From positions 1-64,000 of the forward strand of contig JAJFLE010000007.1 of the NCBI GenBank assembly GCA_021772835.1: a stretch of DNA of 64,000 nt. The letters are read 5' to 3'. The notes beneath the pieces are model-generated. The model saw only the letters and a list, made by a program, of their open reading frames with translations. It had not been told where the DNA came from and did no database searches. This stretch comes from Mariprofundus sp. (GTDB lineage: Bacteria > Pseudomonadota > Zetaproteobacteria > Mariprofundales > Mariprofundaceae). Position 1 is the stretch's first letter. The number at the start of each line of letters is the position of its first letter. The position numbers and the translations under genes are program-made. This document shows, in pieces, positions 1 through 64,000 of the stretch.

Positions 1-1445
1 TCCATAGCTACAGGGTAGAAGGCTCCGCGACCAAGAAAGAGAGCGTTATGTTTGTCCGAGAAATCTGCGGCCATAGTCCGGATTTCATCCGCAAGATCCA
101 GCACAACCTCAATCTGGCGCGGAAGAGAATGAAGTTCGTTAACCATCACCTCTTCATCTTCGCTGGTCAGGCCTTTACGGCGAGCAAGCGCGATCATCAG
201 CAAACGCAGCGCCACCAATTGCGTGGTAAATGCCTTGGTGGAGGCCACACCGATTTCGGTACCTGCACGGGTCATGAAACAAACATCCGACTCACGCACG
301 AGGGAGCTTTCAGGTACGTTGCAAACAGTAAGACTGCCGATATATCCTTTTGAACGGCTATCGCGCAAAGCGGCCAGTGTATCTGCCGTTTCCCCCGACT
401 GGGAGATAGTGATAAGTAGAGAATCATCCGGCACAACCACCTTGCGATAGCGATACTCGGAAGCCACCTCAACGCTGCAGGGGATACCAACTTCTTCGAG
501 CCAGTATCGCGCAACCAGACCAGCATGGTAACTGGTGCCACAGGCAACAATCTGAACATGTTTTGTCTTGTCCAGCAGAGCAGTTGTCTCATGACCAAAG
601 CTTTCTTCAAGCAATCGGCCCTTGTGAATGCGACCCTCAAGCGTTTCAGAGACTACACCCGGCTGCTCAAAGATCTCCTTAAGCATATAATGTGCATATG
701 GACCTTTATCAATACTGGCGCTGGATAGCGCAGACTCTTTGACTGGCCGCTTCACTTTATCACCATCAGCATTGTAGATGGTAACACCATCACGACGCAC
801 TTCGGCAACATCACCCTCTTCAAGAAAAATAAAACTGTGGGTAACCGAAAGTAGTGCTGCCACATCAGAAGCTATGAAGTTTTCGCCTTCACCCAAACCG
901 ATAACCAACGGGCTTCCTTCTCGTGTCACCACGATACGATCAGCATCTTCAGGGCACGACGCAGCAAGCGCATAGGCACCATCAAGCTCTGACGCTGCCT
1001 CAACAACTGCTGCAAGCAGATCTTTACCTGATTCAAGCTTGTCCGCCATCAAATGTGCAATCACTTCGGTATCGGTTTCAGAGGTAAATGTATAACCCAG
1101 GGCAGTGAGTCGATCCCTCAGTTTGTTATGATTTTCAATAATACCGTTATGAACGACTGCCACTCTGACACCGGACATATGTGGGTGCGCGTTGCGTTCT
1201 GCCGGCGCACCATGAGTTGCCCAGCGAGTGTGGGCAATACCAAGATCACCTGTGACATCAGACTGGTTAACGAGCTCCTTTAAAACCGCAACTTTACCAA
1301 GGGCTCTGAACCTTTTCAGGGCTCCATTCTTATCCCTGACAGCCACACCTGCCGAATCATAACCGCGATATTCCAGCCGTTGCAGTCCTTCCAGAAGGAT
1401 GGGTAATACATTCCGCTTTGCAATAGCACCTACAATACCGCACAT
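1..1445 (-). CDS. glmS: Glutamine--fructose-6-phosphate aminotransferase (partial, C-terminus outside window)
   Basis: Makes glucosamine-6-phosphate from fructose-6-phosphate and glutamine, the first step toward UDP-GlcNAc for peptidoglycan and LPS. The protein starts MCGIVGAIAKRN, so Cys2 is the usual N-terminal glutaminase nucleophile. LEYRGYDSAG and HTRWATHG follow in the amidotransferase domain, and then the first SIS sugar-isomerase domain with CGTSYHAG and SQSGETADT. About 481 residues are visible against roughly 610 in the family. The rest of the second SIS domain lies beyond base 1. The start ATG shares one base with the glmU stop (TAATG), so translation is probably coupled. Confidence 0.95.
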   Translation of the reverse strand, partial: MCGIVGAIAKRNVLPILLEGLQRLEYRGYDSAGVAVRDKNGALKRFRALGKVAVLKELVNQSDVTGDLGIAHTRWATHGAPAERNAHPHMSGVRVAVVHNGIIENHNKLRDRLTALGYTFTSETDTEVIAHLMADKLESGKDLLAAVVEAASELDGAYALAASCPEDADRIVVTREGSPLVIGLGEGENFIASDVAALLSVTHSFIFLEEGDVAEVRRDGVTIYNADGDKVKRPVKESALSSASIDKGPYAHYMLKEIFEQPGVVSETLEGRIHKGRLLEESFGHETTALLDKTKHVQIVACGTSYHAGLVARYWLEEVGIPCSVEVASEYRYRKVVVPDDSLLITISQSGETADTLAALRDSRSKGYIGSLTVCNVPESSLVRESDVCFMTRAGTEIGVASTKAFTTQLVALRLLMIALARRKGLTSEDEEVMVNELHSLPRQIEVVLDLADEIRTMAADFSDKHNALFLGRGAFYPVAM

Positions 1446-2842
1446 TAAATATTCTCTTTCTGAGGGCGCTTCCAGCTTCCGATATGGCGCTGTTCATTGC
1501 GCTCAGAGAGTGTTAAACCACCGTCAGCGACATCTCGAGTTATTGTGCTTCCCGCACCAATAGTCGCACCATTACCAACGCGCACCGGGGCAACCAGATG
1601 TGTATCTGAACCCACAAAAACATCATTCCCAATGTCAGTATGGAATTTATTCGCACCATCATAGTTGCAGGTAATGGTTCCTGCTCCGATATTGCAGTTT
1701 GAGCCAATAGTCGCATCACCAATATAGGAGAGGTGGTTGACCTTGCTACCCTCACCGATCACTGACTTCTTCACTTCGACAAAGTTCCCAATATGAACTT
1801 TTTCATCTAAGCGGGCATCAGGCCGCAAACGCGCATAAGGGCCAACCTTAGAATCCGATCCCACAGCAGCCCCGTGAATATGACTAAAGGCAAAAATATT
1901 CACACGATCATCCAGCCATGCATCTACAAGCACAGCGTTAGGACCAACTCGGCATTCATCCCCTATCTGGGTAGATCCAATCAGATAACAACCCGCCTGA
2001 ATCACAGTATCAATACCGATTTTAACACCGGCCTCAATACGTACGGTTTCAGGTTTTTCAATCGTAACGCCATTGCGTTGCCAGTCCTGAATAATATGTT
2101 TCTGCATAATAGCTTCGACATCAGACAGATCCACTCGATCATTCACGCCGACCATCTCATCCGAATCAAACATGGCAACGGCTCGTACTGATTGCCCGGC
2201 ATTCAATGCCAGGGGCACAATATCTGGCAGGTAATATTCACTTTGTGCATTGGTGTTGCCAATGGCATGCAGCAGATCAAACAGAACCTCATGGCGCACA
2301 CAATAAATACCACTGCTTACTTCACTAATCTGACGCTGTTTGTCAGTCGCATCCTTCTCTTCAACAATGTTTGTAACGTTTCCGTCGTCATCTCGCACGA
2401 TACGGCCATAACCCAGTGGGTTAACAGGTTTTGCAGTTAATACCGTCACATCAGTGCCTGCACTGCGATGCTCATCAACCAGTTTGGCCAGCGTATCCAC
2501 ACTAAGCAGCGGCGTGTCACCGCAAACAATCAGCACATCACGAACATCTCGAATAACATTTTCACACTGTTTTACTGCATGGCCGGTGCCCAGCTGTTTA
2601 TCCTGAATCACCCAATCAAGGTTTACAGGTTGTCCGACATGCTCACGCACCATTTCAGAGGCATGCCCTGTTACCATAGCAATAGCCTTAGGTTTAAGAG
2701 ATTCAACGGTGTGCAGCACATGATCGATCATGGCCCGACCCAGCACCTTGTGTAACACCTTGGGCAGGTTGGATCGCATGCGTTTGCCTTTACCAGCAGC
2801 CAAAACGCAAACCTGCAAATCCGGATAATGGAATGTGCTCAT
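1445..2842 (-). CDS. glmU: Bifunctional GlcNAc-1-P uridyltransferase / GlcN-1-P acetyltransferase
   Basis: Catalyses the last two steps to UDP-GlcNAc: acetylation of glucosamine-1-phosphate, then uridylyl transfer. The N-terminal pyrophosphorylase domain carries the signature LAAGKGKRMRSNLPKVLH near residues 14-31 and GDTPLL near 108. The C-terminal half is a left-handed beta-helix of hexapeptide repeats with RLRPDARLDEKVHIGNFVE and NYDGANKF. Length 465 aa is normal for the family (about 456). It is translationally coupled to glmS, so two enzymes of one pathway sit together just downstream of the ATP synthase operon. Confidence 0.97.
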   Translation of the reverse strand: MSTFHYPDLQVCVLAAGKGKRMRSNLPKVLHKVLGRAMIDHVLHTVESLKPKAIAMVTGHASEMVREHVGQPVNLDWVIQDKQLGTGHAVKQCENVIRDVRDVLIVCGDTPLLSVDTLAKLVDEHRSAGTDVTVLTAKPVNPLGYGRIVRDDDGNVTNIVEEKDATDKQRQISEVSSGIYCVRHEVLFDLLHAIGNTNAQSEYYLPDIVPLALNAGQSVRAVAMFDSDEMVGVNDRVDLSDVEAIMQKHIIQDWQRNGVTIEKPETVRIEAGVKIGIDTVIQAGCYLIGSTQIGDECRVGPNAVLVDAWLDDRVNIFAFSHIHGAAVGSDSKVGPYARLRPDARLDEKVHIGNFVEVKKSVIGEGSKVNHLSYIGDATIGSNCNIGAGTITCNYDGANKFHTDIGNDVFVGSDTHLVAPVRVGNGATIGAGSTITRDVADGGLTLSERNEQRHIGSWKRPQKENI

Positions 2843-2949
2843 AATAGTATCCTCCGATGGATGGGGGGTTCATAGTTAGTAGGGTCGATTATAGACCAAA
2901 AACATATGTTTGCAGTGACAATCTTGCAAATGAAATGGATTTGCAAACG

Positions 2950-2980
2950 CAAAAGGGCCGCACAATGTGCAGCCCTTTTG
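2950..2980 (-). terminator. Rho-independent terminator of the atp operon
   Basis: An inverted repeat pairs AAAAGGGC and GCACA-type arms around a three-base loop, with one mismatch. On the minus strand the stem ends in GCCCTTTT. It lies just after atpC and before glmU, so it separates the ATP synthase transcript from glmUS. Confidence 0.75.
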
Positions 2981-2998
2981 GATTTATCTGTAAAATTA

Positions 2999-3408
2999 TT
3001 ATTTCTTCTTCTTTTTGAGCCAGATCAGACGAGCAGTCATCATAGCCAGTTCAGCTTCAGCTGCAGCATAATCAATATCATCCTTGGATGAATCGAGCGC
3101 TTCTTTGGCTTTACGCTCAGCTTCAAGCGCTGCGGCTTCATCAATATCAGTAGCACGTTCAGCAGAATCAGAAAGCACAGTTATCATATCCGGCTGTACT
3201 TCGATAAAGCCGCCAGAAACGAACACCGCATCAACATTTTCGCCATTGCATATGCGGAGCTCACCTGAGGTCAACGCGCTGAGCAAAGGACTATGTTTTG
3301 GCATAATACCGAGTTCACCTGCTGCACCCGGTGCAACAAGGAAATCCGCTTCGCCGCGATAGACTTCGCGTTCGGCCGTAGCGACCAGCACTTGCATGGT
3401 GGATGCCA

Positions 3409-3409
<1 letters not shown>
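2999..3409 (-). CDS. atpC: F1 ATP synthase epsilon subunit
   Basis: Part of the central stalk of F1, coupling rotation and inhibiting ATP hydrolysis. The N-terminal beta-sandwich shows VLVATAEREVYRGEADFLVAPGAAGELGIMPKHSPLLS, and the C-terminal part is helical. Length 136 aa is typical. The protein ends in a short lysine run (LIWLKKKKK), which is a little unusual for the family. Its ATG overlaps the atpD stop (TAATG). It is the last gene of the atp operon and is followed by a terminator. Confidence 0.96.
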
Positions 3410-4821
<1,412 letters not shown>

Positions 4822-4840
4822 CTAAATCCTTAAACTGTGT

Positions 4841-5695
4841 TTAGCCAGCAGCAGCCGCGCCGGCACATATTTCTGCCAGTTCTTGCGTGATGGCGGCCTG
4901 TCTGGCCTTGTTGTATGTAATGCTCAGATCTTTAACGATATCTTTGGCATTATCGGTTGCGCCTTTCATGGCAACCATACGTGCAGACTGCTCACATGCT
5001 TTATTTTCAAGCAATGAGTGGTAAACCAGCGATTCTACATAACGACGCAGAACGCCTTCCAGCACATCCTTGGCTTCCGGCTCATAAAGGTAATCCCAAT
5101 AACCGGATTTCTCTTCTTCTGGCACAGGACAAGGCATCAGACGCATAGCTGTTGGACTCTGAGTCATGGTATTAACAAATTCTGAATAGACCAGATGCAC
5201 TTCATCAAGCTCGCCAGCTTCATACTTATCTATAGCCAGGGTAACTACTCCCAGAATATCTGAAAGCTCAGGTGTATCTGAAATGTTTTCCGCTACACCG
5301 TTAATCTTGGCACCGATGCGACGCATGAATATGCCTGCACGTTTGCCTATGGTGAACACTTCAACATCAACAGTCTGCTTTTTCATCAAGCCAAGAGAGA
5401 CCCTCAGAGCATTGGTGTTCAGACCACCACAGAGACCTTTATCGGTAGTGATTACAATAACACCTACCTTTTTAATCTCTTCGCGTTCAACCAGAAACGG
5501 ATGCTGGTACTCAGGGTGAGCACCCATCAAGTTGCCAACGACTCGCTTGATGCCTTCGGCATAAGATCGAGCTGCAACCACACGATCCTGAGCCTTGCGC
5601 ATCTTGGATGCAGCAACCATTTCCATCGCCTTGGTAATTTTACCAGTGTTCTGGATAGCTTTGATCTGGGTACGAATTTCCTTAGCTGATGCCAT
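4841..5695 (-). CDS. atpG: F1 ATP synthase gamma subunit
   Basis: Central rotor shaft of F1. The N-terminal helix ASAKEIRTQIKAIQNTGKITKAMEMVAASKM and the C-terminal helix (NAKDIVKDLSITYNKARQAAITQELAEI) form the coiled coil that turns inside the alpha3beta3 ring. Length 284 aa matches the family. It sits between atpA and atpD in the conserved order, with a 14-base spacer from atpA. Confidence 0.97.
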   Translation of the reverse strand: MASAKEIRTQIKAIQNTGKITKAMEMVAASKMRKAQDRVVAARSYAEGIKRVVGNLMGAHPEYQHPFLVEREEIKKVGVIVITTDKGLCGGLNTNALRVSLGLMKKQTVDVEVFTIGKRAGIFMRRIGAKINGVAENISDTPELSDILGVVTLAIDKYEAGELDEVHLVYSEFVNTMTQSPTAMRLMPCPVPEEEKSGYWDYLYEPEAKDVLEGVLRRYVESLVYHSLLENKACEQSARMVAMKGATDNAKDIVKDLSITYNKARQAAITQELAEICAGAAAAG

Positions 5696-5709
5696 GGTTT
5701 AATTCCTTA

Positions 5710-7251
5710 TCAGTACGTGCCGGTAGACTTAAAGTCTGCGACAGCGTTCTGAAGGCCTTCTTCGACCTTTTCATTCAGTGCAGGAGCAGCATTCAGCCCT
5801 TCAATCAGGTTACCGTGCGCGCTGTTCAAGTGCGCCAGATATGCCTTCTGGAAAGCTACAATCTTACCTACTGCAACATCGTCAAGGTCACCGTTGTTCA
5901 GCGCGTACAATACAGCTGTCATTTCAGCTACAGACTGTGGATTGTTTTCGTCCTGCTTGAGGATTTCCATACCACGCTTACCACGTTCTATCTGCATGCG
6001 AGTTGCTTCATCCAGATCAGATGCGAACTGTGCGAATGCAGCCAGCTCACGATACTGAGCCAGATCCAGACGCAGACCGCCGCCAACCTTCTTCATTGCC
6101 TTAGTCTGGGCAGCACCACCAACACGGGATACAGACAGACCGGCGTTGATCGCTGGACGCTGACCTGAGTTAAACAGGCTGGTTTCCAGGAAGATCTGGC
6201 CATCGGTGATTGAGATAACATTGGTAGGAATGAATGCAGACACATCGCCTTCCTGAGTCTCAATAATAGGCAGTGCAGTCAAAGAGCCTGTTTTACCGAC
6301 TACTGCTCCGTTGGTGAACTTTTCAACATAAGTTTCATCAACACGTGAAGCGCGCTCAAGCAGACGAGAATGCAGATAGAAGACATCACCAGGGTAAGCT
6401 TCACGGCCCGGAGGACGACGTAAAATCAGTGAAATCTGACGGTAAGCCCAAGCCTGTTTGGTCAGATCATCATAAACGATCAGTGCGTCTTCACCGCGAT
6501 CACGGAAATACTCGCCCATGGTGCAGCCAGAGTATGGCGCGATGAACTGCAGTGCAGCAGATTCAGAGGCAGAAGCTGCTACGATAATAGTGTTATCGAG
6601 AGCGCCATGTTCTTTCAGAGTACGAACAACAGATGCAACTGTAGATGCCTTCTGGCCCACAGCTACGTACACACAGGTAACACCGGTATTTTTCTGGTTA
6701 ATGATAGTATCAATAGCGATAGCTGTTTTACCAGTCTGACGGTCACCAATGATCAGCTCACGCTGACCACGACCAACAGGAACCATGGAGTCAATCGCTT
6801 TAATACCAGTTTGTAGAGGTTGATCCACAGATTTACGTTCAATTACGCCCGGTGCAATCTTTTCTACGGCATCAAATACTGTAGCGTTGATCGGACCTTT
6901 ACCATCAATCGGCTGACCTAGCGCGTTGACTACGCGGCCCTTCAGTTCAGGACCAACCGGAACTTCAAAGATCTTGCCTGTGCATTTCACTTCCTGACCT
7001 TCACCAAGCGTGGTGAATTCACCGAAGATTACAGCACCAACACTGTCTTCTTCCAGGTTGAGCACCATGCCCATGATCTCGCCAGGGAATTCAAGCATTT
7101 CGCCAGCCATTGCGCCTGAAAGACCATGAATACGTGCTACACCATCACCAACGGAGATGATGCGGCCAACATTTGCGTCAGCTGCGCTTGCTTCAAAGCC
7201 TTTGATCTGATCTTTAATAATCGAACTAATTTCTGCGGTATCGAGCTTCAT
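5710..7251 (-). CDS. atpA: F1 ATP synthase alpha subunit
   Basis: Non-catalytic nucleotide-binding subunit of F1. The P-loop reads GDRQTGKT near residue 170. The signature [23 protein letters not shown] is followed by the alpha-type ending [24 protein letters not shown]. Length 513 aa is exactly typical. The gene is in an operon with atpH upstream and atpG downstream. Confidence 0.98.
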
Positions 7252-7282
7252 ACGTTATTTCCTCTAATACTCAGTCTGCTGC

Positions 7283-7807
7283 TTAAGATGCCAGTGCACG
7301 GCGTAGGCCGGCCAGCTTCGTACGCAACGAATAATCTATTTTACGGTCACCAATGCGAACTACCATGCCGCCAAGGATCGACTTATCTTCTGATATGGAG
7401 AGCCGCACTTTTTTGCCCGTTGAGACTGCCAGTGCATCAGATAACTTGACCTGCATAGCTTCGCTGATTGGCGATGCAACAGTCACATCAGCTTCCAGCT
7501 CACTTTCAGCCTGATGAACCATCTCTTCAACCATTGCAGCAATCTCAGGAAGCAGAGCTGCCTTATTACGCTCAGCAAGCATGGTAACCAGACGCTCTAC
7601 TTCCGCAGAGATCTTGCCGCCGGAAGCTTTAATGATCACCTGCTGCTTCAGCGATGCCGGAAATTCCGGAGATGCCAAAAGCGCAGTCACTTCAGCTTCA
7701 GAAGCTACTGCTGCAACCGCCGCAAGATCATCACGCACATTCGTGCCTTCATTAATCAGATCAAACAGGGCGCGTGCGTAACGGCGGGAAATCTGCGACG
7801 TGCTCAT
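7283..7807 (-). CDS. atpH: ATP synthase delta subunit (OSCP type)
   Basis: Links the F1 head to the peripheral stalk b subunits. The N-terminal helical domain starts STSQISRRYARALFDLINEG. The C-terminal signature reads LGGMVVRIGDRKIDYSLRTKLAGLRRAL. Length 174 aa is normal. Its start overlaps the end of atpF by four bases (ATGA), which indicates translational coupling. Confidence 0.96.
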   Translation of the reverse strand: MSTSQISRRYARALFDLINEGTNVRDDLAAVAAVASEAEVTALLASPEFPASLKQQVIIKASGGKISAEVERLVTMLAERNKAALLPEIAAMVEEMVHQAESELEADVTVASPISEAMQVKLSDALAVSTGKKVRLSISEDKSILGGMVVRIGDRKIDYSLRTKLAGLRRALAS

Positions 7808-8286
7808 GCGTTACCAAACCCGCTGCTAACGATACCATCAATCAACTTGGCATGACGTTTCGCATCCAATTCAGCTTCTACAACCTGCTCGGCAGCGATC
7901 ATTGCAATATCAGCAACTTCGTTACGCAGGGTCTGACGCGCACGGTTTAGCTCTGCATTTACTTCATCGCGAGCACTGTCAACGATCTGCTGTGCTTCAG
8001 TGCGAGCCTTGATAACAGACTCTTCATTAAGCTCAGCCGAACGCTTTTCAGCAGCGACAATGATTTCAGAAGCTTTGGTGCGAGCCTCCTTCAACTGCTC
8101 AGTAATTTCAGCTTCAGCTTTCGCTTTCGCTTCTTTACCAGCATCTGCAGCAGCAAGTCCCTGAGCGATCTTGGTGGAACGAGCGTCCATAAGATCGGCC
8201 AGTGGGCCGTACAGGTATTTCTTCATGAGAAATACCAGGGTCAGGAAAACAACTATCTGACCGATAAATGTCAGGTCTAAACTCAT
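7804..8286 (-). CDS. atpF: ATP synthase Fo b subunit
   Basis: Peripheral stalk subunit. There is one N-terminal membrane segment (LTFIGQIVVFLTLVFLMKKYLYGPL). A long Ala/Glu/Lys-rich helix follows (AKAKAEAEITEQLKEARTKASEII and on), expected to form the dimeric stalk. Length 160 aa is typical. A single b gene is present, so this is a homodimeric b2 stalk rather than the b/b' type. Confidence 0.96.
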   Translation of the reverse strand: MSLDLTFIGQIVVFLTLVFLMKKYLYGPLADLMDARSTKIAQGLAAADAGKEAKAKAEAEITEQLKEARTKASEIIVAAEKRSAELNEESVIKARTEAQQIVDSARDEVNAELNRARQTLRNEVADIAMIAAEQVVEAELDAKRHAKLIDGIVSSGFGNA

Positions 8287-8321
8287 ATGACCTCCTCTTT
8301 AGATTCCAATGTTCTTTTTTA

Positions 8322-8576
8322 TTAGCCCAAGAATGGGTTAGCGAACAGGAACCACAGAGCGAATGCCATGATGATGAATGGGAATGATTCCATCAGACCT
8401 GCAAAGATGAACATGTTAAACATAAGCTGCGGGCGCATTTCTGGTTGACGAGAGATGCCTTCCAGCGCTTTCGAGCAGATAAGACCCCAGCCAATTGCAG
8501 AACCTAGGCCTGCAGCAGCGAGGATAACACCGACTGAAATTGCGGTAGCAGCTGTGATGATTGTTGTTGGGTCCAT
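8322..8576 (-). CDS. atpE: ATP synthase Fo c subunit (proton type)
   Basis: Rotor-ring proteolipid of two membrane helices joined by the polar loop RQPE (residues 43-46). The ion-carrying carboxylate is Glu63 in LMESFPF. The position equivalent to the Na+-liganding glutamine of sodium c-rings is Trp30 here, so I read it as a proton c subunit. Length 84 aa is normal. The position between atpB and atpF is standard. Confidence 0.97.
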   Translation of the reverse strand: MDPTTIITAATAISVGVILAAAGLGSAIGWGLICSKALEGISRQPEMRPQLMFNMFIFAGLMESFPFIIMAFALWFLFANPFLG

Positions 8577-8609
8577 ATTTATATACTCCTATCGTTGTTG
8601 AAAATTAAA

Positions 8610-9434
8610 TTAGTGTTCTACCGGTTGGTGTGCAATAGACAAGTACACCACCGTGAGAATCATGAAGATGAATGCCTGCAGCAGACCAATAAACAGATGG
8701 AACATTGTCCATGCCAGACCCACGAAGAAACCTGCTGCCATACCAACCGCACCGCCGCCCAAGAGCAGGAATGCAATCAGCAGGAAGATGACTTCCCCTG
8801 CAAACATATTACCGAAAAGTCGGAAGGACAGTGACAATGGTTTGGCCACTTCTTCAACGAGCTTCAGAATCAGATTAATAGGCATCACAAATGGCCTTAA
8901 GTAGACAGGAACCAGCGATGTAAACGGCTCCATCACCAACTCTTTACAGAAATGAACCGGCTTGAGTTTAAATTCATAGTAGAGCACCAGAACAAAAACG
9001 GACATAGCCATTGCAGCGGGCAGATTCAAATCGTTGGTAGGCACCGGACGGAAATGCTCAACATCAAACATATGTGCAATATTACCCAGCAGGAATGCAG
9101 GCAGAATATCAATAGTATTCACCAGCGCGATGAAACAGAAAACCGTGAATGCCAGAGGAGCAATCAACGGGTTCTTAACAGGGAAGTTATCCGTGACGGT
9201 CTGGTCGATAAAGCCAACCACTGACTCCATGAAATTCTGCGCACCAGTGGGTGCCCCTTCAACCAACCTACCCTTCAACCATAAGGCAAAAATAAACATG
9301 CCACCGGCAACCACAATGGAAACCAGCATAGTATCAAGATGAATTTGCATGAATGGATTGGACTCATCAAGCTTGAGTGTCCAATACTGCAGATGGCCAG
9401 CAATTCCGCTGTCGCCGTGACTCTGATCAGCCAA
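8610..9434 (-). CDS. atpB: ATP synthase Fo a subunit
   Basis: Membrane stator subunit forming the two proton half-channels against the c ring. The essential arginine lies in SFRLFGNMFAGE, and about five to six hydrophobic helices are visible. The C-terminus has the family pattern QAFIFMILTVVYLSIAH. Length 274 aa is normal. It overlaps the end of atpI by eight bases. Confidence 0.96.
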   Translation of the reverse strand: MADQSHGDSGIAGHLQYWTLKLDESNPFMQIHLDTMLVSIVVAGGMFIFALWLKGRLVEGAPTGAQNFMESVVGFIDQTVTDNFPVKNPLIAPLAFTVFCFIALVNTIDILPAFLLGNIAHMFDVEHFRPVPTNDLNLPAAMAMSVFVLVLYYEFKLKPVHFCKELVMEPFTSLVPVYLRPFVMPINLILKLVEEVAKPLSLSFRLFGNMFAGEVIFLLIAFLLLGGGAVGMAAGFFVGLAWTMFHLFIGLLQAFIFMILTVVYLSIAHQPVEH

Positions 9435-9816
9435 GTCCCTCTCCTTTACCTTCTTTCTTAAACTCTATTAGGGCAGTCACAAAAACCGCCGCCTGTGCGA
9501 TAAACATACCGGCTGCCACAATTAGCAGATGCAATCCGATTAACTGCGCCACCAGCAAAGCTACTATCAGCGCAACAAATCTTAATGCCGCTCCAGCAAA
9601 CAGGGATCGCTGCCCTGCCTCAACTTCCAGACCCTGAGTTTTCTCAAGCCTGTAGGCGAGCCACCATGCATTCCCCATCATCAGGCATGCGCCATAAAGC
9701 AGGGAGAAAGCATATACAGCCTGAGTCAAAACTATCAGGCCAACAAAACCAAGTGTTCCCACAATCGCCTGAGTCCGGAAAATATTCGAAAATGCAGTCG
9801 ATTTTTCCAGAGCCAT
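9427..9816 (-). CDS. atpI: ATP synthase-associated membrane protein AtpI
   Basis: First gene of the atp operon. It is a small protein of 129 aa with about four membrane segments (TLGFVGLIVLTQAVYAFSLLYG; FVALIVALLVAQLIGLHLLIVAAGMF and others). AtpI-family proteins are proposed to help c-ring assembly. Sequence conservation is low in this family, so the assignment rests on position, size and hydrophobicity. Confidence 0.85.
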   Translation of the reverse strand: MALEKSTAFSNIFRTQAIVGTLGFVGLIVLTQAVYAFSLLYGACLMMGNAWWLAYRLEKTQGLEVEAGQRSLFAGAALRFVALIVALLVAQLIGLHLLIVAAGMFIAQAAVFVTALIEFKKEGKGEGLG

Positions 9817-10010
9817 TAAATCCTCAAGAACAAGGTCATTGAACCACTAATTATACGTGAATTCCTTCCCCTCAGCTGGTGCGCGACGCATTATAGCGAG
9901 TCACACCCCTCAGTTCAAGCGTACAATATAAATTCCATTGTTTGCTTGAATATGTTTCATATCACCACTTGCTCCACCGCTTGTCCATACCAACGATAAG
10001 ATCATAATCG

Positions 10011-11471
10011 TTATATCAAGCCGCCTAAAGCCTGTTTACACAATGCCATCAACGGCTCCGGGTAAACTCCAATAAGCACAACACCAATCGCTGCAGCGAC
10101 TACAGTTGCCTGTAACGGTTTGCTCTCAACAAAGTTGAATGCAACACGCTCTTCATCAAAATAGATGTATTTGACCACGCGCAGGTAATAGAAAGCACCA
10201 ATGGCTGAAAACAGCAGAGCAAACAGAACCAGATTAAGATGTCCTGCCTCAACAGCCGCCATAAATACCGCATACTTAGCCCAGAAGCCGCCCAGGAATG
10301 GAATACCTGCCATAGAAAACATCAGCAGCCCCATCGCCAGGGCATAACCCGGACGCACACGTGACAGTCCTGCAAAATCATCCAGCAACTCACCCTGAAT
10401 GCCTTCACGGCGCATGAGTATAATAATGGCAAATACTCCCATGGTCATGATCAGGTAAATCGACAAGTAAATCAGGATTCCGGAAAAACCATCAGCTGTG
10501 CCTGCGATCAGGCCCATCATAATAAAGCCAACGTGGCCTATGGTTGAATAGGCCAACATACGTTTAATATTACGCTGAGCGATTGCAGCCAGATTACCAA
10601 CGACAATCGTCAGTACGGCCAGAATCGTCAGTATTGCTTCATACTCGTGCTGCACTGCAGGTAACAGGTCGGCAACGATACGCATAAGAATGGCAAAACC
10701 GGCCACCTTCGGTGCCACAGACATGAATGCTGTAACCGGCGTCGGTGCGCCCTCATAGGCATCCGGTGTCCACATATGAAAGGGTGCCATGGATACTTTA
10801 AATCCGAGCCCTGCGATCAGGAACACCAGACCAAGCATGAGAGCTGCGTGGCTGTTGCTATCGGTGTGCTGCAACGCCTCGCCCATAACTGCAAAATTGA
10901 AGCTGCCAGTCACGCCATACAGGAAAGTAATACCGTAAAGCAGCATGCCTGATGAAAGTGCACCGAGGATAAAGTATTTCAGTGCGGCTTCATTGGAACG
11001 CAGCACTTCTCGCTGATAGGCCACCAACACGTATACACAAAGCGCCATCAACTCAAGACCGAGATACATGATGATAAAGTTATTCGCTGAAACCATCAGC
11101 ATCATGCCCAGCATAGCAAACAACATCAGCACATAATATTCACCGATATTCACTTCATTTTTCATATATTCCAGCGACAGAATCATACCCAATGCCGTGC
11201 CGATAAAGATCAGCATCTTGCTGTACACTGCAAACTGATCGAAGACAAAAAAGCCGTAGAATGCTACCAGCACTTCAGAGCTCTGCAGTGACCACGTTGC
11301 AACAGCTGCAAGTAGCGTAGTCAATATCGCCAGATAAGCCGTGATTTTATTGCCCTTGGTGATGAACACATCGATCAGCAATAAAACCATTGCCAGTACG
11401 GCCACGATCATCTCAGGCAGCAGCGTAATCAGGTGCTCTGGGAACGGGAACGGAAAAGTCACATTAGCCAT
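10011..11471 (-). CDS. nuoN: NADH-quinone oxidoreductase subunit N
   Basis: Antiporter-like proton-pumping membrane subunit of complex I and the last gene of the nuo operon. There are about 14 hydrophobic helices. The family patterns YKVSMAPFHMWTPDAYEGAPTPVTAFMS and RNIKRMLAYSTIGHVGF are clear (channel Lys and Glu positions). Length 486 aa is normal. Its TAA stop is followed by about 190 bases with no gene before atpI. Confidence 0.97.
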   Translation of the reverse strand: MANVTFPFPFPEHLITLLPEMIVAVLAMVLLLIDVFITKGNKITAYLAILTTLLAAVATWSLQSSEVLVAFYGFFVFDQFAVYSKMLIFIGTALGMILSLEYMKNEVNIGEYYVLMLFAMLGMMLMVSANNFIIMYLGLELMALCVYVLVAYQREVLRSNEAALKYFILGALSSGMLLYGITFLYGVTGSFNFAVMGEALQHTDSNSHAALMLGLVFLIAGLGFKVSMAPFHMWTPDAYEGAPTPVTAFMSVAPKVAGFAILMRIVADLLPAVQHEYEAILTILAVLTIVVGNLAAIAQRNIKRMLAYSTIGHVGFIMMGLIAGTADGFSGILIYLSIYLIMTMGVFAIIILMRREGIQGELLDDFAGLSRVRPGYALAMGLLMFSMAGIPFLGGFWAKYAVFMAAVEAGHLNLVLFALLFSAIGAFYYLRVVKYIYFDEERVAFNFVESKPLQATVVAAAIGVVLIGVYPEPLMALCKQALGGLI

Positions 11472-11481
11472 GAATCAATCC

Positions 11482-13050
11482 TCAATGGTGCGCCGCATCG
11501 ATAACAGGCAGTGCCTGTACCAGTGCTGCGGCTGCATCCAGCTTACTCGTTGTTGCCTGCTCGATCAGATGAGCAACCGACACATGCAGAAAATCCAGGA
11601 ATGGTAGCGGATAGAGACCCATCCACAGTGTCAGCACCATCAAGGGCACAAAAAAACCAAACTCACGGACAGTCATATCTTTCATGGTCTTGACTGAATC
11701 CTTGACCAGATCGCCCATCACAACACGTTTGTACATCCACAGGGTATAACAAGCCGATAACACAACCGAAGTTGTCGCTGCAATTGCCACCCATTTGGTG
11801 GACATGCCCATGTACACGGGATTGGCTTCAAACGTACCGATCAGCACCATAATTTCGCCAACAAAGGCTGAAGCACCGGGAAGTGCAACGTTGGCCATGC
11901 AGAAGAACAGGAAAACAGCAGCAAATACCGGCATTACATTCACCACACCGCCGTAATCACCAATTTCTCGTGTATGCAAACGATCATACATCACACCCAC
12001 ACAAAGGAAGAGCGCAGCAGCAACAAAACCATGCGAGATCATACCAATCACAGCGCCCTCAAGAGCCGCCTGCGTAAACATGAAGGTTCCCAGTGTGACA
12101 AAACCCATATGCGCAATCGAAGAATAAGCGATCAGGCGTTTCATATCTGTCTGCATCAAGGCAACGAGTGAAATGTAAACAATGGCAATCAGTGAAAAGG
12201 CAACCATGAACGGTACGAAATACTGCGATGCATCCGGCAGCATAGGCAATGAGAAGCGCAGGAATCCATAAGCACCCATCTTCAGCAAAATACCCGCCAG
12301 AATGACAGAGCCAGCAGTTGGTGCTTCGGTATGCGCATCCGGTAACCACGTATGCACTGGCCACATTGGCACCTTCACTGCAAAAGCAATAAAGAAGGCG
12401 ATGAAAATCCAGATCTGCCATGTAAAATCAAACGGGTAATCCATGAATGCCAGCATACTGAAAGTCTTGCCTGCCTCGAAATACATCGCCAGCAAAGCAA
12501 CCAGCATCAACACCGAACCTGCCAATGTATACAGGAAGAACTTCAGTGTGGCATACACACGGTTTTTGCCACCCCAAATGCCGATTATCAAATACATAGG
12601 AATCAGCAACGCTTCCCAGAAGAAGTAGAACAACACCGCATCCATAGCTGCAAACACACCAATCAACGTCGTTTCCAGCACCAGGAAAGCGATCATGTAT
12701 TCTTTCACACGACTGGTTATGCATTGCCATGCAGAAACAATACAGATAATGGTCAGCAGACTAGTCAACAGAATAAACGGCATGGAGATACCATCCACAC
12801 CCAGCTGATAGTTAATGTTGAATGTCGTGATCCACGGATGGAACTCTTCAAACTGCATATGCGATGTGCTGGTATCAAACGACAAGGCCAATGGCAGCGT
12901 CACGACAAATGAAGCTATCGAAACAATAAGGGCTGCCCAGCGCACCGCATTGTCACCACGTACAAACAGCCAGATCACCAGCGCCCCTGCCAGCGGCAGG
13001 AAGATGCTCAATGAAAGGATTGGAAAATCCAGAACGTTATGTAAATCCAT
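11482..13050 (-). CDS. nuoM: NADH-quinone oxidoreductase subunit M
   Basis: Antiporter-like proton-pumping subunit of complex I. Diagnostic stretches are VKVPMWPVHTWLPDAHTEAPTAGSVILAGILLKMGAYG and QTDMKRLIAYSSIAHMGF. Length 522 aa with about 14 helices is normal. It lies between nuoL and nuoN with short spacers. Confidence 0.97.
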   Translation of the reverse strand: MDLHNVLDFPILSLSIFLPLAGALVIWLFVRGDNAVRWAALIVSIASFVVTLPLALSFDTSTSHMQFEEFHPWITTFNINYQLGVDGISMPFILLTSLLTIICIVSAWQCITSRVKEYMIAFLVLETTLIGVFAAMDAVLFYFFWEALLIPMYLIIGIWGGKNRVYATLKFFLYTLAGSVLMLVALLAMYFEAGKTFSMLAFMDYPFDFTWQIWIFIAFFIAFAVKVPMWPVHTWLPDAHTEAPTAGSVILAGILLKMGAYGFLRFSLPMLPDASQYFVPFMVAFSLIAIVYISLVALMQTDMKRLIAYSSIAHMGFVTLGTFMFTQAALEGAVIGMISHGFVAAALFLCVGVMYDRLHTREIGDYGGVVNVMPVFAAVFLFFCMANVALPGASAFVGEIMVLIGTFEANPVYMGMSTKWVAIAATTSVVLSACYTLWMYKRVVMGDLVKDSVKTMKDMTVREFGFFVPLMVLTLWMGLYPLPFLDFLHVSVAHLIEQATTSKLDAAAALVQALPVIDAAHH

Positions 13051-13066
13051 TTCCGCCTTCTCCCCC

Positions 13067-15061
13067 TTAAGCCGACAGCATCAGGTAAGTGAGCAGTCCG
13101 AAGACTCCCACCACCATGGCGAATGCATAATGGAACACCATGCCGGTCTGCATGTTTCGCATACGTGCAGCGCCTGATTTGATGGAATCGATAATACCAC
13201 CGTGAATTGCACCCTTATCGATCATATCCAGATCACCCTTCTGCCACAGGAAGGTGCCCAGTCCACGCGTTGGGGCTACAAAGATTTTGTCGTACAACTC
13301 ATCCCAGTACCATTTGTTCAGCAGGAATGTGTAAACAGGCCCGGCCGCGCGAGCAATAGCCGCAGGCATGGCTGTTTGGCGGAAATACATAACATAGGCC
13401 AGCCCGATACCACCAATGGCCAGCCAGAATGGAGCGGTAAAGACAAAGTGATACCAGCCATGCGGTCCGTGCTCAGCCAGAATCATCAACGGGTTGTGTG
13501 CATCGGTAACAAAGATGGCATCGCGGAAATAACCTTCAACAATCTGAGGGTTGGCAATATCGAGCACAAACACGCCCCACATACCTGTGATGACCGCGCC
13601 GATTGCCAGAATCATCAGTGGTATAGTGATCACTTTGGGAGACTCATGCAGGTGTGCCTTGGCATGCGCATCAACACGATCCGAGTTATGGAAAGTGAGA
13701 AAGAACATGCGGAAGGTGTAGAACGCAGTCATGAACACACCTGAAAGCAGTGCAAAGGTAGCAAATGTGCCCACCCAGCCAAACTCGGTAAATTCACGCA
13801 TCATGGTTGCTTCGATAATCAAATCTTTAGAGAAGAAACCTGCAAATGGTGGCACACCGGATAGCGCCAGAGCAGCCAGGAACATAGTAATATAAGTAAT
13901 CGGCATATATTTACGCAACTGACCCATCTTGCGTATGTCCTGCTCAGCCATGACGGCATGAATCACAGAACCTGCAGCCAGGAACAACAGAGCTTTGAAA
14001 TAAGCATGTGTCATCAGATGGAAGATACCGGCTGAATATGCCGATACGCCACAGGCCACAAACATATAACCCAGCTGCGAACAGGTGGAGTATGCAATCA
14101 CGCGTTTAATATCGTTTTGCACCAGACCTATCGTAGCACACATCCACGCTGTTGTTGCACCAACGATAACGACAGCGGCAAGGGCTACTTCCGAGAACTC
14201 AAACATCGGCGAGAGTCGTGCCACCATGAATACACCCGCAGTTACCATCGTTGCAGCATGAATCAGTGCGGAAATTGGTGTCGGGCCTTCCATGGAATCA
14301 GGTAGCCATACATGCAGAGGCACCTGACCGGATTTGCCCATGGCACCAACAAACAGAGCCAGGCATATGAAGGTAATAGCCGTAACTTCCCAGCCCATAA
14401 AACCGAGTGTGACATTCTGCGCCACGAAATCAGGGGTCATGGCAAATACAGTTTTGTATTCCACCGAACCGAAATAGTACCAGACAGCCAGAATACCAAC
14501 GGCAAAACCGAAGTCACCAATACGATTGACAATAAATGCCTTCATGGCGGCTTTATTGGCAGTGTCACGCTGGTACCAGAAGCCGATCAGCAGGTATGAG
14601 AACAGGCCCACAGCCTCCCAACCGAAGAACAGAGTAAAGAAGTTGTTACCCATCACCAGCACCAGCATGGAGAAGGTAAAGGCTGAGATATAAGCGAAGA
14701 AACGAGGATATCCCGGATCACCGTGCATATATCCGATGGTGTAGATATGCACACAGGACGATACAATCGTCACGGTCATCATCATGATCGTAGTCAGCGG
14801 ATCAATCAGCATGCCGACAGGCACGACAAAGTCACCTGCAATCATCCATGTCCAGAAATTACCGTGGAAAGACGCGCCATTCATGACCTGAATAAACACA
14901 TGCACCGACAGTATGGCTGACAGAATCACCGATCCTGATGTAACGATATGCGATAGCTTCTCTTTCAGAGCCCATCCGAACAACCCGGCAGCCAGTGCAC
15001 CAAGTAGCGGCAGCGCGGGAATGGCGAGCAGTTCAGCTGTATTGAGCGTTATCTCTTGCAC
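13067..15061 (-). CDS. nuoL: NADH-quinone oxidoreductase subunit L
   Basis: Distal antiporter-like pump of complex I, with the long C-terminal lateral helix characteristic of NuoL. Motifs seen are GWEAVGLFSYLLIGFWYQR, GKSGQVPLHVWLPDSMEGPTPISALIHAATMVTAG and QNDIKRVIAYSTCSQLGYM. Length 664 aa is slightly longer than the E. coli protein and otherwise typical. Confidence 0.97.
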   Translation of the reverse strand: MQEITLNTAELLAIPALPLLGALAAGLFGWALKEKLSHIVTSGSVILSAILSVHVFIQVMNGASFHGNFWTWMIAGDFVVPVGMLIDPLTTIMMMTVTIVSSCVHIYTIGYMHGDPGYPRFFAYISAFTFSMLVLVMGNNFFTLFFGWEAVGLFSYLLIGFWYQRDTANKAAMKAFIVNRIGDFGFAVGILAVWYYFGSVEYKTVFAMTPDFVAQNVTLGFMGWEVTAITFICLALFVGAMGKSGQVPLHVWLPDSMEGPTPISALIHAATMVTAGVFMVARLSPMFEFSEVALAAVVIVGATTAWMCATIGLVQNDIKRVIAYSTCSQLGYMFVACGVSAYSAGIFHLMTHAYFKALLFLAAGSVIHAVMAEQDIRKMGQLRKYMPITYITMFLAALALSGVPPFAGFFSKDLIIEATMMREFTEFGWVGTFATFALLSGVFMTAFYTFRMFFLTFHNSDRVDAHAKAHLHESPKVITIPLMILAIGAVITGMWGVFVLDIANPQIVEGYFRDAIFVTDAHNPLMILAEHGPHGWYHFVFTAPFWLAIGGIGLAYVMYFRQTAMPAAIARAAGPVYTFLLNKWYWDELYDKIFVAPTRGLGTFLWQKGDLDMIDKGAIHGGIIDSIKSGAARMRNMQTGMVFHYAFAMVVGVFGLLTYLMLSA

Positions 15062-15074
15062 TTAAACTCCCCCC

Positions 15075-15380
15075 TTAACCCTGCAACGTGTTGATATCTT
15101 CAATTTCGATCGAGCGACGCAAGCGATAGAATGAAACAAGTATCGCCAGCCCCACCGCCACTTCACAGGCCGCTACGGTCAACACAAAGAATACAAATAT
15201 CTGGCCGCCGAGATCACCCAGGTGATGTGAAAATGCCACGAAATTGATATTAACAGCCAACAGCATTAACTCGATACACATCAGAATCGAAATTACATTT
15301 TTGCGGTTGAGAAACAACCCGATCACACCGAGTGAAAACAAGGCTGCTGCGACAATCAGGTACTGAGATAATCCCACCAT
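15075..15380 (-). CDS. nuoK: NADH-quinone oxidoreductase subunit K
   Basis: Small membrane subunit with three helices. The conserved acidic residue in the second helix is in [18 protein letters not shown], and [17 protein letters not shown] is the third helix with its conserved Glu. Length 101 aa is exact for the family. Its start overlaps the nuoJ stop by one base. Confidence 0.97.
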
Positions 15381-15964
15381 TACATACTCACCTTGCGAAC
15401 GCGGTCTTCCCTGCGCACTTTCACCTGCGCAGACATGTTCTGATACTTCGCATCTTTACGGCCACGCAGCGTCAATACGATTGATCCGATCAGCGCCACC
15501 AGCAGTATGATCGCTGCAATTTCAAATCCGAGCAGATATTGGGTGTACAGAACCATACCGATCTGTTTGGTATTATTCACTTCCTGGCCAAGATGCGCGG
15601 CTGTTGCCATGGCACCATCGGCAAATACACCGGAGCTGGCAGCCGCAACAAACTCAATCAGCAGGATCACTGCAATCATGCCGCCTAGCGGCAAATACTG
15701 CGTTATACCTTCACGCAATCTGGCAACATTCACTTCCAGCATCATGATGACAAACATGAACAGCACCATCACGGCACCCACATAGATCAAAATCAGGATA
15801 ATGCCCAGAAACTCTGCATCGAGCAGGAAGAACAGACCCGCCGCGTTGAAAAAGCAGAGGATAAGAAACATGACCGAATGCATGGTGTTACGCGAGAGCA
15901 CGACACCCATACCTGAAAGTATCGCCAGGCCAGCAAACAAATTAAAAAATGCAGTTTCGAGCAT
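15380..15964 (-). CDS. nuoJ: NADH-quinone oxidoreductase subunit J
   Basis: Five-helix membrane subunit of complex [30 protein letters not shown] is the signature helix pair. The C-terminus is basic and cytoplasmic ([11 protein letters not shown]). Length 194 aa is normal. The order nuoI-J-K is standard. Confidence 0.96.
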
Positions 15965-15987
15965 TACCCCTCCTAAAACTTCCGCGC

Positions 15988-16470
15988 TCAGCTGTAGCGC
16001 GCATCGGCAGCGAGATTCGCCGCGATCTGCTTCTCTAAACGATCACCATTGGCCAGCAACATCTCTTTGTCGTAATACAAACCGTCACGCGTCTCGCAGG
16101 CGTATTCGAACTCTTGCGTCTCAACAATGGCATCCACCGGGCAAGCTTCCTGACAGAAGCCGCAGTAAATGCATTTGCTGAAGTCAATGTCATAGCGGGT
16201 CGTACGGCGAGAGCCGTCGTCACGCTCTTCTGATTCGATGGTAATCGCCAATGCAGGACATACCACCTCGCACAATTTGCATGCGATACAACGCTCTTCA
16301 CCGGACTCGTAACGGCGCAAGGCGTGCAGGCCACGAAAACGCGGAGACAGCGGTGTTTTCTGTTCAGGATATTCAATCGTGATCTTCTTTTTGAACAGGT
16401 ATCGGCCTGTCACGGACAGACCAATCAACAGCTCCCACAAGAACCAGGTTTTAAAAGCACGTTTCAGCAT
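15988..16470 (-). CDS. nuoI: NADH-quinone oxidoreductase subunit I (two [4Fe-4S])
   Basis: Ferredoxin-like subunit carrying clusters N6a and N6b. The two motifs are [12 protein letters not shown] and [13 protein letters not shown] start it at the ATG of [10 protein letters not shown] because GGAGG lies eight bases upstream. A longer in-frame version would begin inside nuoH. That ribosome site is formed by the last codons of nuoH. Length 160 aa from this start. Confidence 0.96.
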
Positions 16471-16474
16471 GATG

Positions 16475-17536
16475 TTACCTCCACGCCAGCCAGAAGTTGA
16501 TGATGCCATCCAGGCCCGGTGTATAGATGAACATGCCTACGACAAAAATCCAACCCAGCGTCCAGGGCAGGAATATTTTCCAGCCCAGCCTCATCATCTG
16601 ATCGTAACGGTAACGCGGGAATGTGGCACGGAACCAGATAAATACGAAAATCAGGAAGGCCGATTTACCCAGTAACCAGAACGTGCCCGGAATAATATCC
16701 AGAGCCGGGATCGGCGCATACCAGCCACCCAGGAACAAAATTGAAGTCAGCAGGCTGATCAGGATCATTGCGCCATACTCAGCCAGTGAGAATGTTGCGA
16801 ACCACATGCCCGAATACTCGGTATAATAACCGGAAACCAGCTCTTCTGTTTCAGTCAGGTCAAAGGGTGTACGCCCCGTTTCAGCACACCCTGAAATAAA
16901 GAAGACAATTAACATCGGGAACAGTGGAATCATATACCAATGCAGGATGCCGCCAGCCTGCGCATGTACGATATCTGCCAGATTCAATGAACCCGCCAGC
17001 ATCATCACCGTCACCAGACCAAAGCCCATAGAGATTTCATAAGAGATCATCTGGCAGGTTGAGCGTATAGAGCCAATAATCGGATATTTTGAGTTTGATG
17101 CCCAGCCAGCCATCAGTACACCATAAATAGACAGTGATGAAATCGCCATCACATACAACAGGCCGACATTCAGGTTGGATATCGCCATGATATGCGGAGT
17201 TTCCCAGATCCCGAACAATGATGTTTCTCCAAATGGCACAACAGCAAAGGCGACCAATGCAGGAACAAGGGAGAGTAGAGGAGCGGCCACAAACAGAACT
17301 TTATTGGCACGCGCGGGAATGATGGTTTCTTTCAGGAGTAGCTTGAGACCATCAGCCAGCGGCTGTAGCAGGCCTGCAGGGCCAACACGATTACAGCCCT
17401 GACGCACCTGTATCCAGCCGATAATTCGACGTTCGAAATAAGTTATATAGGCTACCGTAAGCGCCACGGGAGCGGCAATTGCAAGAATCTCCAGCGCCCA
17501 GATACCGGCCTGAATGGCCATATCCATCACACTCAT
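16475..17536 (-). CDS. nuoH: NADH-quinone oxidoreductase subunit H
   Basis: Membrane subunit at the joint with the peripheral arm, lining the quinone site. Motifs include [33 protein letters not shown] and [19 protein letters not shown]-like residues (read as TEEELVSGY minus one Glu: [16 protein letters not shown]). Length 353 aa. Its ATG overlaps the stop of the micro-ORF that fills the nuoG-nuoH junction. Confidence 0.97.
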
Positions 17537-17685
17537 ACTGCACCTCCGTGTGCAGTACCTTGCAGGCGCGCATTTGCGCGTGCAATTTTGCTGTCCTGAA
17601 TAGTGTCATCGCAGCACTTCCATGTGCTGCGCCCCTGTGGGCACGCTAAAGCGCGTGCAATTTTTCTGTCCTGAAAAATTGTCAT
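17533..17685 (-). CDS. 50-aa linker micro-ORF between nuoG and nuoH (palindromic-repeat derived)
   Basis: Starts MTIFQDRKIARA at an ATG sharing bases with the nuoG stop and ends AHGGAV with a TGA sharing bases with the nuoH ATG (ATGA at both ends). It consists of two diverged copies (76 and 73 nt) of the unit found as a clean tandem in the nuoE-nuoF junction. The second half again reads IQDSKIARANARLQG. The two copies carry length changes that cancel, so one frame stays open across both. GGAGG for nuoH is inside the end of the second copy. No known domain is present. I infer a translational-coupling linker rather than a functional peptide. Whether it is translated is not proven. Confidence 0.55.
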   Translation of the reverse strand: MTIFQDRKIARALACPQGRSTWKCCDDTIQDSKIARANARLQGTAHGGAV

Positions 17686-20042
17686 GCAGCACCCCCTTCA
17701 ATAGATGCACCCGATACGTCGGAAAGATCACCAGCCACACCACGTTTACCTACAAACAGCACACCCGGGCTTACATCTTCACGCACACCAATGTGATAAG
17801 TGTTTTCACCCAGGAACGTACGAACCTTGTGCTCGCCCACAGACAAGCCTTTGGCAGCCAGTGTTTCAGGGTGAACCAGCACATCATCAAGTGCATGAAT
17901 GCGACCCGCTTCAGTGAGAAGTTTGGAAGCTCGAGCCCACATGCCTTCGCGGTACATCGAATAGCGACTCACGACATCCAGCTCAAACGAATCACTGCGT
18001 GCAGCAGGTGCAATGCTGACATCACGGTTGCGCCGCGGTTTGATCAGCACAGTGTCCGTTGCACCACCGGCCCATGCTCCAGCAAGCTCTGGCAAACGCT
18101 CCACCACAGCTGCGCGCAATTCATCCAGATTCACGACAGGCACTTCTGCGCCCATCACCTGAATCATTCGCATCATCACCTTCCACAGCGGACGCTCCTG
18201 GCCCAAAGATTTAATTGGATTAGATGCTATACGAATACGACCTTCCATATTCACGAAGGTGCCCTCAACCTCGGAGTAGGCAGCTGCGGGCAATTGCACC
18301 GACGCATACTCAGCCATTTCACCTGAAATCGAACCAATTTGAATCAATGGCACTTTGGCAAGTGCAGCTTTAGCTGCAGATGGGAATACGCCGTCACCGA
18401 CCGGGTCACTACCGATCACAATCAATGCATCCAGATCACCTGCTGAGGCTGCTGCAAAAATATCACCGGCACTGGCACGAACATCGCCATGCGTGGCTGA
18501 CAGCACCTGACGATTCATACCTTCAGGAATCAGGTTGCGCCCATCATTATCAGATTCTGCATGACCACAAGCGCGCATCAACAGATCCAGACCGTGAATC
18601 AGTGCGGCAGCATCTTCGTGGGCACGAATTTCTTCGCCCACTAGCAATGCGCATGAATCTGCCATCAATGCATCGGCAAGCACCTTGCCCGCCTCATGGC
18701 GATCTGACACAGCAGCCATCCAGCTATCGAATCCAGCTGCAGTTTTACCGACCTCACGCACCTGCTCCATGGCACGGGCAATCACTGCTGGCCAATCGCG
18801 TGGGCGAACCAGCGCATCATTATTGATATCCATATTGGTGCGGTAATTCATTGCACCGATACGTGAAACAGGTTTACCGGCACGGCCACGTTTGCGCAGG
18901 CGCTGCATCAGCAAGGGCAGGCGCTGACGCAAATCAGAACCGAGCACAACAACCTGATCGGCAGCTTCGATCTGTGCCGTAGTCATTGAAAATCCTTCTT
19001 CAAAGGCAAATGTGCGCATATCGCGGCGATGCAGCCCATATGCAACTTTGGCATCAGGAAACAACGCATCGCGCATCAGACGTATCGCCATCTGTCCTTC
19101 AATGCTCCAGTCCGGAGAGAACAGAATACCAACGCGTTTGTCTTTCAACAGAGTGATTACTTGCTCAAAGGCTTCGTCCCATGAAGCTTCGACTAATCCA
19201 CCGCCATCACGGCGCATTGTTGGCTTCAGAATGCGGTTATCAGAACGGAATGCATCATAAACATAACGGCCACGATCACAGATCCACGGCTCAGGGCTAT
19301 GCTCAATCGGACGAATTCGCATGACTTCATCACCACGTGATTCGATACTGATATCACAGCCGTTCGGGCACTGTGTGCAGGTACTCTTATGATGTGACAT
19401 TTCCCAGGGGCGGGAAACGTCGTGAGAAGGTTTATCCAGCAGTGCACCAACAGGACAAATGTCCGGCAGATTACCTGAAAGTTCTGATTCCAGAGCTTCT
19501 TCAACAATGCCTGCAATATTCATGTGATCGGAACGATTCAATATACCGATATCACCTGTACCAGCGACCTCATCAGCAAAACGAACGCAGCGTGTGCAGT
19601 GTATGCAGCGTGTCATACAGGTATTTACAAACGGACCCAGCTCATAATTGACTGACGCGCGCTTGTGCTCGGCATAACGGCCTTTGGATGCACCATGCTC
19701 AACCGCATAATCCTGCAGCTTACAGCTACCACCCTGATCGCAAACGGGGCAATCAAGCGGATGGTGAATCAACAGGTATTCCATCACCATTTCGCGATCT
19801 TTTGCCAGTGATTCTGTCTGGGTTTTAACCTTCATGCCTTCGGAAACAGGCGTGCAACAAGATGCGGCAGGCTTGGCCCAGCCTTCAACTTCCACCAGAC
19901 ACATACGACAGTTTGCTGCCACAGAAAGCTCAGGGTGGTAACAAAAATAAGGGACTTCAGCCCCGTTTTCACGGCAGGCTTCCAGAATACTGGTGCCTGG
20001 TGCTACGTCGACTTCCTGATCATTAATAAACAGCGAGGTCAT
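17682..20042 (-). CDS. nuoG: NADH-quinone oxidoreductase subunit G
   Basis: Large iron-sulfur subunit of the NADH arm. The N-terminal [2Fe-2S] domain has Cys34, Cys45, Cys48 and Cys62. HHPLDCPVCDQGGSC and CIHCTRCVRF carry the [4Fe-4S] clusters. An additional CTQCPNGC with a further Cys about 27 residues on fits the N7 cluster found only in some bacteria. The rest is a molybdopterin-oxidoreductase-like fold. Length is 786 aa. The protein ends IEGGAA, matching the GGAA ends of NuoE and the micro-ORFs because its last codons merge into the junction repeat. Confidence 0.96.
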   Translation of the reverse strand: MTSLFINDQEVDVAPGTSILEACRENGAEVPYFCYHPELSVAANCRMCLVEVEGWAKPAASCCTPVSEGMKVKTQTESLAKDREMVMEYLLIHHPLDCPVCDQGGSCKLQDYAVEHGASKGRYAEHKRASVNYELGPFVNTCMTRCIHCTRCVRFADEVAGTGDIGILNRSDHMNIAGIVEEALESELSGNLPDICPVGALLDKPSHDVSRPWEMSHHKSTCTQCPNGCDISIESRGDEVMRIRPIEHSPEPWICDRGRYVYDAFRSDNRILKPTMRRDGGGLVEASWDEAFEQVITLLKDKRVGILFSPDWSIEGQMAIRLMRDALFPDAKVAYGLHRRDMRTFAFEEGFSMTTAQIEAADQVVVLGSDLRQRLPLLMQRLRKRGRAGKPVSRIGAMNYRTNMDINNDALVRPRDWPAVIARAMEQVREVGKTAAGFDSWMAAVSDRHEAGKVLADALMADSCALLVGEEIRAHEDAAALIHGLDLLMRACGHAESDNDGRNLIPEGMNRQVLSATHGDVRASAGDIFAAASAGDLDALIVIGSDPVGDGVFPSAAKAALAKVPLIQIGSISGEMAEYASVQLPAAAYSEVEGTFVNMEGRIRIASNPIKSLGQERPLWKVMMRMIQVMGAEVPVVNLDELRAAVVERLPELAGAWAGGATDTVLIKPRRNRDVSIAPAARSDSFELDVVSRYSMYREGMWARASKLLTEAGRIHALDDVLVHPETLAAKGLSVGEHKVRTFLGENTYHIGVREDVSPGVLFVGKRGVAGDLSDVSGASIEGGAA

Positions 20043-20188
20043 GCCGAACCTCCATATGATTCAAGGCATCCATGCCTGTCACCCTTAAGGCGAGCTTCGC
20101 TCGTCCAAATGGCATTCCTGCCTTTTTGTGCGACACCCATGCGGGTGCCCTGCGGACGTGTAATTTTTCTAACCTGATAAATCATCAT
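20039..20188 (-). CDS. 49-aa linker micro-ORF between nuoF and nuoG (palindromic-repeat derived)
   Basis: Begins MMIYQVRKITRPQG at an ATG overlapping the nuoF stop and ends SYGGSA with its TGA overlapping the nuoG ATG. The first part resembles the other nuo linkers. The second part contains hairpins GGC-AGGAAT-GCC, CGAGC-GAA-GCTCG and AGGCAT-GG-ATGCCT, the same modules as the intergenic palindromic repeats elsewhere in the window. GGAGG for nuoG lies at its 3' end. No domain is recognisable. Translation is inferred from the preserved frame and the two overlaps. Confidence 0.5.
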   Translation of the reverse strand: MMIYQVRKITRPQGTRMGVAQKGRNAIWTSEARLKGDRHGCLESYGGSA

Positions 20189-21459
20189 GATTTCTCCGCC
20201 AGACGGGCTTGCACATCTTCAGGGAAGTATTTGAGCAACGACAGCACAGGTGCAGCCGCACCTTCGGCCAGCGCGCAGATGGTGCGTCCGGCCATATGCG
20301 TTGCCGCCTCACCGAGCACGGTAACATCTTCAGCATTGCCTTGCCCTTTCTCAACACGCTTCATAATGCGCTCCAACCAGCCCGTACCTTCACGGCACGG
20401 CGTACATTGACCGCAGGATTCATGGGCATAGAAATGCGCCAGACGATGCGTTAGCGCCACCAGGTCGGCTGTTTCATCCATCACAATAATAGCGCCGGAA
20501 CCCAGAAAAGAGCCCGCCTTCATCAGATCATCATAGGTTAGTGGTGTTTCGTAATGCTCGGCAGTCAGCCACGGCGTGGAGGATCCGCCCGGAATAATCA
20601 CTTTGGGCACAGTGCCGTGCTGCAGGCCACCACAGTAATCTTCAATCAATGTTTTCAATGATGTGCCCAGTGGCACTTCATAGTTACCCGGTTTATTCAC
20701 ATGACCGGAAACCGAAAAAACTTTGCAGCCAGCATTGTTCGGAACACCGATGGATGCATGCCATTGACCGCCGAACTCCAGAATGGCCGGAACTGTAGCC
20801 AGCGTCTCCACATTGTTCACCACAGTCGGGCAACCGTAGAAACCTTCGACTGCAGGGAAAGGTGGCTTGAAGCGCGGACGCCCGGCTTTGCCTTCCAGAG
20901 ACTCAATCAGAGCGGTCTCTTCGCCGCAGATATAGGCACCAGCACCACGATGCACAGTCAGATCCATGGAGTATCCGGAACCAAGAATATTGTCACCCAG
21001 CAGATTCGCCTCATATGCCTCGGCAATAGCAGCATTCATGACATTGGTTTCATGCAGAAATTCGCCTCGGATATAGATATAAGCATCTTGCACATCGAGT
21101 GCAAAACCAGCCATAATCATACCCTCAATCAGCAGGTGAGGATCAAAGCGCATGATATCGCGATCCTTGAATGTGCCGGGCTCCCCCTCATCCGCATTAC
21201 ATAACAGGTAGGTTGGCTTGCCCGTATTGCGTGGCACAAACGACCATTTCAGGCCCGTAGGAAAACCTGCACCACCACGACCGCGCAATCCCGAAGTCTT
21301 CACTTCATCAATGATTTTACCCGAATCAAAATCTTTCAGCACTGTCGGCAGGAATGCATAAGCGCCGTTTTTGCGTGCCACCGACAATGTATGCATACCA
21401 GGCACATCAATGTTATCAAAACAAATCTGTTTAACCTGTTTCGGATCAGAGGAAATCAT
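20185..21459 (-). CDS. nuoF: NADH-quinone oxidoreductase subunit F
   Basis: NADH-binding flavoprotein holding FMN and cluster N3. Motifs are GLRGRGGAGFPTGLKWSF (NADH/FMN), CNADEGEPGTFKDR, and ESCGQCTPCREG with a later Cys for the [4Fe-4S] cluster. Length 424 aa is normal. Its ATG overlaps the stop of the second of two tandem micro-ORFs. Confidence 0.97.
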   Translation of the reverse strand: MISSDPKQVKQICFDNIDVPGMHTLSVARKNGAYAFLPTVLKDFDSGKIIDEVKTSGLRGRGGAGFPTGLKWSFVPRNTGKPTYLLCNADEGEPGTFKDRDIMRFDPHLLIEGMIMAGFALDVQDAYIYIRGEFLHETNVMNAAIAEAYEANLLGDNILGSGYSMDLTVHRGAGAYICGEETALIESLEGKAGRPRFKPPFPAVEGFYGCPTVVNNVETLATVPAILEFGGQWHASIGVPNNAGCKVFSVSGHVNKPGNYEVPLGTSLKTLIEDYCGGLQHGTVPKVIIPGGSSTPWLTAEHYETPLTYDDLMKAGSFLGSGAIIVMDETADLVALTHRLAHFYAHESCGQCTPCREGTGWLERIMKRVEKGQGNAEDVTVLGEAATHMAGRTICALAEGAAAPVLSLLKYFPEDVQARLAEKS

Positions 21460-21533
21460 GCCGCACCTCCATGTGCGCCACTCTGCGAGCGCGCGTTTGC
21501 ACGTGTAATTTTGCTATCCTGCAAAATTATCAT
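21456..21533 (-). CDS. 25-aa linker micro-ORF, copy 2 (nuoE-nuoF junction)
   Basis: Encodes a 25-residue peptide starting [12 protein letters not shown] and ending GAHGGAA. It is identical in sequence to copy 1, and the only DNA difference over the coding unit is CGT for CGC (Arg). The start overlaps the copy 1 stop and the stop overlaps the nuoF ATG, both as ATGA. GGAGG of nuoF lies in its last codons, within a GCAC-ATGGAG-GTGC hairpin. Confidence 0.55.
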   Translation of the reverse strand: MIILQDSKITRANARSQSGAHGGAA

Positions 21534-21607
21534 GCCGCACCTCCATGTGCGCCACTCTGCGAGCGCGCGTTTGCGCGTGTAATTTTGCTATCCTGCAAAA
21601 TTATCAT
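21530..21607 (-). CDS. 25-aa linker micro-ORF, copy 1 (nuoE-nuoF junction)
   Basis: First of two 74-nt tandem units. Its ATG overlaps the nuoE TGA and its TGA overlaps the ATG of copy 2. The unit contains a perfect hairpin AATTTTGC-AGGATA-GCAAAATT, then a GCGC-AAAC-GCGC hairpin, a CGCAGAGTG segment and a GCAC-ATGGAG-GTGC hairpin. That is the module order of the window's palindromic repeats. No function is known. I infer a linker that hands ribosomes from nuoE to nuoF. Confidence 0.55.
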   Translation of the reverse strand: MIILQDSKITRANARSQSGAHGGAA

Positions 21608-22104
21608 GCTGCACCTCCATCCGCGCGCACTTGAGTGATCAAGGCATCCATCAACTCAGGCGTAGCCTTCTCATGATAAATATTGTTCACTTGCACGACA
21701 GGTGCACCACCGCAAGCGCCTGCACATTCCACCTCCGCAATGGTAAACATACCATCACGTGTGGTTTCACCCATCTTGATACCCAGCGAATTGCACATGT
21801 GATCAGCCAATTCGTATGCCCCGTTCAACATACAGCCTGCATTGGTGCATACTTCCAGGAGGTATTTACCGCAAGGCTGCTCGCGGAACATGGTATAAAA
21901 AGTCACCACTTCACGCACCTGCATCAAACGCAAACCCAGCACCTGGGCAACCATCTTCTGAGCTTCCATGGAGATATAACCAAAGTCTTCCTGAGCCATA
22001 TATAGCACCGGCATCAGAGCCGACTGTGGGCCAGGATAGCGTTTCACCAGCGCATCAATTTCAGCCAACCGTTCTTCGCTGAAGCGAACTGCATCCGCAC
22101 TCAT
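21604..22104 (-). CDS. nuoE: NADH-quinone oxidoreductase subunit E
   Basis: Thioredoxin-like [2Fe-2S] subunit (cluster N1a) of the NADH arm. Ligands are in [10 protein letters not shown] and [15 protein letters not shown]. Length 166 aa is normal. Its start overlaps nuoD by four bases. The C-terminus ADGGAA comes from the GGAGGTGCAGC-ATGA sequence that begins the junction repeat. Confidence 0.96.
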
Positions 22105-23279
22105 CGGTCAACCTCCCCAAATACAATATCCTGCGTACCCAAAATCGCTACAACGTCAGCAATCATATGCCCGCGACACATGTAATCCAGCGCTTGCAGG
22201 TGAGCAAAACCCGGTGCACGCACCTTCATACGGTATGGTTTATTTGAACCATCGGAAACAATATATACGGCGAATTCGCCTTTAGGATGCTCGACAGCCT
22301 GATACACATCACCGGCTGGCACATGGAAACCTTCCTGGAAATACTTGAAATGATGAATCAGAGCTTCCATGTCACCTTTCATCTCAGCGCGACCCGGATT
22401 AGTAAGCTTATAATCTTCAACTTTCACAGGGCCAGGATTTTTCTCCAGCCACTCAATACACTGAGCGATGATGCGATTGGATTCACGCATCTCTTCCACG
22501 CGCACCAGATAACGATCATAACAGTCGCCGGTAGCACCAACAGGAATATCGAAGTCCATTTTGTCGTACACATCATACGGCTGTGTCTTGCGCAAATCCC
22601 ACGCAATGCCGGAACCACGGATCATAGGGCCTGTGAAGCCCATACCCAGCGCAGTTTCCTGATCGACTATTGCGATATCCACATTACGTTGTTTCCAAAT
22701 GCGGTTTTCAGTCAACAGTGTTTCATACTCATCAACACAAGTCGGGAAACGTTCCGTAAAACCTTTAATTTTATCCAGCAGGCCATCCGGCAAATCCTTG
22801 GATACACCACCGGGGCGGAAGTAAGCCGCATGCATACGCGCACCACTGACTTCTTCATAATAGTCAAAAATATCTTCGCGCTCACGGAAGCAGTAAAGAA
22901 ACACCGTCATTGCGCCGATGTCGAGCGCAACCGCCCCCAGCCACATGCAATGATTCAAAATGCGCGTCAATTCTGCATACATCACACGGATATACTGGGC
23001 ACGCTCTGGCGCCTCGATGCCAAGCAGCTTTTCAACCGCCAACGCATATGCATGCTCGTTGGCCATCATCGAGATATAATCGAAGCGATCAAAATAAGGA
23101 ACATTCTGCAAATACGTTTTATATTCAAACAGCTTTTCAGTGCCGCGATGCAGCAACCCAATGTGCGGGTCAGCCTTCTCAACAACCTCACCATCAAGCT
23201 CAAGAACCAGTCGCAACACACCATGTGCGGCAGGATGCTGTGGACCAAAGTTCAGCGTGTAGTTTTTAATCTCAGCCAC
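22101..23279 (-). CDS. nuoD: NADH-quinone oxidoreductase subunit D
   Basis: 49-kDa quinone-site subunit related to the hydrogenase large subunit. Motifs are [21 protein letters not shown] (with the quinone-site His), [14 protein letters not shown] and the C-terminus DIVFGEVDR. Length 392 aa shows that nuoC and nuoD are separate genes here, not the fused form of enterobacteria. Confidence 0.97.
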
Positions 23280-23889
23280 GGTCTACTCCCGGCCATGTGC
23301 GTTCAACAAGCACACGTTCCTCCAGTTCATTCGGACGATATACACAACGCCACTGGGCTTCGTCGAAGAACATTTCGACACGACCTGTCATGGGGAAATC
23401 CTTACGTAGTGGATACCCTTCGAAGCCATAGTCGGTCAACAGGCGACGCAGATCAGGATGATGGTTAAATATCACACCATACATATCGAAACATTCACGC
23501 TCAAACCAGTTGGCAGTCGGCCAGACTTCAGTCACCGAATCCACCAGATCACGTTCGTTGGCCCCGACCTTCAGGCGAAGGCGCTTATTGCGGGATACAG
23601 ACAATATATTATAAACTACTTCAAAACGCGGAGCGTCTTCCGGATGACCAGGATACTCCGACTTATCCACACCACACAGATCCATCATCTGCTCAAAAGC
23701 ATGTGTATTCTTCAGGTAGTGGCAGACCTCAACAATGCTCTCACGCGCCAGCACCACGACTTCGCAATCCAGGCCTGCATTTACTGACAGCACCTGATCT
23801 CCGAATTTTTTACGCAACCCCATCACTTCGGCCGAAACCTCCGTGGACTGCGTCACTCCGATATCATCCTGCAACTTCTCTTCAGTCAT
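23272..23889 (-). CDS. nuoC: NADH-quinone oxidoreductase subunit C
   Basis: 30-kDa peripheral subunit of complex I. The signature [40 protein letters not shown] is complete. Length 205 aa. It overlaps nuoD by eight bases and follows nuoB by six. Confidence 0.96.
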
Positions 23890-23895
23890 CTTAAC

Positions 23896-24372
23896 CTACC
23901 GGGCAATCGTATTGGTACGTTTGATTTTTTCCTGCAGCTGAATAAAACCATAAAGCAGAGCCTCCGCCGTCGGAGGACAGCCCGGCACATAGATATCCAC
24001 CGGAACAATGCGGTCACAGCCACGTGTCACCGAATACGAGTAGTGATAATAACCACCACCATTGGCGCACGACCCCATTGAAATAACCCAACGCGGCTCG
24101 GACATCTGGTCGTAAACCTTGCGCAGAGCCGGTGCCATTTTATTACACAGTGTACCCGCAACCACCATCACATCCGCCTGACGCGGAGAAGGACGGAACA
24201 CAATGCCAAAACGATCCAGATCATAGCGCGAAGCACCGGCATGCATCATCTCTACTGCACAGCAGGCCAGACCGAAAGTCATAGGCCATAGAGAGCCTGC
24301 GCGCGCACCATTAATAAGTTTATCAGCAGTAGTGGTAATAAAACCCTTTTCAAGAATGCCTTCTATTCCCAT
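23896..24372 (-). CDS. nuoB: NADH-quinone oxidoreductase subunit B
   Basis: Carries cluster N2, the electron donor to quinone. Ligands are the adjacent cysteines in [10 protein letters not shown], then GTLCNKM and [12 protein letters not shown], with [10 protein letters not shown] between them. I use the ATG of [10 protein letters not shown] because it has a purine-rich AGGGGG site. A seven-codon longer start exists. Length from here is 158 aa. It overlaps the nuoA end by ten bases. Confidence 0.96.
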
Positions 24373-24734
24373 TGCAAGGCCCCCTTCTTCCACGCATAAA
24401 CGTATCCAACCAGCAGCACCACGAGGAACAAAACCATCTCGACAAAGCCGAACAGGCCAATCTGGTCAAGCACAATCGCCCAAGGAAACAGGAAGGCACT
24501 CTCCAGATCAAAAATAACAAACAGAATTGCCAACAGATAAAAACGAACATCGAATTGCAGGCGTGCATCTTCGAAAGCCTCGAAGCCGCACTCATAGGCG
24601 GAAAGCTTCTCCGCATTTGGCTTTTGCTCAGCAAGCAGGACTGTCAAAACAAGTGGTGCAGCACCCATGCCAATCGCTATCAAAATAAAGATAAAGATTG
24701 GTGCATACTCATTCGCGAGATAAGTCGCGCCCAT
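24363..24734 (-). CDS. nuoA: NADH-quinone oxidoreductase subunit A
   Basis: Three-helix membrane subunit and first gene of the nuo operon. [40 protein letters not shown] is the family signature, including the quinone-site loop Cys. Length 123 aa is normal. The promoter should lie in the gene-poor 900 bases upstream. I cannot place it with confidence. Confidence 0.96.
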
Positions 24735-25637
24735 GAACTCCCCCTCCTAAAACTTTATAAAACTCCCCGTTCCTCTCCCGAAAAAAAGGACGTGCTTGCT
24801 ACCATTGGAATTTGGACCGGTCAAGTTGACGAGGTGCATTCTCCCTAAGAAAACCATGGAAAAATACCATATATCCCGGCACATTCAACCACAATAATTT
24901 ATAGGCTATATCACAGCTTAAGGATATCCTGAAAAGCCAAAGCATCCGTGCAAGCCATAAACAGCTTACACAACAAAGCAGAATAAGCACCGGATTGCAT
25001 AAGTAAGGACGAAATAATACACAGCTCGGGACTTGCCTTGCAAGGCGACCTTCGGCAGCCCAGCCAGCCCCCGCATCTTGTCGCAACTCCACCTTTGCGC
25101 GCCAACCATTTCACAGAAATGAAATGGCATGACTGCAAGCGGCCGCAGATGAGCCACATGGACGTGCGCATAAAAACCACATGGACGTCGACCTCAGAGT
25201 CCCCTTAGCCCGGACTATTCGTGAATCTCCCAGGGCATACTCTCTTGCTGCGCAATTCACCTGATCGTTGTGATGATTGCGCCGGACGTTTGCTTGCAAC
25301 GGATCATAAAGAAGGCGTGCGCAGCACAAGGCATAAGGACAACCGATGAAGGGTTTGTTGCAGGAAAAAGCACAGGCAAGGGCGCAACAGAATTTATGCG
25401 CGGTTCGGGCCAGATAGCCTTCTGATATAGCAGTGCCGCCCAGGCGTTGTGCAAATACTCGGATAAAACACCCGCGAGAATTAAAACAAAAAACAGAACA
25501 ATCGAAAGCAATTGCTGCCAGCTACAGAACGCACGACTGAAAATCGCAACATCCCTGCCACAATGTGCCGACAGACAATGCAAAACACGCCCAAGAGGGC
25601 GCATTGCTACCAAAAGCCATGGCAGTTTCGGAGCTGT
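24735..25637. other. Gene-poor region upstream of nuoA
   Basis: About 900 bases without a gene I can support. Several short frames of 60-118 codons are open on the minus strand, one with a single hydrophobic stretch. None has a recognisable domain or a good ribosome site. A palindromic repeat unit occupies 25106-25190. The nuo promoter presumably lies here. Confidence 0.5.
25106..25190 (+). repeat. Palindromic modular repeat (degenerate unit) upstream of nuoA
   Basis: Hairpin CCATTTCA-CAGAAA-TGAAATGG is followed by CCGCAGATGAG and the small hairpin CAC-ATGGAC-GTG, which is repeated once more. Order and spacing match the repeat family at 26412, 51970, 52991 and the nuo junctions, with different stem sequences. 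Confidence 0.5.
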
Positions 25638-25760
25638 TTAGAAGACGGTGGAAATAAGGCCCAATGCTCCGAGTGCCACTACGACTATAGCAATAGTCGC
25701 CACATTACTCTGCTCTTCAAGTTCGACATCTGCAGCATCGGAATCAAAACGCTTATTCAT
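25638..25760 (-). CDS. 40-aa putative membrane miniprotein
   Basis: Starts MNKRFDSDAADVELEEQSN with an ideal AAGGAGG ribosome site six bases before the ATG. An acidic N-terminus is followed by one membrane helix (VATIAIVVVALGALGLIS) and ends TVF. I recognise no family. The strong ribosome site and clean hydrophobic segment support a real gene. Confidence 0.55.
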   Translation of the reverse strand: MNKRFDSDAADVELEEQSNVATIAIVVVALGALGLISTVF

Positions 25761-25972
25761 ATCAGCCTCCTTGGCATTGAATTGAGCGAATTCTATCGCC
25801 CAACCCATGTCGAAGATGTGAGGCAGATTACAAACCTATCTGCTTGTCGTTATCAGAAATGACATTTGCAAAACAAAATTGGGACAATGGGTCTTGCGTG
25901 ATGCCCGTCACAGAACATCTTCACAACTAGCGCTATCAATGGACACACATACTGACAACCATCGAGGTAACC

Positions 25973-26083
25973 ATGTCGAAACCACGTGAACAGACCATCC
26001 GCTTCAATAATCGCTTCATACTGGTTGCCATAGCAGCGCTGGTTGTCATCTACGGGACCATATCCGCCCTGATTCAGCGATAA
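25973..26083 (+). CDS. 36-aa putative membrane miniprotein
   Basis: Starts MSKPREQTIRFNNRF and continues with one membrane helix (ILVAIAALVVIYGTISAL), ending IQR. GAGG lies five bases before the ATG. The basic N-terminus suggests an N-in orientation. No family is recognised. It lies between two other tiny hydrophobic ORFs. Confidence 0.5.
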   Translation: MSKPREQTIRFNNRFILVAIAALVVIYGTISALIQR

Positions 26084-26193
26084 GCAGGCCTGCAGATGCC
26101 TGCATAGTGACCCGCCAGGCCAACCTGACTTTACAAACCTAACGACGCCTTTTAGACGAGCTGCCTATTCAAGCCCCTGTCTGCCATCACCTT

Positions 26194-26283
26194 TCAAGTC
26201 ATCACTTCGATAACAACTAAAGTTAATATGATAAAAAGAATACCAGCAATCATCTGAAAACGCCTAAACCAGGGACTATTCAA
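26194..26283 (-). CDS. 29-aa putative membrane miniprotein (TTG start)
   Basis: Starts at TTG, seven bases after AGGAG, giving MNSPWFRRFQ followed by a hydrophobic helix (MIAGILFIILTLVVIEVM). An in-frame ATG upstream would give 74 residues but has no ribosome site. No family is recognised. It is less certain than its two neighbours because of the TTG start. Confidence 0.4.
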   Translation of the reverse strand: MNSPWFRRFQMIAGILFIILTLVVIEVMT

Positions 26284-26411
26284 TTCAATTCTCCTATAAC
26301 AAATAATAAAGCATCCATCTCTTATAGCACAAAAATTGAAAAGTGGATAATTGGACTGGCAGGTTTGTTTGGTGCGGATGAAGAGGGTTATAAAAAAGGC
26401 GGGACTGATTC

Positions 26412-26555
26412 GGGCCATCCATGGCCCTCACCCTGCGGGCGTGCTTTGCGCGTCTCAATTGGCAATCCTGCCAATTGATGACTCCGGGCATCCTGCCCCT
26501 CCACCCTGCGGGTCGTCGCCAAAGCGACGCTCCAATCGACTACCCTGCCGATTGG
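26412..26555 (-). repeat. Palindromic modular repeat array (two units)
   Basis: Read on the minus strand, the order is a hairpin CCAATCG..CGATTGG around GGCAGGGTAG, a hairpin CGTCGC-TTTG-GCGACG, CCCGCAGGGTG, and GGGC-AGGAT-GCCC. Then come CAATTGGC-AGGATT-GCCAATTG, a GCGC/GCACG hairpin, CCCGCAGGGTGA and GGGCC-ATGGAT-GGCCC. The stems differ between units but stay complementary, while the loops and the CCCGCAGGGTG segment are conserved. Confidence 0.7.
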
Positions 26556-26590
26556 TCGAACCAAGGACACTCGGCCCTGACACATCATCC

Positions 26591-26632
26591 ATAAACAAAA
26601 AGGGCACCCCTAAGGGCACCCTTTTTGTTTAT
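26591..26632. terminator. Strong bidirectional terminator, probably the original ssrA terminator
   Basis: ATAAACAAAAAGGG pairs with CCCTTTTTGTTTAT (14 bp), with an inner CCC/GGG stem. It directly abuts the left attachment repeat, so before island insertion it would have followed the tmRNA 3' CCA immediately. It still ends transcripts from either side. Confidence 0.8.
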
Positions 26633-26653
26633 GGTGGGGCGGCGTCACTCGAA
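26630..26653 (+). repeat. Left attachment repeat (attL)
   Basis: TATGGTGGGGCGGCGTCACT plus CGAA matches the ssrA 3' end at 35393-35417 apart from one gap and two substitutions. It lies directly after the displaced terminator. It marks the island's left edge. Confidence 0.75.
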
Positions 26654-26693
26654 TAACAATAAATAGCAACAGATTTTAGCCGGGGTGATAAAT

Positions 26694-26714
26694 GTTACTG
26701 TAAAAGTTACTGCA
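26694..26714 (+). repeat. Left integrase arm-type sites
   Basis: GTTACTGTAAAAGTTACTGC followed by A is identical, over 21 bases and in the same orientation, to 35261-35281 beside the integrase gene. It contains two direct copies of GTTACTG. Identical short sites at both ends of an integrase island are expected for arm-type binding sites. Confidence 0.65.
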
Positions 26715-26788
26715 CATCTGCATCACTTGGCGCCATCTGCTATATAATTAAGTCAGCCAACCCACTTAAAAATAAAATCCATTCCTGA

Positions 26789-27769
26789 TTAGTCGTTAAA
26801 AGTGCTTATTCCCAAATCATTTGCCAGTGGCTCGAGCATACTGTTAGGGAAAGGCCAGTCCCTGAGCAGCCTGTTTTTCTTCTTCTTCAGCATCCAGTAG
26901 ACAAACAGAACGGTACTTTGCTGGTAAAGGACGCTTTCACTATATCGCGCCTTGATTATTTCAGACAGAGAAGTGAATTTACTGAGTGTGGATTGAATAT
27001 CTTCGACAAGGTTCTCATCAATAAGCTGCTCGAACTGATCCCAAATAACGATAGATGATTTTTGTGGGTACGATTGAATACCTGTCATACTATTATATAG
27101 ACCATCAAGCCTAGCGACAACGCCATATTCTTCGAGAGGGCCGTAGTTTAGCTGCTTGGTTGCTTCTGAAAAGAAATCGTCGGTCGTTTCAATAAGTGCC
27201 ATGCACTTTGCAACAGTCCTGTGCACTTTTGGCCGAACTGTTCTTTTGGACTTATAGATTGCATCATGAGTGAGCTCAGCATGGGCATGCTGCAACAACG
27301 TTCTGATTTGAACTTCGCATGTCGTAGAGGCTGGGATCGCAATGCCCTCCACAGTGAAACCTTCTTTTGGGCGAAGAATATAATGGACTGATTGATAGGT
27401 AAAAAGCAACGGGTCATTTTCTCTATCAATATCAAAGTGCTTGCAGGCATCAAAATCCCAAACATCAGAACTTTCAATGGTGCGGCAGACTTCTTGTAGA
27501 TCTTCCAAAAGAAGAACAATAAATCGCGCCCCAACTTTATCTTCGATTTCACTATAAGGGTCAGAATAAGCCTTACCGCGATAGAATGCTTTATCAATAA
27601 GAGAGATATCATCTTTCAATCGACACTTGGCGGGAACTTTTAGAAATACATCGAGATCCTTTCCTTGATCTACAAGACTCTGAGAGATTGTATCGACGAT
27701 ATGATTTCCCCAGGCCTCATAAATAGGCCTGTCGGATTCCCACTGTGCTTTAAATTCAGCTTCATTCAT
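26789..27769 (-). CDS. RelA/SpoT-domain protein (synthetase-like, no HD domain)
   Basis: A single RelA/SpoT-type nucleotidyltransferase domain lies in the N-terminal half. In my 326-aa numbering the motifs are CRLKDD at 49-54, DKVGARF at 77-83, TYQSVHY at 124-130, EVQIRT at 152-157 and HAHAE at 161-165. There is no hydrolase HD domain, so it resembles small alarmone synthetases and toxic SAS enzymes that pyrophosphorylate nucleotides or tRNA. The helical C-terminal 130 residues are unassigned. I start it at the ATG overlapping the upstream stop (ATGA). An in-frame ATG 42 bases earlier would give 340 aa. It is coupled to the ndpA-like gene. A role in phage defence or growth arrest is inference. 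Confidence 0.8.
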   Translation of the reverse strand: MNEAEFKAQWESDRPIYEAWGNHIVDTISQSLVDQGKDLDVFLKVPAKCRLKDDISLIDKAFYRGKAYSDPYSEIEDKVGARFIVLLLEDLQEVCRTIESSDVWDFDACKHFDIDRENDPLLFTYQSVHYILRPKEGFTVEGIAIPASTTCEVQIRTLLQHAHAELTHDAIYKSKRTVRPKVHRTVAKCMALIETTDDFFSEATKQLNYGPLEEYGVVARLDGLYNSMTGIQSYPQKSSIVIWDQFEQLIDENLVEDIQSTLSKFTSLSEIIKARYSESVLYQQSTVLFVYWMLKKKKNRLLRDWPFPNSMLEPLANDLGISTFND

Positions 27770-28860
27770 TCTTGTTGAGTGATCCTGTCTTTGATGGTTA
27801 CTTTTGTCCATTCGGCGGGTGCACCAGATTCATCTGGGTCGCCATCAATTGTCTCAATAATAATTAAGTCTTTGAATGCATCAGATGGCGCAATGATCTT
27901 CACATTGCTTCCAAAATTAACCCTTCTGAACTTGAGGCTGGCTTCAATATGACAGATGTCCTTTGTAAATGCGACAGTCGGCAGGCCGCACTCTTCCATG
28001 TGGCTTGAGAACGCATCCTGAACATCAATATCATTGAAATATGTCGAGGCAAATTCAGAAGAGCTGATTGCTGACGAGGTACTGACTTTTAGATAAGTTG
28101 TTAAAGCATTCAGAAGGTCACTTTTCTCAGCAACTGGAATATCTAGCTCCGATATAAACGATCTGGTTGAATCGTAGAATTGCATTGTTGTTCTGGCACT
28201 AGTCTGAGGGTAACCACAACCAAGGAAGTCTGAATAAAAATACTGTGCAGCAGCCTTCCCATCGGTCTTGCTAATTTGGTAATCAGAGATCATGACTGTC
28301 CACCTGTCATTTAGATCCGAGCTGGGTGCGTCAGAGCTTGCTTTCTCAAAAAATCCTGCTGTTTTGTATAACCGTGTTCCTGGGGTAAGCAACACCTCTT
28401 CAACAAACTTCAGAGATATCTCTCCCCGCGCATTTACCTTTTTCTCATAAGCACTGTGAATTTCAGCTTTGATAATCCCAAAGAACCTCTTCGCTGGATG
28501 ACCCTGTGTGCCAGAAAATACGACAATTATGCCGCCAGGAATTGATCTTGTGTGTTGAGCGTCGGTTAATTTCCTTGCGATGTCATAGGAGGATGCTGCA
28601 AAGGAATCATGTTCCTGCTCGATCATCTCATTAACGAGAGAAGGAAGGTCATCAGGCTCTTGGTCCACAATTTCCATTTCAACTGCCTTGGAACCATCAC
28701 CCAGCGCATCCCTTACCCTGGTTTTGAATGCCTCCATAGCATTGCTGTCAAAGAGCGTATACTCATGACTCTGCGTCGGAGTGACTTTATTGCCATCGTT
28801 ATCGCGCTCATGAATTTGGTGGATAATGATCCTATCAATGGTCAAGTTTAATAGCTGCAT
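27766..28860 (-). CDS. NdpA-like nucleoid-associated protein (YejK family)
   Basis: Resembles the 37-kDa nucleoid-associated protein family, which includes E. coli YejK. It begins LLNLTIDRIIIHQIHERD, as the family does. It has the GGIIVVFSGTQGHPAKRFFGIIKAEIHSAYEK segment near 110-140 and a C-terminal IEASLKFRRVNFGSNVKI. Length 364 aa against about 335 in E. coli. In known members it associates with DNA. Here it is the first gene of a two-gene unit with a RelA/SpoT-like protein inside a mobile island, so it may act as sensor, partner or neutraliser. That role is inferred from context alone. Confidence 0.75.
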   Translation of the reverse strand: MQLLNLTIDRIIIHQIHERDNDGNKVTPTQSHEYTLFDSNAMEAFKTRVRDALGDGSKAVEMEIVDQEPDDLPSLVNEMIEQEHDSFAASSYDIARKLTDAQHTRSIPGGIIVVFSGTQGHPAKRFFGIIKAEIHSAYEKKVNARGEISLKFVEEVLLTPGTRLYKTAGFFEKASSDAPSSDLNDRWTVMISDYQISKTDGKAAAQYFYSDFLGCGYPQTSARTTMQFYDSTRSFISELDIPVAEKSDLLNALTTYLKVSTSSAISSSEFASTYFNDIDVQDAFSSHMEECGLPTVAFTKDICHIEASLKFRRVNFGSNVKIIAPSDAFKDLIIIETIDGDPDESGAPAEWTKVTIKDRITQQE

Positions 28861-29218
28861 TCAATAATCCTACGTGGCTTACAATTTAGGGTCCGGCCTT
28901 TGCCCTTATAGATGACGAAAACAATTTACCTGAAACCCCAATGATATTGCTCCAAAGAAGCCCCCCTAGAATGGTTATCATAGCATAAAATTTACCAGTT
29001 GGTGCCGAGGCCTTGTATTTTATGCGCCCAGCTCAAGGTGCACGTAAATTGCGCATGGCTTCTGAGAAGGTCCGCTCAATACAATCAATGGGGAAATCAC
29101 CCCTTTTCGAGCGTGCGCGACCGGCCGGTTTGTGCCTCTCGCATCCACCGTCACCACTGGGCCTTTTGACTGGAATCAGCCAACACTTTCAATCGGAATT
29201 TGCACCACAAGTCAAACA
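28861..29218. other. Intergenic region upstream of the ndpA-like gene
   Basis: About 358 bases with no supportable gene. It should hold the promoter of the ndpA-RelA pair and the end of the exported-protein gene downstream of it. I see no clear terminator or operator. Confidence 0.4.
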
Positions 29219-29701
29219 CTAGCGACAAGATATAGCCATTCCATGAACCACCTTAGCAATACTGTTATTATGTACGATATAATCTAAAGCAACAGCCTGA
29301 AGCTCATAGGTTTTAGATTGCATGCACCAACCTTTCGTCTGGCCCATTACTGCTGGAGAAGCCTTGTAAAGCTCAGATGCCCTTGTCTGAAACTTAGCAT
29401 CTGGCATTGAGTACCATCTTGCTATGGTATTATTGATCATCATCTTATTTATATCCAAGCCCATACCAGCACCGCTATCAACCATGCAGCTAGGGCTAGC
29501 AAAAGTGATTATACCGTTATTGCTAGTGACATCTTTTCCATAGAAATACTTTTGATCATTGGCCGTTTTCTGAGTGTACCAGCACTTTTCACCCTTATCA
29601 TTTTGGATATAACCCTTTGGTTGAAACGATGCAGCAAAACTACTGTTAGAGATTAATAGTAATCCGCTTATAAAACCGATAAATATTCTCTTCATTACCA
29701 T
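29219..29701 (-). CDS. Exported hypothetical protein
   Basis: 160 aa with a clear signal peptide (MVMKRIFIGFISGLLLISNSSFA, cleavage near AASFQ). The mature part has cysteines in GEKCWYT, PSCMVD, GWCMQ and at the penultimate position (SCR), which could form disulfides. I recognise no family. It is first of three exported proteins in the island, all on the minus strand. AGAGGG lies five bases before the ATG. Confidence 0.6.
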   Translation of the reverse strand: MVMKRIFIGFISGLLLISNSSFAASFQPKGYIQNDKGEKCWYTQKTANDQKYFYGKDVTSNNGIITFASPSCMVDSGAGMGLDINKMMINNTIARWYSMPDAKFQTRASELYKASPAVMGQTKGWCMQSKTYELQAVALDYIVHNNSIAKVVHGMAISCR

Positions 29702-29722
29702 TATCCCTCTGCTAAGATGAAT

Positions 29723-30184
29723 TTATTTGAGAAACACCACTTTGCACCATTGAGCATCGCCAGCAATTGGTGCGCGGTATGCCACCGATAGTTTAGGAAG
29801 CGTATAAATTGTACTCACAACCCCATCATACTCTCCCTTTCGCTTAAGAAACGGCCTGTACTTTGTATGCGTCATCGATTTGAGGATGGCGCAATCCTCT
29901 CGATATCCCTTTAAGGTAGTTGAACTCAATTGATCGTCTATATAGTTATATTCAATAGAGACTATCACATCACCGACCACAAGGTTCTCATCCCTTTTGG
30001 TATACGTGGTGGAGATACCTCCCCCTATTGAGGTGAAATCATCTGTTTTAACCAAGACTCTGTTTTTCAGTTTACTTGCACTATCTCCTATCTGCATCCC
30101 CCTAAAACCAGAGCCTGTAAAATCTTCCGCAGAAGCTGATTGAGCCACTCCTAAAATTAATAAAAACATAACTACTTTTTTCAT
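29723..30184 (-). CDS. Exported hypothetical protein
   Basis: 153 aa starting MKKVVMFLLILGVAQSASAEDF, a typical signal peptide with cleavage after ASA. I chose this ATG because GGGGGA precedes it. The frame is open 34 codons further but that extension would ruin the signal peptide. The mature protein begins with FRGMQIGDSASKLKNRV, a pattern seen in proteins with SmpA/BamE-like or periplasmic beta folds. Two cysteines (EDCAIL, WCKVV) could pair. Function unknown. Confidence 0.55.
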   Translation of the reverse strand: MKKVVMFLLILGVAQSASAEDFTGSGFRGMQIGDSASKLKNRVLVKTDDFTSIGGGISTTYTKRDENLVVGDVIVSIEYNYIDDQLSSTTLKGYREDCAILKSMTHTKYRPFLKRKGEYDGVVSTIYTLPKLSVAYRAPIAGDAQWCKVVFLK

Positions 30185-30273
30185 TGAATTTCCCCCTACA
30201 GCGTTATCTTTCGAGCGACCATCACCACCGGATACAAGTTTGCTAGCAACAAGTCCATATTGACTGGTGACGG

Positions 30274-30684
30274 CTACTGCTGCCAAGTTGTGACCTTCCC
30301 TTTGTCTGTGTATACATACGTAGTCTTGCAGGCCTCACAAGAGCGATAAACCCATTGGATTGACTCTCCATACTGGGTGACTGTTTTATTTATTGAGCCA
30401 TATGTGCCGGGCTTTCCCCATGAACATATAAGACCTAGTTGGCTCATACCTACTCGAAGCTGTTTCTTCTCTATAAGTGCCCATTCCTCATCAGTAACTA
30501 CATTTCGTCTCTGTAGCTCAATTTTTGCAGGTTCGGACCCATTAAAAGCATAGGCATTACATAGGTTCAATGAGTTTATTTCACGAAGCTCTTCTGAGGA
30601 CATCATGCCAATTCTTGCGGGTGAGCCTGCACAACCAGCAAAAGTCACTACTAATACAATTATGATAAATTTGATTCCCATCAT
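30274..30684 (-). CDS. Small lipoprotein, BamE/SmpA-like
   Basis: 136 aa. The N-terminus MMGIKFIIIVLVVTFAGCAGS ends in the lipobox FAGC, so Cys18 should be lipidated. The C-terminal half has VGMSQLGLICSWGKPGTYGSINKTV followed by IQWVYR and TTYVYTDKGKVTTWQ, the motif pattern of SmpA/OmlA-like outer-membrane lipoproteins. GGGGGA precedes the start. It is upstream of the other two exported proteins, with which it probably forms a transcript. Confidence 0.6.
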   Translation of the reverse strand: MMGIKFIIIVLVVTFAGCAGSPARIGMMSSEELREINSLNLCNAYAFNGSEPAKIELQRRNVVTDEEWALIEKKQLRVGMSQLGLICSWGKPGTYGSINKTVTQYGESIQWVYRSCEACKTTYVYTDKGKVTTWQQ

Positions 30685-30719
30685 TTAATTCCCCCCCCTA
30701 AAACAAGCCCCTGTATGCT

Positions 30720-30743
30720 ACTTATAGTGTGTAGACTCATAGT
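30720..30743 (+). promoter_or_regulatory. Tandem C-box-like operators upstream of the controller-like gene
   Basis: Two 9-bp palindromic boxes, ACT-TAT-AGT (30720-30728) and ACT-CAT-AGT (30735-30743), lie 15 bases apart and end 23 bases before the GTG start. This matches the ACT-N3-AGT pattern bound by restriction-modification controller proteins. TATAGT in the first box could serve as a -10 element. Confidence 0.6.
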
Positions 30744-30766
30744 GTGCAAGCCCGCGTACTTGCAGG

Positions 30767-30991
30767 GTGAATTCATCTACTCCAGAACAAGCCCTCGGAA
30801 AGGCCATTAGATGCCTCCGCGAAGGACTTGGCCTCTCCCAGGAGGCCCTGGGGTTTGCCTGTGATTTACATAGAAACTACATAGGTTCTGTTGAGCGTGG
30901 AGAACGTAATATCTCCATTCGGAACATCACTGTTATTGCCAAGTCTTTGAAGGTAACGGCAAGTGAGCTTCTTAGGCATGCAAATCTGTAA
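30767..30991 (+). CDS. Restriction-controller-like (C protein) HTH regulator
   Basis: 74 aa XRE-family helix-turn-helix: ALGKAIRCLREGLGLSQEAL, then RNYIGSVERGERNISIRNIT. Size and the RNYIG-ERG-RN pattern are very close to C proteins of type II restriction-modification systems. The start is GTG with at most a weak ribosome site, and C-protein mRNAs are often leaderless. It is the only plus-strand gene in the island and has two C-box-like sites in front. No endonuclease or methyltransferase gene is nearby. It may regulate itself and possibly the divergent lipoprotein gene. Confidence 0.75.
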   Translation: MNSSTPEQALGKAIRCLREGLGLSQEALGFACDLHRNYIGSVERGERNISIRNITVIAKSLKVTASELLRHANL

Positions 30992-31057
30992 ATAGATCCC
31001 TCTGAATTTACGCATGCGGCAATAGGCTTTTCATCTAGCATATTGTAAATGAATATC

Positions 31058-31075
31058 CTTGCACTTGAGTGCAAA
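31058..31075. promoter_or_regulatory. 18-bp palindromic site, copy 1
   Basis: CTTGCACTTGAGTGCAAA occurs here and, identically, at 32829-32846. The core TTGCACT/AGTGCAA is an inverted repeat with a two-base centre, too tight for an RNA hairpin. It therefore looks like a dimeric protein-binding site. Location is between the convergent ends of the controller-like gene and the rep-like gene. Confidence 0.45.
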
Positions 31076-31101
31076 AATGCCTCTCGTCATTAAGTAGCCA
31101 C

Positions 31102-32049
31102 CTAAAGGCATCCAATTGGATTGATTATACTGTGTTGCATTGCTGACCACTTCTGCATCCAGTGATGATCAGGCTGCCACCATCCACAAGAATGGTGCGC
31201 AAGAATTTTTTTAAACCTTTTTCGATCATTTGTTGGAACCAGCAACAACGCATCTTGTGCACCATCAATCTGAGCTGTTCGAACAAACATTGGAAGCCAT
31301 GGCTCATTTCCTTCCAAGGCTTTCGGAAGCTGTGATATACATAGCTTCTCAAAGGGGTTTTTTATTTCCGCCAAGGCACTGGCCTGAATGTCCCTTAATA
31401 CCGCTTCTATGCGCATTGTAGGACACTCTGGCACACCCACCTTGAAATAGTGGTGCTTATTATTCCAGACCTTCGACTGCTTAACTTTGTCGTAGATCAT
31501 AAAATGCAGGTTGCTTTCTTTCTTACCTAGCTGATAGCTCTCCCACTTACCGTTGTTTAGGTGTGGAGCCGAGTACCTCATGCCGGGGTAATAAATCGTA
31601 CATCTATTCAGATCAGCATTGACCACATCGGTGGTAAGGTGAAGCTCTGTAAGCTTCCCTTCTGCCATCAGAGACTGATAGCCACCACACTCCTCCAGAA
31701 ATTGATCAATAAAATAACGTGCACTTGAGCAAGACAAGTATGAGGGGTTCCATTTCAGGCGCAAAAACCTGTTGGCCTCATAGTTTGGATCGCACCGGAT
31801 TTCTAGGCGACCTTTTATCTCACCAATATCATCAGCAAGGGTTAGGTAGGCAGCATACCGGTAGTCACCTTTCGATATTTTACACCAAGGTCCATTTTTA
31901 TTTGTGTCTGAGCCATAGCTGGCGCAACAGAGTTCCTGCACATTATTAATAATCGAATTGTAATGCTGTTTTCCTGGCTCGAATGTAATAACGATATTGT
32001 CACAGAATATATCTGATACAGATGGCTTTGAATGAATATATACACTCAC
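31102..32049 (-). CDS. Replication-initiator-like protein (Rep_trans type)
   Basis: 315 aa. The middle reads LTELHLTTDVVNADLNRCTIYYPGMR, then YQLGKKESNLHFMIYDKVKQSKVW. These fit the strand motif with acidic residues and the Tyr-Asp-Lys motif of rolling-circle initiators of the Rep_trans/RstA type. RLEIRCDPNYEANRFLRLKWNPSYLS precedes them. I do not see every catalytic residue of the family, so this is a moderate call. It would give the island a replicative or formerly replicative stage. Confidence 0.5.
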   Translation of the reverse strand: MSVYIHSKPSVSDIFCDNIVITFEPGKQHYNSIINNVQELCCASYGSDTNKNGPWCKISKGDYRYAAYLTLADDIGEIKGRLEIRCDPNYEANRFLRLKWNPSYLSCSSARYFIDQFLEECGGYQSLMAEGKLTELHLTTDVVNADLNRCTIYYPGMRYSAPHLNNGKWESYQLGKKESNLHFMIYDKVKQSKVWNNKHHYFKVGVPECPTMRIEAVLRDIQASALAEIKNPFEKLCISQLPKALEGNEPWLPMFVRTAQIDGAQDALLLVPTNDRKRFKKILAHHSCGWWQPDHHWMQKWSAMQHSIINPIGCL

Positions 32050-32195
32050 GCATAACCAACCCCACCAAATTGCATGTTATCTAACCTATTCCTTTCCTGG
32101 CATTCTAAACTGTTAGTAAGGAGGCTAATTAGTAGCTCCGAGAATGCTTTCATAGGTGGTAATGTACTGATAAAATACAGCTCTGGTGATTCGAG

Positions 32196-32225
32196 CGGGG
32201 CTGTGGCGGCCCCGTTTATTTTTTT
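32196..32225 (+). terminator. Plus-strand Rho-independent terminator in the rep-like leader
   Basis: CGGGGC-TGTGGCG-GCCCCG is followed by TTTATTTTTTT on the plus strand. Genes on both sides are on the minus strand, so it should end a plus-strand RNA that is antisense to the leader of the rep-like gene. That RNA is inferred. Confidence 0.65.
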
Positions 32226-32237
32226 GACCATGATACG

Positions 32238-32783
32238 CTATTCTTCTGAGTCATCATCTTCGCTGTCTTTCATACTTACTACCCAACGAGTATCCGCATT
32301 TCTTACAATCTCTGTGATCTGCTCCAAAATACCATCATCAGGCTCCCCCCCCAATGAAAGCAGGCCAGTTAAAGGGTGGGCCTTCCTGTATTCTTTTTCA
32401 ATTATTTTCTCTACAGATGTCTCACCAATTCCCCATCCTACCATTTCAGGGGAGTCAGTTTTATCCAAGAATAACTTTGCGGCCTGTAGTTTCACTTTTG
32501 GATCACTATCATCCAGAAGCTCAAGAAGGGTTACCGATGCTTTATGTATGCCCGCCCGAACCGCCTCCCTGGAGGCATCAATAATGTTTTGCCGGTGAAG
32601 ATTGAATGCTGCTTGGAATAAATGTTTTTTCCGCCACTGCACAATGGTCTGTGGCGTTACCTTCACTTGCTTTGCAACCGCAACTCCTGTCTCGCCCTCT
32701 GCCAACAATACCGCCGCCTTTTGCTGCTTAGCTGTCAATGGGGTTGGGTCGTAACCAGTATCATATCCTGTAGTTTCAGACAT
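32238..32783 (-). CDS. Phage terminase small subunit-like HTH protein
   Basis: 181 aa. Residues 15-55 (PLTAKQQKAAVLLAEGETGVAVAKQVKVTPQTIVQWRK) form the helix-turn-helix found in terminase small subunits and related phage proteins. A helical middle (VRAGIHKASVTLLELLDDSDPKVKLQAAKLFLDKT) and an acidic tail (SEDDDSEE) follow. No large terminase subunit is present, so in this satellite-like island it may regulate or redirect packaging instead. Function is inferred from the fold. Confidence 0.6.
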   Translation of the reverse strand: MSETTGYDTGYDPTPLTAKQQKAAVLLAEGETGVAVAKQVKVTPQTIVQWRKKHLFQAAFNLHRQNIIDASREAVRAGIHKASVTLLELLDDSDPKVKLQAAKLFLDKTDSPEMVGWGIGETSVEKIIEKEYRKAHPLTGLLSLGGEPDDGILEQITEIVRNADTRWVVSMKDSEDDDSEE

Positions 32784-32828
32784 CTATTACTCCAAATTAT
32801 TCTGATTCGTTCTGATTGATTAAGATTT

Positions 32829-32846
32829 CTTGCACTTGAGTGCAAA
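32829..32846. promoter_or_regulatory. 18-bp palindromic site, copy 2
   Basis: Identical to 31058-31075. It lies 46 bases upstream of the terminase-like HTH gene, so it may be that gene's operator. Confidence 0.45.
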
Positions 32847-32861
32847 CACATACCAGTGATT

Positions 32862-33050
32862 TTAACGGCGCTTAAAACCGCCACTGTCTAAATCCTGTAA
32901 TATCTCAACACCTAGCGCCTGAGCTTTACCAAGCTCATGCCAACAGATGCTGTCCTTTACGAAGCTATATTGGGTCTCTCTCAGAATTGAGATCATGGAT
33001 CGTAAATTATGTTTGTGCGATTCGGTTAAGCGGCTAGTGATATCAGCCAT
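32862..33050 (-). CDS. Hypothetical protein
   Basis: 62 aa starting MADITSRLTESHKHNLRSM. I chose this start because its ATG overlaps the end of the alpA-like gene by eight bases and AAAGGG lies upstream. A nine-codon longer form exists. It is mostly helical with a basic end (GGFKRR). No family recognised. Confidence 0.5.
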   Translation of the reverse strand: MADITSRLTESHKHNLRSMISILRETQYSFVKDSICWHELGKAQALGVEILQDLDSGGFKRR

Positions 33051-33252
33051 TGATTGAACCCTTTCCCAGCTCATCAATCAATTTACGAATGTCTTCTACT
33101 CGCCATGCGGTAGTTCGTTCAGATAACTTGACTGGCTGGGGGTACTTACCCTCGGCAACACCACGCCACCATGACGATTTTGAAATGGGTATTACTGAAA
33201 GAATCTGTGGTATTCTCGCAAACCCACAATCTGGAAATTTATTTGGTTCCAT
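33043..33252 (-). CDS. AlpA-family HTH regulator / excisionase-like
   Basis: 69 aa with ARIPQILSVIPISKSSWWRGVAEGKYPQPVKLSERTTAWRVEDIRKLI, the MerR-like winged helix typical of AlpA. In P4-like islands this protein activates or assists excision by the integrase. AGGAGG lies six bases before the ATG. Placement two genes from the integrase supports an excision or regulatory role. Confidence 0.85.
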   Translation of the reverse strand: MEPNKFPDCGFARIPQILSVIPISKSSWWRGVAEGKYPQPVKLSERTTAWRVEDIRKLIDELGKGSING

Positions 33253-33357
33253 ATGATACCTCCTAAGATAGGCAGGTATTCAATGCTGTCTGCTAATAAA
33301 GAAAATCCGTATCATGGTGACACGGCAGGGGTGTCATGGTCTCACCCCTTGAATTAA

Positions 33358-33930
33358 TTACTTATTCTTACTCTTATCTTTGGCCCAATCTGGCCTCACA
33401 ATACTAGCCATATGGTTTGCCATTGTTGAAGATACTTTGACAGAGTTCTCAATTATTTTGGCAATTTCTTTATTTGCTGGAATGTGATCGCTATCGGGCT
33501 TAATGCCCTTCCAGTGAGCGGCAGCAATATGTAACGCATCTAGGCGGCCTGATACGCTTTGATCGAGCCCGTCAGGCACAGCGGACTCCTTTGTAAGGCT
33601 TGCCGAATAAAACAAAAATGGCGGCTCCTCTTTCAATACTGTGGCAATATGAAGCAATGCCTCACGGCTTATCTGATCTCCTTTATCTAGACCATGCAAA
33701 TAGATTAGTTGCCTTATTCGTTTATAATCATCTTTATAGCTGCAGACATCTTCTCCATCCAGTGACTGCAATTCATTCGGCAATGAAGGTTTCTTCTCCT
33801 CATAACAATCACGAAAGTAAATAGCGCTTTCACTGCCAGCATCATATATACCGCTCCAGTAGCAAGCTGCATCGTGTACCAAGAAGCTACTTCTGTTCTT
33901 CATTATTTTTATCATCTGTCGATGGTTCAT
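33358..33930 (-). CDS. Hypothetical island protein
   Basis: 190 aa, soluble, no recognisable domain. Its ATG overlaps the integrase stop (ATGA), so it is co-translated with the integrase. The C-terminal part (ANKEIAKIIENSVKVSSTMANHMASIVRPDWAKDKSKNK) is basic. Function unknown. Confidence 0.6.
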   Translation of the reverse strand: MNHRQMIKIMKNRSSFLVHDAACYWSGIYDAGSESAIYFRDCYEEKKPSLPNELQSLDGEDVCSYKDDYKRIRQLIYLHGLDKGDQISREALLHIATVLKEEPPFLFYSASLTKESAVPDGLDQSVSGRLDALHIAAAHWKGIKPDSDHIPANKEIAKIIENSVKVSSTMANHMASIVRPDWAKDKSKNK

Positions 33931-35201
33931 CCTTTTGCCCCCACATAAATTGGAATTACCTGAGCCCCATCCCGAAGCTCATCAAGATAATTTGCCCATT
34001 CCTGCATCATTTTCTTTCGCTCTGGCATGTGCTGCGCATGATTATATGCAGCCTTCACCTTGTTAGTTTCACGGTGAGCAAGCTGTCGCTCAATAACATC
34101 TGACTTCCAGCCCCGCTCATGCAGTAGTGTTGAAGCCATCGCTCTAAAGCCATGGCCGCATATTTCAGACTTTTCATAACCCATACGGCGAAGCGCAGCA
34201 TTCACAGTGTTTTCACTCATAGGGCGACTTCCTGAGCGCATGCTGGGAAATACATGCTTCCCTGAGCCTGTGAGCGGCTGCAACTCCAGAAGTACTGCCA
34301 CCGCCTGTGATGATAGCGGTACAATATGCTTTTCCTTCACCTTCATCTTATGTGCAGGAATACGCCATTCAGCAGCATCAAGATCAAGCTCTATCCATTC
34401 GGCATGCCTCAGTTCACCCGGACGGACAAATACATACGGTGCAAGCTGCAAAGCACAACGGGTAATGAATGAACCCTTATAGTCAACCATAGCACGCAAC
34501 AACTCCCCCACCCTTTTAGGGTCGGTAATTGTCGCCATACGTTTATGCACTACTGGAGTTAGCACGTCTTCACTCTTTATGTCTTCACATGGATTGCGTT
34601 TCGCCTTTCCAGTGGCAATGGCATAGCTGAACACTCTGGACACATTTGCTTTAATCCGGTGAGTGGTTTCTATTGCACCCCGGCTTTCAACCCGGCGCAA
34701 CATTTCCAGCACTTCTGGCGCTTCAATCTCTCCAACATGGATATGCCCAAGCCACGGAAACACGTCTTTAATAAACTGATGTAAAATTCTACCAGCATGT
34801 TTCTCTGACAGCTTCACACTGCGATTTTCATGCCACGCTCTTGCGACCTCTTCAAAAGAATCTTGCAAAGCAACACCAGCTTTCAGTCGTTTCTCTCGCT
34901 CTATTGCCGCCGCTTCAGCCTCTTTTTTATCTTTGCGCTGACTGCTTGGGTCAATTCCATCAGCAATAGTCTTGCCTGCCTTGTCTGCCACTGCCCGTGC
35001 CATCTTCAAGGTAACTTTCGGATATACACCCAGCGATAGCGTTTTACGCTTACCTTCAAAAGCATAATCCAGCCGCCACCACTTCGCGCCACTCTTCTGA
35101 ACCAGCAGATACAGACCGCCACCATCAGAAATACGATAGGCCTTACCCTTGGGTTTAGCGGTGCGAATACTTATATCTGACGTGATGAGGTGCTTTGCCA
35201 T
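33927..35201 (-). CDS. int: P4-type tyrosine integrase
   Basis: 424 aa. The N-terminal arm-binding domain reads SIRTAKPKGKAYRISDGGGLYLLVQKSGAKWWRLDYAFEGKRKTLSLGVYPKVTL, typical of P4-like integrases. Catalytic residues are Arg in APYVFVRPGELRHAEW, His and Arg in CGHGFRAMAS, the second His in LAHRE and the Tyr in VKAAYNHAQH. I start at MAKHLITSDI because GGGAG lies eight bases upstream. A 19-codon longer frame exists. The site GTTACTGCA overlaps the ribosome site, hinting at self-repression. It lies beside ssrA, its target. Confidence 0.95.
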   Translation of the reverse strand: MAKHLITSDISIRTAKPKGKAYRISDGGGLYLLVQKSGAKWWRLDYAFEGKRKTLSLGVYPKVTLKMARAVADKAGKTIADGIDPSSQRKDKKEAEAAAIEREKRLKAGVALQDSFEEVARAWHENRSVKLSEKHAGRILHQFIKDVFPWLGHIHVGEIEAPEVLEMLRRVESRGAIETTHRIKANVSRVFSYAIATGKAKRNPCEDIKSEDVLTPVVHKRMATITDPKRVGELLRAMVDYKGSFITRCALQLAPYVFVRPGELRHAEWIELDLDAAEWRIPAHKMKVKEKHIVPLSSQAVAVLLELQPLTGSGKHVFPSMRSGSRPMSENTVNAALRRMGYEKSEICGHGFRAMASTLLHERGWKSDVIERQLAHRETNKVKAAYNHAQHMPERKKMMQEWANYLDELRDGAQVIPIYVGAKG

Positions 35202-35300
35202 TGCAGTAACTCCCGGCGAAAATGCAGTAACTTTCCATCCGCAACGCCTAAAAAACACCAGTTACTGTAAAAGTTACTGCATAAAATGTCGAATATTACT
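35202..35300. promoter_or_regulatory. Cluster of integrase arm-type sites at the int promoter
   Basis: GTTACTGCA-like sites occur five times: two inverted (TGCAGTAAC near 35206 and 35223), two in the 21-base block 35261-35281 that is duplicated near attL, and ATTACTGCA near 35294. The first abuts the integrase start codon. Confidence 0.6.
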
Positions 35301-35334
35301 GCATTTCACCGGACAGCATGGGACAGTAGGGCAA

Positions 35335-35367
35335 GAAAAAAGCCAGCAATCATAACGATTACTGGCT
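35335..35367 (-). terminator. Current ssrA terminator (supplied by the island)
   Basis: On the minus strand AGCCAGTAATC-GTTAT-GATTGCTGGCT is followed by TTTTTTC. It ends tmRNA transcription just inside the island and replaces the original terminator now at 26591-26632. Confidence 0.8.
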
Positions 35368-35392
35368 CTTATGGTGCATCCTTGGATGCTCT

Positions 35393-35417
35393 TATGGTGG
35401 AGGCGGCGGGACTCGAA
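35393..35417 (+). repeat. Right attachment repeat (attR), inside the ssrA 3' end
   Basis: TATGGTGGAGGCGGCGGGAC followed by TCGAA is the tmRNA acceptor/T-arm end and matches attL at 26630-26653 with one gap and two substitutions. A 12-base repeat GCTCTTATGGTG occurs at 35365 and 35388, possibly an older attachment scar. Confidence 0.75.
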
Positions 35418-35744
35418 CCCGCGTCCGAAAACCATCAGCCTGCAGTTCTACATGTTTAGTCCGTTCGAGTAGCACCCCATGAGAACCAAACGGACAAAAT
35501 GCCCACGGGGTCGATTCGTAGCTATTTAACCCTACAGACCACGAGTCTCCGTTCTGTAGTAGCGATTCCATCTAAATGGCCCCGGATTCTCAATGGATGG
35601 ACACCTCAAGAGCGGGGTAACTTACGCAGCGTAAGCTAGTTCTACGTCGTCGTTTGCAATTATTGCAAGTAGCCTTTTTAACGAGAGTGCCATCCCGACA
35701 TGCCCTACAAGGTTCAGCATCTTCGTCGAAGCCAAATCGCCCCC
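35395..35744 (-). ncRNA. ssrA: tmRNA (transfer-messenger RNA)
   Basis: 350 nt. The 5' end is GGGGGCGATTTGGCTTCGAC and the 3' end is GGTTCGAGTCCCGCCGCC plus TCCACCA, which together give the Ala-tRNA-like domain. The tag reading frame (35622-35657) begins at GCA and encodes ANDDVELAYAA before TAA, a standard proteolysis tag. It rescues stalled ribosomes. Its 3' end is the island's insertion site and has been restored by the island. Confidence 0.96.
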
Positions 35745-35776
35745 ATAAGTAACAGCGGCAATTCTACACTATGTCC

Positions 35777-36649
35777 TCAACCTAACAAGCCTTGCAGCAC
35801 AAACCCTGACGCAAACAGCGCACCCACCCAGTGCGATTTCAAGAAAAAGGTGAAGCCCCAACCCTCACCCTCACGCAACAACTTCAAACACAGATAGAGC
35901 TGCAGAGCGGTAGCGGCACACAAACCGTACATCACCCACAGACCACCGAGTGAGATCGCAGCAAAGCCAAGCAGCAACAACACCATAATAGCAAGCGCTA
36001 CTACACCAGCCACAGCCCGCTCCCCAAACCAGATCGCCGCAGATTTCACACCGATTTTCAGATCATCCTCACGATCACCAAAAGCATAAGCCGTATCGTA
36101 AGAGAGCGCCCAGCATATATTGGCAGCAAACAACAGCCACGGGGCCGGCGAATCCATCACCGTACCAGCCTCAGCTGCCCACGCCATGACCGCCCCCCAA
36201 CCAAAGGCCATGCCCAGCCAAGCCTGAGGAAAGTGGGTATAACGTTTAAGAAAAGGATAAAGACCAGCCAGCACAGCGCCAACCACAGCCAGCAGAATGA
36301 CAAGCAGCGAAGTCTGGGAGACCAGAACCAGTGCAATCAGCATCATCAGCAGGAACCCAACAAATGCAGCACCCGGTGATATCACTCCGGCGGCGATCGG
36401 TCTTGTTTTGGTGCGTTCAACATGCGGATCAAAATCACGGTCGGCAAAATCGTTAATCACACAACCGGCAGAGCGCATGAGCAATACACCGCAACCAAAG
36501 ATAATCAGGTTTTTCAGAGTAGGAGCGCCGCCTGAAGCGGCAAGCAAGCCCCACAGAGTCGGCCATAGCAGCAGCCAGTAACCCACAGGCCTGTCGATTC
36601 GAAGCAGCCTGTACCAGTCAGAAGCGGAACCAACCGGTGAGAATTTCAT
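35777..36649 (-). CDS. ubiA: 4-hydroxybenzoate polyprenyltransferase
   Basis: Attaches the polyprenyl tail to 4-hydroxybenzoate in ubiquinone synthesis. It is an integral membrane protein with about eight to nine helices. The two Asp-rich prenyl-diphosphate sites are NDFADRDFD and DREDDLKIG. Length 290 aa is normal. It is two bases downstream of ubiC, which makes its substrate. Confidence 0.96.
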   Translation of the reverse strand: MKFSPVGSASDWYRLLRIDRPVGYWLLLWPTLWGLLAASGGAPTLKNLIIFGCGVLLMRSAGCVINDFADRDFDPHVERTKTRPIAAGVISPGAAFVGFLLMMLIALVLVSQTSLLVILLAVVGAVLAGLYPFLKRYTHFPQAWLGMAFGWGAVMAWAAEAGTVMDSPAPWLLFAANICWALSYDTAYAFGDREDDLKIGVKSAAIWFGERAVAGVVALAIMVLLLLGFAAISLGGLWVMYGLCAATALQLYLCLKLLREGEGWGFTFFLKSHWVGALFASGFVLQGLLG

Positions 36650-36651
36650 AC

Positions 36652-37242
36652 TTAACTTTCGCGCACGCTATAACGACGTGAAGATGACTCCAGGCGCTTC
36701 CACATTTCCGGATGAAAGACTTCAACGACAAGTGCACGCGTACCCGATGGCGAGCGCAGAACCGAACGGCGCGCCCAGCAGCCATTGATGCCGCCATCCG
36801 ACTGCAGCTGCACAACACTGAGATCGGAGCGCGAAAGCGACAGGCCACGGTCCAGCAACAGATTACCCAGAGGACGTTTACCCTCTTCCAGCTCTCGCAT
36901 CAAATCAGCGGGCAAGTCTTCCAGAGGCAACACGGATTCAGCATCAAACAGCACCGACCCGCGATGCATCAGGGACACCTGACGCCGCAAAGCAGTTGCA
37001 CCGGCAACACAACCCAGCAGTTGCGCCTCTTCAAGCTGCGCCACATCAACAAACTGATCGTGCAGTCGAATCTCGAGTTTGATGCCAAAATGACGCTCGA
37101 GAAAACGAGTCAGCGAGCCTGCCGTCGATAAGACTGCGGCCGCATCACGACCGATTCCCACGGCATCTGCTTTCCAGTGGCGCACCGGCTGCCAGTTTTG
37201 TGATTCAAGAGACCCGAAGAACATGCGCGCATCATGAGGCAA
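36652..37242 (-). CDS. ubiC: Chorismate lyase
   Basis: Converts chorismate to 4-hydroxybenzoate and pyruvate, the entry to ubiquinone. Family patterns are GSLTRFLERHFG near 42, LRRQVSLMHRGSVLFDAESVLPLEDL and RPLGNLLLDRG (product-binding Arg and Glu). Length 196 aa is slightly longer than the E. coli protein. It is in an operon with ubiA. Confidence 0.88.
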   Translation of the reverse strand: MPHDARMFFGSLESQNWQPVRHWKADAVGIGRDAAAVLSTAGSLTRFLERHFGIKLEIRLHDQFVDVAQLEEAQLLGCVAGATALRRQVSLMHRGSVLFDAESVLPLEDLPADLMRELEEGKRPLGNLLLDRGLSLSRSDLSVVQLQSDGGINGCWARRSVLRSPSGTRALVVEVFHPEMWKRLESSSRRYSVRES

Positions 37243-37327
37243 GAAACCTGCCGGTCAAGGGTCAGCTCGCGAACAAGAGACATGAAAAGCGCTTGCCTTA
37301 GTGGGCGGGTTCAGGCCGTATTTGCCT

Positions 37328-38047
37328 ATGCATTGCAGGCTATATATTGATGAAGAGATCACCGTTGGCAGCAGCATGGGGCTGGCTTCCGATCAGGGGC
37401 ATTACCTACGCACTGTCATGCGCCTTGGTCCCGGCAACCCGGTGATAATATTCAATGGTTTCGGTGGTGAATATCAAGCCAGCATAGAGATGATTAACAA
37501 ACAGGAAACCAGCGTCTATATCGAATCATTTGTCGACATCACCAGGGAAATGCCGGTACGTGTGCACATTGTGCAGGCCGCCTGCCGCAGCGAAAAAATT
37601 GATGTGGTGCTGCAAAAGGCGACCGAGTTGGGGGCCGTCAGCTTTTCCATCGTTCGAAGCGAACGCAGCTCTCTGAAGCTCGATGGCACAAAACTCGACA
37701 GGCGCATTGAGCGCTGGCAGAAGATTGTTATTGAGGCATGTGAGCAGAGTGAGCGCACCATTATCCCCAAAGTGCAGTGGATCAATAAACTCAGTGATAC
37801 TCCAAACCTGGGCCTGGCTTTCACCCTGCATCCGGACACCGACACAAGCTGGCCTGAACAGCGGCAACACATGCTCAGCACACCTGATATTACGTTTGCC
37901 ATCGGCCCTGAAGGCGGATGGAGCAATCGCGACATTGAAACACTCGCGGCCAGAGGCTTTCAAGCAGTGAGATTCGGCCCTCGCGTCATGCGCACCGAAA
38001 CTGCTGCCCCGGCACTGTTAGCCGCCGTCCAGTCCCTGCTCGATTAG
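37328..38047 (+). CDS. rsmE: 16S rRNA m3U1498 methyltransferase
   Basis: SPOUT-class methyltransferase of the small ribosomal subunit. Its knot motifs are FAIGPEGGWSNRDIE and RFGPRVMRTETAAPALLA. I start at MHCRLYIDEEI because family members begin this way. A GTG 27 bases earlier is also in frame. Length 239 aa is typical. It is divergent from ubiC. Confidence 0.93.
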   Translation: MHCRLYIDEEITVGSSMGLASDQGHYLRTVMRLGPGNPVIIFNGFGGEYQASIEMINKQETSVYIESFVDITREMPVRVHIVQAACRSEKIDVVLQKATELGAVSFSIVRSERSSLKLDGTKLDRRIERWQKIVIEACEQSERTIIPKVQWINKLSDTPNLGLAFTLHPDTDTSWPEQRQHMLSTPDITFAIGPEGGWSNRDIETLAARGFQAVRFGPRVMRTETAAPALLAAVQSLLD

Positions 38048-38136
38048 CCTGTTCTGATAAACACGCAAGCGCTGGTCAGGCATATGCTCCAGCTGATTTT
38101 CTCTGACATCCACCATTAAAAGCGTAAAACTGTTTT

Positions 38137-38152
38137 TGTGATGTTGGTCACG
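38137..38152. promoter_or_regulatory. CRP/FNR-superfamily type palindrome
   Basis: TGTGA-TGTTGG-TCACG lies about 55 bases before the first micro membrane protein. The half-sites fit regulators of the CRP/FNR family. Which one is not decidable from sequence. Confidence 0.45.
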
Positions 38153-38205
38153 GAAGTGGTAAATCTGAACCGCAGCATTTGCCGACAAGCTCAACAATGG
38201 AGGAA

Positions 38206-38280
38206 ATGATGATTAAATTTGATATTGCTTACACGATCCTGGCATTGGCTTTTCTATACATCGGCGCCAACATCGCTTAA
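38206..38280 (+). CDS. 24-aa micro membrane protein, copy 1
   Basis: Starts MMIKFDIA and ends YIGANIA, with one short hydrophobic helix between. GGAGG lies two to three bases before the first ATG and six before the second. It shares the pattern FDIA..(I/V)..L...Y(I/V)G(A/S) with the next ORF, so the two are paralogues. No named family is known to me. Size recalls small subunits of respiratory oxidases, but that is only a size analogy. Confidence 0.6.
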   Translation: MMIKFDIAYTILALAFLYIGANIA

Positions 38281-38449
38281 TACAAGTCGTTAATTTCAAA
38301 ATCTGTTCGCCTCGTGGAGCAACTCTGGCGACACATCGGCCAGCCCCTTCACATACACTTGCTCAACCATCAGCGCGATTGTGATTTCCGACACATCCGG
38401 CACATGCTCAACGCTTATCATCACCCCCAACACTCCGGAGGGTGAAACC

Positions 38450-38521
38450 ATGATCGAATTTGATATTGCCATTTCTGTTATTACTTTGACCGGCTTTTAT
38501 GTTGGCAGCGCACTCATCTAA
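38450..38521 (+). CDS. 23-aa micro membrane protein, copy 2
   Basis: Starts MIEFDIAISVITL and ends YVGSALI, preceded by GGAGGG nine bases before the ATG. It is paralogous to the 24-residue ORF 170 bases upstream. Two independent good ribosome sites plus conserved residue pattern argue that both are real. Confidence 0.6.
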   Translation: MIEFDIAISVITLTGFYVGSALI

Positions 38522-38593
38522 GCAAACACTGAATAATTAACGTTTTTCAAGAGCTGGGCTCAAGCACCTTAATGCAGGGGAACGCTGACTTTT

Positions 38594-39403
38594 TCAGAGT
38601 ACCCTTAGCTTCTGGAAGCTGGTTAAAACAGCCTGCAAGTCCTGCCAACTCTTCTGCTTCTGCCCAGGCGAACGTAGCAGGTAAGCCGGGTGATACGTCA
38701 CCCAGACCGGAATCCCCTGATAGTCATGCCACTGCCCGCGAAGTGAACCCAGCGGTTCATCCGTTTTGAGCACAGTTTGTGCAGCCACACGCCCAAGCAG
38801 GCAGATCATCCTCGGCTGCAGTAGATCCAGTTGTTGTTCAAACCACAGGCTACACGCCTGCACTTCATCGGCTTTCGGGTCGCGATTATTCGGTGGCCTG
38901 CACTTGATTGTATTCATAATATAGATCTGATTCCGATCCATGCCTATGGCCGCAAGCATACGGTCGAGCAATTGTCCTGCGCGTCCGACAAACGGCTCAC
39001 CCTGCAAATCCTCATCACGCCCCGGCGCTTCTCCGATAAACACCAGATCAGCATTAGGGTCACCAACACCAAACACCACCTGCATGCGCTCTTCACTCAA
39101 TGTACAGAGGCGACATGTCGATGCTTTCAGTGCCAAGCCCGACAAGGCATCGGAGGTGTCTGCAGCCGGAACTTCTGCTTTTATTTCGGGGGATTGAATC
39201 GCACCGGGGATGACAACGGGCACATTCATCGCAGTCGCATCCACAGCTTTAACTGGCTGCTCTGGCACAACTGCAGCTATCGCAGCTGCTTGATCAGAAT
39301 CAGATTGCGACGAAGTCGATTGTGCAGAACTAAAAAGGGAAACCGGTGTTTGCACACCGATCTCCCTTAAATATGTTTCTATAAATTGTTCGCTTTCAGC
39401 CAA
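38594..39403 (-). CDS. Uracil-DNA glycosylase, family 4 (iron-sulfur)
   Basis: Removes uracil from DNA. GEAPGRDEDLQGEPFVGRAGQLLD (about 125-148) and VTYHPAYLLRSP are the two active-site motifs of family 4. Cys97, Cys100, Cys168 and Cys184 are placed to bind a [4Fe-4S] cluster. The first 80 residues are a low-complexity Ser/Ala/Gln linker, common in proteobacterial members. Length 269 aa. Three bases separate it from fbp. Confidence 0.9.
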   Translation of the reverse strand: MAESEQFIETYLREIGVQTPVSLFSSAQSTSSQSDSDQAAAIAAVVPEQPVKAVDATAMNVPVVIPGAIQSPEIKAEVPAADTSDALSGLALKASTCRLCTLSEERMQVVFGVGDPNADLVFIGEAPGRDEDLQGEPFVGRAGQLLDRMLAAIGMDRNQIYIMNTIKCRPPNNRDPKADEVQACSLWFEQQLDLLQPRMICLLGRVAAQTVLKTDEPLGSLRGQWHDYQGIPVWVTYHPAYLLRSPGQKQKSWQDLQAVLTSFQKLRVL

Positions 39404-39405
39404 GA

Positions 39406-40353
39406 TCAGCCAAGCAGTGAATCAACGTTGGTGTTAGACCCCAGATATACCGGAACACGCTGATGCAGTGCTTCAGGTTCGATATCCATGACTGCAATAC
39501 CGTTACTCATCGCCTTACCGCCAGCCTGTTCCATAACAAAGCCCATTGGAATGGCTTCATAGAGCAGACGCAGCTTACCCGTCGTGTTCTTCTCATCAGC
39601 AGGATAAAGGAAAACACCGCCCTTAAGCAGGGTACGATGCATGTCGGCCACCATCGCACCGACATAACGCATGCCAAGACCGGTTTCGATCTTCATGCGA
39701 TCCAGGTTGTCGCCCATACCATCCAGCCATTTATCCTTGTTGGACTCATTCACAGAGTAGTAACCGCCGGTTTCAGGGATACGAATATCTGCATGGCTGA
39801 GTTCAAAACGGGCTGAAGCGGGGTTGAATGTGTAGCCATCCACGCCAGCTCCAACGGAGCAAACCATCATCAGGGAAGGGCCATACAATACGTAACCGGC
39901 AGCAATAACGCTCTGCCCCGACTGCAACGTATCGGATACATGAGGACGCTCGGAGTTGGCAGTTTTACGTTTAACAATCGAGAAGATCGTGCCCACCGGG
40001 CCATCCACATCGAGGTTTGAAGAACCATCTAGCGGATCAACCAACACGAGATAATCGGCGTGTGAGTACTCTTCAATCACCAGCAACTCTTCCTGTTCCT
40101 CGGAACCTACCGCGCAGACAAAACCTGTAGAGCGCATTTCATCCAGAAAGATTTCATCGGAGAGCACATCGAGCATCTGCTGCTGTTCGCCCTGAACATT
40201 TTCGCTACCTGCGCCACCGAGTGCGCCACGGAACACAGCACCGCGTAGAACAGCTGCGATTTCGATCGCCGCACGCCCTACACCCTGAATAATCGGCATC
40301 ATCGTTGCGCCGTTGTCGCCCTGCTTGGCAATCTTGTTCAATGTTGTTGGCAT
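39406..40353 (-). CDS. fbp: Fructose-1,6-bisphosphatase class 1
   Basis: Hydrolyses fructose-1,6-bisphosphate in gluconeogenesis or the Calvin cycle. The metal site is LVLVDPLDGSSNLDVDGPVGTIFSI. KLRLLYEAIPMGFVMEQAGGKA is the substrate and product end. I start at MPTTLNKIAKQG because an ideal GGAGG lies five bases upstream. An in-frame ATG 48 bases earlier has none. Length 315 aa from this start. Confidence 0.95.
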   Translation of the reverse strand: MPTTLNKIAKQGDNGATMMPIIQGVGRAAIEIAAVLRGAVFRGALGGAGSENVQGEQQQMLDVLSDEIFLDEMRSTGFVCAVGSEEQEELLVIEEYSHADYLVLVDPLDGSSNLDVDGPVGTIFSIVKRKTANSERPHVSDTLQSGQSVIAAGYVLYGPSLMMVCSVGAGVDGYTFNPASARFELSHADIRIPETGGYYSVNESNKDKWLDGMGDNLDRMKIETGLGMRYVGAMVADMHRTLLKGGVFLYPADEKNTTGKLRLLYEAIPMGFVMEQAGGKAMSNGIAVMDIEPEALHQRVPVYLGSNTNVDSLLG

Positions 40354-40436
40354 GTCGCCTCCAGAATAAATCTTACGAAAAAGCGCGCTCATACTAGCCA
40401 ATCATGGGCGCGAATACAAAAACCCTGATCGAACTG

Positions 40437-41834
40437 TTAGCTAAAGGCAGCAAGCAGCCTTTTATGAATGCCTTCAAAACCGCCATTGGAAAGTACCAGC
40501 ACATGATCCCCTGAAGACACGCCGCCAGCTACAAAGCTGACAATCGCGCCCACATCATCAATGAGAGACGCATGGGTTCCTATTCTGCGGCACACCTCGG
40601 CGGCATCGAGCACCTCTTCCGGCTGCAGATTGCGATCAGACGGCCTGGCAAATACCACACGATCAGCCGCATCAAAACAGAGTGGCAGACGATCCTGATG
40701 GATGCGCGTGCGCATGGTGTTGGAGCGCGGCTCAACAATGACCCACAAGCGCCCATCCGATCCGTTCTTTTTCATGCTCGCACTGGCGGCCGTCACCATG
40801 CCGGTGATCGCCGTCGGATGGTGAGCGAAATCATCAAAGACTTTCACACCGGCAGCTTCTCCCACCAGCGTCATGCGGCGGCGGATACCGCTGAAGCTTT
40901 CAAAGGCCTGTTTGATCACTGCAAGCTCAACACCCATATTTACCGCCGCTGCGGCAACTGCACAGGCATTGGCCACATTATGCACACCAATCATACCCCA
41001 TAGCACATCCAGCACACTCTGCCCATCTCGATAGAGGCGGAATGATGAACCATCCTCGCTGCTCTCCTGCCATTGCCAGGTCGCGTCCTTATGCCCCAGA
41101 CGTGCAAAAGTGGTCAGCTGCGACCAGCAGCCGCGTGCCAGCACATCTGAAATATTGGCATCATCAGCATTGGCTACAACCAGACCGTCTGTCGGCACGG
41201 TGCGCAGCAAATGATTGAACTGGATCTTGATCGCCTCAAGGTTTGGAAAGATATCGGCATGATCGTATTCAAGATTATTCAGAATCAACGTGCGGGCATG
41301 ATAGTGCAGAAACTTGCTGCGTTTATCGAAAAAAGCGGTGTCGTATTCATCGCCCTCCAGTATAAATGGTTCACCCTCACCAATCCTTGCTCCGCCGCCG
41401 AAATTTTCCGGCACGCCGCCAATGAGGAAACCGGGAGAGCGCCCCGCCACTTCCAGCACATGCGCCATCAGCGATGATGACGTGGTTTTGCCATGGGTAC
41501 CTGCGACAACAGCAGCATGGCGCCCCGGCAGTATATGCTTGCCGACAAACTCAGGCCCCGAACAGTAAGCCAGTCCTCGATTAAGAATGGCCTCAACTTC
41601 CACATTGCCACGGCTCATGGCATTGCCGATCACGCAGAGATCCGGAGCGGGGTTCAGATTGTTTTCAGAAAAAGGTGCAATGGCCACGCCGAGCTCGGCC
41701 AGATAATCAGACATGGGCGGGTAAACACCGGCATCGGAGCCGCTGACCTGCCAGCCCTGAGCTTTAGCAAGTGCCGCAATGGCAGCCATGGCTGTACCGC
41801 ATACACCGAGAATATGGAGATGTTTGATTGTCAT
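40437..41834 (-). CDS. mpl: UDP-MurNAc:tripeptide (L-Ala-gamma-D-Glu-meso-DAP) ligase
   Basis: Recycles murein tripeptide by joining it to UDP-MurNAc. Mur-ligase ATP loop AGTHGKTTSSSL lies near 112, EGDEYDTAFFDKRSKFLHY near 158-176 is typical of Mpl rather than MurC, and DDFAHHPTAITG lies near 337. Length 465 aa. A separate murC is present at 60.8-62.1 kb, which supports Mpl here. Confidence 0.93.
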   Translation of the reverse strand: MTIKHLHILGVCGTAMAAIAALAKAQGWQVSGSDAGVYPPMSDYLAELGVAIAPFSENNLNPAPDLCVIGNAMSRGNVEVEAILNRGLAYCSGPEFVGKHILPGRHAAVVAGTHGKTTSSSLMAHVLEVAGRSPGFLIGGVPENFGGGARIGEGEPFILEGDEYDTAFFDKRSKFLHYHARTLILNNLEYDHADIFPNLEAIKIQFNHLLRTVPTDGLVVANADDANISDVLARGCWSQLTTFARLGHKDATWQWQESSEDGSSFRLYRDGQSVLDVLWGMIGVHNVANACAVAAAAVNMGVELAVIKQAFESFSGIRRRMTLVGEAAGVKVFDDFAHHPTAITGMVTAASASMKKNGSDGRLWVIVEPRSNTMRTRIHQDRLPLCFDAADRVVFARPSDRNLQPEEVLDAAEVCRRIGTHASLIDDVGAIVSFVAGGVSSGDHVLVLSNGGFEGIHKRLLAAFS

Positions 41835-41969
41835 ATGTTCTCAATCATAGAGGCGAGTGGCGACAAATTAAATCAAAAAGAGCGCCCGTCCATAAGAGCG
41901 CCATGTTGCCCCCTCTCAGGGCTGCAGCGGATAAAAGACATTTCAATAAAATTTGGCCATGATACGGCC

Positions 41970-42641
41970 ATGAATCTGCATGTACTACCACATCTCACGG
42001 TTGAAACAGGCCCGAACCCGGTCGCCAGCATCATATGGCTGCACGGACTCGGCGCCGACGGTCACGACTTTGAACCCATCGTCGGCCAACTCGGCATGCC
42101 TGCCGATCTGCCGGTTCGTTTTATTTTTCCGCATGCGCCAAGCATCCCGGTCACACTCAATGGCGGTTATATCATGCCCGCCTGGTATGATATCAAACAG
42201 ACTGATCTGGGCATCGAACACGACCGCAAAGGCATCACGGATTCAGCCCGCAGCATCCAGATGCTGATTGATCGGGAGATCATGCAGGGCGTTAAACCCG
42301 AGTCCATTATTCTGGCCGGTTTCTCACAGGGAGCCGCCATGGCCCTGCATGTGGGTTTAAGGCAGGAGAAGCCGTTGGCCGGTATTATGGCGCTCTCCGG
42401 TTACCTGCTGTTGCCGAATGATACCGCAGGCTTTCTGGCAAGCGCCAAAACCACCCCGGTATTCATGGCCCATGGCATTCACGATCCCGTTGTCAGCTTT
42501 GATTTGGGTGACAGCTCGCGCAGAAAAATTGTCGCCGCCGACTGTCAGGTGGAGTGGCACAGCTACCCGATGGAACATCAGGTCTGTGCACAGGAGATCA
42601 AACAGATCGGCAAGTGGATCACGCAAACCCTGAACGGTTAA
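41970..42641 (+). CDS. Carboxylesterase / phospholipase (alpha/beta hydrolase)
   Basis: 223 aa of the Est/phospholipase-carboxylesterase family. Oxyanion loop IIWLHGLGADGHDF is followed by nucleophile Ser119 in GFSQGA, an Asp in MAHGIHDPVVSF and a His in YPMEHQVC. I start at MNLHVLPHLT. The frame is open further but overlaps mpl antisense. Its last 27 codons and 90 bases beyond are duplicated at 47912-48080. Confidence 0.93.
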   Translation: MNLHVLPHLTVETGPNPVASIIWLHGLGADGHDFEPIVGQLGMPADLPVRFIFPHAPSIPVTLNGGYIMPAWYDIKQTDLGIEHDRKGITDSARSIQMLIDREIMQGVKPESIILAGFSQGAAMALHVGLRQEKPLAGIMALSGYLLLPNDTAGFLASAKTTPVFMAHGIHDPVVSFDLGDSSRRKIVAADCQVEWHSYPMEHQVCAQEIKQIGKWITQTLNG

Positions 42642-42731
42642 ATCCGAAGAAAAGAGCGCCGCCGCATCACGGCCTTGCGTCTGCAACACCTTGGACTCAA
42701 CAACCCACTACTCCGCGACAGTCTGTTTCCG
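42561..42731 (+). repeat. Direct repeat A, copy 1 (3' end of the esterase gene plus downstream)
   Basis: About 171 bases from within the esterase codons for YPMEHQVC to beyond its stop. They reappear at 47912-48080 in the same orientation with roughly 85-90 percent identity by eye. The two copies bracket a 5.2-kb accessory module. Confidence 0.8.
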
Positions 42732-42897
42732 GCCAACCCACCGGACGGACGGTCGGTCGTTGTGAGAGAATTATGTACTGTGTCCCCCTCCGATGCTTAT
42801 GAGCTTTAAAGGGTAGCGTCCTCTTTAGCTTTTGTCAGGCAATGCGCACGCCCTCGACAATGACCCAGTCGAATATCAGTTCTGCTATAATGGCAAT

Positions 42898-43362
42898 ATG
42901 TTTCATGTCATCGATGATGAAGAACACCTTCGAGAGCTGCTCAAAGTATTAATCAGCAGAGCTGGCTATGATGCTCTCTACTTTGAGTCCGGAGACCAAT
43001 ATCTCGAGTATTTCAATTCACCCGAATTTCAGAAGCCTATTGCTGTTCTAACTGACGTAATAATGCCTGGCATTAATGGTTATGATTTAACACTGGAGAT
43101 TCGAAAAGCTCTGCCACATCAAAAAATAGTTCTGATCACTGCTACTCCAGATTCAGAACACCACCAGCGGGCCACCAATCAACTATGTTATACATTACAT
43201 AAACCATACCCAATTATCCGATTTACTTCTTTACTAAATGCTTTAACCGCATGTGAGAGGGCAATTGCAAGCGGAGCTCATTCTGAGTTCCCCAACCATT
43301 GTACGCATGGAGTTGACCATAATTGTCCGTTTCACAATCTAGACAAATCAAATGACTTTTAA
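42898..43362 (+). CDS. Single-domain response regulator with His/Cys-rich tail
   Basis: 154 aa CheY-like receiver. Acidic pair in HVIDDEEH (6-8), phospho-acceptor Asp53 in LTDVIMPGING, Thr in VLITATPDS and Lys in LHKPYPI. No output domain follows. Instead the last 35 residues contain HCTHGVDHNCPFHN, a cluster that could bind metal. No sensor kinase is adjacent. The start MFHVIDDEE has only a weak ribosome site. Confidence 0.8.
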   Translation: MFHVIDDEEHLRELLKVLISRAGYDALYFESGDQYLEYFNSPEFQKPIAVLTDVIMPGINGYDLTLEIRKALPHQKIVLITATPDSEHHQRATNQLCYTLHKPYPIIRFTSLLNALTACERAIASGAHSEFPNHCTHGVDHNCPFHNLDKSNDF

Positions 43363-43471
43363 TTTCAATTGCGCGAATAACTGGTGACAAATATACGCAA
43401 GGTATGATTACTCGAATGTCCGCTATACGACGATGATGACAGGTAATGCACCCCCCCGGAATTGGTGAATG

Positions 43472-43688
43472 CCTATGCGTGGAATCGGGATTACGGGTTT
43501 TGTGTTTATTGTGGTCGGTATTCCGAGGACTGCTCTATGGCGGCTTCAGTTATCTGCAGGATTCCCATAAGGCCACGATTGAGTCGGTCGAGATGTTGAT
43601 CAAGGAGGCCCGCGGACAATGTTCCGGCGAGGGCCGGTGCGCCACCCCTCGTGGTGCGTTTGTACTTGGTGGTGGCAGAAAGAGGTGA
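43472..43688 (+). pseudogene. Frameshifted small membrane protein related to the one at 47355
   Basis: One frame reads MPMRGIGITGFVFIVVGI. A shift near 43525 continues as FRGLLYGGFSYLQDSHKATIESVEMLIKE. Together these parallel the intact protein at 47355-47567 (LIVAGSLGLIYGGFTYTKDT and on). A further shift seems needed for the last helix. I read it as a decayed paralogue rather than an 80-aa gene. Confidence 0.5.
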
Positions 43689-43702
43689 GTCTCAAGAAAG
43701 AA

Positions 43703-43733
43703 GAAAGGCGGACACGAATCGTGCCCACCTTTC
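43703..43733 (-). terminator. Terminator of the SYLF-domain gene
   Basis: On the minus strand GAAAGGTGGGCACG-ATT-CGTGTCCGCCTTTC is followed by TTCTTTCTT. Both imperfect positions are G-U pairs only in the minus-strand RNA, which fixes the direction. Confidence 0.6.
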
Positions 43734-43798
43734 TATGGCGTGTGGAATAATCTCTAGTGGTTTATTGCCATCCTGGCATAAATCAGCGTTTGCCTGAC

Positions 43799-44359
43799 CT
43801 AGGGTTTAATATGAGAGATTTTTGTTCCCTCGATGCTGACCCCCGCCATCAACCCCTGCTGACTGAAGATGAAGGCATAGGCATCGTTTTTCAGCGAGGA
43901 GGTCGATAAATTCTTTGCGACCCCTTCATCCACCACGACCACTGTCGGTCCAACACCGATTTCCCAACCCTTCGATTTTTCGAGATATTTAACGGCTTTG
44001 TCAGTCATCAGGAATACGGCATATCCGTAGGATTGAGCGCCAGCCTGCAGTCCCCATGAGCCGGTGACGGAGTTGTAATACCCGGTGACCTTCGACCCCT
44101 TGATGAGCTCGCCTTCGCCGTAAGCACCGCCGAAGATGAGACCTGCCTTGACGATATTAGGGAATATGAGGATCGCCTTGGCATCCTGTGCAAGATTTTT
44201 GGCGGAAGGTGAGGTCTTGTAAAGCGTCTGCAATGCCTGCCTGGCATCTCTATCCAGATCCTCGGCGGTAGCCGCACTTGCCTGACTTGCCATGCCCATC
44301 GAGATGATGGATGCCGTTGCCAGTATGAATGCGAGGAGATGATTTCGTTTCCTGTACAT
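43799..44359 (-). CDS. YSC84/SYLF-domain lipid-binding exported protein
   Basis: 186 aa with a signal peptide (LLAFILATASIISMGMASQASA). The SYLF domain covers most of the rest: AKAILIFPNIVKAGLIFGGAYGEGELI, SVTGSWGLQAGAQSYGYAVFLMTDKAV, GWEIGVGPTVVVVDEG and AYAFIFSQQGLMAGVSIEGTKIS. The family binds phosphoinositides in eukaryotes. Bacterial periplasmic members are uncharacterised and often stress-linked. GGAGC precedes the start. Confidence 0.88.
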   Translation of the reverse strand: MYRKRNHLLAFILATASIISMGMASQASAATAEDLDRDARQALQTLYKTSPSAKNLAQDAKAILIFPNIVKAGLIFGGAYGEGELIKGSKVTGYYNSVTGSWGLQAGAQSYGYAVFLMTDKAVKYLEKSKGWEIGVGPTVVVVDEGVAKNLSTSSLKNDAYAFIFSQQGLMAGVSIEGTKISHIKP

Positions 44360-44674
44360 ATTGTTGCTCCTTCTTCGTGTTATTCGGGGCCAGCTGACGA
44401 AATGGCCATGCGAACCCCTTATGTCGCAGCCGGACTTGTGTCATCCATGCCCCCGGCGACAGACTGTAAAAGCACGCATCTGGCGCAGCCAAGGGAAACA
44501 GGATGGAATATCCGGATACAAAAAAATAATAGCCACGTGATTTGGAATCGTCTGTACGGTGGCATACATTACTCGCTAGGATGACGGCTAAGGAAGTCTT
44601 CCACAGGGTGCAGATGTATGATGTTTTCAGTTTCGGGGCTCCCAGAACAAAATGCCAGCTTCCTCGAAGCCACC
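44360..44674. other. Intergenic region
   Basis: About 315 bases with no supportable gene. It presumably holds the promoter of the SYLF gene. I see no clear terminator for the gene to its right. Confidence 0.4.
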
Positions 44675-44989
44675 CTAACCCGCGAAGGATGCCGTATCCC
44701 ACATGACATTTTCGCCTGCCGCTGCTGCCGCTGAAAGCAGGTCGATCAAAGGCGTCGCCCGATGTGTCACGCTTACTGTCGGCTCATCCGGATCGTTACT
44801 TTCAAGCGGTGATGAAGTTTTACCTGCTTCAATAGCTGCCTTTAATCGACGTAGCGCCACCGGCACATCTGCAGCCAGTATAGCACCGGGTACGTTTGTG
44901 CTGTGTCCCATCATTTTCACCATGCCAAGCGCCACATCCTCAAACATGGTGATGCCTGCATGAGAATCCGTTTTAAATGTTATCGGCAT
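44675..44989 (-). CDS. DUF1840-family protein
   Basis: 104 aa starting MPITFKTDSHAGITMFEDVALGMVKMMG and continuing VPGAILAADVPVALRRLKAAIE, the DUF1840 pattern. Function unknown, small and soluble. AGGAG lies eight bases upstream of the chosen ATG. The open frame extends further without a ribosome site. Confidence 0.8.
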   Translation of the reverse strand: MPITFKTDSHAGITMFEDVALGMVKMMGHSTNVPGAILAADVPVALRRLKAAIEAGKTSSPLESNDPDEPTVSVTHRATPLIDLLSAAAAAGENVMWDTASFAG

Positions 44990-45127
44990 ATTATTCTCCT
45001 CGTATAAACAGATATTTCTGACCATGCCTTGAATGCTCTTCTGTGTCGGCCGGTTGCCAATACGAGTTTGCCCACACGCGCCGAATCCATTCTCCCGTAC
45101 GTATGGCAGTGGACACAATCTTGGCCA

Positions 45128-46288
45128 CTATTCGCCAAGCAGCTCAGCCAGTGGACGCAATTGTTCCACATGCTCAGAGATCACTTTCACCACAACGATG
45201 ATCGGGATGCCGAGCAGCATTCCCCATATGCCCCACAGCCAGCCCCAAAACAGCAATGAAATAAACACCGCCGCCGCATTCATCCTTGCTATACGTCCAG
45301 TGGCCCAGGTCGTGGCAAACACACCCACGGCGGTCGCCAATACCAACGATGCCCCCGCAACCAAGAGCGCCATCGAGACCGAATCAAATTGCATAAAGGC
45401 AGCCGTACCAGTCGCGAATGCTGTAAAGACCGGACCTATGTAGGGAATCACATGCATCAAGCCTGCACCCACCGCCCAGGCCCCGGCATTATCCAGGCCA
45501 ATTAAATGAAACGTCAGCCAGGTGAGCAGCCCTAAAAGTACATTTGTCATCATGAGTGTGAACATGTATTTCTGGATGGAATCGTTAATTCCATCCAATA
45601 TGTTGAGGGTGATTTTTTTCTGCGAAAACGAGGGCCCCGTCAATCGCACCAGCTTGCGCTTGAAGGTATCTCCACCGGCTAGAATGAAAAACACCAGGAA
45701 AATCACGACTGTCACCTGACCGATGGCACCCATAGCCCCCAAAGAACTGGCCCACATGAAGTCACCCAGCTTGAAGCCGGGTGCATCAATCGTCACATGG
45801 GTAGCACTCTGCTTACTGCCGGTTTGTTTGGTCGCATTTTCCATGGCGCCTACTGCAGACTGCACTTTCTGCAAATTACCGCTGCGGTCATCACGCATAT
45901 TAATGAACTGCGCAGACAATTTATTCGCCGCTACCGGCAACTGCGTCACTATGGTCTGCATCTGTCCGCGCAAAGCGTAAGCGCCCAGGGTCAGTGCAGA
46001 CACTATGGCGAGCATGACTATGCTGGTAGCCAACAGGCGCGGAAGCCTGATTTTTTCCAAATAACAAACCAGAGGATTCAAGGTATACGCAAGAAAAATA
46101 CCCAGCAACAAAGGAACTAAAAGTGATTGCATCCAATCGAGCGCAAACACAAAAGCGATGCTCGCCAACACTCCCAGCGCCAGTCCGCGCGCATCAACAG
46201 GCACATGTACGATAAAGGGTTTCACAACGTCCGCCCCTTGCGACGCAGGGAGCGGAGCTTCAGCCTCGGAAGTGAGAGGGTGATTCAT
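45128..46288 (-). CDS. AI-2E family transporter (PerM/YdiK-like)
   Basis: 386 aa membrane protein with about eight helices. The family architecture is visible: N-terminal hairpin (ALDWMQSLLVPLLLGIFLAYTLNPLV), a long soluble segment around 110-180, then VTVVIFLVFFILAGGDTFKRKLVRL and MHVIPYIGPVFTAFATGTAAF, ending LLFWGWLWGIWGMLLGIPIIVVVKVISEHVE. Substrate cannot be told from sequence. Despite the family name, autoinducer export is shown only for a few members. Confidence 0.9.
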   Translation of the reverse strand: MNHPLTSEAEAPLPASQGADVVKPFIVHVPVDARGLALGVLASIAFVFALDWMQSLLVPLLLGIFLAYTLNPLVCYLEKIRLPRLLATSIVMLAIVSALTLGAYALRGQMQTIVTQLPVAANKLSAQFINMRDDRSGNLQKVQSAVGAMENATKQTGSKQSATHVTIDAPGFKLGDFMWASSLGAMGAIGQVTVVIFLVFFILAGGDTFKRKLVRLTGPSFSQKKITLNILDGINDSIQKYMFTLMMTNVLLGLLTWLTFHLIGLDNAGAWAVGAGLMHVIPYIGPVFTAFATGTAAFMQFDSVSMALLVAGASLVLATAVGVFATTWATGRIARMNAAAVFISLLFWGWLWGIWGMLLGIPIIVVVKVISEHVEQLRPLAELLGE

Positions 46289-46315
46289 GGATTGTCCCGC
46301 ACGCTGTCATTCAAA

Positions 46316-46594
46316 CTATTTTCTGCGCAGGCTCTGCAGTAACTGCCATGAAACCCAGCCGCGCCCTAACCAGGTTGCAACGCGTTTTGGTCGCAGTGCG
46401 ACCAGCAACACGGCAATGCCGACAATGCCCTCAGGGTGTCGTTTCAAGTAACGCAGGGCTGTCATGCCGTGATCGGCCAGCGCCAATGGCATACGCCATG
46501 GTTCAACATGCTGCACAAACGTGCCACGTTGAGACGCAGCCTGCGCAACGATGCGTTCACGTCGCACAGCGATCCGCAGCAAGGTCTTATTCAT
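46316..46594 (-). CDS. YqjK-like protein
   Basis: 92 aa. Basic helical N-terminus (LLRIAVRRERIVAQAASQRGTF) and one hydrophobic segment (GIVGIAVLLVALRPKRVATWLGRGW) match YqjK. Last of a yqjD-yqjE-yqjK-type trio, overlapping YqjE by four bases. Function unknown, envelope-associated by context. Confidence 0.7.
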   Translation of the reverse strand: MNKTLLRIAVRRERIVAQAASQRGTFVQHVEPWRMPLALADHGMTALRYLKRHPEGIVGIAVLLVALRPKRVATWLGRGWVSWQLLQSLRRK

Positions 46595-46986
46595 TCACGG
46601 GACTCGAGCTGCTGCCGGTCTTTATGTAATTCTGAAAGACTGGCTGCAAACAAGCGGGGTTTGGTTCGCACTTTATGCAGGGCGAATCCACCGGCTACGA
46701 ATCCCGCCACCAGAAAACTTCCCGCCAGAGTACCCAGTACCAATACTCTCTGCGTTTCCCAATAGATGACCACCAGCAACAATGCGGCAAGGACGACGCC
46801 AACGCCAACAAAGAACAAAGCGGTCAGCGCCAATACCAGCTGCAAGGTCGCATGTGCTCGCTCTTCCTCAAGGTCCAGGGATAATAGATCAAGGCGTGTA
46901 TACAGCATGGCAACCAGGGTCGCCGAGAGTGCTGACAGCGATTCGAACAAACCCTTACCTGTGTTTTTTGCCTGATTCGTCATCAT
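46591..46986 (-). CDS. YqjE-like / phage-holin-superfamily membrane protein
   Basis: 131 aa with two membrane helices (LQLVLALTALFFVGVGVVLAALLLVVIYW and VLVLGTLAGSFLVAGFVAGGFALH). The first is preceded by LYTRLDLLSLDLEEERAHA, the YqjE signature. The neighbours YqjD and YqjK confirm the assignment. An alternative start one codon later exists. Confidence 0.82.
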   Translation of the reverse strand: MMTNQAKNTGKGLFESLSALSATLVAMLYTRLDLLSLDLEEERAHATLQLVLALTALFFVGVGVVLAALLLVVIYWETQRVLVLGTLAGSFLVAGFVAGGFALHKVRTKPRLFAASLSELHKDRQQLESRE

Positions 46987-46995
46987 GAAATGTGA

Positions 46996-47310
46996 CTAGC
47001 GGCGACCGCTAAGCAAACCCACCAACAGGCCGATAGCCGCAGCAACACCCACTGCTGTCCATGGATTTTCGTGCACATACACGTCAGTGGCCTTGACTGC
47101 TTCTTTGGTGCTCGCAAACAGAGCCGCCTGCTCAGATACAATTCGGGCTTTTGCGGTTTTAAGCGACGCTTCAGCCTTGGCACGCAGAGCTGTCAATTCA
47201 TGGCCACCCTGGTCTGCAGTCGCTTCTAATAAGGCCTCAGCATCAGCCACTACAGTTTTAAAATCGGCGATCAATTGTTCTTTGGTCGCATCAACAGATA
47301 CATTGTCCAT
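46996..47310 (-). CDS. YqjD/ElaB-family (DUF883) membrane-anchored protein
   Basis: 104 aa. A long helix with TKEQLIADFKTVVADAEALLEATA, then YVHENPWTAVGVAAAIGLLVGLLSGRR, the diagnostic DUF883 C-terminal anchor. E. coli YqjD and ElaB bind ribosomes at the membrane in stationary phase. The same role here is inference. Confidence 0.88.
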   Translation of the reverse strand: MDNVSVDATKEQLIADFKTVVADAEALLEATADQGGHELTALRAKAEASLKTAKARIVSEQAALFASTKEAVKATDVYVHENPWTAVGVAAAIGLLVGLLSGRR

Positions 47311-47354
47311 AGACTACTCCGTTACTCGTTTTACTACATTTCCGGATTAAGGGA

Positions 47355-47567
47355 TTAATTACGCTTGGCCAGCAATAAACCACCGGCCACTAACATACCC
47401 ACGCCAAACCATATCGGCACATTGACAGTCTCCGTATCCTTCACCGTCAACTCTAATGGCCCCACATGGGCCGTCTGCGTGTCTTTGGTATAAGTGAAAC
47501 CTCCATAGATCAAGCCCAGGCTACCAGCTACGATAAGCACGATGGCTAAGATTCTTGTCTGATTCAT
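47355..47567 (-). CDS. Small two-helix membrane protein (DUF3185-like)
   Basis: 70 aa: helix 1 ILAIVLIVAGSLGLIYGGFTYT, a short soluble loop (KDTQTAHVGPLELTVKDTETVNVP), then helix 2 IWFGVGMLVAGGLLLAKRN. A decayed relative lies at 43472-43688. Function unknown. It usually accompanies stress-inducible envelope genes. GGAG lies close to the start. Confidence 0.7.
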   Translation of the reverse strand: MNQTRILAIVLIVAGSLGLIYGGFTYTKDTQTAHVGPLELTVKDTETVNVPIWFGVGMLVAGGLLLAKRN

Positions 47568-47622
47568 TTCCTGACTCCTTGGTAATGCAAACGTTGTAGA
47601 ACTATTAAGCTGACTAGAGCAC

Positions 47623-47757
47623 TCACCGCCCCTGAATCACACGCAGCGATACAACAACCATCGCCACCACCAAAAGCACGTGAATAAATCCACCCAACGT
47701 ATGCGCGGAAACCAAGCCAAGCAGCCAACGGACAAGTAAGGCAAATGGTTCGAGCAT
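47623..47757 (-). CDS. 44-aa Lmo0937-family membrane miniprotein
   Basis: Starts MLEPFALLVRWLLGLVSA, then HTLGGFIHVLLVVAMVVV and ends SLRVIQGR. The WLLGL.S..TLGG.IH.LLV pattern is that of the small Lmo0937 family. GGAG lies nine bases before the ATG. A longer overlapping frame of 70 codons (47564-47776) has no such match and is rejected. Confidence 0.75.
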   Translation of the reverse strand: MLEPFALLVRWLLGLVSAHTLGGFIHVLLVVAMVVVSLRVIQGR

Positions 47758-47911
47758 TATCGTAACTCCTTAACACTGCCTATATCGATGCGTTGTCGAC
47801 TTTCCACCAGCGGTGACCACCGCGAGGTGAGGGTTGCAGAGGCAAAGGGGATACATAGATTCAAACTAGCCATGACGAGAACGGACGTCTGTCTGTTAGC
47901 ACACATAACTT

Positions 47912-48080
47912 AGCTACCCGATGGAATATCAGGTCTGTGCACAGGAGATCAAACAAATCGGCAAGTGGATCACGCAAACCTTGAACGGTTAATCCTTGAG
48001 AAAAAAGCGCTGCCGCATCGCTACTTGCGTCAGCAACACCTTGGACTCCACAAGCCAAACTCCGCGACCGTCTGTTTCCG
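47912..48080 (+). pseudogene. Truncated esterase 3' end (direct repeat A, copy 2)
   Basis: Bases 47912-47992 encode SYPMEYQVCAQEIKQIGKW and on to TLNG and a stop, almost identical to the last 28 residues of the esterase at 41970-42641. The following 90 bases also match. There is no 5' part. The block 47777-48368 holds no other gene. Confidence 0.8.
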
Positions 48081-48368
48081 ACGCAGGCTGTGTGAAAACT
48101 AAAAGCCTTTTTTAAAAGTGGTCAATTGTAGGGTTTATCGGCCAACCATGACCAGAAGTGAACCCTGTCTTGCCACACGTTTGTGGTACCATGCCTATTT
48201 AGGGTTGAGCTCCCACCAGCCTGAAATACTTCGTCTTTTCACACAGTCTAGGTCAACTTCGGTCATTCGTTGAATTAGAATATAAGTGAAATGACTGCGG
48301 CCTTTTACTCATGGTGTTCGAATGAATGATCAATACATTCACTGTCGCCGATTTTCGCTATCTAAGAT

Positions 48369-48403
48369 AAAAAAACCGGGGCATAACATGCCCCGGTTTT
48401 TTT
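48369..48403. terminator. Bidirectional terminator of the SDR gene
   Basis: AAAAAAACCGGGGCAT-AAC-ATGCCCCGG followed by TTTTTTT is a near-perfect hairpin with T-tracts on both strands, three bases past the SDR stop codon. Confidence 0.9.
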
Positions 48404-48405
48404 CA

Positions 48406-49272
48406 TCAATCAAATGAAATGGTTGCTAAATGATTTAACCCTAAAGCTTCAATGACGTCAGCCTGTACAGGTGCGGTTGCATCGTTCAATGCGTCAGCAC
48501 CAAAACTTGTGCCCACAACGCTACGTGCCGGACGTGTTCCCTTCGGCGAATTTGCAAGCCTTAGAATTGCTTCAGCTACATCGTGCAAATTGGGGGCCGA
48601 TTCAGACTCGAATAGTTTCATGAATTGTTCGAACATGGCACCTGGAATCTCACCAACTTCGCCATAACTGGTTACACAGTCAACATCATCAGGTTGGATA
48701 GCACTTGCATACATATGAGTTGGATAGGCACTCGGTTGCACCAGTGTGACGTCAACACCAAGCTGTGAAACTTCATAACGTAAACTGTCAGTCATGGCTT
48801 CAACTGCAAATTTACTTGCACCATAGAGACCAAAAAATGGAAATGTAACACGACCAAGAATGGAGCCAATGTTGATGATTAAACCATCTTTCTGTTTGCG
48901 AAAGGTAGGTAACACAGCGCGTGTAACACGGTGGACACCCAGCACATTTACATCAAATAATGCAGCAGTTTGTTCATCAGTGAATGCTTCAGTAACGCCT
49001 GCTGAAGCAACGCCAGCGTTGTTCACCAAGATATCAATACCTCCGGCAGTATTTAAAATATCTTGGATGGCACGATCCACAGACTTCTGGCTTGTCACAT
49101 CAAGTGCGATGACTTGAATGTTTTTCGCTTTTAATGCCTCTGCGTGCGTACGATTTTTTCCTTGTGGATCACGCATTGAGGCAATGACCTTATATCCAGC
49201 CTGCGCAAGAGTTTCGGCTGTATCACGGCCAAACCCAGTGCTGGCGCCGGTAATTAGAACTGTTTTCGACAT
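48406..49272 (-). CDS. Short-chain dehydrogenase/reductase
   Basis: 288 aa classical SDR. NAD(P)-binding TGASTGFG near residue 8, NNAGVAS near 85, and the catalytic Ser and YxxxK in INIGSILGRVTFPFFGLYGASK. I start at MSKTVLITG because GGAG lies seven bases upstream. A four-codon longer start exists. Substrate unknown. It is divergent from a CGNR regulator, with operator-like repeats between them. Confidence 0.9.
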   Translation of the reverse strand: MSKTVLITGASTGFGRDTAETLAQAGYKVIASMRDPQGKNRTHAEALKAKNIQVIALDVTSQKSVDRAIQDILNTAGGIDILVNNAGVASAGVTEAFTDEQTAALFDVNVLGVHRVTRAVLPTFRKQKDGLIINIGSILGRVTFPFFGLYGASKFAVEAMTDSLRYEVSQLGVDVTLVQPSAYPTHMYASAIQPDDVDCVTSYGEVGEIPGAMFEQFMKLFESESAPNLHDVAEAILRLANSPKGTRPARSVVGTSFGADALNDATAPVQADVIEALGLNHLATISFD

Positions 49273-49340
49273 GATTTTCTCCATTTGGTTTATATTGGAT
49301 GATACCCACAGTGAAATAACTTCTTATATTGCATTTCAAA

Positions 49341-49389
49341 GGTTACCTCGTACCGTGGTAACCTGTCAATCTATACTTTATGGGTTACC
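49341..49389. promoter_or_regulatory. GGTTACC operator-like repeats between the SDR and CGNR genes
   Basis: GGTTACC (49341-49347) and its inverse GGTAACC (49357-49363) form a 7-bp dyad across a nine-base spacer. A third GGTTACC lies at 49383-49389. The shared divergent intergenic region makes them a likely binding site for the adjacent CGNR protein. Confidence 0.55.
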
Positions 49390-49558
49390 TGGAGGGCGCA
49401 CAAAAGATTCAAGTTTCTCATTCAGGGACAGTATGATTTCTCAGTGCTATTTACTGCCAGACCTAATGCATATAAAAAAACAACCTTCTATACTCATAAT
49501 TATCAGTTACCATGTGCCTGATAAATTATTTATATGCTTAAGAGGAAGAGATGTTGTT

Positions 49559-50215
49559 ATGAATAATACCGCTGGAATGTCACCATTTTTCATTGCCGAT
49601 AATCGTGCGTTGGATGTATTGAATAGCATTGCAAAACCCAGCAACACAGAGATTGACTGGATAAGTAATGGCCATGACCTGCTTGATTGGCTTGAACAGG
49701 GTGAGTTGTTAAACTCATGTGAAATCAAGCGGTACCGTGCTTCAGCAGAGCTTGTGGCATGTGATGCGATAGCTATTGAGGTACGCAGTTTGCGTGAATG
49801 GTTTCGAACATTTGTTACCGCACATGCAGGCAAAGCATTGGACACATCTGCTTTGAAACTACTAGCACCTCTCAATATAATATTAGCCAAAGGAAACATG
49901 TACGAACAAATTGAGTGCTGTAACACCTCAGATGGCAAAACCCGTGATGAGAAAAATGTGTTTTATTGGAAACGACATCGCCATTCAGAGGATGTGGATA
50001 ATATTCTCTTCGTTATTGCAGAGGTAATGGGCGATTTGATTTGCAAACTTGATTTTTCTCTTGTTAAAAAATGCGAAGGGCCAACCTGTACACTGTGGTT
50101 TTATGATGTTAGCAAAAACCACTCTCGCCGCTGGTGTACGATGTCAGTATGCGGCAATCGTGCAAAAGCCGCATTACACCGAGCAAAGAAAAAGTCTTTA
50201 GAGAGCTTATCCTGA
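49559..50215 (+). CDS. CGNR zinc-finger transcriptional regulator
   Basis: 218 aa. The N-terminal alpha-helical (ABATE) ligand-binding-like domain begins near FIADNRALDVLNSI and WISNGHDLLDWL. The C-terminal treble-clef reads KKCEGPTCTLWFYDVSKNHSRRWCTMSVCGNRAKAALHRAKK, with four cysteines and the CGNR motif. Divergent from the SDR gene, which it probably controls. I start at MNNTAGMSPFF, with GAAGAG eight bases upstream. Confidence 0.9.
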   Translation: MNNTAGMSPFFIADNRALDVLNSIAKPSNTEIDWISNGHDLLDWLEQGELLNSCEIKRYRASAELVACDAIAIEVRSLREWFRTFVTAHAGKALDTSALKLLAPLNIILAKGNMYEQIECCNTSDGKTRDEKNVFYWKRHRHSEDVDNILFVIAEVMGDLICKLDFSLVKKCEGPTCTLWFYDVSKNHSRRWCTMSVCGNRAKAALHRAKKKSLESLS

Positions 50216-50348
50216 CATCACTGTTAAAGGGAATGCTACCCTTTAGCCGTAGGCCCGCAGACATTTCCCCTCTTTTCTAATTCAACAAACGTCCGGTTGT
50301 GACCAACAGCCACTCGCCGAAACATTCAGGCCATGCTTCGATCAACAC

Positions 50349-51710
50349 CTAGATGTTCGGATCGGCAGGCTGCTCCTGATGGATATAACGCCGCCCCTTG
50401 TAAAAGCGGCAGACAAAGGCGAACAGGATGGATGTAACCAGCATCAGCAGGGTGAAAAAGAGAAAGTAATCGGAACCCGCCAACAAACTCTCCCCCTCTT
50501 CGTTATGGATATAGAAGTTCACTGCGCTGGTAAACAGGTTTCCGGCAGAGATCGAGAGCATGAAAAACGCCATGACAAAGGACTTCATCGATTTGGGTGC
50601 CTGCGTATAGGAGAACTCCAGACAGGTGATGGAGATCATGACCTCGGCGCTGGTCAGCAGCATATAGGCAAACAGCTGCCAGAGAATATGCGGACTTAAA
50701 CCCTGATCGATCTGAAACTGAATCCAGGTCGGAATTGCAAAGGCGACCACCGTGACAAACATGCCAATGGCAATCTTGCGTAATTCAGTCAGCGCGAAAA
50801 ATCGGTCAATAAACGGATAGATCAGATAGGAGAAGAGCGGGATCAGCAGCAGTACCAGCAGCGGATTGGCTGCCTGCATCTGCGACGGCAGGATTTCGAA
50901 CCCAAACAGCAGACGGTCCATGTGCTGCGCCTGCAATACCCAACTGGAACCCGTCTGATCGAACAGCGCCCAGAACACCGCCACGAACAGATAAATCATG
51001 CTCAGTCGTGCCAATGTTTTCAGCCCCGCCCCACTGAGCACCTCTCGAACAAAGCCCATGCCCGCTGGCGGTACATGCGCAAAGCGGTTGCGACCCGACC
51101 AGAACAACATTGTGGCAACCAGCATCAGCACTCCCGGAACGGCAAAAGCCACCGATGCGCCGTACTCCTGTAATAACCACGGCGTGGCCAGCATGGAAAG
51201 GAATGCACCGAGATTGATGGCGAAATAGAACCAGCCGAATACACGTGAAAGCAGATGTTCATTGCTCTGCCCGAACTGGTCGCCCATATGCGAAGAGACA
51301 CAGGGCTTGATGCCACCCGCCCCCAAGGCAATCAAGCCAAGCCCTATTGCCAGCCCAAACTGTGTGTGATCCAGCGCTAATGCCAGATGGCCCAGACAAT
51401 AGACCAGTGAGAGCAGAATAATGGTGCGGTACTTGCCCAACCAGCCATCGGCAATCAGTGCCCCCAACAACGGAGTGAAATAAACCGCTGAAACAAAAAG
51501 GTGAAACCAGCCTTTGGCTTCATCTTCGCTGAGCATAGCCGCCGTACCGTCGGCATTGAGCAGGTACTGGGTCATAAACACGATAAGGATGGCGCGCATG
51601 CCATAATAGCTGAATCGCTCAGCCCCTTCGTTGCCGATAATGAATGGAATACCCGGTGGCAGTCGCTTGCTTGCCAACGGTGCGATGCGGTATTGATTGT
51701 GCTTTGTCAT
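50349..51710 (-). CDS. POT/PTR family proton-dependent peptide transporter
   Basis: 453 aa, about 12-14 membrane helices. Signature GNEGAERFSYYGMRAILIVFM lies near 23-43, followed by FGWFYFAINLGAFLSM. It imports di- and tripeptides with protons in known members. I start at MTKHNQYRIAPL. A GTG 54 bases earlier is in frame. It stands alone with about 110 bases to the tRNA. Confidence 0.9.
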   Translation of the reverse strand: MTKHNQYRIAPLASKRLPPGIPFIIGNEGAERFSYYGMRAILIVFMTQYLLNADGTAAMLSEDEAKGWFHLFVSAVYFTPLLGALIADGWLGKYRTIILLSLVYCLGHLALALDHTQFGLAIGLGLIALGAGGIKPCVSSHMGDQFGQSNEHLLSRVFGWFYFAINLGAFLSMLATPWLLQEYGASVAFAVPGVLMLVATMLFWSGRNRFAHVPPAGMGFVREVLSGAGLKTLARLSMIYLFVAVFWALFDQTGSSWVLQAQHMDRLLFGFEILPSQMQAANPLLVLLLIPLFSYLIYPFIDRFFALTELRKIAIGMFVTVVAFAIPTWIQFQIDQGLSPHILWQLFAYMLLTSAEVMISITCLEFSYTQAPKSMKSFVMAFFMLSISAGNLFTSAVNFYIHNEEGESLLAGSDYFLFFTLLMLVTSILFAFVCRFYKGRRYIHQEQPADPNI

Positions 51711-51819
51711 GGTCAGATACGCTGCCACCGCAATCAGACATGGGAAGCCCTTGCGGTCGCCCACCTTAATCCCTAATATCCGCCGCCCTTGTGAAGGTGC
51801 ATTATTTTCACAGGCAAAC

Positions 51820-51908
51820 GGAGAGATGTCTGAGTGGCTTAAGGAGCACGCTTGGAAAGCGTGTGTACTATAATGGTACCGAGGGTTCGAATCCCTCTCT
51901 CTCCGCCA
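51820..51908 (+). tRNA. tRNA-Ser (anticodon GGA)
   Basis: 89 nt including encoded CCA. The acceptor GGAGAGA pairs with TCTCTCC, and the anticodon stem-loop ACGCTTGGAAAGCGT contains GGA. It has a long variable arm and the T-loop GGTTCGAATCC. A class II serine tRNA reading UCC and UCU. Confidence 0.95.
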
Positions 51909-51969
51909 GTTTTAAAAACGATCCTCGAAACGTTCAGCCTGCATAGGCTTCGTTACAGTTTTCGAGGAG

Positions 51970-52141
51970 AGAGAGGGATGACAAATTTGCAGGAGCAAAT
52001 TTGAACGTCGCAAAGCGACGGCCCGCAGGGTGGATTACAAATAAACCTGAGGTACAAACTGCCATGGATAGGTAGTTTGAACGCTACTATAAAGTAGCGG
52101 CCCGCAGGGCGAGGGGCAGGAGCCCCGAGTAATCCCTCTCT
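51970..52141 (+). repeat. Two-unit palindromic repeat closed by a tRNA-derived stem
   Basis: AGAGAGGGAT (51970-51979) pairs with ATCCCTCTCT (52132-52141). Inside lie CAAATTTGC-AGGA-GCAAATTTG, CGTCG-CAAAG-CGACG, CCCGCAGGGTG, CAAACTGCC-ATGGATA-GGTAGTTTG, CGCTACT-ATAA-AGTAGCG, CCCGCAGGGCGA and GGGGC-AGGA-GCCCC. The closing 3' arm repeats 11 bases of the tRNA-Ser 3' end (51890-51900). Confidence 0.75.
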
Positions 52142-52197
52142 ATTGTTTAACACGAGACCCTGTCTCGATACCAATTTCCACATTCAGTGGAACCCAG

Positions 52198-52311
52198 GTG
52201 TCGTCCGGGTCGGGCCCCGCACGGTGGACCCCTGTGAACCCCGTCAGATCCGGAAGGAAGCAGCGGCAGCAGGACGAAGCGCGTTGCGGATCTGTCCGGC
52301 TCGGGCGGCGC
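52198..52311 (+). ncRNA. ffs: Signal recognition particle 4.5S RNA
   Basis: The conserved domain IV core reads GTCAGATCCGGAAGGAAGCA near 52240. The ends GTGTCGTCCGGG and CTCGGGCGGCGC pair to form the long hairpin. A T-run follows at 52313-52319, serving as terminator. Acts with Ffh in membrane targeting. Confidence 0.94.
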
Positions 52312-52455
52312 ATTTTTTTGACCTTCAATGCAATCGCCCCACAAGCCAGACTAAAACCTACGATGCAGTTCGCATCAAATGAATACACGCTAAAAAATCA
52401 ACTATTCGAGCGATTAAGTGAATCAGGTTTCAATTTGAACTATATTGTTGCTTCA

Positions 52456-52800
52456 ATGGCGCCAATTCATTCTGAATCTTTTATTAATCACTTGCTCAGC
52501 TTCTGGCCTGCGTATCTCATTGTGCTGCTGGCATTTATACTGGCAGCATTATTTTGCCGGATTGGTTCAGCCATAAAACGCGAGCCTACCGATGCATTAA
52601 TCTATGCGGTTCTCATTTTACTCATGATCGATGGATTACTCCACGGCCCCATAAAATCATTCCTGGGAAGTATGTCCATTGTTGTTTATACACTGACAAC
52701 CATTGGATTTACTCTGTTTATCCTGCTCCGAAAAATAATCAATCATCTTCATCGCTTGCTCAATAAATCCAAAACCATGAAGGACAAATCAAAGAAATAA
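52456..52800 (+). CDS. Hypothetical three-helix membrane protein
   Basis: 114 aa from MAPIHSESF, with helices at FWPAYLIVLLAFILAALFC, ALIYAVLILLMIDGLL and SIVVYTLTTIGFTLFILL, and a lysine-rich tail (KSKTMKDKSKK). An ATG at 52363 would add 31 residues. Neither start has a good ribosome site. No family recognised. Confidence 0.5.
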   Translation: MAPIHSESFINHLLSFWPAYLIVLLAFILAALFCRIGSAIKREPTDALIYAVLILLMIDGLLHGPIKSFLGSMSIVVYTLTTIGFTLFILLRKIINHLHRLLNKSKTMKDKSKK

Positions 52801-52990
52801 GCAACACGCTGGTCTACGGCTGTCGGCTCAAGCGGTCATTCGATGGTGTGACATTAAATATGTAAGCTGCCCCCCGAATTTGCCCACCAATTCCATTCAA
52901 TTCCGGCAAATGGTTTTGCCTGTTAGTTTGAGCCCGACTCGGTTCCCCGCTCCGGACAAATCATCGGGAAAGATGCTTTGCACGCATTAC

Positions 52991-53042
52991 GCCTGAAGGG
53001 CGAAGGCCATGGATGGCCTGAAAAGCCTTGCACTAAAGTGCA
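52991..53042 (+). repeat. Palindromic modular repeat (partial unit)
   Basis: GAAGGGCGA, then AGGCC-ATGGAT-GGCCT, then TGCACT-AA-AGTGCA. The ATGGAT-loop hairpin after a GGG(C/T)GA segment is the same junction as in the other repeats of this family. The surrounding 52801-53082 holds no gene. Confidence 0.55.
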
Positions 53043-53082
53043 TAGTTTTGACTAGCGGACGGGGACAATAAAAGCCTACTCC

Positions 53083-54180
53083 TCACGACCCCTTTCCTGA
53101 CTTAATATGCCTTACAAGTTCAGCGTTAAAACCTTTCACTGCATTCATGGCTAAGGCTTCATAGCGAACTGGATCAACAATAACATCGTACTCAGAGCCT
53201 TTACGACTGGACATGCCGAAACCAAGCGCATTTGAGAAGCCAACGGAGCCACTGTTATCTGATTCCTCTTTCTTTTTGGTTGTAGCAAAAACATCGTCTA
53301 CACCAACATCTTCTGAAAGCATCAGTTTTGCACCATCATCAACAAAGCGTCCATCATTCGAAAATACCACATGGAAGTTGCTACGCTGATCAATTGCAAA
53401 TCTCGTTCCCGCGTCCACGCTAACCCTCCTGTTCAAATGCGAAGTTCCTCCGCCACTTGTCCAGGCAAAATCAAGTGCAAGGTTAGGATAAACTACAATT
53501 GCATTTAGAGATACGCTGGCTTGGTCACCCACATTGCCATTAAATCCTTTTGGTATAAGACCAAAACTACTAACAACGCCAACACCAGAAGGACCATTTA
53601 CAATTATGACATCATCACTTACTGGTTTGGATGAACGAATGACTTCTTTAGCATCCGCTGATTGAAAGAACTCTGGTGCATCAATAACGTCAATCCCTGC
53701 TTTTTTTAACTGGGAAACAAGGTCGGAGTGTGCTGCATTTGAAATCCTTTGCAGCATCACTTCATCGACTCCAATCAACTTTAGATTCATTTTAACCGAT
53801 GCACCTTGTTCACGAGTTGACCGCGCAGACACTTCTGCTGTCTGAATGGCCCCGACATTATACCCGGTAATTGCAATTTTAGGGCGCTTTGAAAAAATCT
53901 TATCGTTACTATATTCTGTAGAAAGTGATACTGGCATAGGCTTTGCACTGATAGGAGGAGCCTTTGATAGGTCTTGAGGGGGCTGGGTCACGGTATTATT
54001 CTGTTCGCCATCTTCTTTATTACTTAGAGCATCGCTGGCTGATTCCGCTGCCTTATCGACTACAACAGCTCCAATAACTTGTCCGGCAATATCTCCGAAG
54101 CTAAATGCCTTTGCCTGCATAGGAGATAGTATTAGTATAGAAATAATAGTGGTCTTCAGAGTTCTTAATAATACATCCAT
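53083..54180 (-). CDS. Exported hypothetical protein
   Basis: 365 aa with a signal peptide (LLRTLKTTIISILILSPMQAKA, cleavage near FSFGD). A Ser/Gln/Pro-rich linker (about 45-85) precedes a compact domain starting RPKIAITGYNVGAIQTAEVSARS. That domain contains VSLNAIVVYPNLALDFAWTSGG and ends KGFNAELVRHIKSGKGS. I do not recognise the family. The layout suggests a periplasmic or outer-membrane-associated protein. AGAGG lies upstream of the chosen ATG. A GTG two codons earlier is also possible. Confidence 0.65.
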   Translation of the reverse strand: MDVLLRTLKTTIISILILSPMQAKAFSFGDIAGQVIGAVVVDKAAESASDALSNKEDGEQNNTVTQPPQDLSKAPPISAKPMPVSLSTEYSNDKIFSKRPKIAITGYNVGAIQTAEVSARSTREQGASVKMNLKLIGVDEVMLQRISNAAHSDLVSQLKKAGIDVIDAPEFFQSADAKEVIRSSKPVSDDVIIVNGPSGVGVVSSFGLIPKGFNGNVGDQASVSLNAIVVYPNLALDFAWTSGGGTSHLNRRVSVDAGTRFAIDQRSNFHVVFSNDGRFVDDGAKLMLSEDVGVDDVFATTKKKEESDNSGSVGFSNALGFGMSSRKGSEYDVIVDPVRYEALAMNAVKGFNAELVRHIKSGKGS

Positions 54181-54388
54181 TTGCACACCTCTTATTGCAT
54201 TAGTCTTTCATATAGCCTTTCACCCGCTGGTATCTAGTATTTTCGTTTGCAAATAAAGCAGTCTAGACCTTGGACAATTTCTGCACATGCTTTCATCAGC
54301 TGTCAACAATAAAAAATGGTTGTAGGTCACTTGATGGCTCAAAGACTTTTTTTCTCAAGGAATTATCGAATGGCCGGGTTTGGTAAAC

Positions 54389-54434
54389 GGACATTCGCTC
54401 AAATATAACTCGAGTTCTATTTGAGTGAATGTCC
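54389..54434. repeat. 46-bp near-perfect palindrome
   Basis: GGACATTCGCTCAAATA pairs with TATTTGAGTGAATGTCC (17 positions, one G-T), and the centre AACTCGAGTT is itself palindromic. It lies in the 54181-54503 gap, between the start of the exported-protein gene and the lpxC terminator. The length and absence of a T-tract argue against a simple terminator. Confidence 0.8.
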
Positions 54435-54503
54435 GATCAGGACTCGAACTAACTGGCAGAATGATCTGTCGGAATTGAATGGAAGCGCCTGCTGAATTCG
54501 CAC

Positions 54504-54532
54504 AAAAAAACAGGCCAGCTTTCGCTGGCCTG
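54504..54532 (-). terminator. Terminator of lpxC / dcw cluster
   Basis: On the minus strand CAGGCCAGC-GAAA-GCTGGCCTG is followed by TTTTTTT. This is a classic tetraloop terminator 33 bases past the lpxC stop. Confidence 0.93.
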
Positions 54533-54564
54533 CCCACACATAACACACTGTTTTTTTTGGAGGT

Positions 54565-55464
54565 TTAAGCTTCCTGCGGTTTACCTGCAGGGACTGCTGC
54601 AGACACTTCATCAGCCTGCAGTTCTTCAATGCGATAGCTGGATGGATCGGCCAGCAACGCGGTTACAAGTTTATGGTTCATATCGTGACCAGTCAGTTCG
54701 CCTTCAAAGGCACCGACAATCGGGTAGCCGGACAGGGAAAGGTCACCCAGTGTATCGAGAATTTTATGGCGCACACACTCGTCTTCATAACGAAGACCGC
54801 CTTCATTCACAACACGATGGGTATCAAGCACGATGGCATTTTCAAGAGAACCACCGAGTGCCAGACCAGCTTTCTGCAATGCTTCAACTTCATGCAGGAA
54901 ACCAAAGGTACGGGCACGGGAGATTTCGCGTGTATAAGCCTGACGTGCAAAGTCTATCGTGACCTGACGTTTGCGCAGCAGAGGATGATCATAATCCAGC
55001 AAATAGCTGATCTTGAATCCTGCGGCCGGGTACAAAGCGCAACGTTTATCTCCCTCTTCAACTTCAACACGTTTCAAAACACGCAGCACTTTTTTGGCTT
55101 TCGACTGCTCACGGATACCGGCACACTGAATCAGGAACACAAAGGGAGCGGAGGACCCATCCATGATGGGAACTTCAGGCCCACTGACTTCAATGCGCGC
55201 ATTATCCACGCCAAGTCCGGCAAGCGCGGAAAGCAGATGTTCTACGGTTGAAATTTGGGCGGAGCCATTTCCAATGGTAGTGCACAGACGAGTATCGGTA
55301 ACGAAATCGGACTTGGCCGGAATATCGATACCAAGATCGGATCGAGCGAAAGTGATACCGCTATCTTCAGGCGCAGGATGCAAAACCAACTCGATCTTTC
55401 GACCTGAATGCAAACCAATGCCACTACAGCGAATCATGTGATCCAACGTTCTCTGCACTATCAT
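54565..55464 (-). CDS. lpxC: UDP-3-O-acyl-N-acetylglucosamine deacetylase
   Basis: Committed step of lipid A synthesis, zinc-dependent. STVEHLLSALAGLGVDNARIEVSGPEVPIMDGSSAPFV carries the first zinc His (EHLLSA). HKILDTLGDLSLSG carries the second His and Asp, and ELTGHDMNHKL the catalytic His. Length 299 aa is normal. It is the last gene of the division cluster, about 200 bases downstream of ftsZ. Confidence 0.97.
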   Translation of the reverse strand: MIVQRTLDHMIRCSGIGLHSGRKIELVLHPAPEDSGITFARSDLGIDIPAKSDFVTDTRLCTTIGNGSAQISTVEHLLSALAGLGVDNARIEVSGPEVPIMDGSSAPFVFLIQCAGIREQSKAKKVLRVLKRVEVEEGDKRCALYPAAGFKISYLLDYDHPLLRKRQVTIDFARQAYTREISRARTFGFLHEVEALQKAGLALGGSLENAIVLDTHRVVNEGGLRYEDECVRHKILDTLGDLSLSGYPIVGAFEGELTGHDMNHKLVTALLADPSSYRIEELQADEVSAAVPAGKPQEA

Positions 55465-55662
55465 TCTTTGTCTCCTTCCAAACCAGGCAAAACATCGAGT
55501 TGCTCATACACAAACATCACGCAGAGCAAACTGCTAACAATCACTGCATTAATATGTGATTAAAGCCACATTGCAGCCGCTCAAACGGCTCTGTCAGATT
55601 TCACCAAGGCTCAACTCTGCCAACAACACATGTAAAAGCCAATAACCCTGCCTCTAACCCGG

Positions 55663-56868
55663 TTAATCTGCCTGCCTGCGCAAGAAGGTAGGCACGGCAA
55701 ATTCATCATCATTGAAGTCAATATTGCCATACAGCTTTGGCTTCGCCTGTGATGCCTGAGACTGAGACTGAGCGTGTGCCTGTGGTGCCATGACTGGCTG
55801 CACAGGTACAGCACCGATCTGAGGCAGTGAGCTCAGGTTAGGCATAGGAGAAACCTTCTCAACCCTGTTTTCTGCAGCAGTCGAGATGAACTGTGATGCT
55901 TCACCGGTCAGGCCTGTGGCAACGACAGTTACGCGGATCTCTTCGCCCGCTTCCTGATCGTAGACCATGCCGCAGATGATATTGGCATCTTCATCAGCCA
56001 TGTTATGAATGATGGATACGGCTTCATCATATTCAGCCAGAGTCATGTCTTCATTACCGGTCACGTTAACCAGAATACCCTGAGCACCGTGAATATCGAT
56101 ATCTTCCAACAGAGGAGAAGAGATCGCACGCTCAGCTGCTTCAATGGCACGACTCTCACCTGAAGCCACGCCTGAACCCATCATGGCTACGCCACGAGTT
56201 TCGCTCATCACAGCTTTCACATCGGCGAAATCCACATTCATGTAACCGGTGTGAGTGATCAGTTCAGCGATACCACGAACAGCCTGCAGCAGTACATCAT
56301 CTGCTTTGCGGAAGGCTTCCAGCATGCTGGTATTCTTACCTACCGCACCAATCAGCTTCTGGTTCGGAATGGTAATCAGTGTGTCCACATGTTTACGCAG
56401 TTCAGCGATTCCCGCTTCAGCCTGACGCATACGGCGCTTGCCTTCGAAACCGAATGGCTTGGTTACTACCGCTACAGTCAAAATACCCATCTCTTTTGCC
56501 GCTTCTGCGATGACAGGTGCCGCACCGGTACCGGTACCACCACCCATACCTGCAGTAATGAACACCATATCGGTGCCCTGCAGAAATTCGCACAGGCGAT
56601 CTTTCTCTGATGCAGCAGCTTCACGACCGATCTGCGGATTGGCTCCTGCTCCCAGACCACGGGTGATTTCAGCACCCAGTTGCAGTTTGGTTTCCGCCTG
56701 ATTGCGCTCAATTGCCTGAGCATCGGTATTCGCGACAATGAACTCCACGCCGCGCATTTTCTGGCTGATCATATTGTTCAGCGCATTACCACCGCCGCCG
56801 CCGACGCCGATAACTTTGATCTTGGCCGATTGGGCCGATGTGTCCTCAAAAGTAAATAAAGTTGCCAT
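55663..56868 (-). CDS. ftsZ: Cell division protein FtsZ
   Basis: Tubulin-like GTPase forming the Z ring. GTP-binding signature GGGTGTGAAPVIAEAAKE lies near 106, and the T7 loop is in VDFADVKAVM near 205-215. After the globular domain comes a Gln/Ala/Pro-rich linker (PVMAPQAHAQSQSQASQAK). The C-terminal tail FDDDEFAVPTFLRRQAD is the binding site for FtsA and other partners. Length 401 aa. Confidence 0.98.
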   Translation of the reverse strand: MATLFTFEDTSAQSAKIKVIGVGGGGGNALNNMISQKMRGVEFIVANTDAQAIERNQAETKLQLGAEITRGLGAGANPQIGREAAASEKDRLCEFLQGTDMVFITAGMGGGTGTGAAPVIAEAAKEMGILTVAVVTKPFGFEGKRRMRQAEAGIAELRKHVDTLITIPNQKLIGAVGKNTSMLEAFRKADDVLLQAVRGIAELITHTGYMNVDFADVKAVMSETRGVAMMGSGVASGESRAIEAAERAISSPLLEDIDIHGAQGILVNVTGNEDMTLAEYDEAVSIIHNMADEDANIICGMVYDQEAGEEIRVTVVATGLTGEASQFISTAAENRVEKVSPMPNLSSLPQIGAVPVQPVMAPQAHAQSQSQASQAKPKLYGNIDFNDDEFAVPTFLRRQAD

Positions 56869-56924
56869 ATTATCCTCCTCGTGCTCCCTGTGTGTGTGTG
56901 TTCTTCAGTGTGTGTGTAACGTTT

Positions 56925-58157
56925 TCATCCCGGGTCTCCGAACCAGCCCCGCATGCGCTTCCAAACGCGTCCGAGTATGTTTCCATCTGCTGATTTGAAG
57001 CTTTGTGAACTTTGACGATAGCGATGACCATACAAAATCAGGCCTACTCCGGTGGCATACATAGGGCTGGACACCACATCTACGAGGCCTCCAACGCCCT
57101 GGGGACGCCCCAATCTCACCGGCATGTCGAACACGTCTTCCGCCAGTTCCACCATACCATCCAACAAGGATGAACCACCGGTGAGTACCATGCCCGCAGC
57201 CACCAGTTCCTGAAAACCGGAGCGCTGCAGCTCGTCTTTAATCATTTCGAACAACTCTTCCACGCGCGGTTCGAGAATTTGTGCCATCACCTGGCGTGGC
57301 ATCGGCCTTGGTGCTCGTCCGCCCACGCTTGGAATTTCAATCTGATCTTCATGTGGAACCAAACTGGTCATGCAGGCACCATATTTGCGTTTGAGTTGAT
57401 CGGCCTCACGTGCCGAAGTCCGCAAGCCGATCACCAAATCATTGGTCAGGTGATCACCGCCAATCGGAATCACATGTGTATGCCTGATCGAACCATTGAG
57501 GAAAATTGCGATATCGGTTGTGCCTCCACCGATATCCACCAGTACCACGCCGATATCCTTCTCATCCTGCATCAGCACAGCTTCAGCAGAAGCCACCTGC
57601 TCCAGCACCATATCGGAAACATCGAGGTCGCAACGATTGCAGCACTTTATGATATTCTGGGCCGATGATACGGCTCCGGTCACGACATGCACCTTGGCTT
57701 CAAGGCGCACACCACTCATGCCTATGGGTTCGCGGATTCCATCCTGAGAATCGATAATGTATTCCTGGGGCAGGATATGCAGAATCTTCTGATCGGCCGG
57801 AATATTCATGGCGCGCGCTGCATCCACCACGCGATCCACATCTTCCTGCATCACTTCATTGTTCTTGGTTGCCACCACACCATGGGAGTTATAACCACGG
57901 ATGTGGGAACCTGCGATACCGGTAAATACCGACTGGATATCGACACCGGCCATAAGCTCGGCCTCTTCTACAGCCAGCCGGATCGATTCCACAGTACTCT
58001 CGATATTGACTACCACACCTTTGCGCAAACCGCGTGACGGGTGTGTGCCTATACCGATGACATCCACTTTACCGTCGGGCGACACTTCAGCCACGATACA
58101 TGCAATCTTGCTTGTACCGATATCGAGACCTACGAGTACCTGGTCATGTTTGGGCAT
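56925..58157 (-). CDS. ftsA: Cell division protein FtsA
   Basis: Actin-like membrane tether of the Z ring. GLDIGTSKIACIVAEV is phosphate loop 1, VVLVDIGGGTTDIAIF phosphate loop 2 and VAAGMVLTGGSSLLDGM the adenosine motif. The C-terminal amphipathic helix is KRMRGWFG. Length 410 aa. Its ATG overlaps the ftsQ stop by one base. Confidence 0.97.
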   Translation of the reverse strand: MPKHDQVLVGLDIGTSKIACIVAEVSPDGKVDVIGIGTHPSRGLRKGVVVNIESTVESIRLAVEEAELMAGVDIQSVFTGIAGSHIRGYNSHGVVATKNNEVMQEDVDRVVDAARAMNIPADQKILHILPQEYIIDSQDGIREPIGMSGVRLEAKVHVVTGAVSSAQNIIKCCNRCDLDVSDMVLEQVASAEAVLMQDEKDIGVVLVDIGGGTTDIAIFLNGSIRHTHVIPIGGDHLTNDLVIGLRTSAREADQLKRKYGACMTSLVPHEDQIEIPSVGGRAPRPMPRQVMAQILEPRVEELFEMIKDELQRSGFQELVAAGMVLTGGSSLLDGMVELAEDVFDMPVRLGRPQGVGGLVDVVSSPMYATGVGLILYGHRYRQSSQSFKSADGNILGRVWKRMRGWFGDPG

Positions 58158-58909
58158 TAAATCACTCCCCCATGCTTTGCCGGACGAATAAACCAGCGGT
58201 CAGATGAACGTGCGTCCACCTTCCAGCTGCGATTAGACCAGCGTGGTTGTTTCAATAAACTTGCAAGCTGCTTGATGGCCGCGCTCTCCGATCCGAATGG
58301 CAACGTCCATGTCACACCTTTTGAAAAATAGACCTGCCAGTACGAACTGCCGGCGCGCACTTCACTCAAGCTGTCCATGTCAAACACATCCTGCTGCTGC
58401 AGCAACTGCAGCAACTGGTGCGCAGCCGTCATCTGCGTTTCATCTACACGCAGCAGAGGCAAATCCGGTGACTCGCCTTTGTTCAACTGACGGTACGCGT
58501 TGCCATCTCCATCAAAGAGAAACAGCTGGCTCTTTTCATTTTGCCACAGCGCTACAGGCACACGCGCATAAGCCCGGATACGCAGGCTGTTCGGCAGCAC
58601 ACGACTGACATCCACACGTGCCATATCCGGCATTTCCTCGAGCCACTGCTCACCCAATTGACTCGGCCTCGTGCTGATAAAATCCTTTACCGGCATAGCT
58701 TCCAGCTTGTCGCTGATGGCCTGCTTCAGTGCCGGTTCTCCTTCAATCTGCCACTGCGTGACGCTCATTTTGTCATTCATCCACCAGGTTGTGCCCAGAC
58801 TTACTGTCACTACGGCAATGCCTGCAGAGATCTGGCCTATGCGTTTCAAAGTCAGCAAGCGCATGGCGCTCTGTTTGACAGGATCCCTTCGACGCTGGTT
58901 ATTTCGCAT
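58157..58909 (-). CDS. ftsQ: Cell division protein FtsQ
   Basis: Bitopic divisome scaffold. A basic cytoplasmic start (RNNQRRRDPVKQSAMRLLTLKR) is followed by one membrane helix (IGQISAGIAVVTVSLGTTWWM). The POTRA domain (TQWQIEGEPALKQAISDKLEAMPVKDFISTRPSQLGEQWLEEMPDMARVDVSRVLPNSLRIRAYARVPVALW) and the beta domain come next. Length 250 aa. Position between ddl and ftsA is standard. Confidence 0.92.
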   Translation of the reverse strand: MRNNQRRRDPVKQSAMRLLTLKRIGQISAGIAVVTVSLGTTWWMNDKMSVTQWQIEGEPALKQAISDKLEAMPVKDFISTRPSQLGEQWLEEMPDMARVDVSRVLPNSLRIRAYARVPVALWQNEKSQLFLFDGDGNAYRQLNKGESPDLPLLRVDETQMTAAHQLLQLLQQQDVFDMDSLSEVRAGSSYWQVYFSKGVTWTLPFGSESAAIKQLASLLKQPRWSNRSWKVDARSSDRWFIRPAKHGGVI

Positions 58910-59828
58910 GGCTACCTCCCCTGTGCTCCAACCCGGCCGTAGCCAGAATAGAGATGCACAATTGTTCGAAACTTATGCCTGCAGCGGCAGCCGCTTTCGG
59001 CAATAGACTGGTCTCTGTCATGCCAGGCAGCGTATTTACTTCCAGCACATAGGGCTCACCACCGGATGTGACAATCATGTCCACGCGCGGTGCTCCGGTG
59101 CAACGCGTTGCCGCAGCGGCCTCTTCAGCGCGACGCATGCAGTAGCGTAACGTTTCAGCTGGCAATCTTGCCGGGCAAAAATATTCTGTAGCGCCTACCG
59201 TATATTTGGATGCATAGTCGTAAACACCCGATTTTGGTGCTATTTCCACAGGCGGCAATGCTTTCCCATCCAGTACAGCCACAGCAATTTCAACGCCTGT
59301 CACCGGCATCTCGGCCATCCACTGCCCGCAAGCCGCATCGATATTCAACACGTCCCATTCGGACTTATCCGCCAACCGGTGCAGCCCCACACTGGAGCCT
59401 TCCGCCACAGGCTTGAGTATCACCGGATAACGCAACGGGCCATCGCTTGTGAGTGGAATATCCACGGCAGTTTTGACTCCCGCATGATTGAGAACCTGTT
59501 TGCACAGCTGCTTGTGCATGCACAATGCCGATGCCAGAACACCTGCGCCGGTATACGGAATGCCAAGCACTTCAAGCAACCCCTGCACACAGCCATCTTC
59601 ACCGAGTGTGCCATGCAGCACGTTAAATGCCGTATCAATACCAGCACGGCTGATATTACCCGTCCAATCACTGCTCAGATCCACAGCAACCGCATTCACT
59701 CCGCTAGACTGCAATGCTTTGAGCACAGCCAAACCGGAGCGCAGGGAAACCTCACGCTCGGATGAGCTGCCACCCATGAGTACACCTACGCATCCGAATC
59801 GAGTCACATCCATGCCGCTCATGTCCAC
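58899..59828 (-). CDS. ddl: D-alanine--D-alanine ligase
   Basis: Makes the D-Ala-D-Ala dipeptide of peptidoglycan. ATP-grasp enzyme: GGSSSEREVSLRSG near 20 (substrate Glu), HGTLGEDGCVQGLLE, VILKPVAEGSSVGL, and metal site LEVNTLPGMTETSLLPKAA. Length 309 aa. It overlaps both murB (ten bases) and ftsQ (eleven bases). Confidence 0.96.
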   Translation of the reverse strand: MDMSGMDVTRFGCVGVLMGGSSSEREVSLRSGLAVLKALQSSGVNAVAVDLSSDWTGNISRAGIDTAFNVLHGTLGEDGCVQGLLEVLGIPYTGAGVLASALCMHKQLCKQVLNHAGVKTAVDIPLTSDGPLRYPVILKPVAEGSSVGLHRLADKSEWDVLNIDAACGQWMAEMPVTGVEIAVAVLDGKALPPVEIAPKSGVYDYASKYTVGATEYFCPARLPAETLRYCMRRAEEAAAATRCTGAPRVDMIVTSGGEPYVLEVNTLPGMTETSLLPKAAAAAGISFEQLCISILATAGLEHRGGSHAK

Positions 59829-60763
59829 TCTCCAATCAAGCGCACTTCCGGCTCCAGCTTAATATCAAACTCTTCCTGTACGACCCGCTGTGCGCGTCTG
59901 ATCAGCTCGACAATATCGGCACTGCTGGCTTCACCTTCATTGACAATAAAGTTTGCATGCTGGCTCGAAATCCTGGCACCGCCGATCTGAAAGCCCTTCA
60001 ATCCGGCCGCCTCGATAAGCCGCGCGGCATGATCACCTTCAGGGTTTTTGAATACCGAGCCACAGTTGGGCTGGCTCAACGGCTGCGTGGCCGAACGCCT
60101 GCTACGCATGGTACGCATGCGCTCCCGGATCTGGATCGGACTGTCCGGATGCAGTTCAAAGGTAGCCGACACAAGCAAACTCTGTGCAGGCAGCGTGGCA
60201 TGGCGGTAAACCAGATTCAGATCAGCCGCATTAATCTCTTTGAGTTCACCGCTGCGCAGAACCACTTCGATAGAGGTGAGTGAGTCAGATACCTGCTGTG
60301 CAAAACAGCCGGCATTCATCGCCACACCGCCACCGATATCACCGGGCACCGTGGCCATAAATTCGCAACCGGACAGGCCATGATCAGCACACAGACGAGA
60401 GAATCGACCCATACGCACACCGGCACCGGCAGACACGACACAGCCATCAAATTTAGAATCATTCAACTCGGAGAGATCAATCACCAGGCCGTCAAAGCCG
60501 CCATCCGGCACCAGCATATTGCTGCCGCGCCCCAAAGGCAGGATTTCGACACCCAATGGTACTGCCGCCATAGTTGCCATCAATGCATCCCTGTTTTTCG
60601 GGCGAATGAACCAGCGCGCAGGACCACCCACTCCCAGGGTCGTGTGACGCGACATGGGCTCATCCTCGCGCAACACACCAAACGCGGATACGGCCATCAC
60701 CCATGCATCTGTATGCTGCTGCATCAGTTGCGTAATCTCATGCATGGGCTGGGCCGCACTCAT
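59819..60763 (-). CDS. murB: UDP-N-acetylenolpyruvoylglucosamine reductase
   Basis: FAD enzyme reducing enolpyruvyl-UDP-GlcNAc to UDP-MurNAc. HTTLGVGGPARWFIRP, LGRGSNMLVPDGGFDGLVI and CEFMATVPGDIGGGVAMNAGC bind FAD. The catalytic Ser lies in QPNCGSVFKNPEGDHAARLIEAAGLKG. Length 314 aa. Coupled to murC by an ATGA overlap. Confidence 0.96.
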   Translation of the reverse strand: MSAAQPMHEITQLMQQHTDAWVMAVSAFGVLREDEPMSRHTTLGVGGPARWFIRPKNRDALMATMAAVPLGVEILPLGRGSNMLVPDGGFDGLVIDLSELNDSKFDGCVVSAGAGVRMGRFSRLCADHGLSGCEFMATVPGDIGGGVAMNAGCFAQQVSDSLTSIEVVLRSGELKEINAADLNLVYRHATLPAQSLLVSATFELHPDSPIQIRERMRTMRSRRSATQPLSQPNCGSVFKNPEGDHAARLIEAAGLKGFQIGGARISSQHANFIVNEGEASSADIVELIRRAQRVVQEEFDIKLEPEVRLIGEWT

Positions 60764-62133
60764 GATGACACCCCTTCGCGCATCTGTTGTGCAAGCAGCC
60801 CGACGGAACCGGCTCCCATCAGCAACACTACGCCACCCTCATCCATCGTATTTTGGGCAAAATCACGCGCCGCATCCAGATCACCAACAAGTGATACTCC
60901 GCGGTGCCCTCGTGCCAACATGCCTTCCTGCAAACGAGAGCTGCTAATGCCTTCAATCGCCTGTTCACTGGCAGCATAAATGGGCAGCAATGCTACCTCA
61001 TTGGCAACATCAAAGGCCCCCATAAACTCGTCCATCAGATCACGTGTACGTGTAAATCGGTGCGGCTGGAAGACCACGGCGATATGGCGATCCGGCCAGC
61101 ACTCACGCGCAGCTGCCAGGGTAGCCATCACTTCTTTCGGATGATGCGCATAATCATCGACCAATATACCTTTGCTCATATTGGTGCGCTGGAATCGCCG
61201 CTGAATACCTTCAAAGCTGGCCATCGCCTGACGAACTGTTTCAATATCAATGCCCAGATCAAGCAATACGGCAATAGCCGCCAATGCGTTTTCAGCATTG
61301 TGACGACCAGGCATAGGCAGGCGGAATTCACCTAAACTTCCAAGCTCCCGGTTCGCTGCGGTAAAACACTGACCTTCACCATCCGATCGGCTCTCCAGCA
61401 GGTGCAGGTCTGCCTGAGGGCTGCTGCCATAGGTGGTCACAGGTTTATGCAGGTTTTCGCGCAAGGCTGCCACATGCGGGTGTTCATGATGCAGGACAAC
61501 ACGACCATAAAACGGCACGAGGTTCACAAAGGTTACAAATGCCTCCAGCAGGGATGCGAAATCACCGTAGTGATCCAGATGTTCCGGGTCGATGTTGCTG
61601 ACTACTGCAATCGTAGGAGAAAGGCGCAGGAATGAACCGTCACTTTCATCCGCTTCGGCAACCAGCCACTCGCTGGCACCTAGGCGTGCATTGCTGCCAG
61701 TGGTAATCAGACGTCCGCCGATAATATAGGTTGGATCCAGGCCAGCAGCTTCCATGCCGTGCGCAATCATCGAAGTCATGGTTGTTTTGCCATGCGAACC
61801 AGCTACGGCCACGCCTTGTTTCATGCGCATCAATTCGGCCAGCATATCAGCACGCGGAATCACCGGAATACCCCGCTGGTGGGCTGCCGCAATTTCAGGA
61901 TTGGATTTATCTATGGCTGATGAAAGCACAACCACCTGAGCATCAGCCAAATTGTCTGCTGCATGGCCAACATGCACAACGATACCCAGACTGCGCAGAC
62001 GTTTAACATTATGACTCTCCGTCACATCGGAGCCCTGCACATTGAACCCCTGGTTAAACAACAGTTCAGCGATACCGGACATGCCAATGCCGCCAATGCC
62101 GATCAGATGGATGTTCTGAACACGAGTCTTCAT
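60760..62133 (-). CDS. murC: UDP-N-acetylmuramate--L-alanine ligase
   Basis: Adds L-Ala to UDP-MurNAc. HLIGIGGIGMSGIAELL is the N-terminal nucleotide fold, VAGSHGKTTMTSMI the ATP loop near 111-124, and DDYAHHPKEVMATL and FQPHRFTRTRDL complete the family set. Length 457 aa. Coupled to murB and murG by four-base overlaps. Confidence 0.97.
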   Translation of the reverse strand: MKTRVQNIHLIGIGGIGMSGIAELLFNQGFNVQGSDVTESHNVKRLRSLGIVVHVGHAADNLADAQVVVLSSAIDKSNPEIAAAHQRGIPVIPRADMLAELMRMKQGVAVAGSHGKTTMTSMIAHGMEAAGLDPTYIIGGRLITTGSNARLGASEWLVAEADESDGSFLRLSPTIAVVSNIDPEHLDHYGDFASLLEAFVTFVNLVPFYGRVVLHHEHPHVAALRENLHKPVTTYGSSPQADLHLLESRSDGEGQCFTAANRELGSLGEFRLPMPGRHNAENALAAIAVLLDLGIDIETVRQAMASFEGIQRRFQRTNMSKGILVDDYAHHPKEVMATLAAARECWPDRHIAVVFQPHRFTRTRDLMDEFMGAFDVANEVALLPIYAASEQAIEGISSSRLQEGMLARGHRGVSLVGDLDAARDFAQNTMDEGGVVLLMGAGSVGLLAQQMREGVSS

Positions 62134-63251
62134 GTGCTCACTCCTCCATCCATTTCAGCAAATCCCGGCAAAAACTCAGCCAGCACCTTCAGCTGTTTTT
62201 CACTGGCATCGAATGGCGCCCATGCCTGCGCTGACTGGCTCATCACTGCCAGTTTTTTCGCATTAAACAGATGTGTATCGATAGCCGCGGCCAAACTGTC
62301 AGCAGTCATGCTCTTCTGCTCCAGCACCACAGCGCCACCTACATTGGCAAGGCTTTCAGCATTAAAACGTTGATGGTCATCCGCAGCATGCGGCAGTGGT
62401 ACAAACAATGCAGGCATGCCACAGATAGCGGTCTCGGATACGGTCATGGCACCGGATCTGGCGACCATCAGGCTACCACTGGCGTAAAAGGCCGCCATAT
62501 CATCACAAAATGGTAACACCTCAGCATTCAAGCCTGCACGTTGATAAATCTCACGGACAACGGCTGCTGCCTCTTCATTGCCAGCAATGTGGGTAACAAC
62601 AAATTCACGTCCTTCATTGATCAGCATCTCACAAGCACGCGGCACCGTCTGATTCAATACCCTTGCGCCCTGAGATCCACCCAGCACCAGCAGGCGCGGC
62701 ATGGCATGTGGCTGCCATTGCACATCAGCAATCACCTGACGCACGATATTGCCGGTTGCACTCATACGTGTGCCACCACTCAAATGGGCTGTTGCTTCGG
62801 CAAAACCCAGCATGATGCGTTTGCAAAAACGCGACAGCGTACGATTTACCAGACCGGGCATAGCATTCTGTTCGTATAATACCACGGGAATACGTGAAAT
62901 CAGCGCTGCAGTCACACCGGAAATACTGGCATAACCACCCACACCCACGAGCAGATCCGGGCGTTGCTGTTTCCATGCCCTGCGAATGCTGATGACTGAT
63001 TTTGGCAACTCCCAGAATAGTACGCGCAGCTTTTGCAAGATACCTGCACCCTTCACGCCATGCATAGCCAGCAACAATACCTGCTCACCACGATCAGGCA
63101 GCAAGCTCGCTTCCAGTCCGCGTTCAGCGCCGATAAAGCTGACCTGCAGCTCAGGCCAGCGATGACGTGCTGCATCAGCCAGTGCAAGAGCTGGCATCAC
63201 ATGCCCGCCTGTGCCGCCGCCAGCGATACAGAGTAAAGCTGTGCGGCTCAA
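62130..63251 (-). CDS. murG: Undecaprenyl-PP-MurNAc-pentapeptide GlcNAc transferase
   Basis: Makes lipid II from lipid I at the inner membrane face. GT-B glycosyltransferase with CIAGGGTGGHVMPALALADA at the N-terminus, LVLGGSQGARVLNQ and VARSGAMTVSETAICGMPALFVPLPHAADDHQRFNAESL. Length 373 aa. Start overlaps the end of ftsW. Confidence 0.97.
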   Translation of the reverse strand: MSRTALLCIAGGGTGGHVMPALALADAARHRWPELQVSFIGAERGLEASLLPDRGEQVLLLAMHGVKGAGILQKLRVLFWELPKSVISIRRAWKQQRPDLLVGVGGYASISGVTAALISRIPVVLYEQNAMPGLVNRTLSRFCKRIMLGFAEATAHLSGGTRMSATGNIVRQVIADVQWQPHAMPRLLVLGGSQGARVLNQTVPRACEMLINEGREFVVTHIAGNEEAAAVVREIYQRAGLNAEVLPFCDDMAAFYASGSLMVARSGAMTVSETAICGMPALFVPLPHAADDHQRFNAESLANVGGAVVLEQKSMTADSLAAAIDTHLFNAKKLAVMSQSAQAWAPFDASEKQLKVLAEFLPGFAEMDGGVST

Positions 63252-64000
63252 AACAGGTGCTCCAGGTCGTCATTCATCGTTTGCGGGGATGGTGTACGGG
63301 TCTTTCTCTTGTCGCTGCGTGCCGGTTTCTGTTGCAAACGTTTATTGCCACCTTGGTGTCGCTGCACGGAAAGAACAAGGCCTAGCAACACACATTCACC
63401 GATCAAAGCACTGCCACCATAAGAGACAAACGGCATCGGCATGCCCTTGGTAGGCAACAATCCCATGGCAGCGCCCAGATTAATGATAAAAGCAACACCA
63501 AAGGCCATCATGCAGCCCAGTATCAGCAGTCGTGAAAACATGTCGTGGTTGTGTATGGCCAGCCAGATGCCGCGGCCCAGCAGAATGCCGAACAGAATGA
63601 TTAGCGCCATGATCCCCATCAGCCCCAGCTCCTCACCTATACTGGCGGAGATAAAGTCGGTAAACACCTCAGGTAGATAAAACAGCTTCTGCACACCCTG
63701 ACCCACACCTGTGCCGAACAAACCACCACTGCCAAAGGCTATCAGCGACTGGATCAGCTGATAGCCGCTGCCGTATGGATCGATCCATGGATCAAGGAAT
63801 GTAGTCAGTCGCTGCACACGATATGGCTCGGCAATCATCACAATCACAGCCAGTGGAATAAATGTGGAGAGCAACAGCAACAAATGGCGAATCGGTACAC
63901 CGCCGACAAACCACATGCAGAAGCAGACCGCCGAAAGCAGTACCGCACTTCCAAAATCAGGCTGCAGCACCAGCAGTAACAACGCCCCTATCAACACCAC
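63248..64000 (-). CDS. ftsW: Cell division protein FtsW (partial, N-terminus outside window)
   Basis: SEDS-family peptidoglycan glycosyltransferase of the divisome. About 250 C-terminal residues are visible. LQPDFGSAVLL opens the window, followed by GYQLIQSLIAFGSGGLFGTGVGQGVQKLFYLPEVFTDFISASIGEELGL and LPTKGMPMPFVSYGGSALIGECV. The tail is cytoplasmic and basic (QRHQGGNKRLQQKPARSDKRKTR). The true start lies beyond base 64000. Confidence 0.96.
   Translation of the reverse strand: MVLIGALLLLVLQPDFGSAVLLSAVCFCMWFVGGVPIRHLLLLLSTFIPLAVIVMIAEPYRVQRLTTFLDPWIDPYGSGYQLIQSLIAFGSGGLFGTGVGQGVQKLFYLPEVFTDFISASIGEELGLMGIMALIILFGILLGRGIWLAIHNHDMFSRLLILGCMMAFGVAFIINLGAAMGLLPTKGMPMPFVSYGGSALIGECVLLGLVLSVQRHQGGNKRLQQKPARSDKRKTRTPSPQTMNDDLEHLF

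Follow-up and report, generated by a model that had tools for sequence, protein, structure and literature searches.

An NA37-synthetase gene pair at the edge of an integrase island

The 64,000-nt stretch of Mariprofundus DNA analyzed here (the window) carries two overlapping genes, one for a YejK/NdpA-like protein with an NA37 domain and the other for a protein with a RelA/SpoT synthetase domain (Table 1). Both domain matches exceed their curated Pfam cut-offs, the NA37 match with 57.1 bits against a gathering score of 24.6. The junction between the genes reads GAATGAATGAA: the NA37 stop codon, TGA at 27766-27768, falls inside the ATGA, and the ATG of the synthetase occupies 27767-27769. This overlap couples the translation of the two genes. 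A longer reading frame listed for the synthetase, beginning at 27811, was rejected, as the start conserved among relatives is the one in the ATGA. RelA_SpoT is the sole Pfam match over cut-off in the synthetase, and no HD hydrolase domain was found in it. The Pfam matches and the junction thus agree with the preliminary description of an NdpA-like gene ATGA-coupled to a hydrolase-less RelA/SpoT-domain gene, an observation that is confirmed and proves to have been understated. The source genome encodes two long RelA/SpoT (RSH) proteins on other contigs and has no second NA37 gene; NA37 was found in none of 22 congeners.

Table 1. Gene pair and island features, with positions in the window.
Feature	Position	Strand	Remarks
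RelA/SpoT (SYNTH) domain synthetase-like gene	26789-27769	-	326 aa; Pfam PF04607, E 1.7e-12
NA37 (YejK/NdpA-like) gene	27766-28860	-	364 aa; upstream partner; Pfam PF04245, E 2.6e-15
ATGA start/stop overlap	27766-27769	-	conserved in 27/31 GTDB loci
Degenerate ssrA 3'-end copy	26630-26660	+	TTATGGTGG-GGCGGCG..ACTCGAA, one deletion; found by eye
21-nt direct repeat, left copy	26694-26714		close to the island's distal end
21-nt direct repeat GTTACTGTAAAAGTTACTGCA, right copy	35261-35281		likely integrase arm site
AlpA-like regulator of the island	33043-33252	-	Pfam Phage_AlpA, E 9.3e-7
Tyrosine integrase of the island	33927-35258	-	Pfam Phage_integrase / Arm-DNA-bind_3
ssrA (tmRNA), integration target	35395-35744	-	ARAGORN; integrase gene abuts

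The pair forms the integrase-distal end of an island of about 8.8 kb, of the AlpA/tyrosine-integrase type, that sits in ssrA. The GC content of the island is about 43%, compared with about 50% outside, and ssrA is separated from nuoA of the nuo cluster by 10.6 kb here as opposed to about 450-840 bp in seven congeners. The 21-nt direct repeats starting at 26694 and at 35261 match each other perfectly, and the degenerate ssrA 3'-end copy is likely the left att core. A perfect ssrA att duplicate was considered and rejected, since a pattern search without gaps recovers only the right copy and the left one is degenerate. Integrase, ssrA target, AlpA-like regulator, base composition, repeats and congener gaps together bear out the earlier proposal that the pair is cargo at the edge of an integrase island.

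Several other features of the island region were recorded. A terminator-like 21-nt inverted repeat, 90% complementary, occupies 26589-26634 of the window and abuts the likely left att core; an inverted repeat like it adjoins ssrA in one congener (G017, L150). A 315-aa gene at 31102-32049 matches Rep_trans very weakly (E 0.094) and is possibly the replication initiator of the island. The 74-aa helix-turn-helix protein encoded at 30767-30991 resembles restriction-modification control-protein models (E 4e-22), and no restriction system was seen in the island. No hidden SLATT gene was found in the window: the upstream reading frame at 29219-29701, about 360 bp from the pair, has a single N-terminal hydrophobic stretch.

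Another congener (G021) has an insertion of about 9.6 kb at the same ssrA site, with an integrase 86% identical to that of the window. At its integrase-distal end, where the window has the NA37-synthetase pair, a SocA/Panacea antitoxin gene overlaps a 134-aa gene without a Pfam family (L149 8624-9585, on G021:C16), a pair that is toxin-antitoxin-like. Panacea is described in PMC8832971 as an antitoxin domain that neutralizes many toxins. The same island also bears Prim-Pol and Nu1-like genes and is satellite-like.

Recurrence and co-inheritance of the pair

A scan of GTDB with one genome per species yielded 31 relatives of the synthetase, distributed among Gammaproteobacteria and other Pseudomonadota, Desulfobacteraceae, Nitrospinaceae and Kiritimatiellae. 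NA37 lies immediately upstream of the synthetase in all 31, with the ATGA overlap in 27; in one of this set (L002) the NA37 gene is partial, at a contig end. Predicted viral contigs supplied 54 loci through the synthetase search and one more (L102) through NA37, plasmids supplied three loci of the close type, and a phylum survey added one (L038). A distant pair on a Streptomyces plasmid was left out of the count. Among 5,426 E. coli genomes, a search at the DNA level, with the sensitivity that this allows, found the pair in four. All sources without obvious duplicates amount to 93 loci, with 84 distinct full-length synthetase sequences, and the hosts span at least four bacterial phyla, with the pair on mobile DNA.

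An intact NA37 gene is directly upstream in 89 of the 93 synthetase loci. The remaining four are damaged or truncated: two are frameshifted with NA37 present (L035 and L094), and two are cut by a contig end (L072 and L093). The gap between the genes is -4 nt in 52 of the 89 pairs and -1 nt in 27 (79/89 together). Pairwise distances among the NA37 proteins mirror those among the synthetases (r = 0.963), and none of 999 Mantel permutations reached as high a value. Because the NA37 type of the window occurs in only two of 399 Pseudomonadota genomes and NA37 is absent from all 22 congeners, the distribution is patchy. The pairing is far beyond chance: on mobile elements the two genes are inherited together as one translationally coupled unit, and their association is obligate. 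Recurrence in other genomes, which had been set as a test of the initial observation, is seen in essentially every relative. Chance adjacency or a housekeeping origin is ruled out by the intact pairs, the overlap, the mirrored distances and the absence from congeners. The L035 copy (8001-10047) is a chromosomal one from Neisseria gonorrhoeae, filed among the plasmids, in which a frameshift splits the synthetase and NA37 stays open.

Active site and fold of the synthetase

Eight residues of the synthetase, R50, K52, K60, D77, R82, E152, Q154 and R156, are invariant in 90 aligned sequences, and S56, G80 and the G-loop Y125 are nearly so. The catalytic residues of FaRel2 are R64, K66, S70, K74, D90, R95, E145 and Q147 (PMC11782079); R50, K52, S56, K60, D77, R82, E152 and Q154 match this set, with identical spacing within the motifs. 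Loss of the catalytic residues, the second test set at the outset, is thus not observed, and a degenerate enzyme is excluded by the near-invariance of the active site. Judged by its sequence, the enzyme keeps a synthetase active site and no hydrolase.

The AlphaFold2 model of the synthetase (pLDDT 83, pTM 0.54) finds its best PDB match in RelQ (5dec, TMt 0.77), with CapRel weaker. A profile search against the PDB agrees with this fold, RelQ/RelP being best and CapRel much weaker. The C-terminal part of about 115 aa is predicted as an all-helical extension.

The NA37 partner and its other pairings

The AlphaFold2 model of the NA37 protein (pLDDT 79) has a single significant PDB match, YejK (9be2, E 5e-7). 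The protein fails the NCBIfam YejK equivalog NF001557, scoring 21.3 bits against a cut-off of 341. Both DNA and topoisomerase IV are binding partners of E. coli YejK (Lee and Marians, 2013, cited in PMC10561277).

Most NA37 matches in a survey of Pseudomonadota score like YejK. Low-scoring NA37 genes at six loci (L111, L113, L115, L116, L117 and L122) are followed by a gene whose product, of 380-500 aa, bears a hydrophobic pair (2TM) at its C-terminus, and the two genes overlap in most cases. Plasmid relatives repeat the arrangement. Counting L128, L129 and L130 with the former six, NA37 is coupled to unrelated C-terminal-2TM proteins of 380-504 aa. These proteins fall into at least two sequence families and have neither a Pfam match nor a strong PADLOC match. 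They make the NA37-2TM pairs a candidate second class of NA37 operons. In the vicinity of one such pair are DUF262 genes and a phospholipase D-like gene with an anti-phage annotation. No relatives of the L113 NA37 protein were found in viral contigs. A match on a Klebsiella variicola plasmid (H22) was not counted, having no NA37 annotated beside the 2TM match and following IS26.

NA37 looks like a reusable sensor or regulator. Its reuse with unrelated 2TM proteins and the frequent SLATT gene described below favor such a role over that of a dedicated antitoxin.

Genomic neighborhoods

The pair is carried by lambdoid prophages, plasmids and tRNA islands. In several viral contigs it stands beside phage antitermination Q-like, DnaB/DnaC-like, NinB, HNH and head genes. 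In annotated phage genomes no NA37 was found, and the synthetases there were distant only. The E. coli copies occupy integrase islands at the tRNA-Thr (thrW) gene, beside proA; four such islands (L107, L108, L109 and L110) carry a SLATT/DUF4231-NA37-synthetase operon, and L108/L109 adjoin PsyrTA. E. coli KFu023 is one strain with such a three-gene operon. Across the loci, PsyrT and PsyrA adjoin the pair in L028 and L108. Identified defense neighbors are confined to few loci. In Acidithiobacillus sulfurivorans, the gene that immediately follows the pair belongs to the RhuM family (L031 7002-8000); a methyltransferase gene is present upstream, and one for a UvrD/GajB-like helicase downstream.

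An upstream gene for a 2TM protein of the SLATT/DUF4231 kind is present in 15 members of the synthetase tree, which needs at least two changes to account for it. Most loci, including the window, have no SLATT or other 2TM gene beside the pair. The window lineage lacks the gene, possibly through loss; the tree is unrooted.

Searched against PADLOC-DB 2023, the pair gives weak matches to PDC-S33 (4e-6) and PbeC (0.005), beyond which that collection has no model for it. The earlier suggestion that the pair is defense cargo is partly supported, by its prophage, plasmid and tRNA-island sites, by PsyrTA beside two loci and by the Panacea pair in the sister island.

Comparison with known systems

The closest parallels are with toxSAS (FaRel2/ATfaRel2, PhRel and CapRel), which likewise feature a hydrolase-less RelA/SpoT synthetase on prophages and islands (PMC11782079, PMC9712102), a coupled two-gene layout, and common donor-site and catalytic residues. 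In contrast, the partner here is NA37 and not pZFD, Tis1, Panacea or a hydrolase antitoxin, the enzyme bears the C-terminal helical extension, and in the PDB it matches RelQ/RelP best by both profile and fold, with CapRel far behind. The housekeeping RelQ/RelP enzymes (YjbM/YwaC) share its fold and active-site motifs; however, identity to them is only about 17-20%, and the present enzyme is mobile, sporadic, always accompanied by NA37 and extended at its C-terminus.

The NA37 protein resembles YejK/NdpA in its domain and predicted fold, whereas it resides on mobile elements, in an operon with an enzyme, and far below the equivalog cut-off. An NA37 protein on a mobile element has a precedent in NdpA2 of the integrative and conjugative element (ICE) PAPI-1, which together with TprA increases the transfer of this ICE (PMC8565334). 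TprA differs in being a ribbon-helix-helix regulator, and the NdpA2/TprA system controls transfer and has no synthetase. A defense system of reverse transcriptase plus SLATT (RT-SLATT) also employs SLATT-type 2TM proteins (PMC9122126), but its core enzyme and sensor are not those of the NA37-synthetase pair; those of PsyrTA, a neighbor in two loci, differ as well.

The enzyme type and the NA37 domain are each known, and no description of their combination was found. In line with the first impression that no characterized system has this pairing, the literature searched, outside which lay many subscription papers and most preprints, contained no paper on it. A Sinorhizobium paper mentions a prophage NdpA-like gene, and a survey of Acidithiobacillia mentions an A. 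sulfurivorans NdpA gene on an island, naming no synthetase partner.

Proposed function

The pair is probably a mobile toxSAS-like conflict module, of the toxin-antitoxin or abortive-infection kind, with two or three genes and NA37 as the regulator. NA37 would bind the synthetase and keep it inactive while monitoring DNA or a phage or host protein of DNA transactions. Infection would release the enzyme, which may then use ATP to pyrophosphorylate a nucleotide or the 3' ends of tRNA, and growth would halt ahead of phage maturation. In three-gene loci, the SLATT 2TM protein would serve as a membrane effector that either answers to the nucleotide product or works in parallel. Lambdoid prophages, plasmids, tRNA islands and the PsyrTA neighbors in two loci point to conflict biology. 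Intact pairing in 89/93 loci, the distance correlation (0.963), the catalytic residues, the RelQ-like fold, the patchiness and the Panacea pair of the sister island all speak for a conflict module, as do the SLATT/DUF4231 gene in 15 tree members and the coupling of NA37 to 2TM proteins. Against it count the mobile NdpA2 of PAPI-1, which regulates ICE transfer and not defense (PMC8565334), the scarcity of defense neighbors and the lack of a model for the pair in PADLOC-DB 2023.

An effector role in nucleotide-signal systems has been proposed for SLATT domains. The main rival is accordingly one of second-messenger signaling, in which the synthetase makes a diffusible (p)ppGpp- or (p)ppApp-like messenger upon infection, a SLATT 2TM effector executes the response and NA37 is the sensor; in two-gene versions, the alarmone would act directly on host metabolism. 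The SLATT/DUF4231 gene directly upstream in 15 tree members, with at least two changes on the tree, and the pairing of NA37 with 2TM proteins at other loci both speak for signaling. Yet most loci, the window among them, have no 2TM gene beside the pair, so a membrane effector is not obligatory, and this account is judged rather unlikely.

Control of the element's own lifecycle is less likely still, and quite improbable. NA37 and the synthetase would then tune transcription, transfer or excision of the element, with an alarmone reprogramming the host and no defense involved, as the presence of the pair on mobile elements and the action of NdpA2 with TprA in PAPI-1 (PMC8565334) might suggest. 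A lifecycle regulator should follow one element type, however, whereas the carriers are unrelated (prophages, plasmids and tRNA/ssrA islands), and an antitoxin pair, that of Panacea, takes the same place in the sister island. Hitch-hiking of a YejK paralogue with a stress alarmone synthetase, without joint function, draws on the existence of housekeeping forms of both domains and on the two long RSH proteins elsewhere in the genome, but is already contradicted by the near-perfect coupling, the conserved overlap, the mirrored distances and the absence of any other NA37 gene from the genome and of any from its congeners, and its probability is negligible.

Implications for NA37 proteins and bacterial immunity

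The toxSAS enzymes are established anti-phage effectors, but what triggers them on infection is understood mainly in the case of CapRel. If the pair is a conflict module, the nucleoid-protein fold of the enzyme's obligate partner suggests that the trigger here differs, perhaps being a change that phage cause in the topology of DNA, in its replication or in the state of the nucleoid. The native E. coli copies make direct testing feasible. The pair would also account for the scattered NdpA-like genes of mobile DNA that are annotated as nucleoid proteins, and the pairing predicts further NA37-based defense operons.

More tentatively, and at somewhat less than even likelihood, NA37 may serve bacterial immunity in general as a module that senses infection or gates the response, with interchangeable effectors, namely a synthetase-like enzyme, an enzyme together with a SLATT protein, or stand-alone C-terminal 2TM proteins. 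Were this so, there would be a family of NA37-gated immune systems, of which housekeeping YejK would be the cellular relative.
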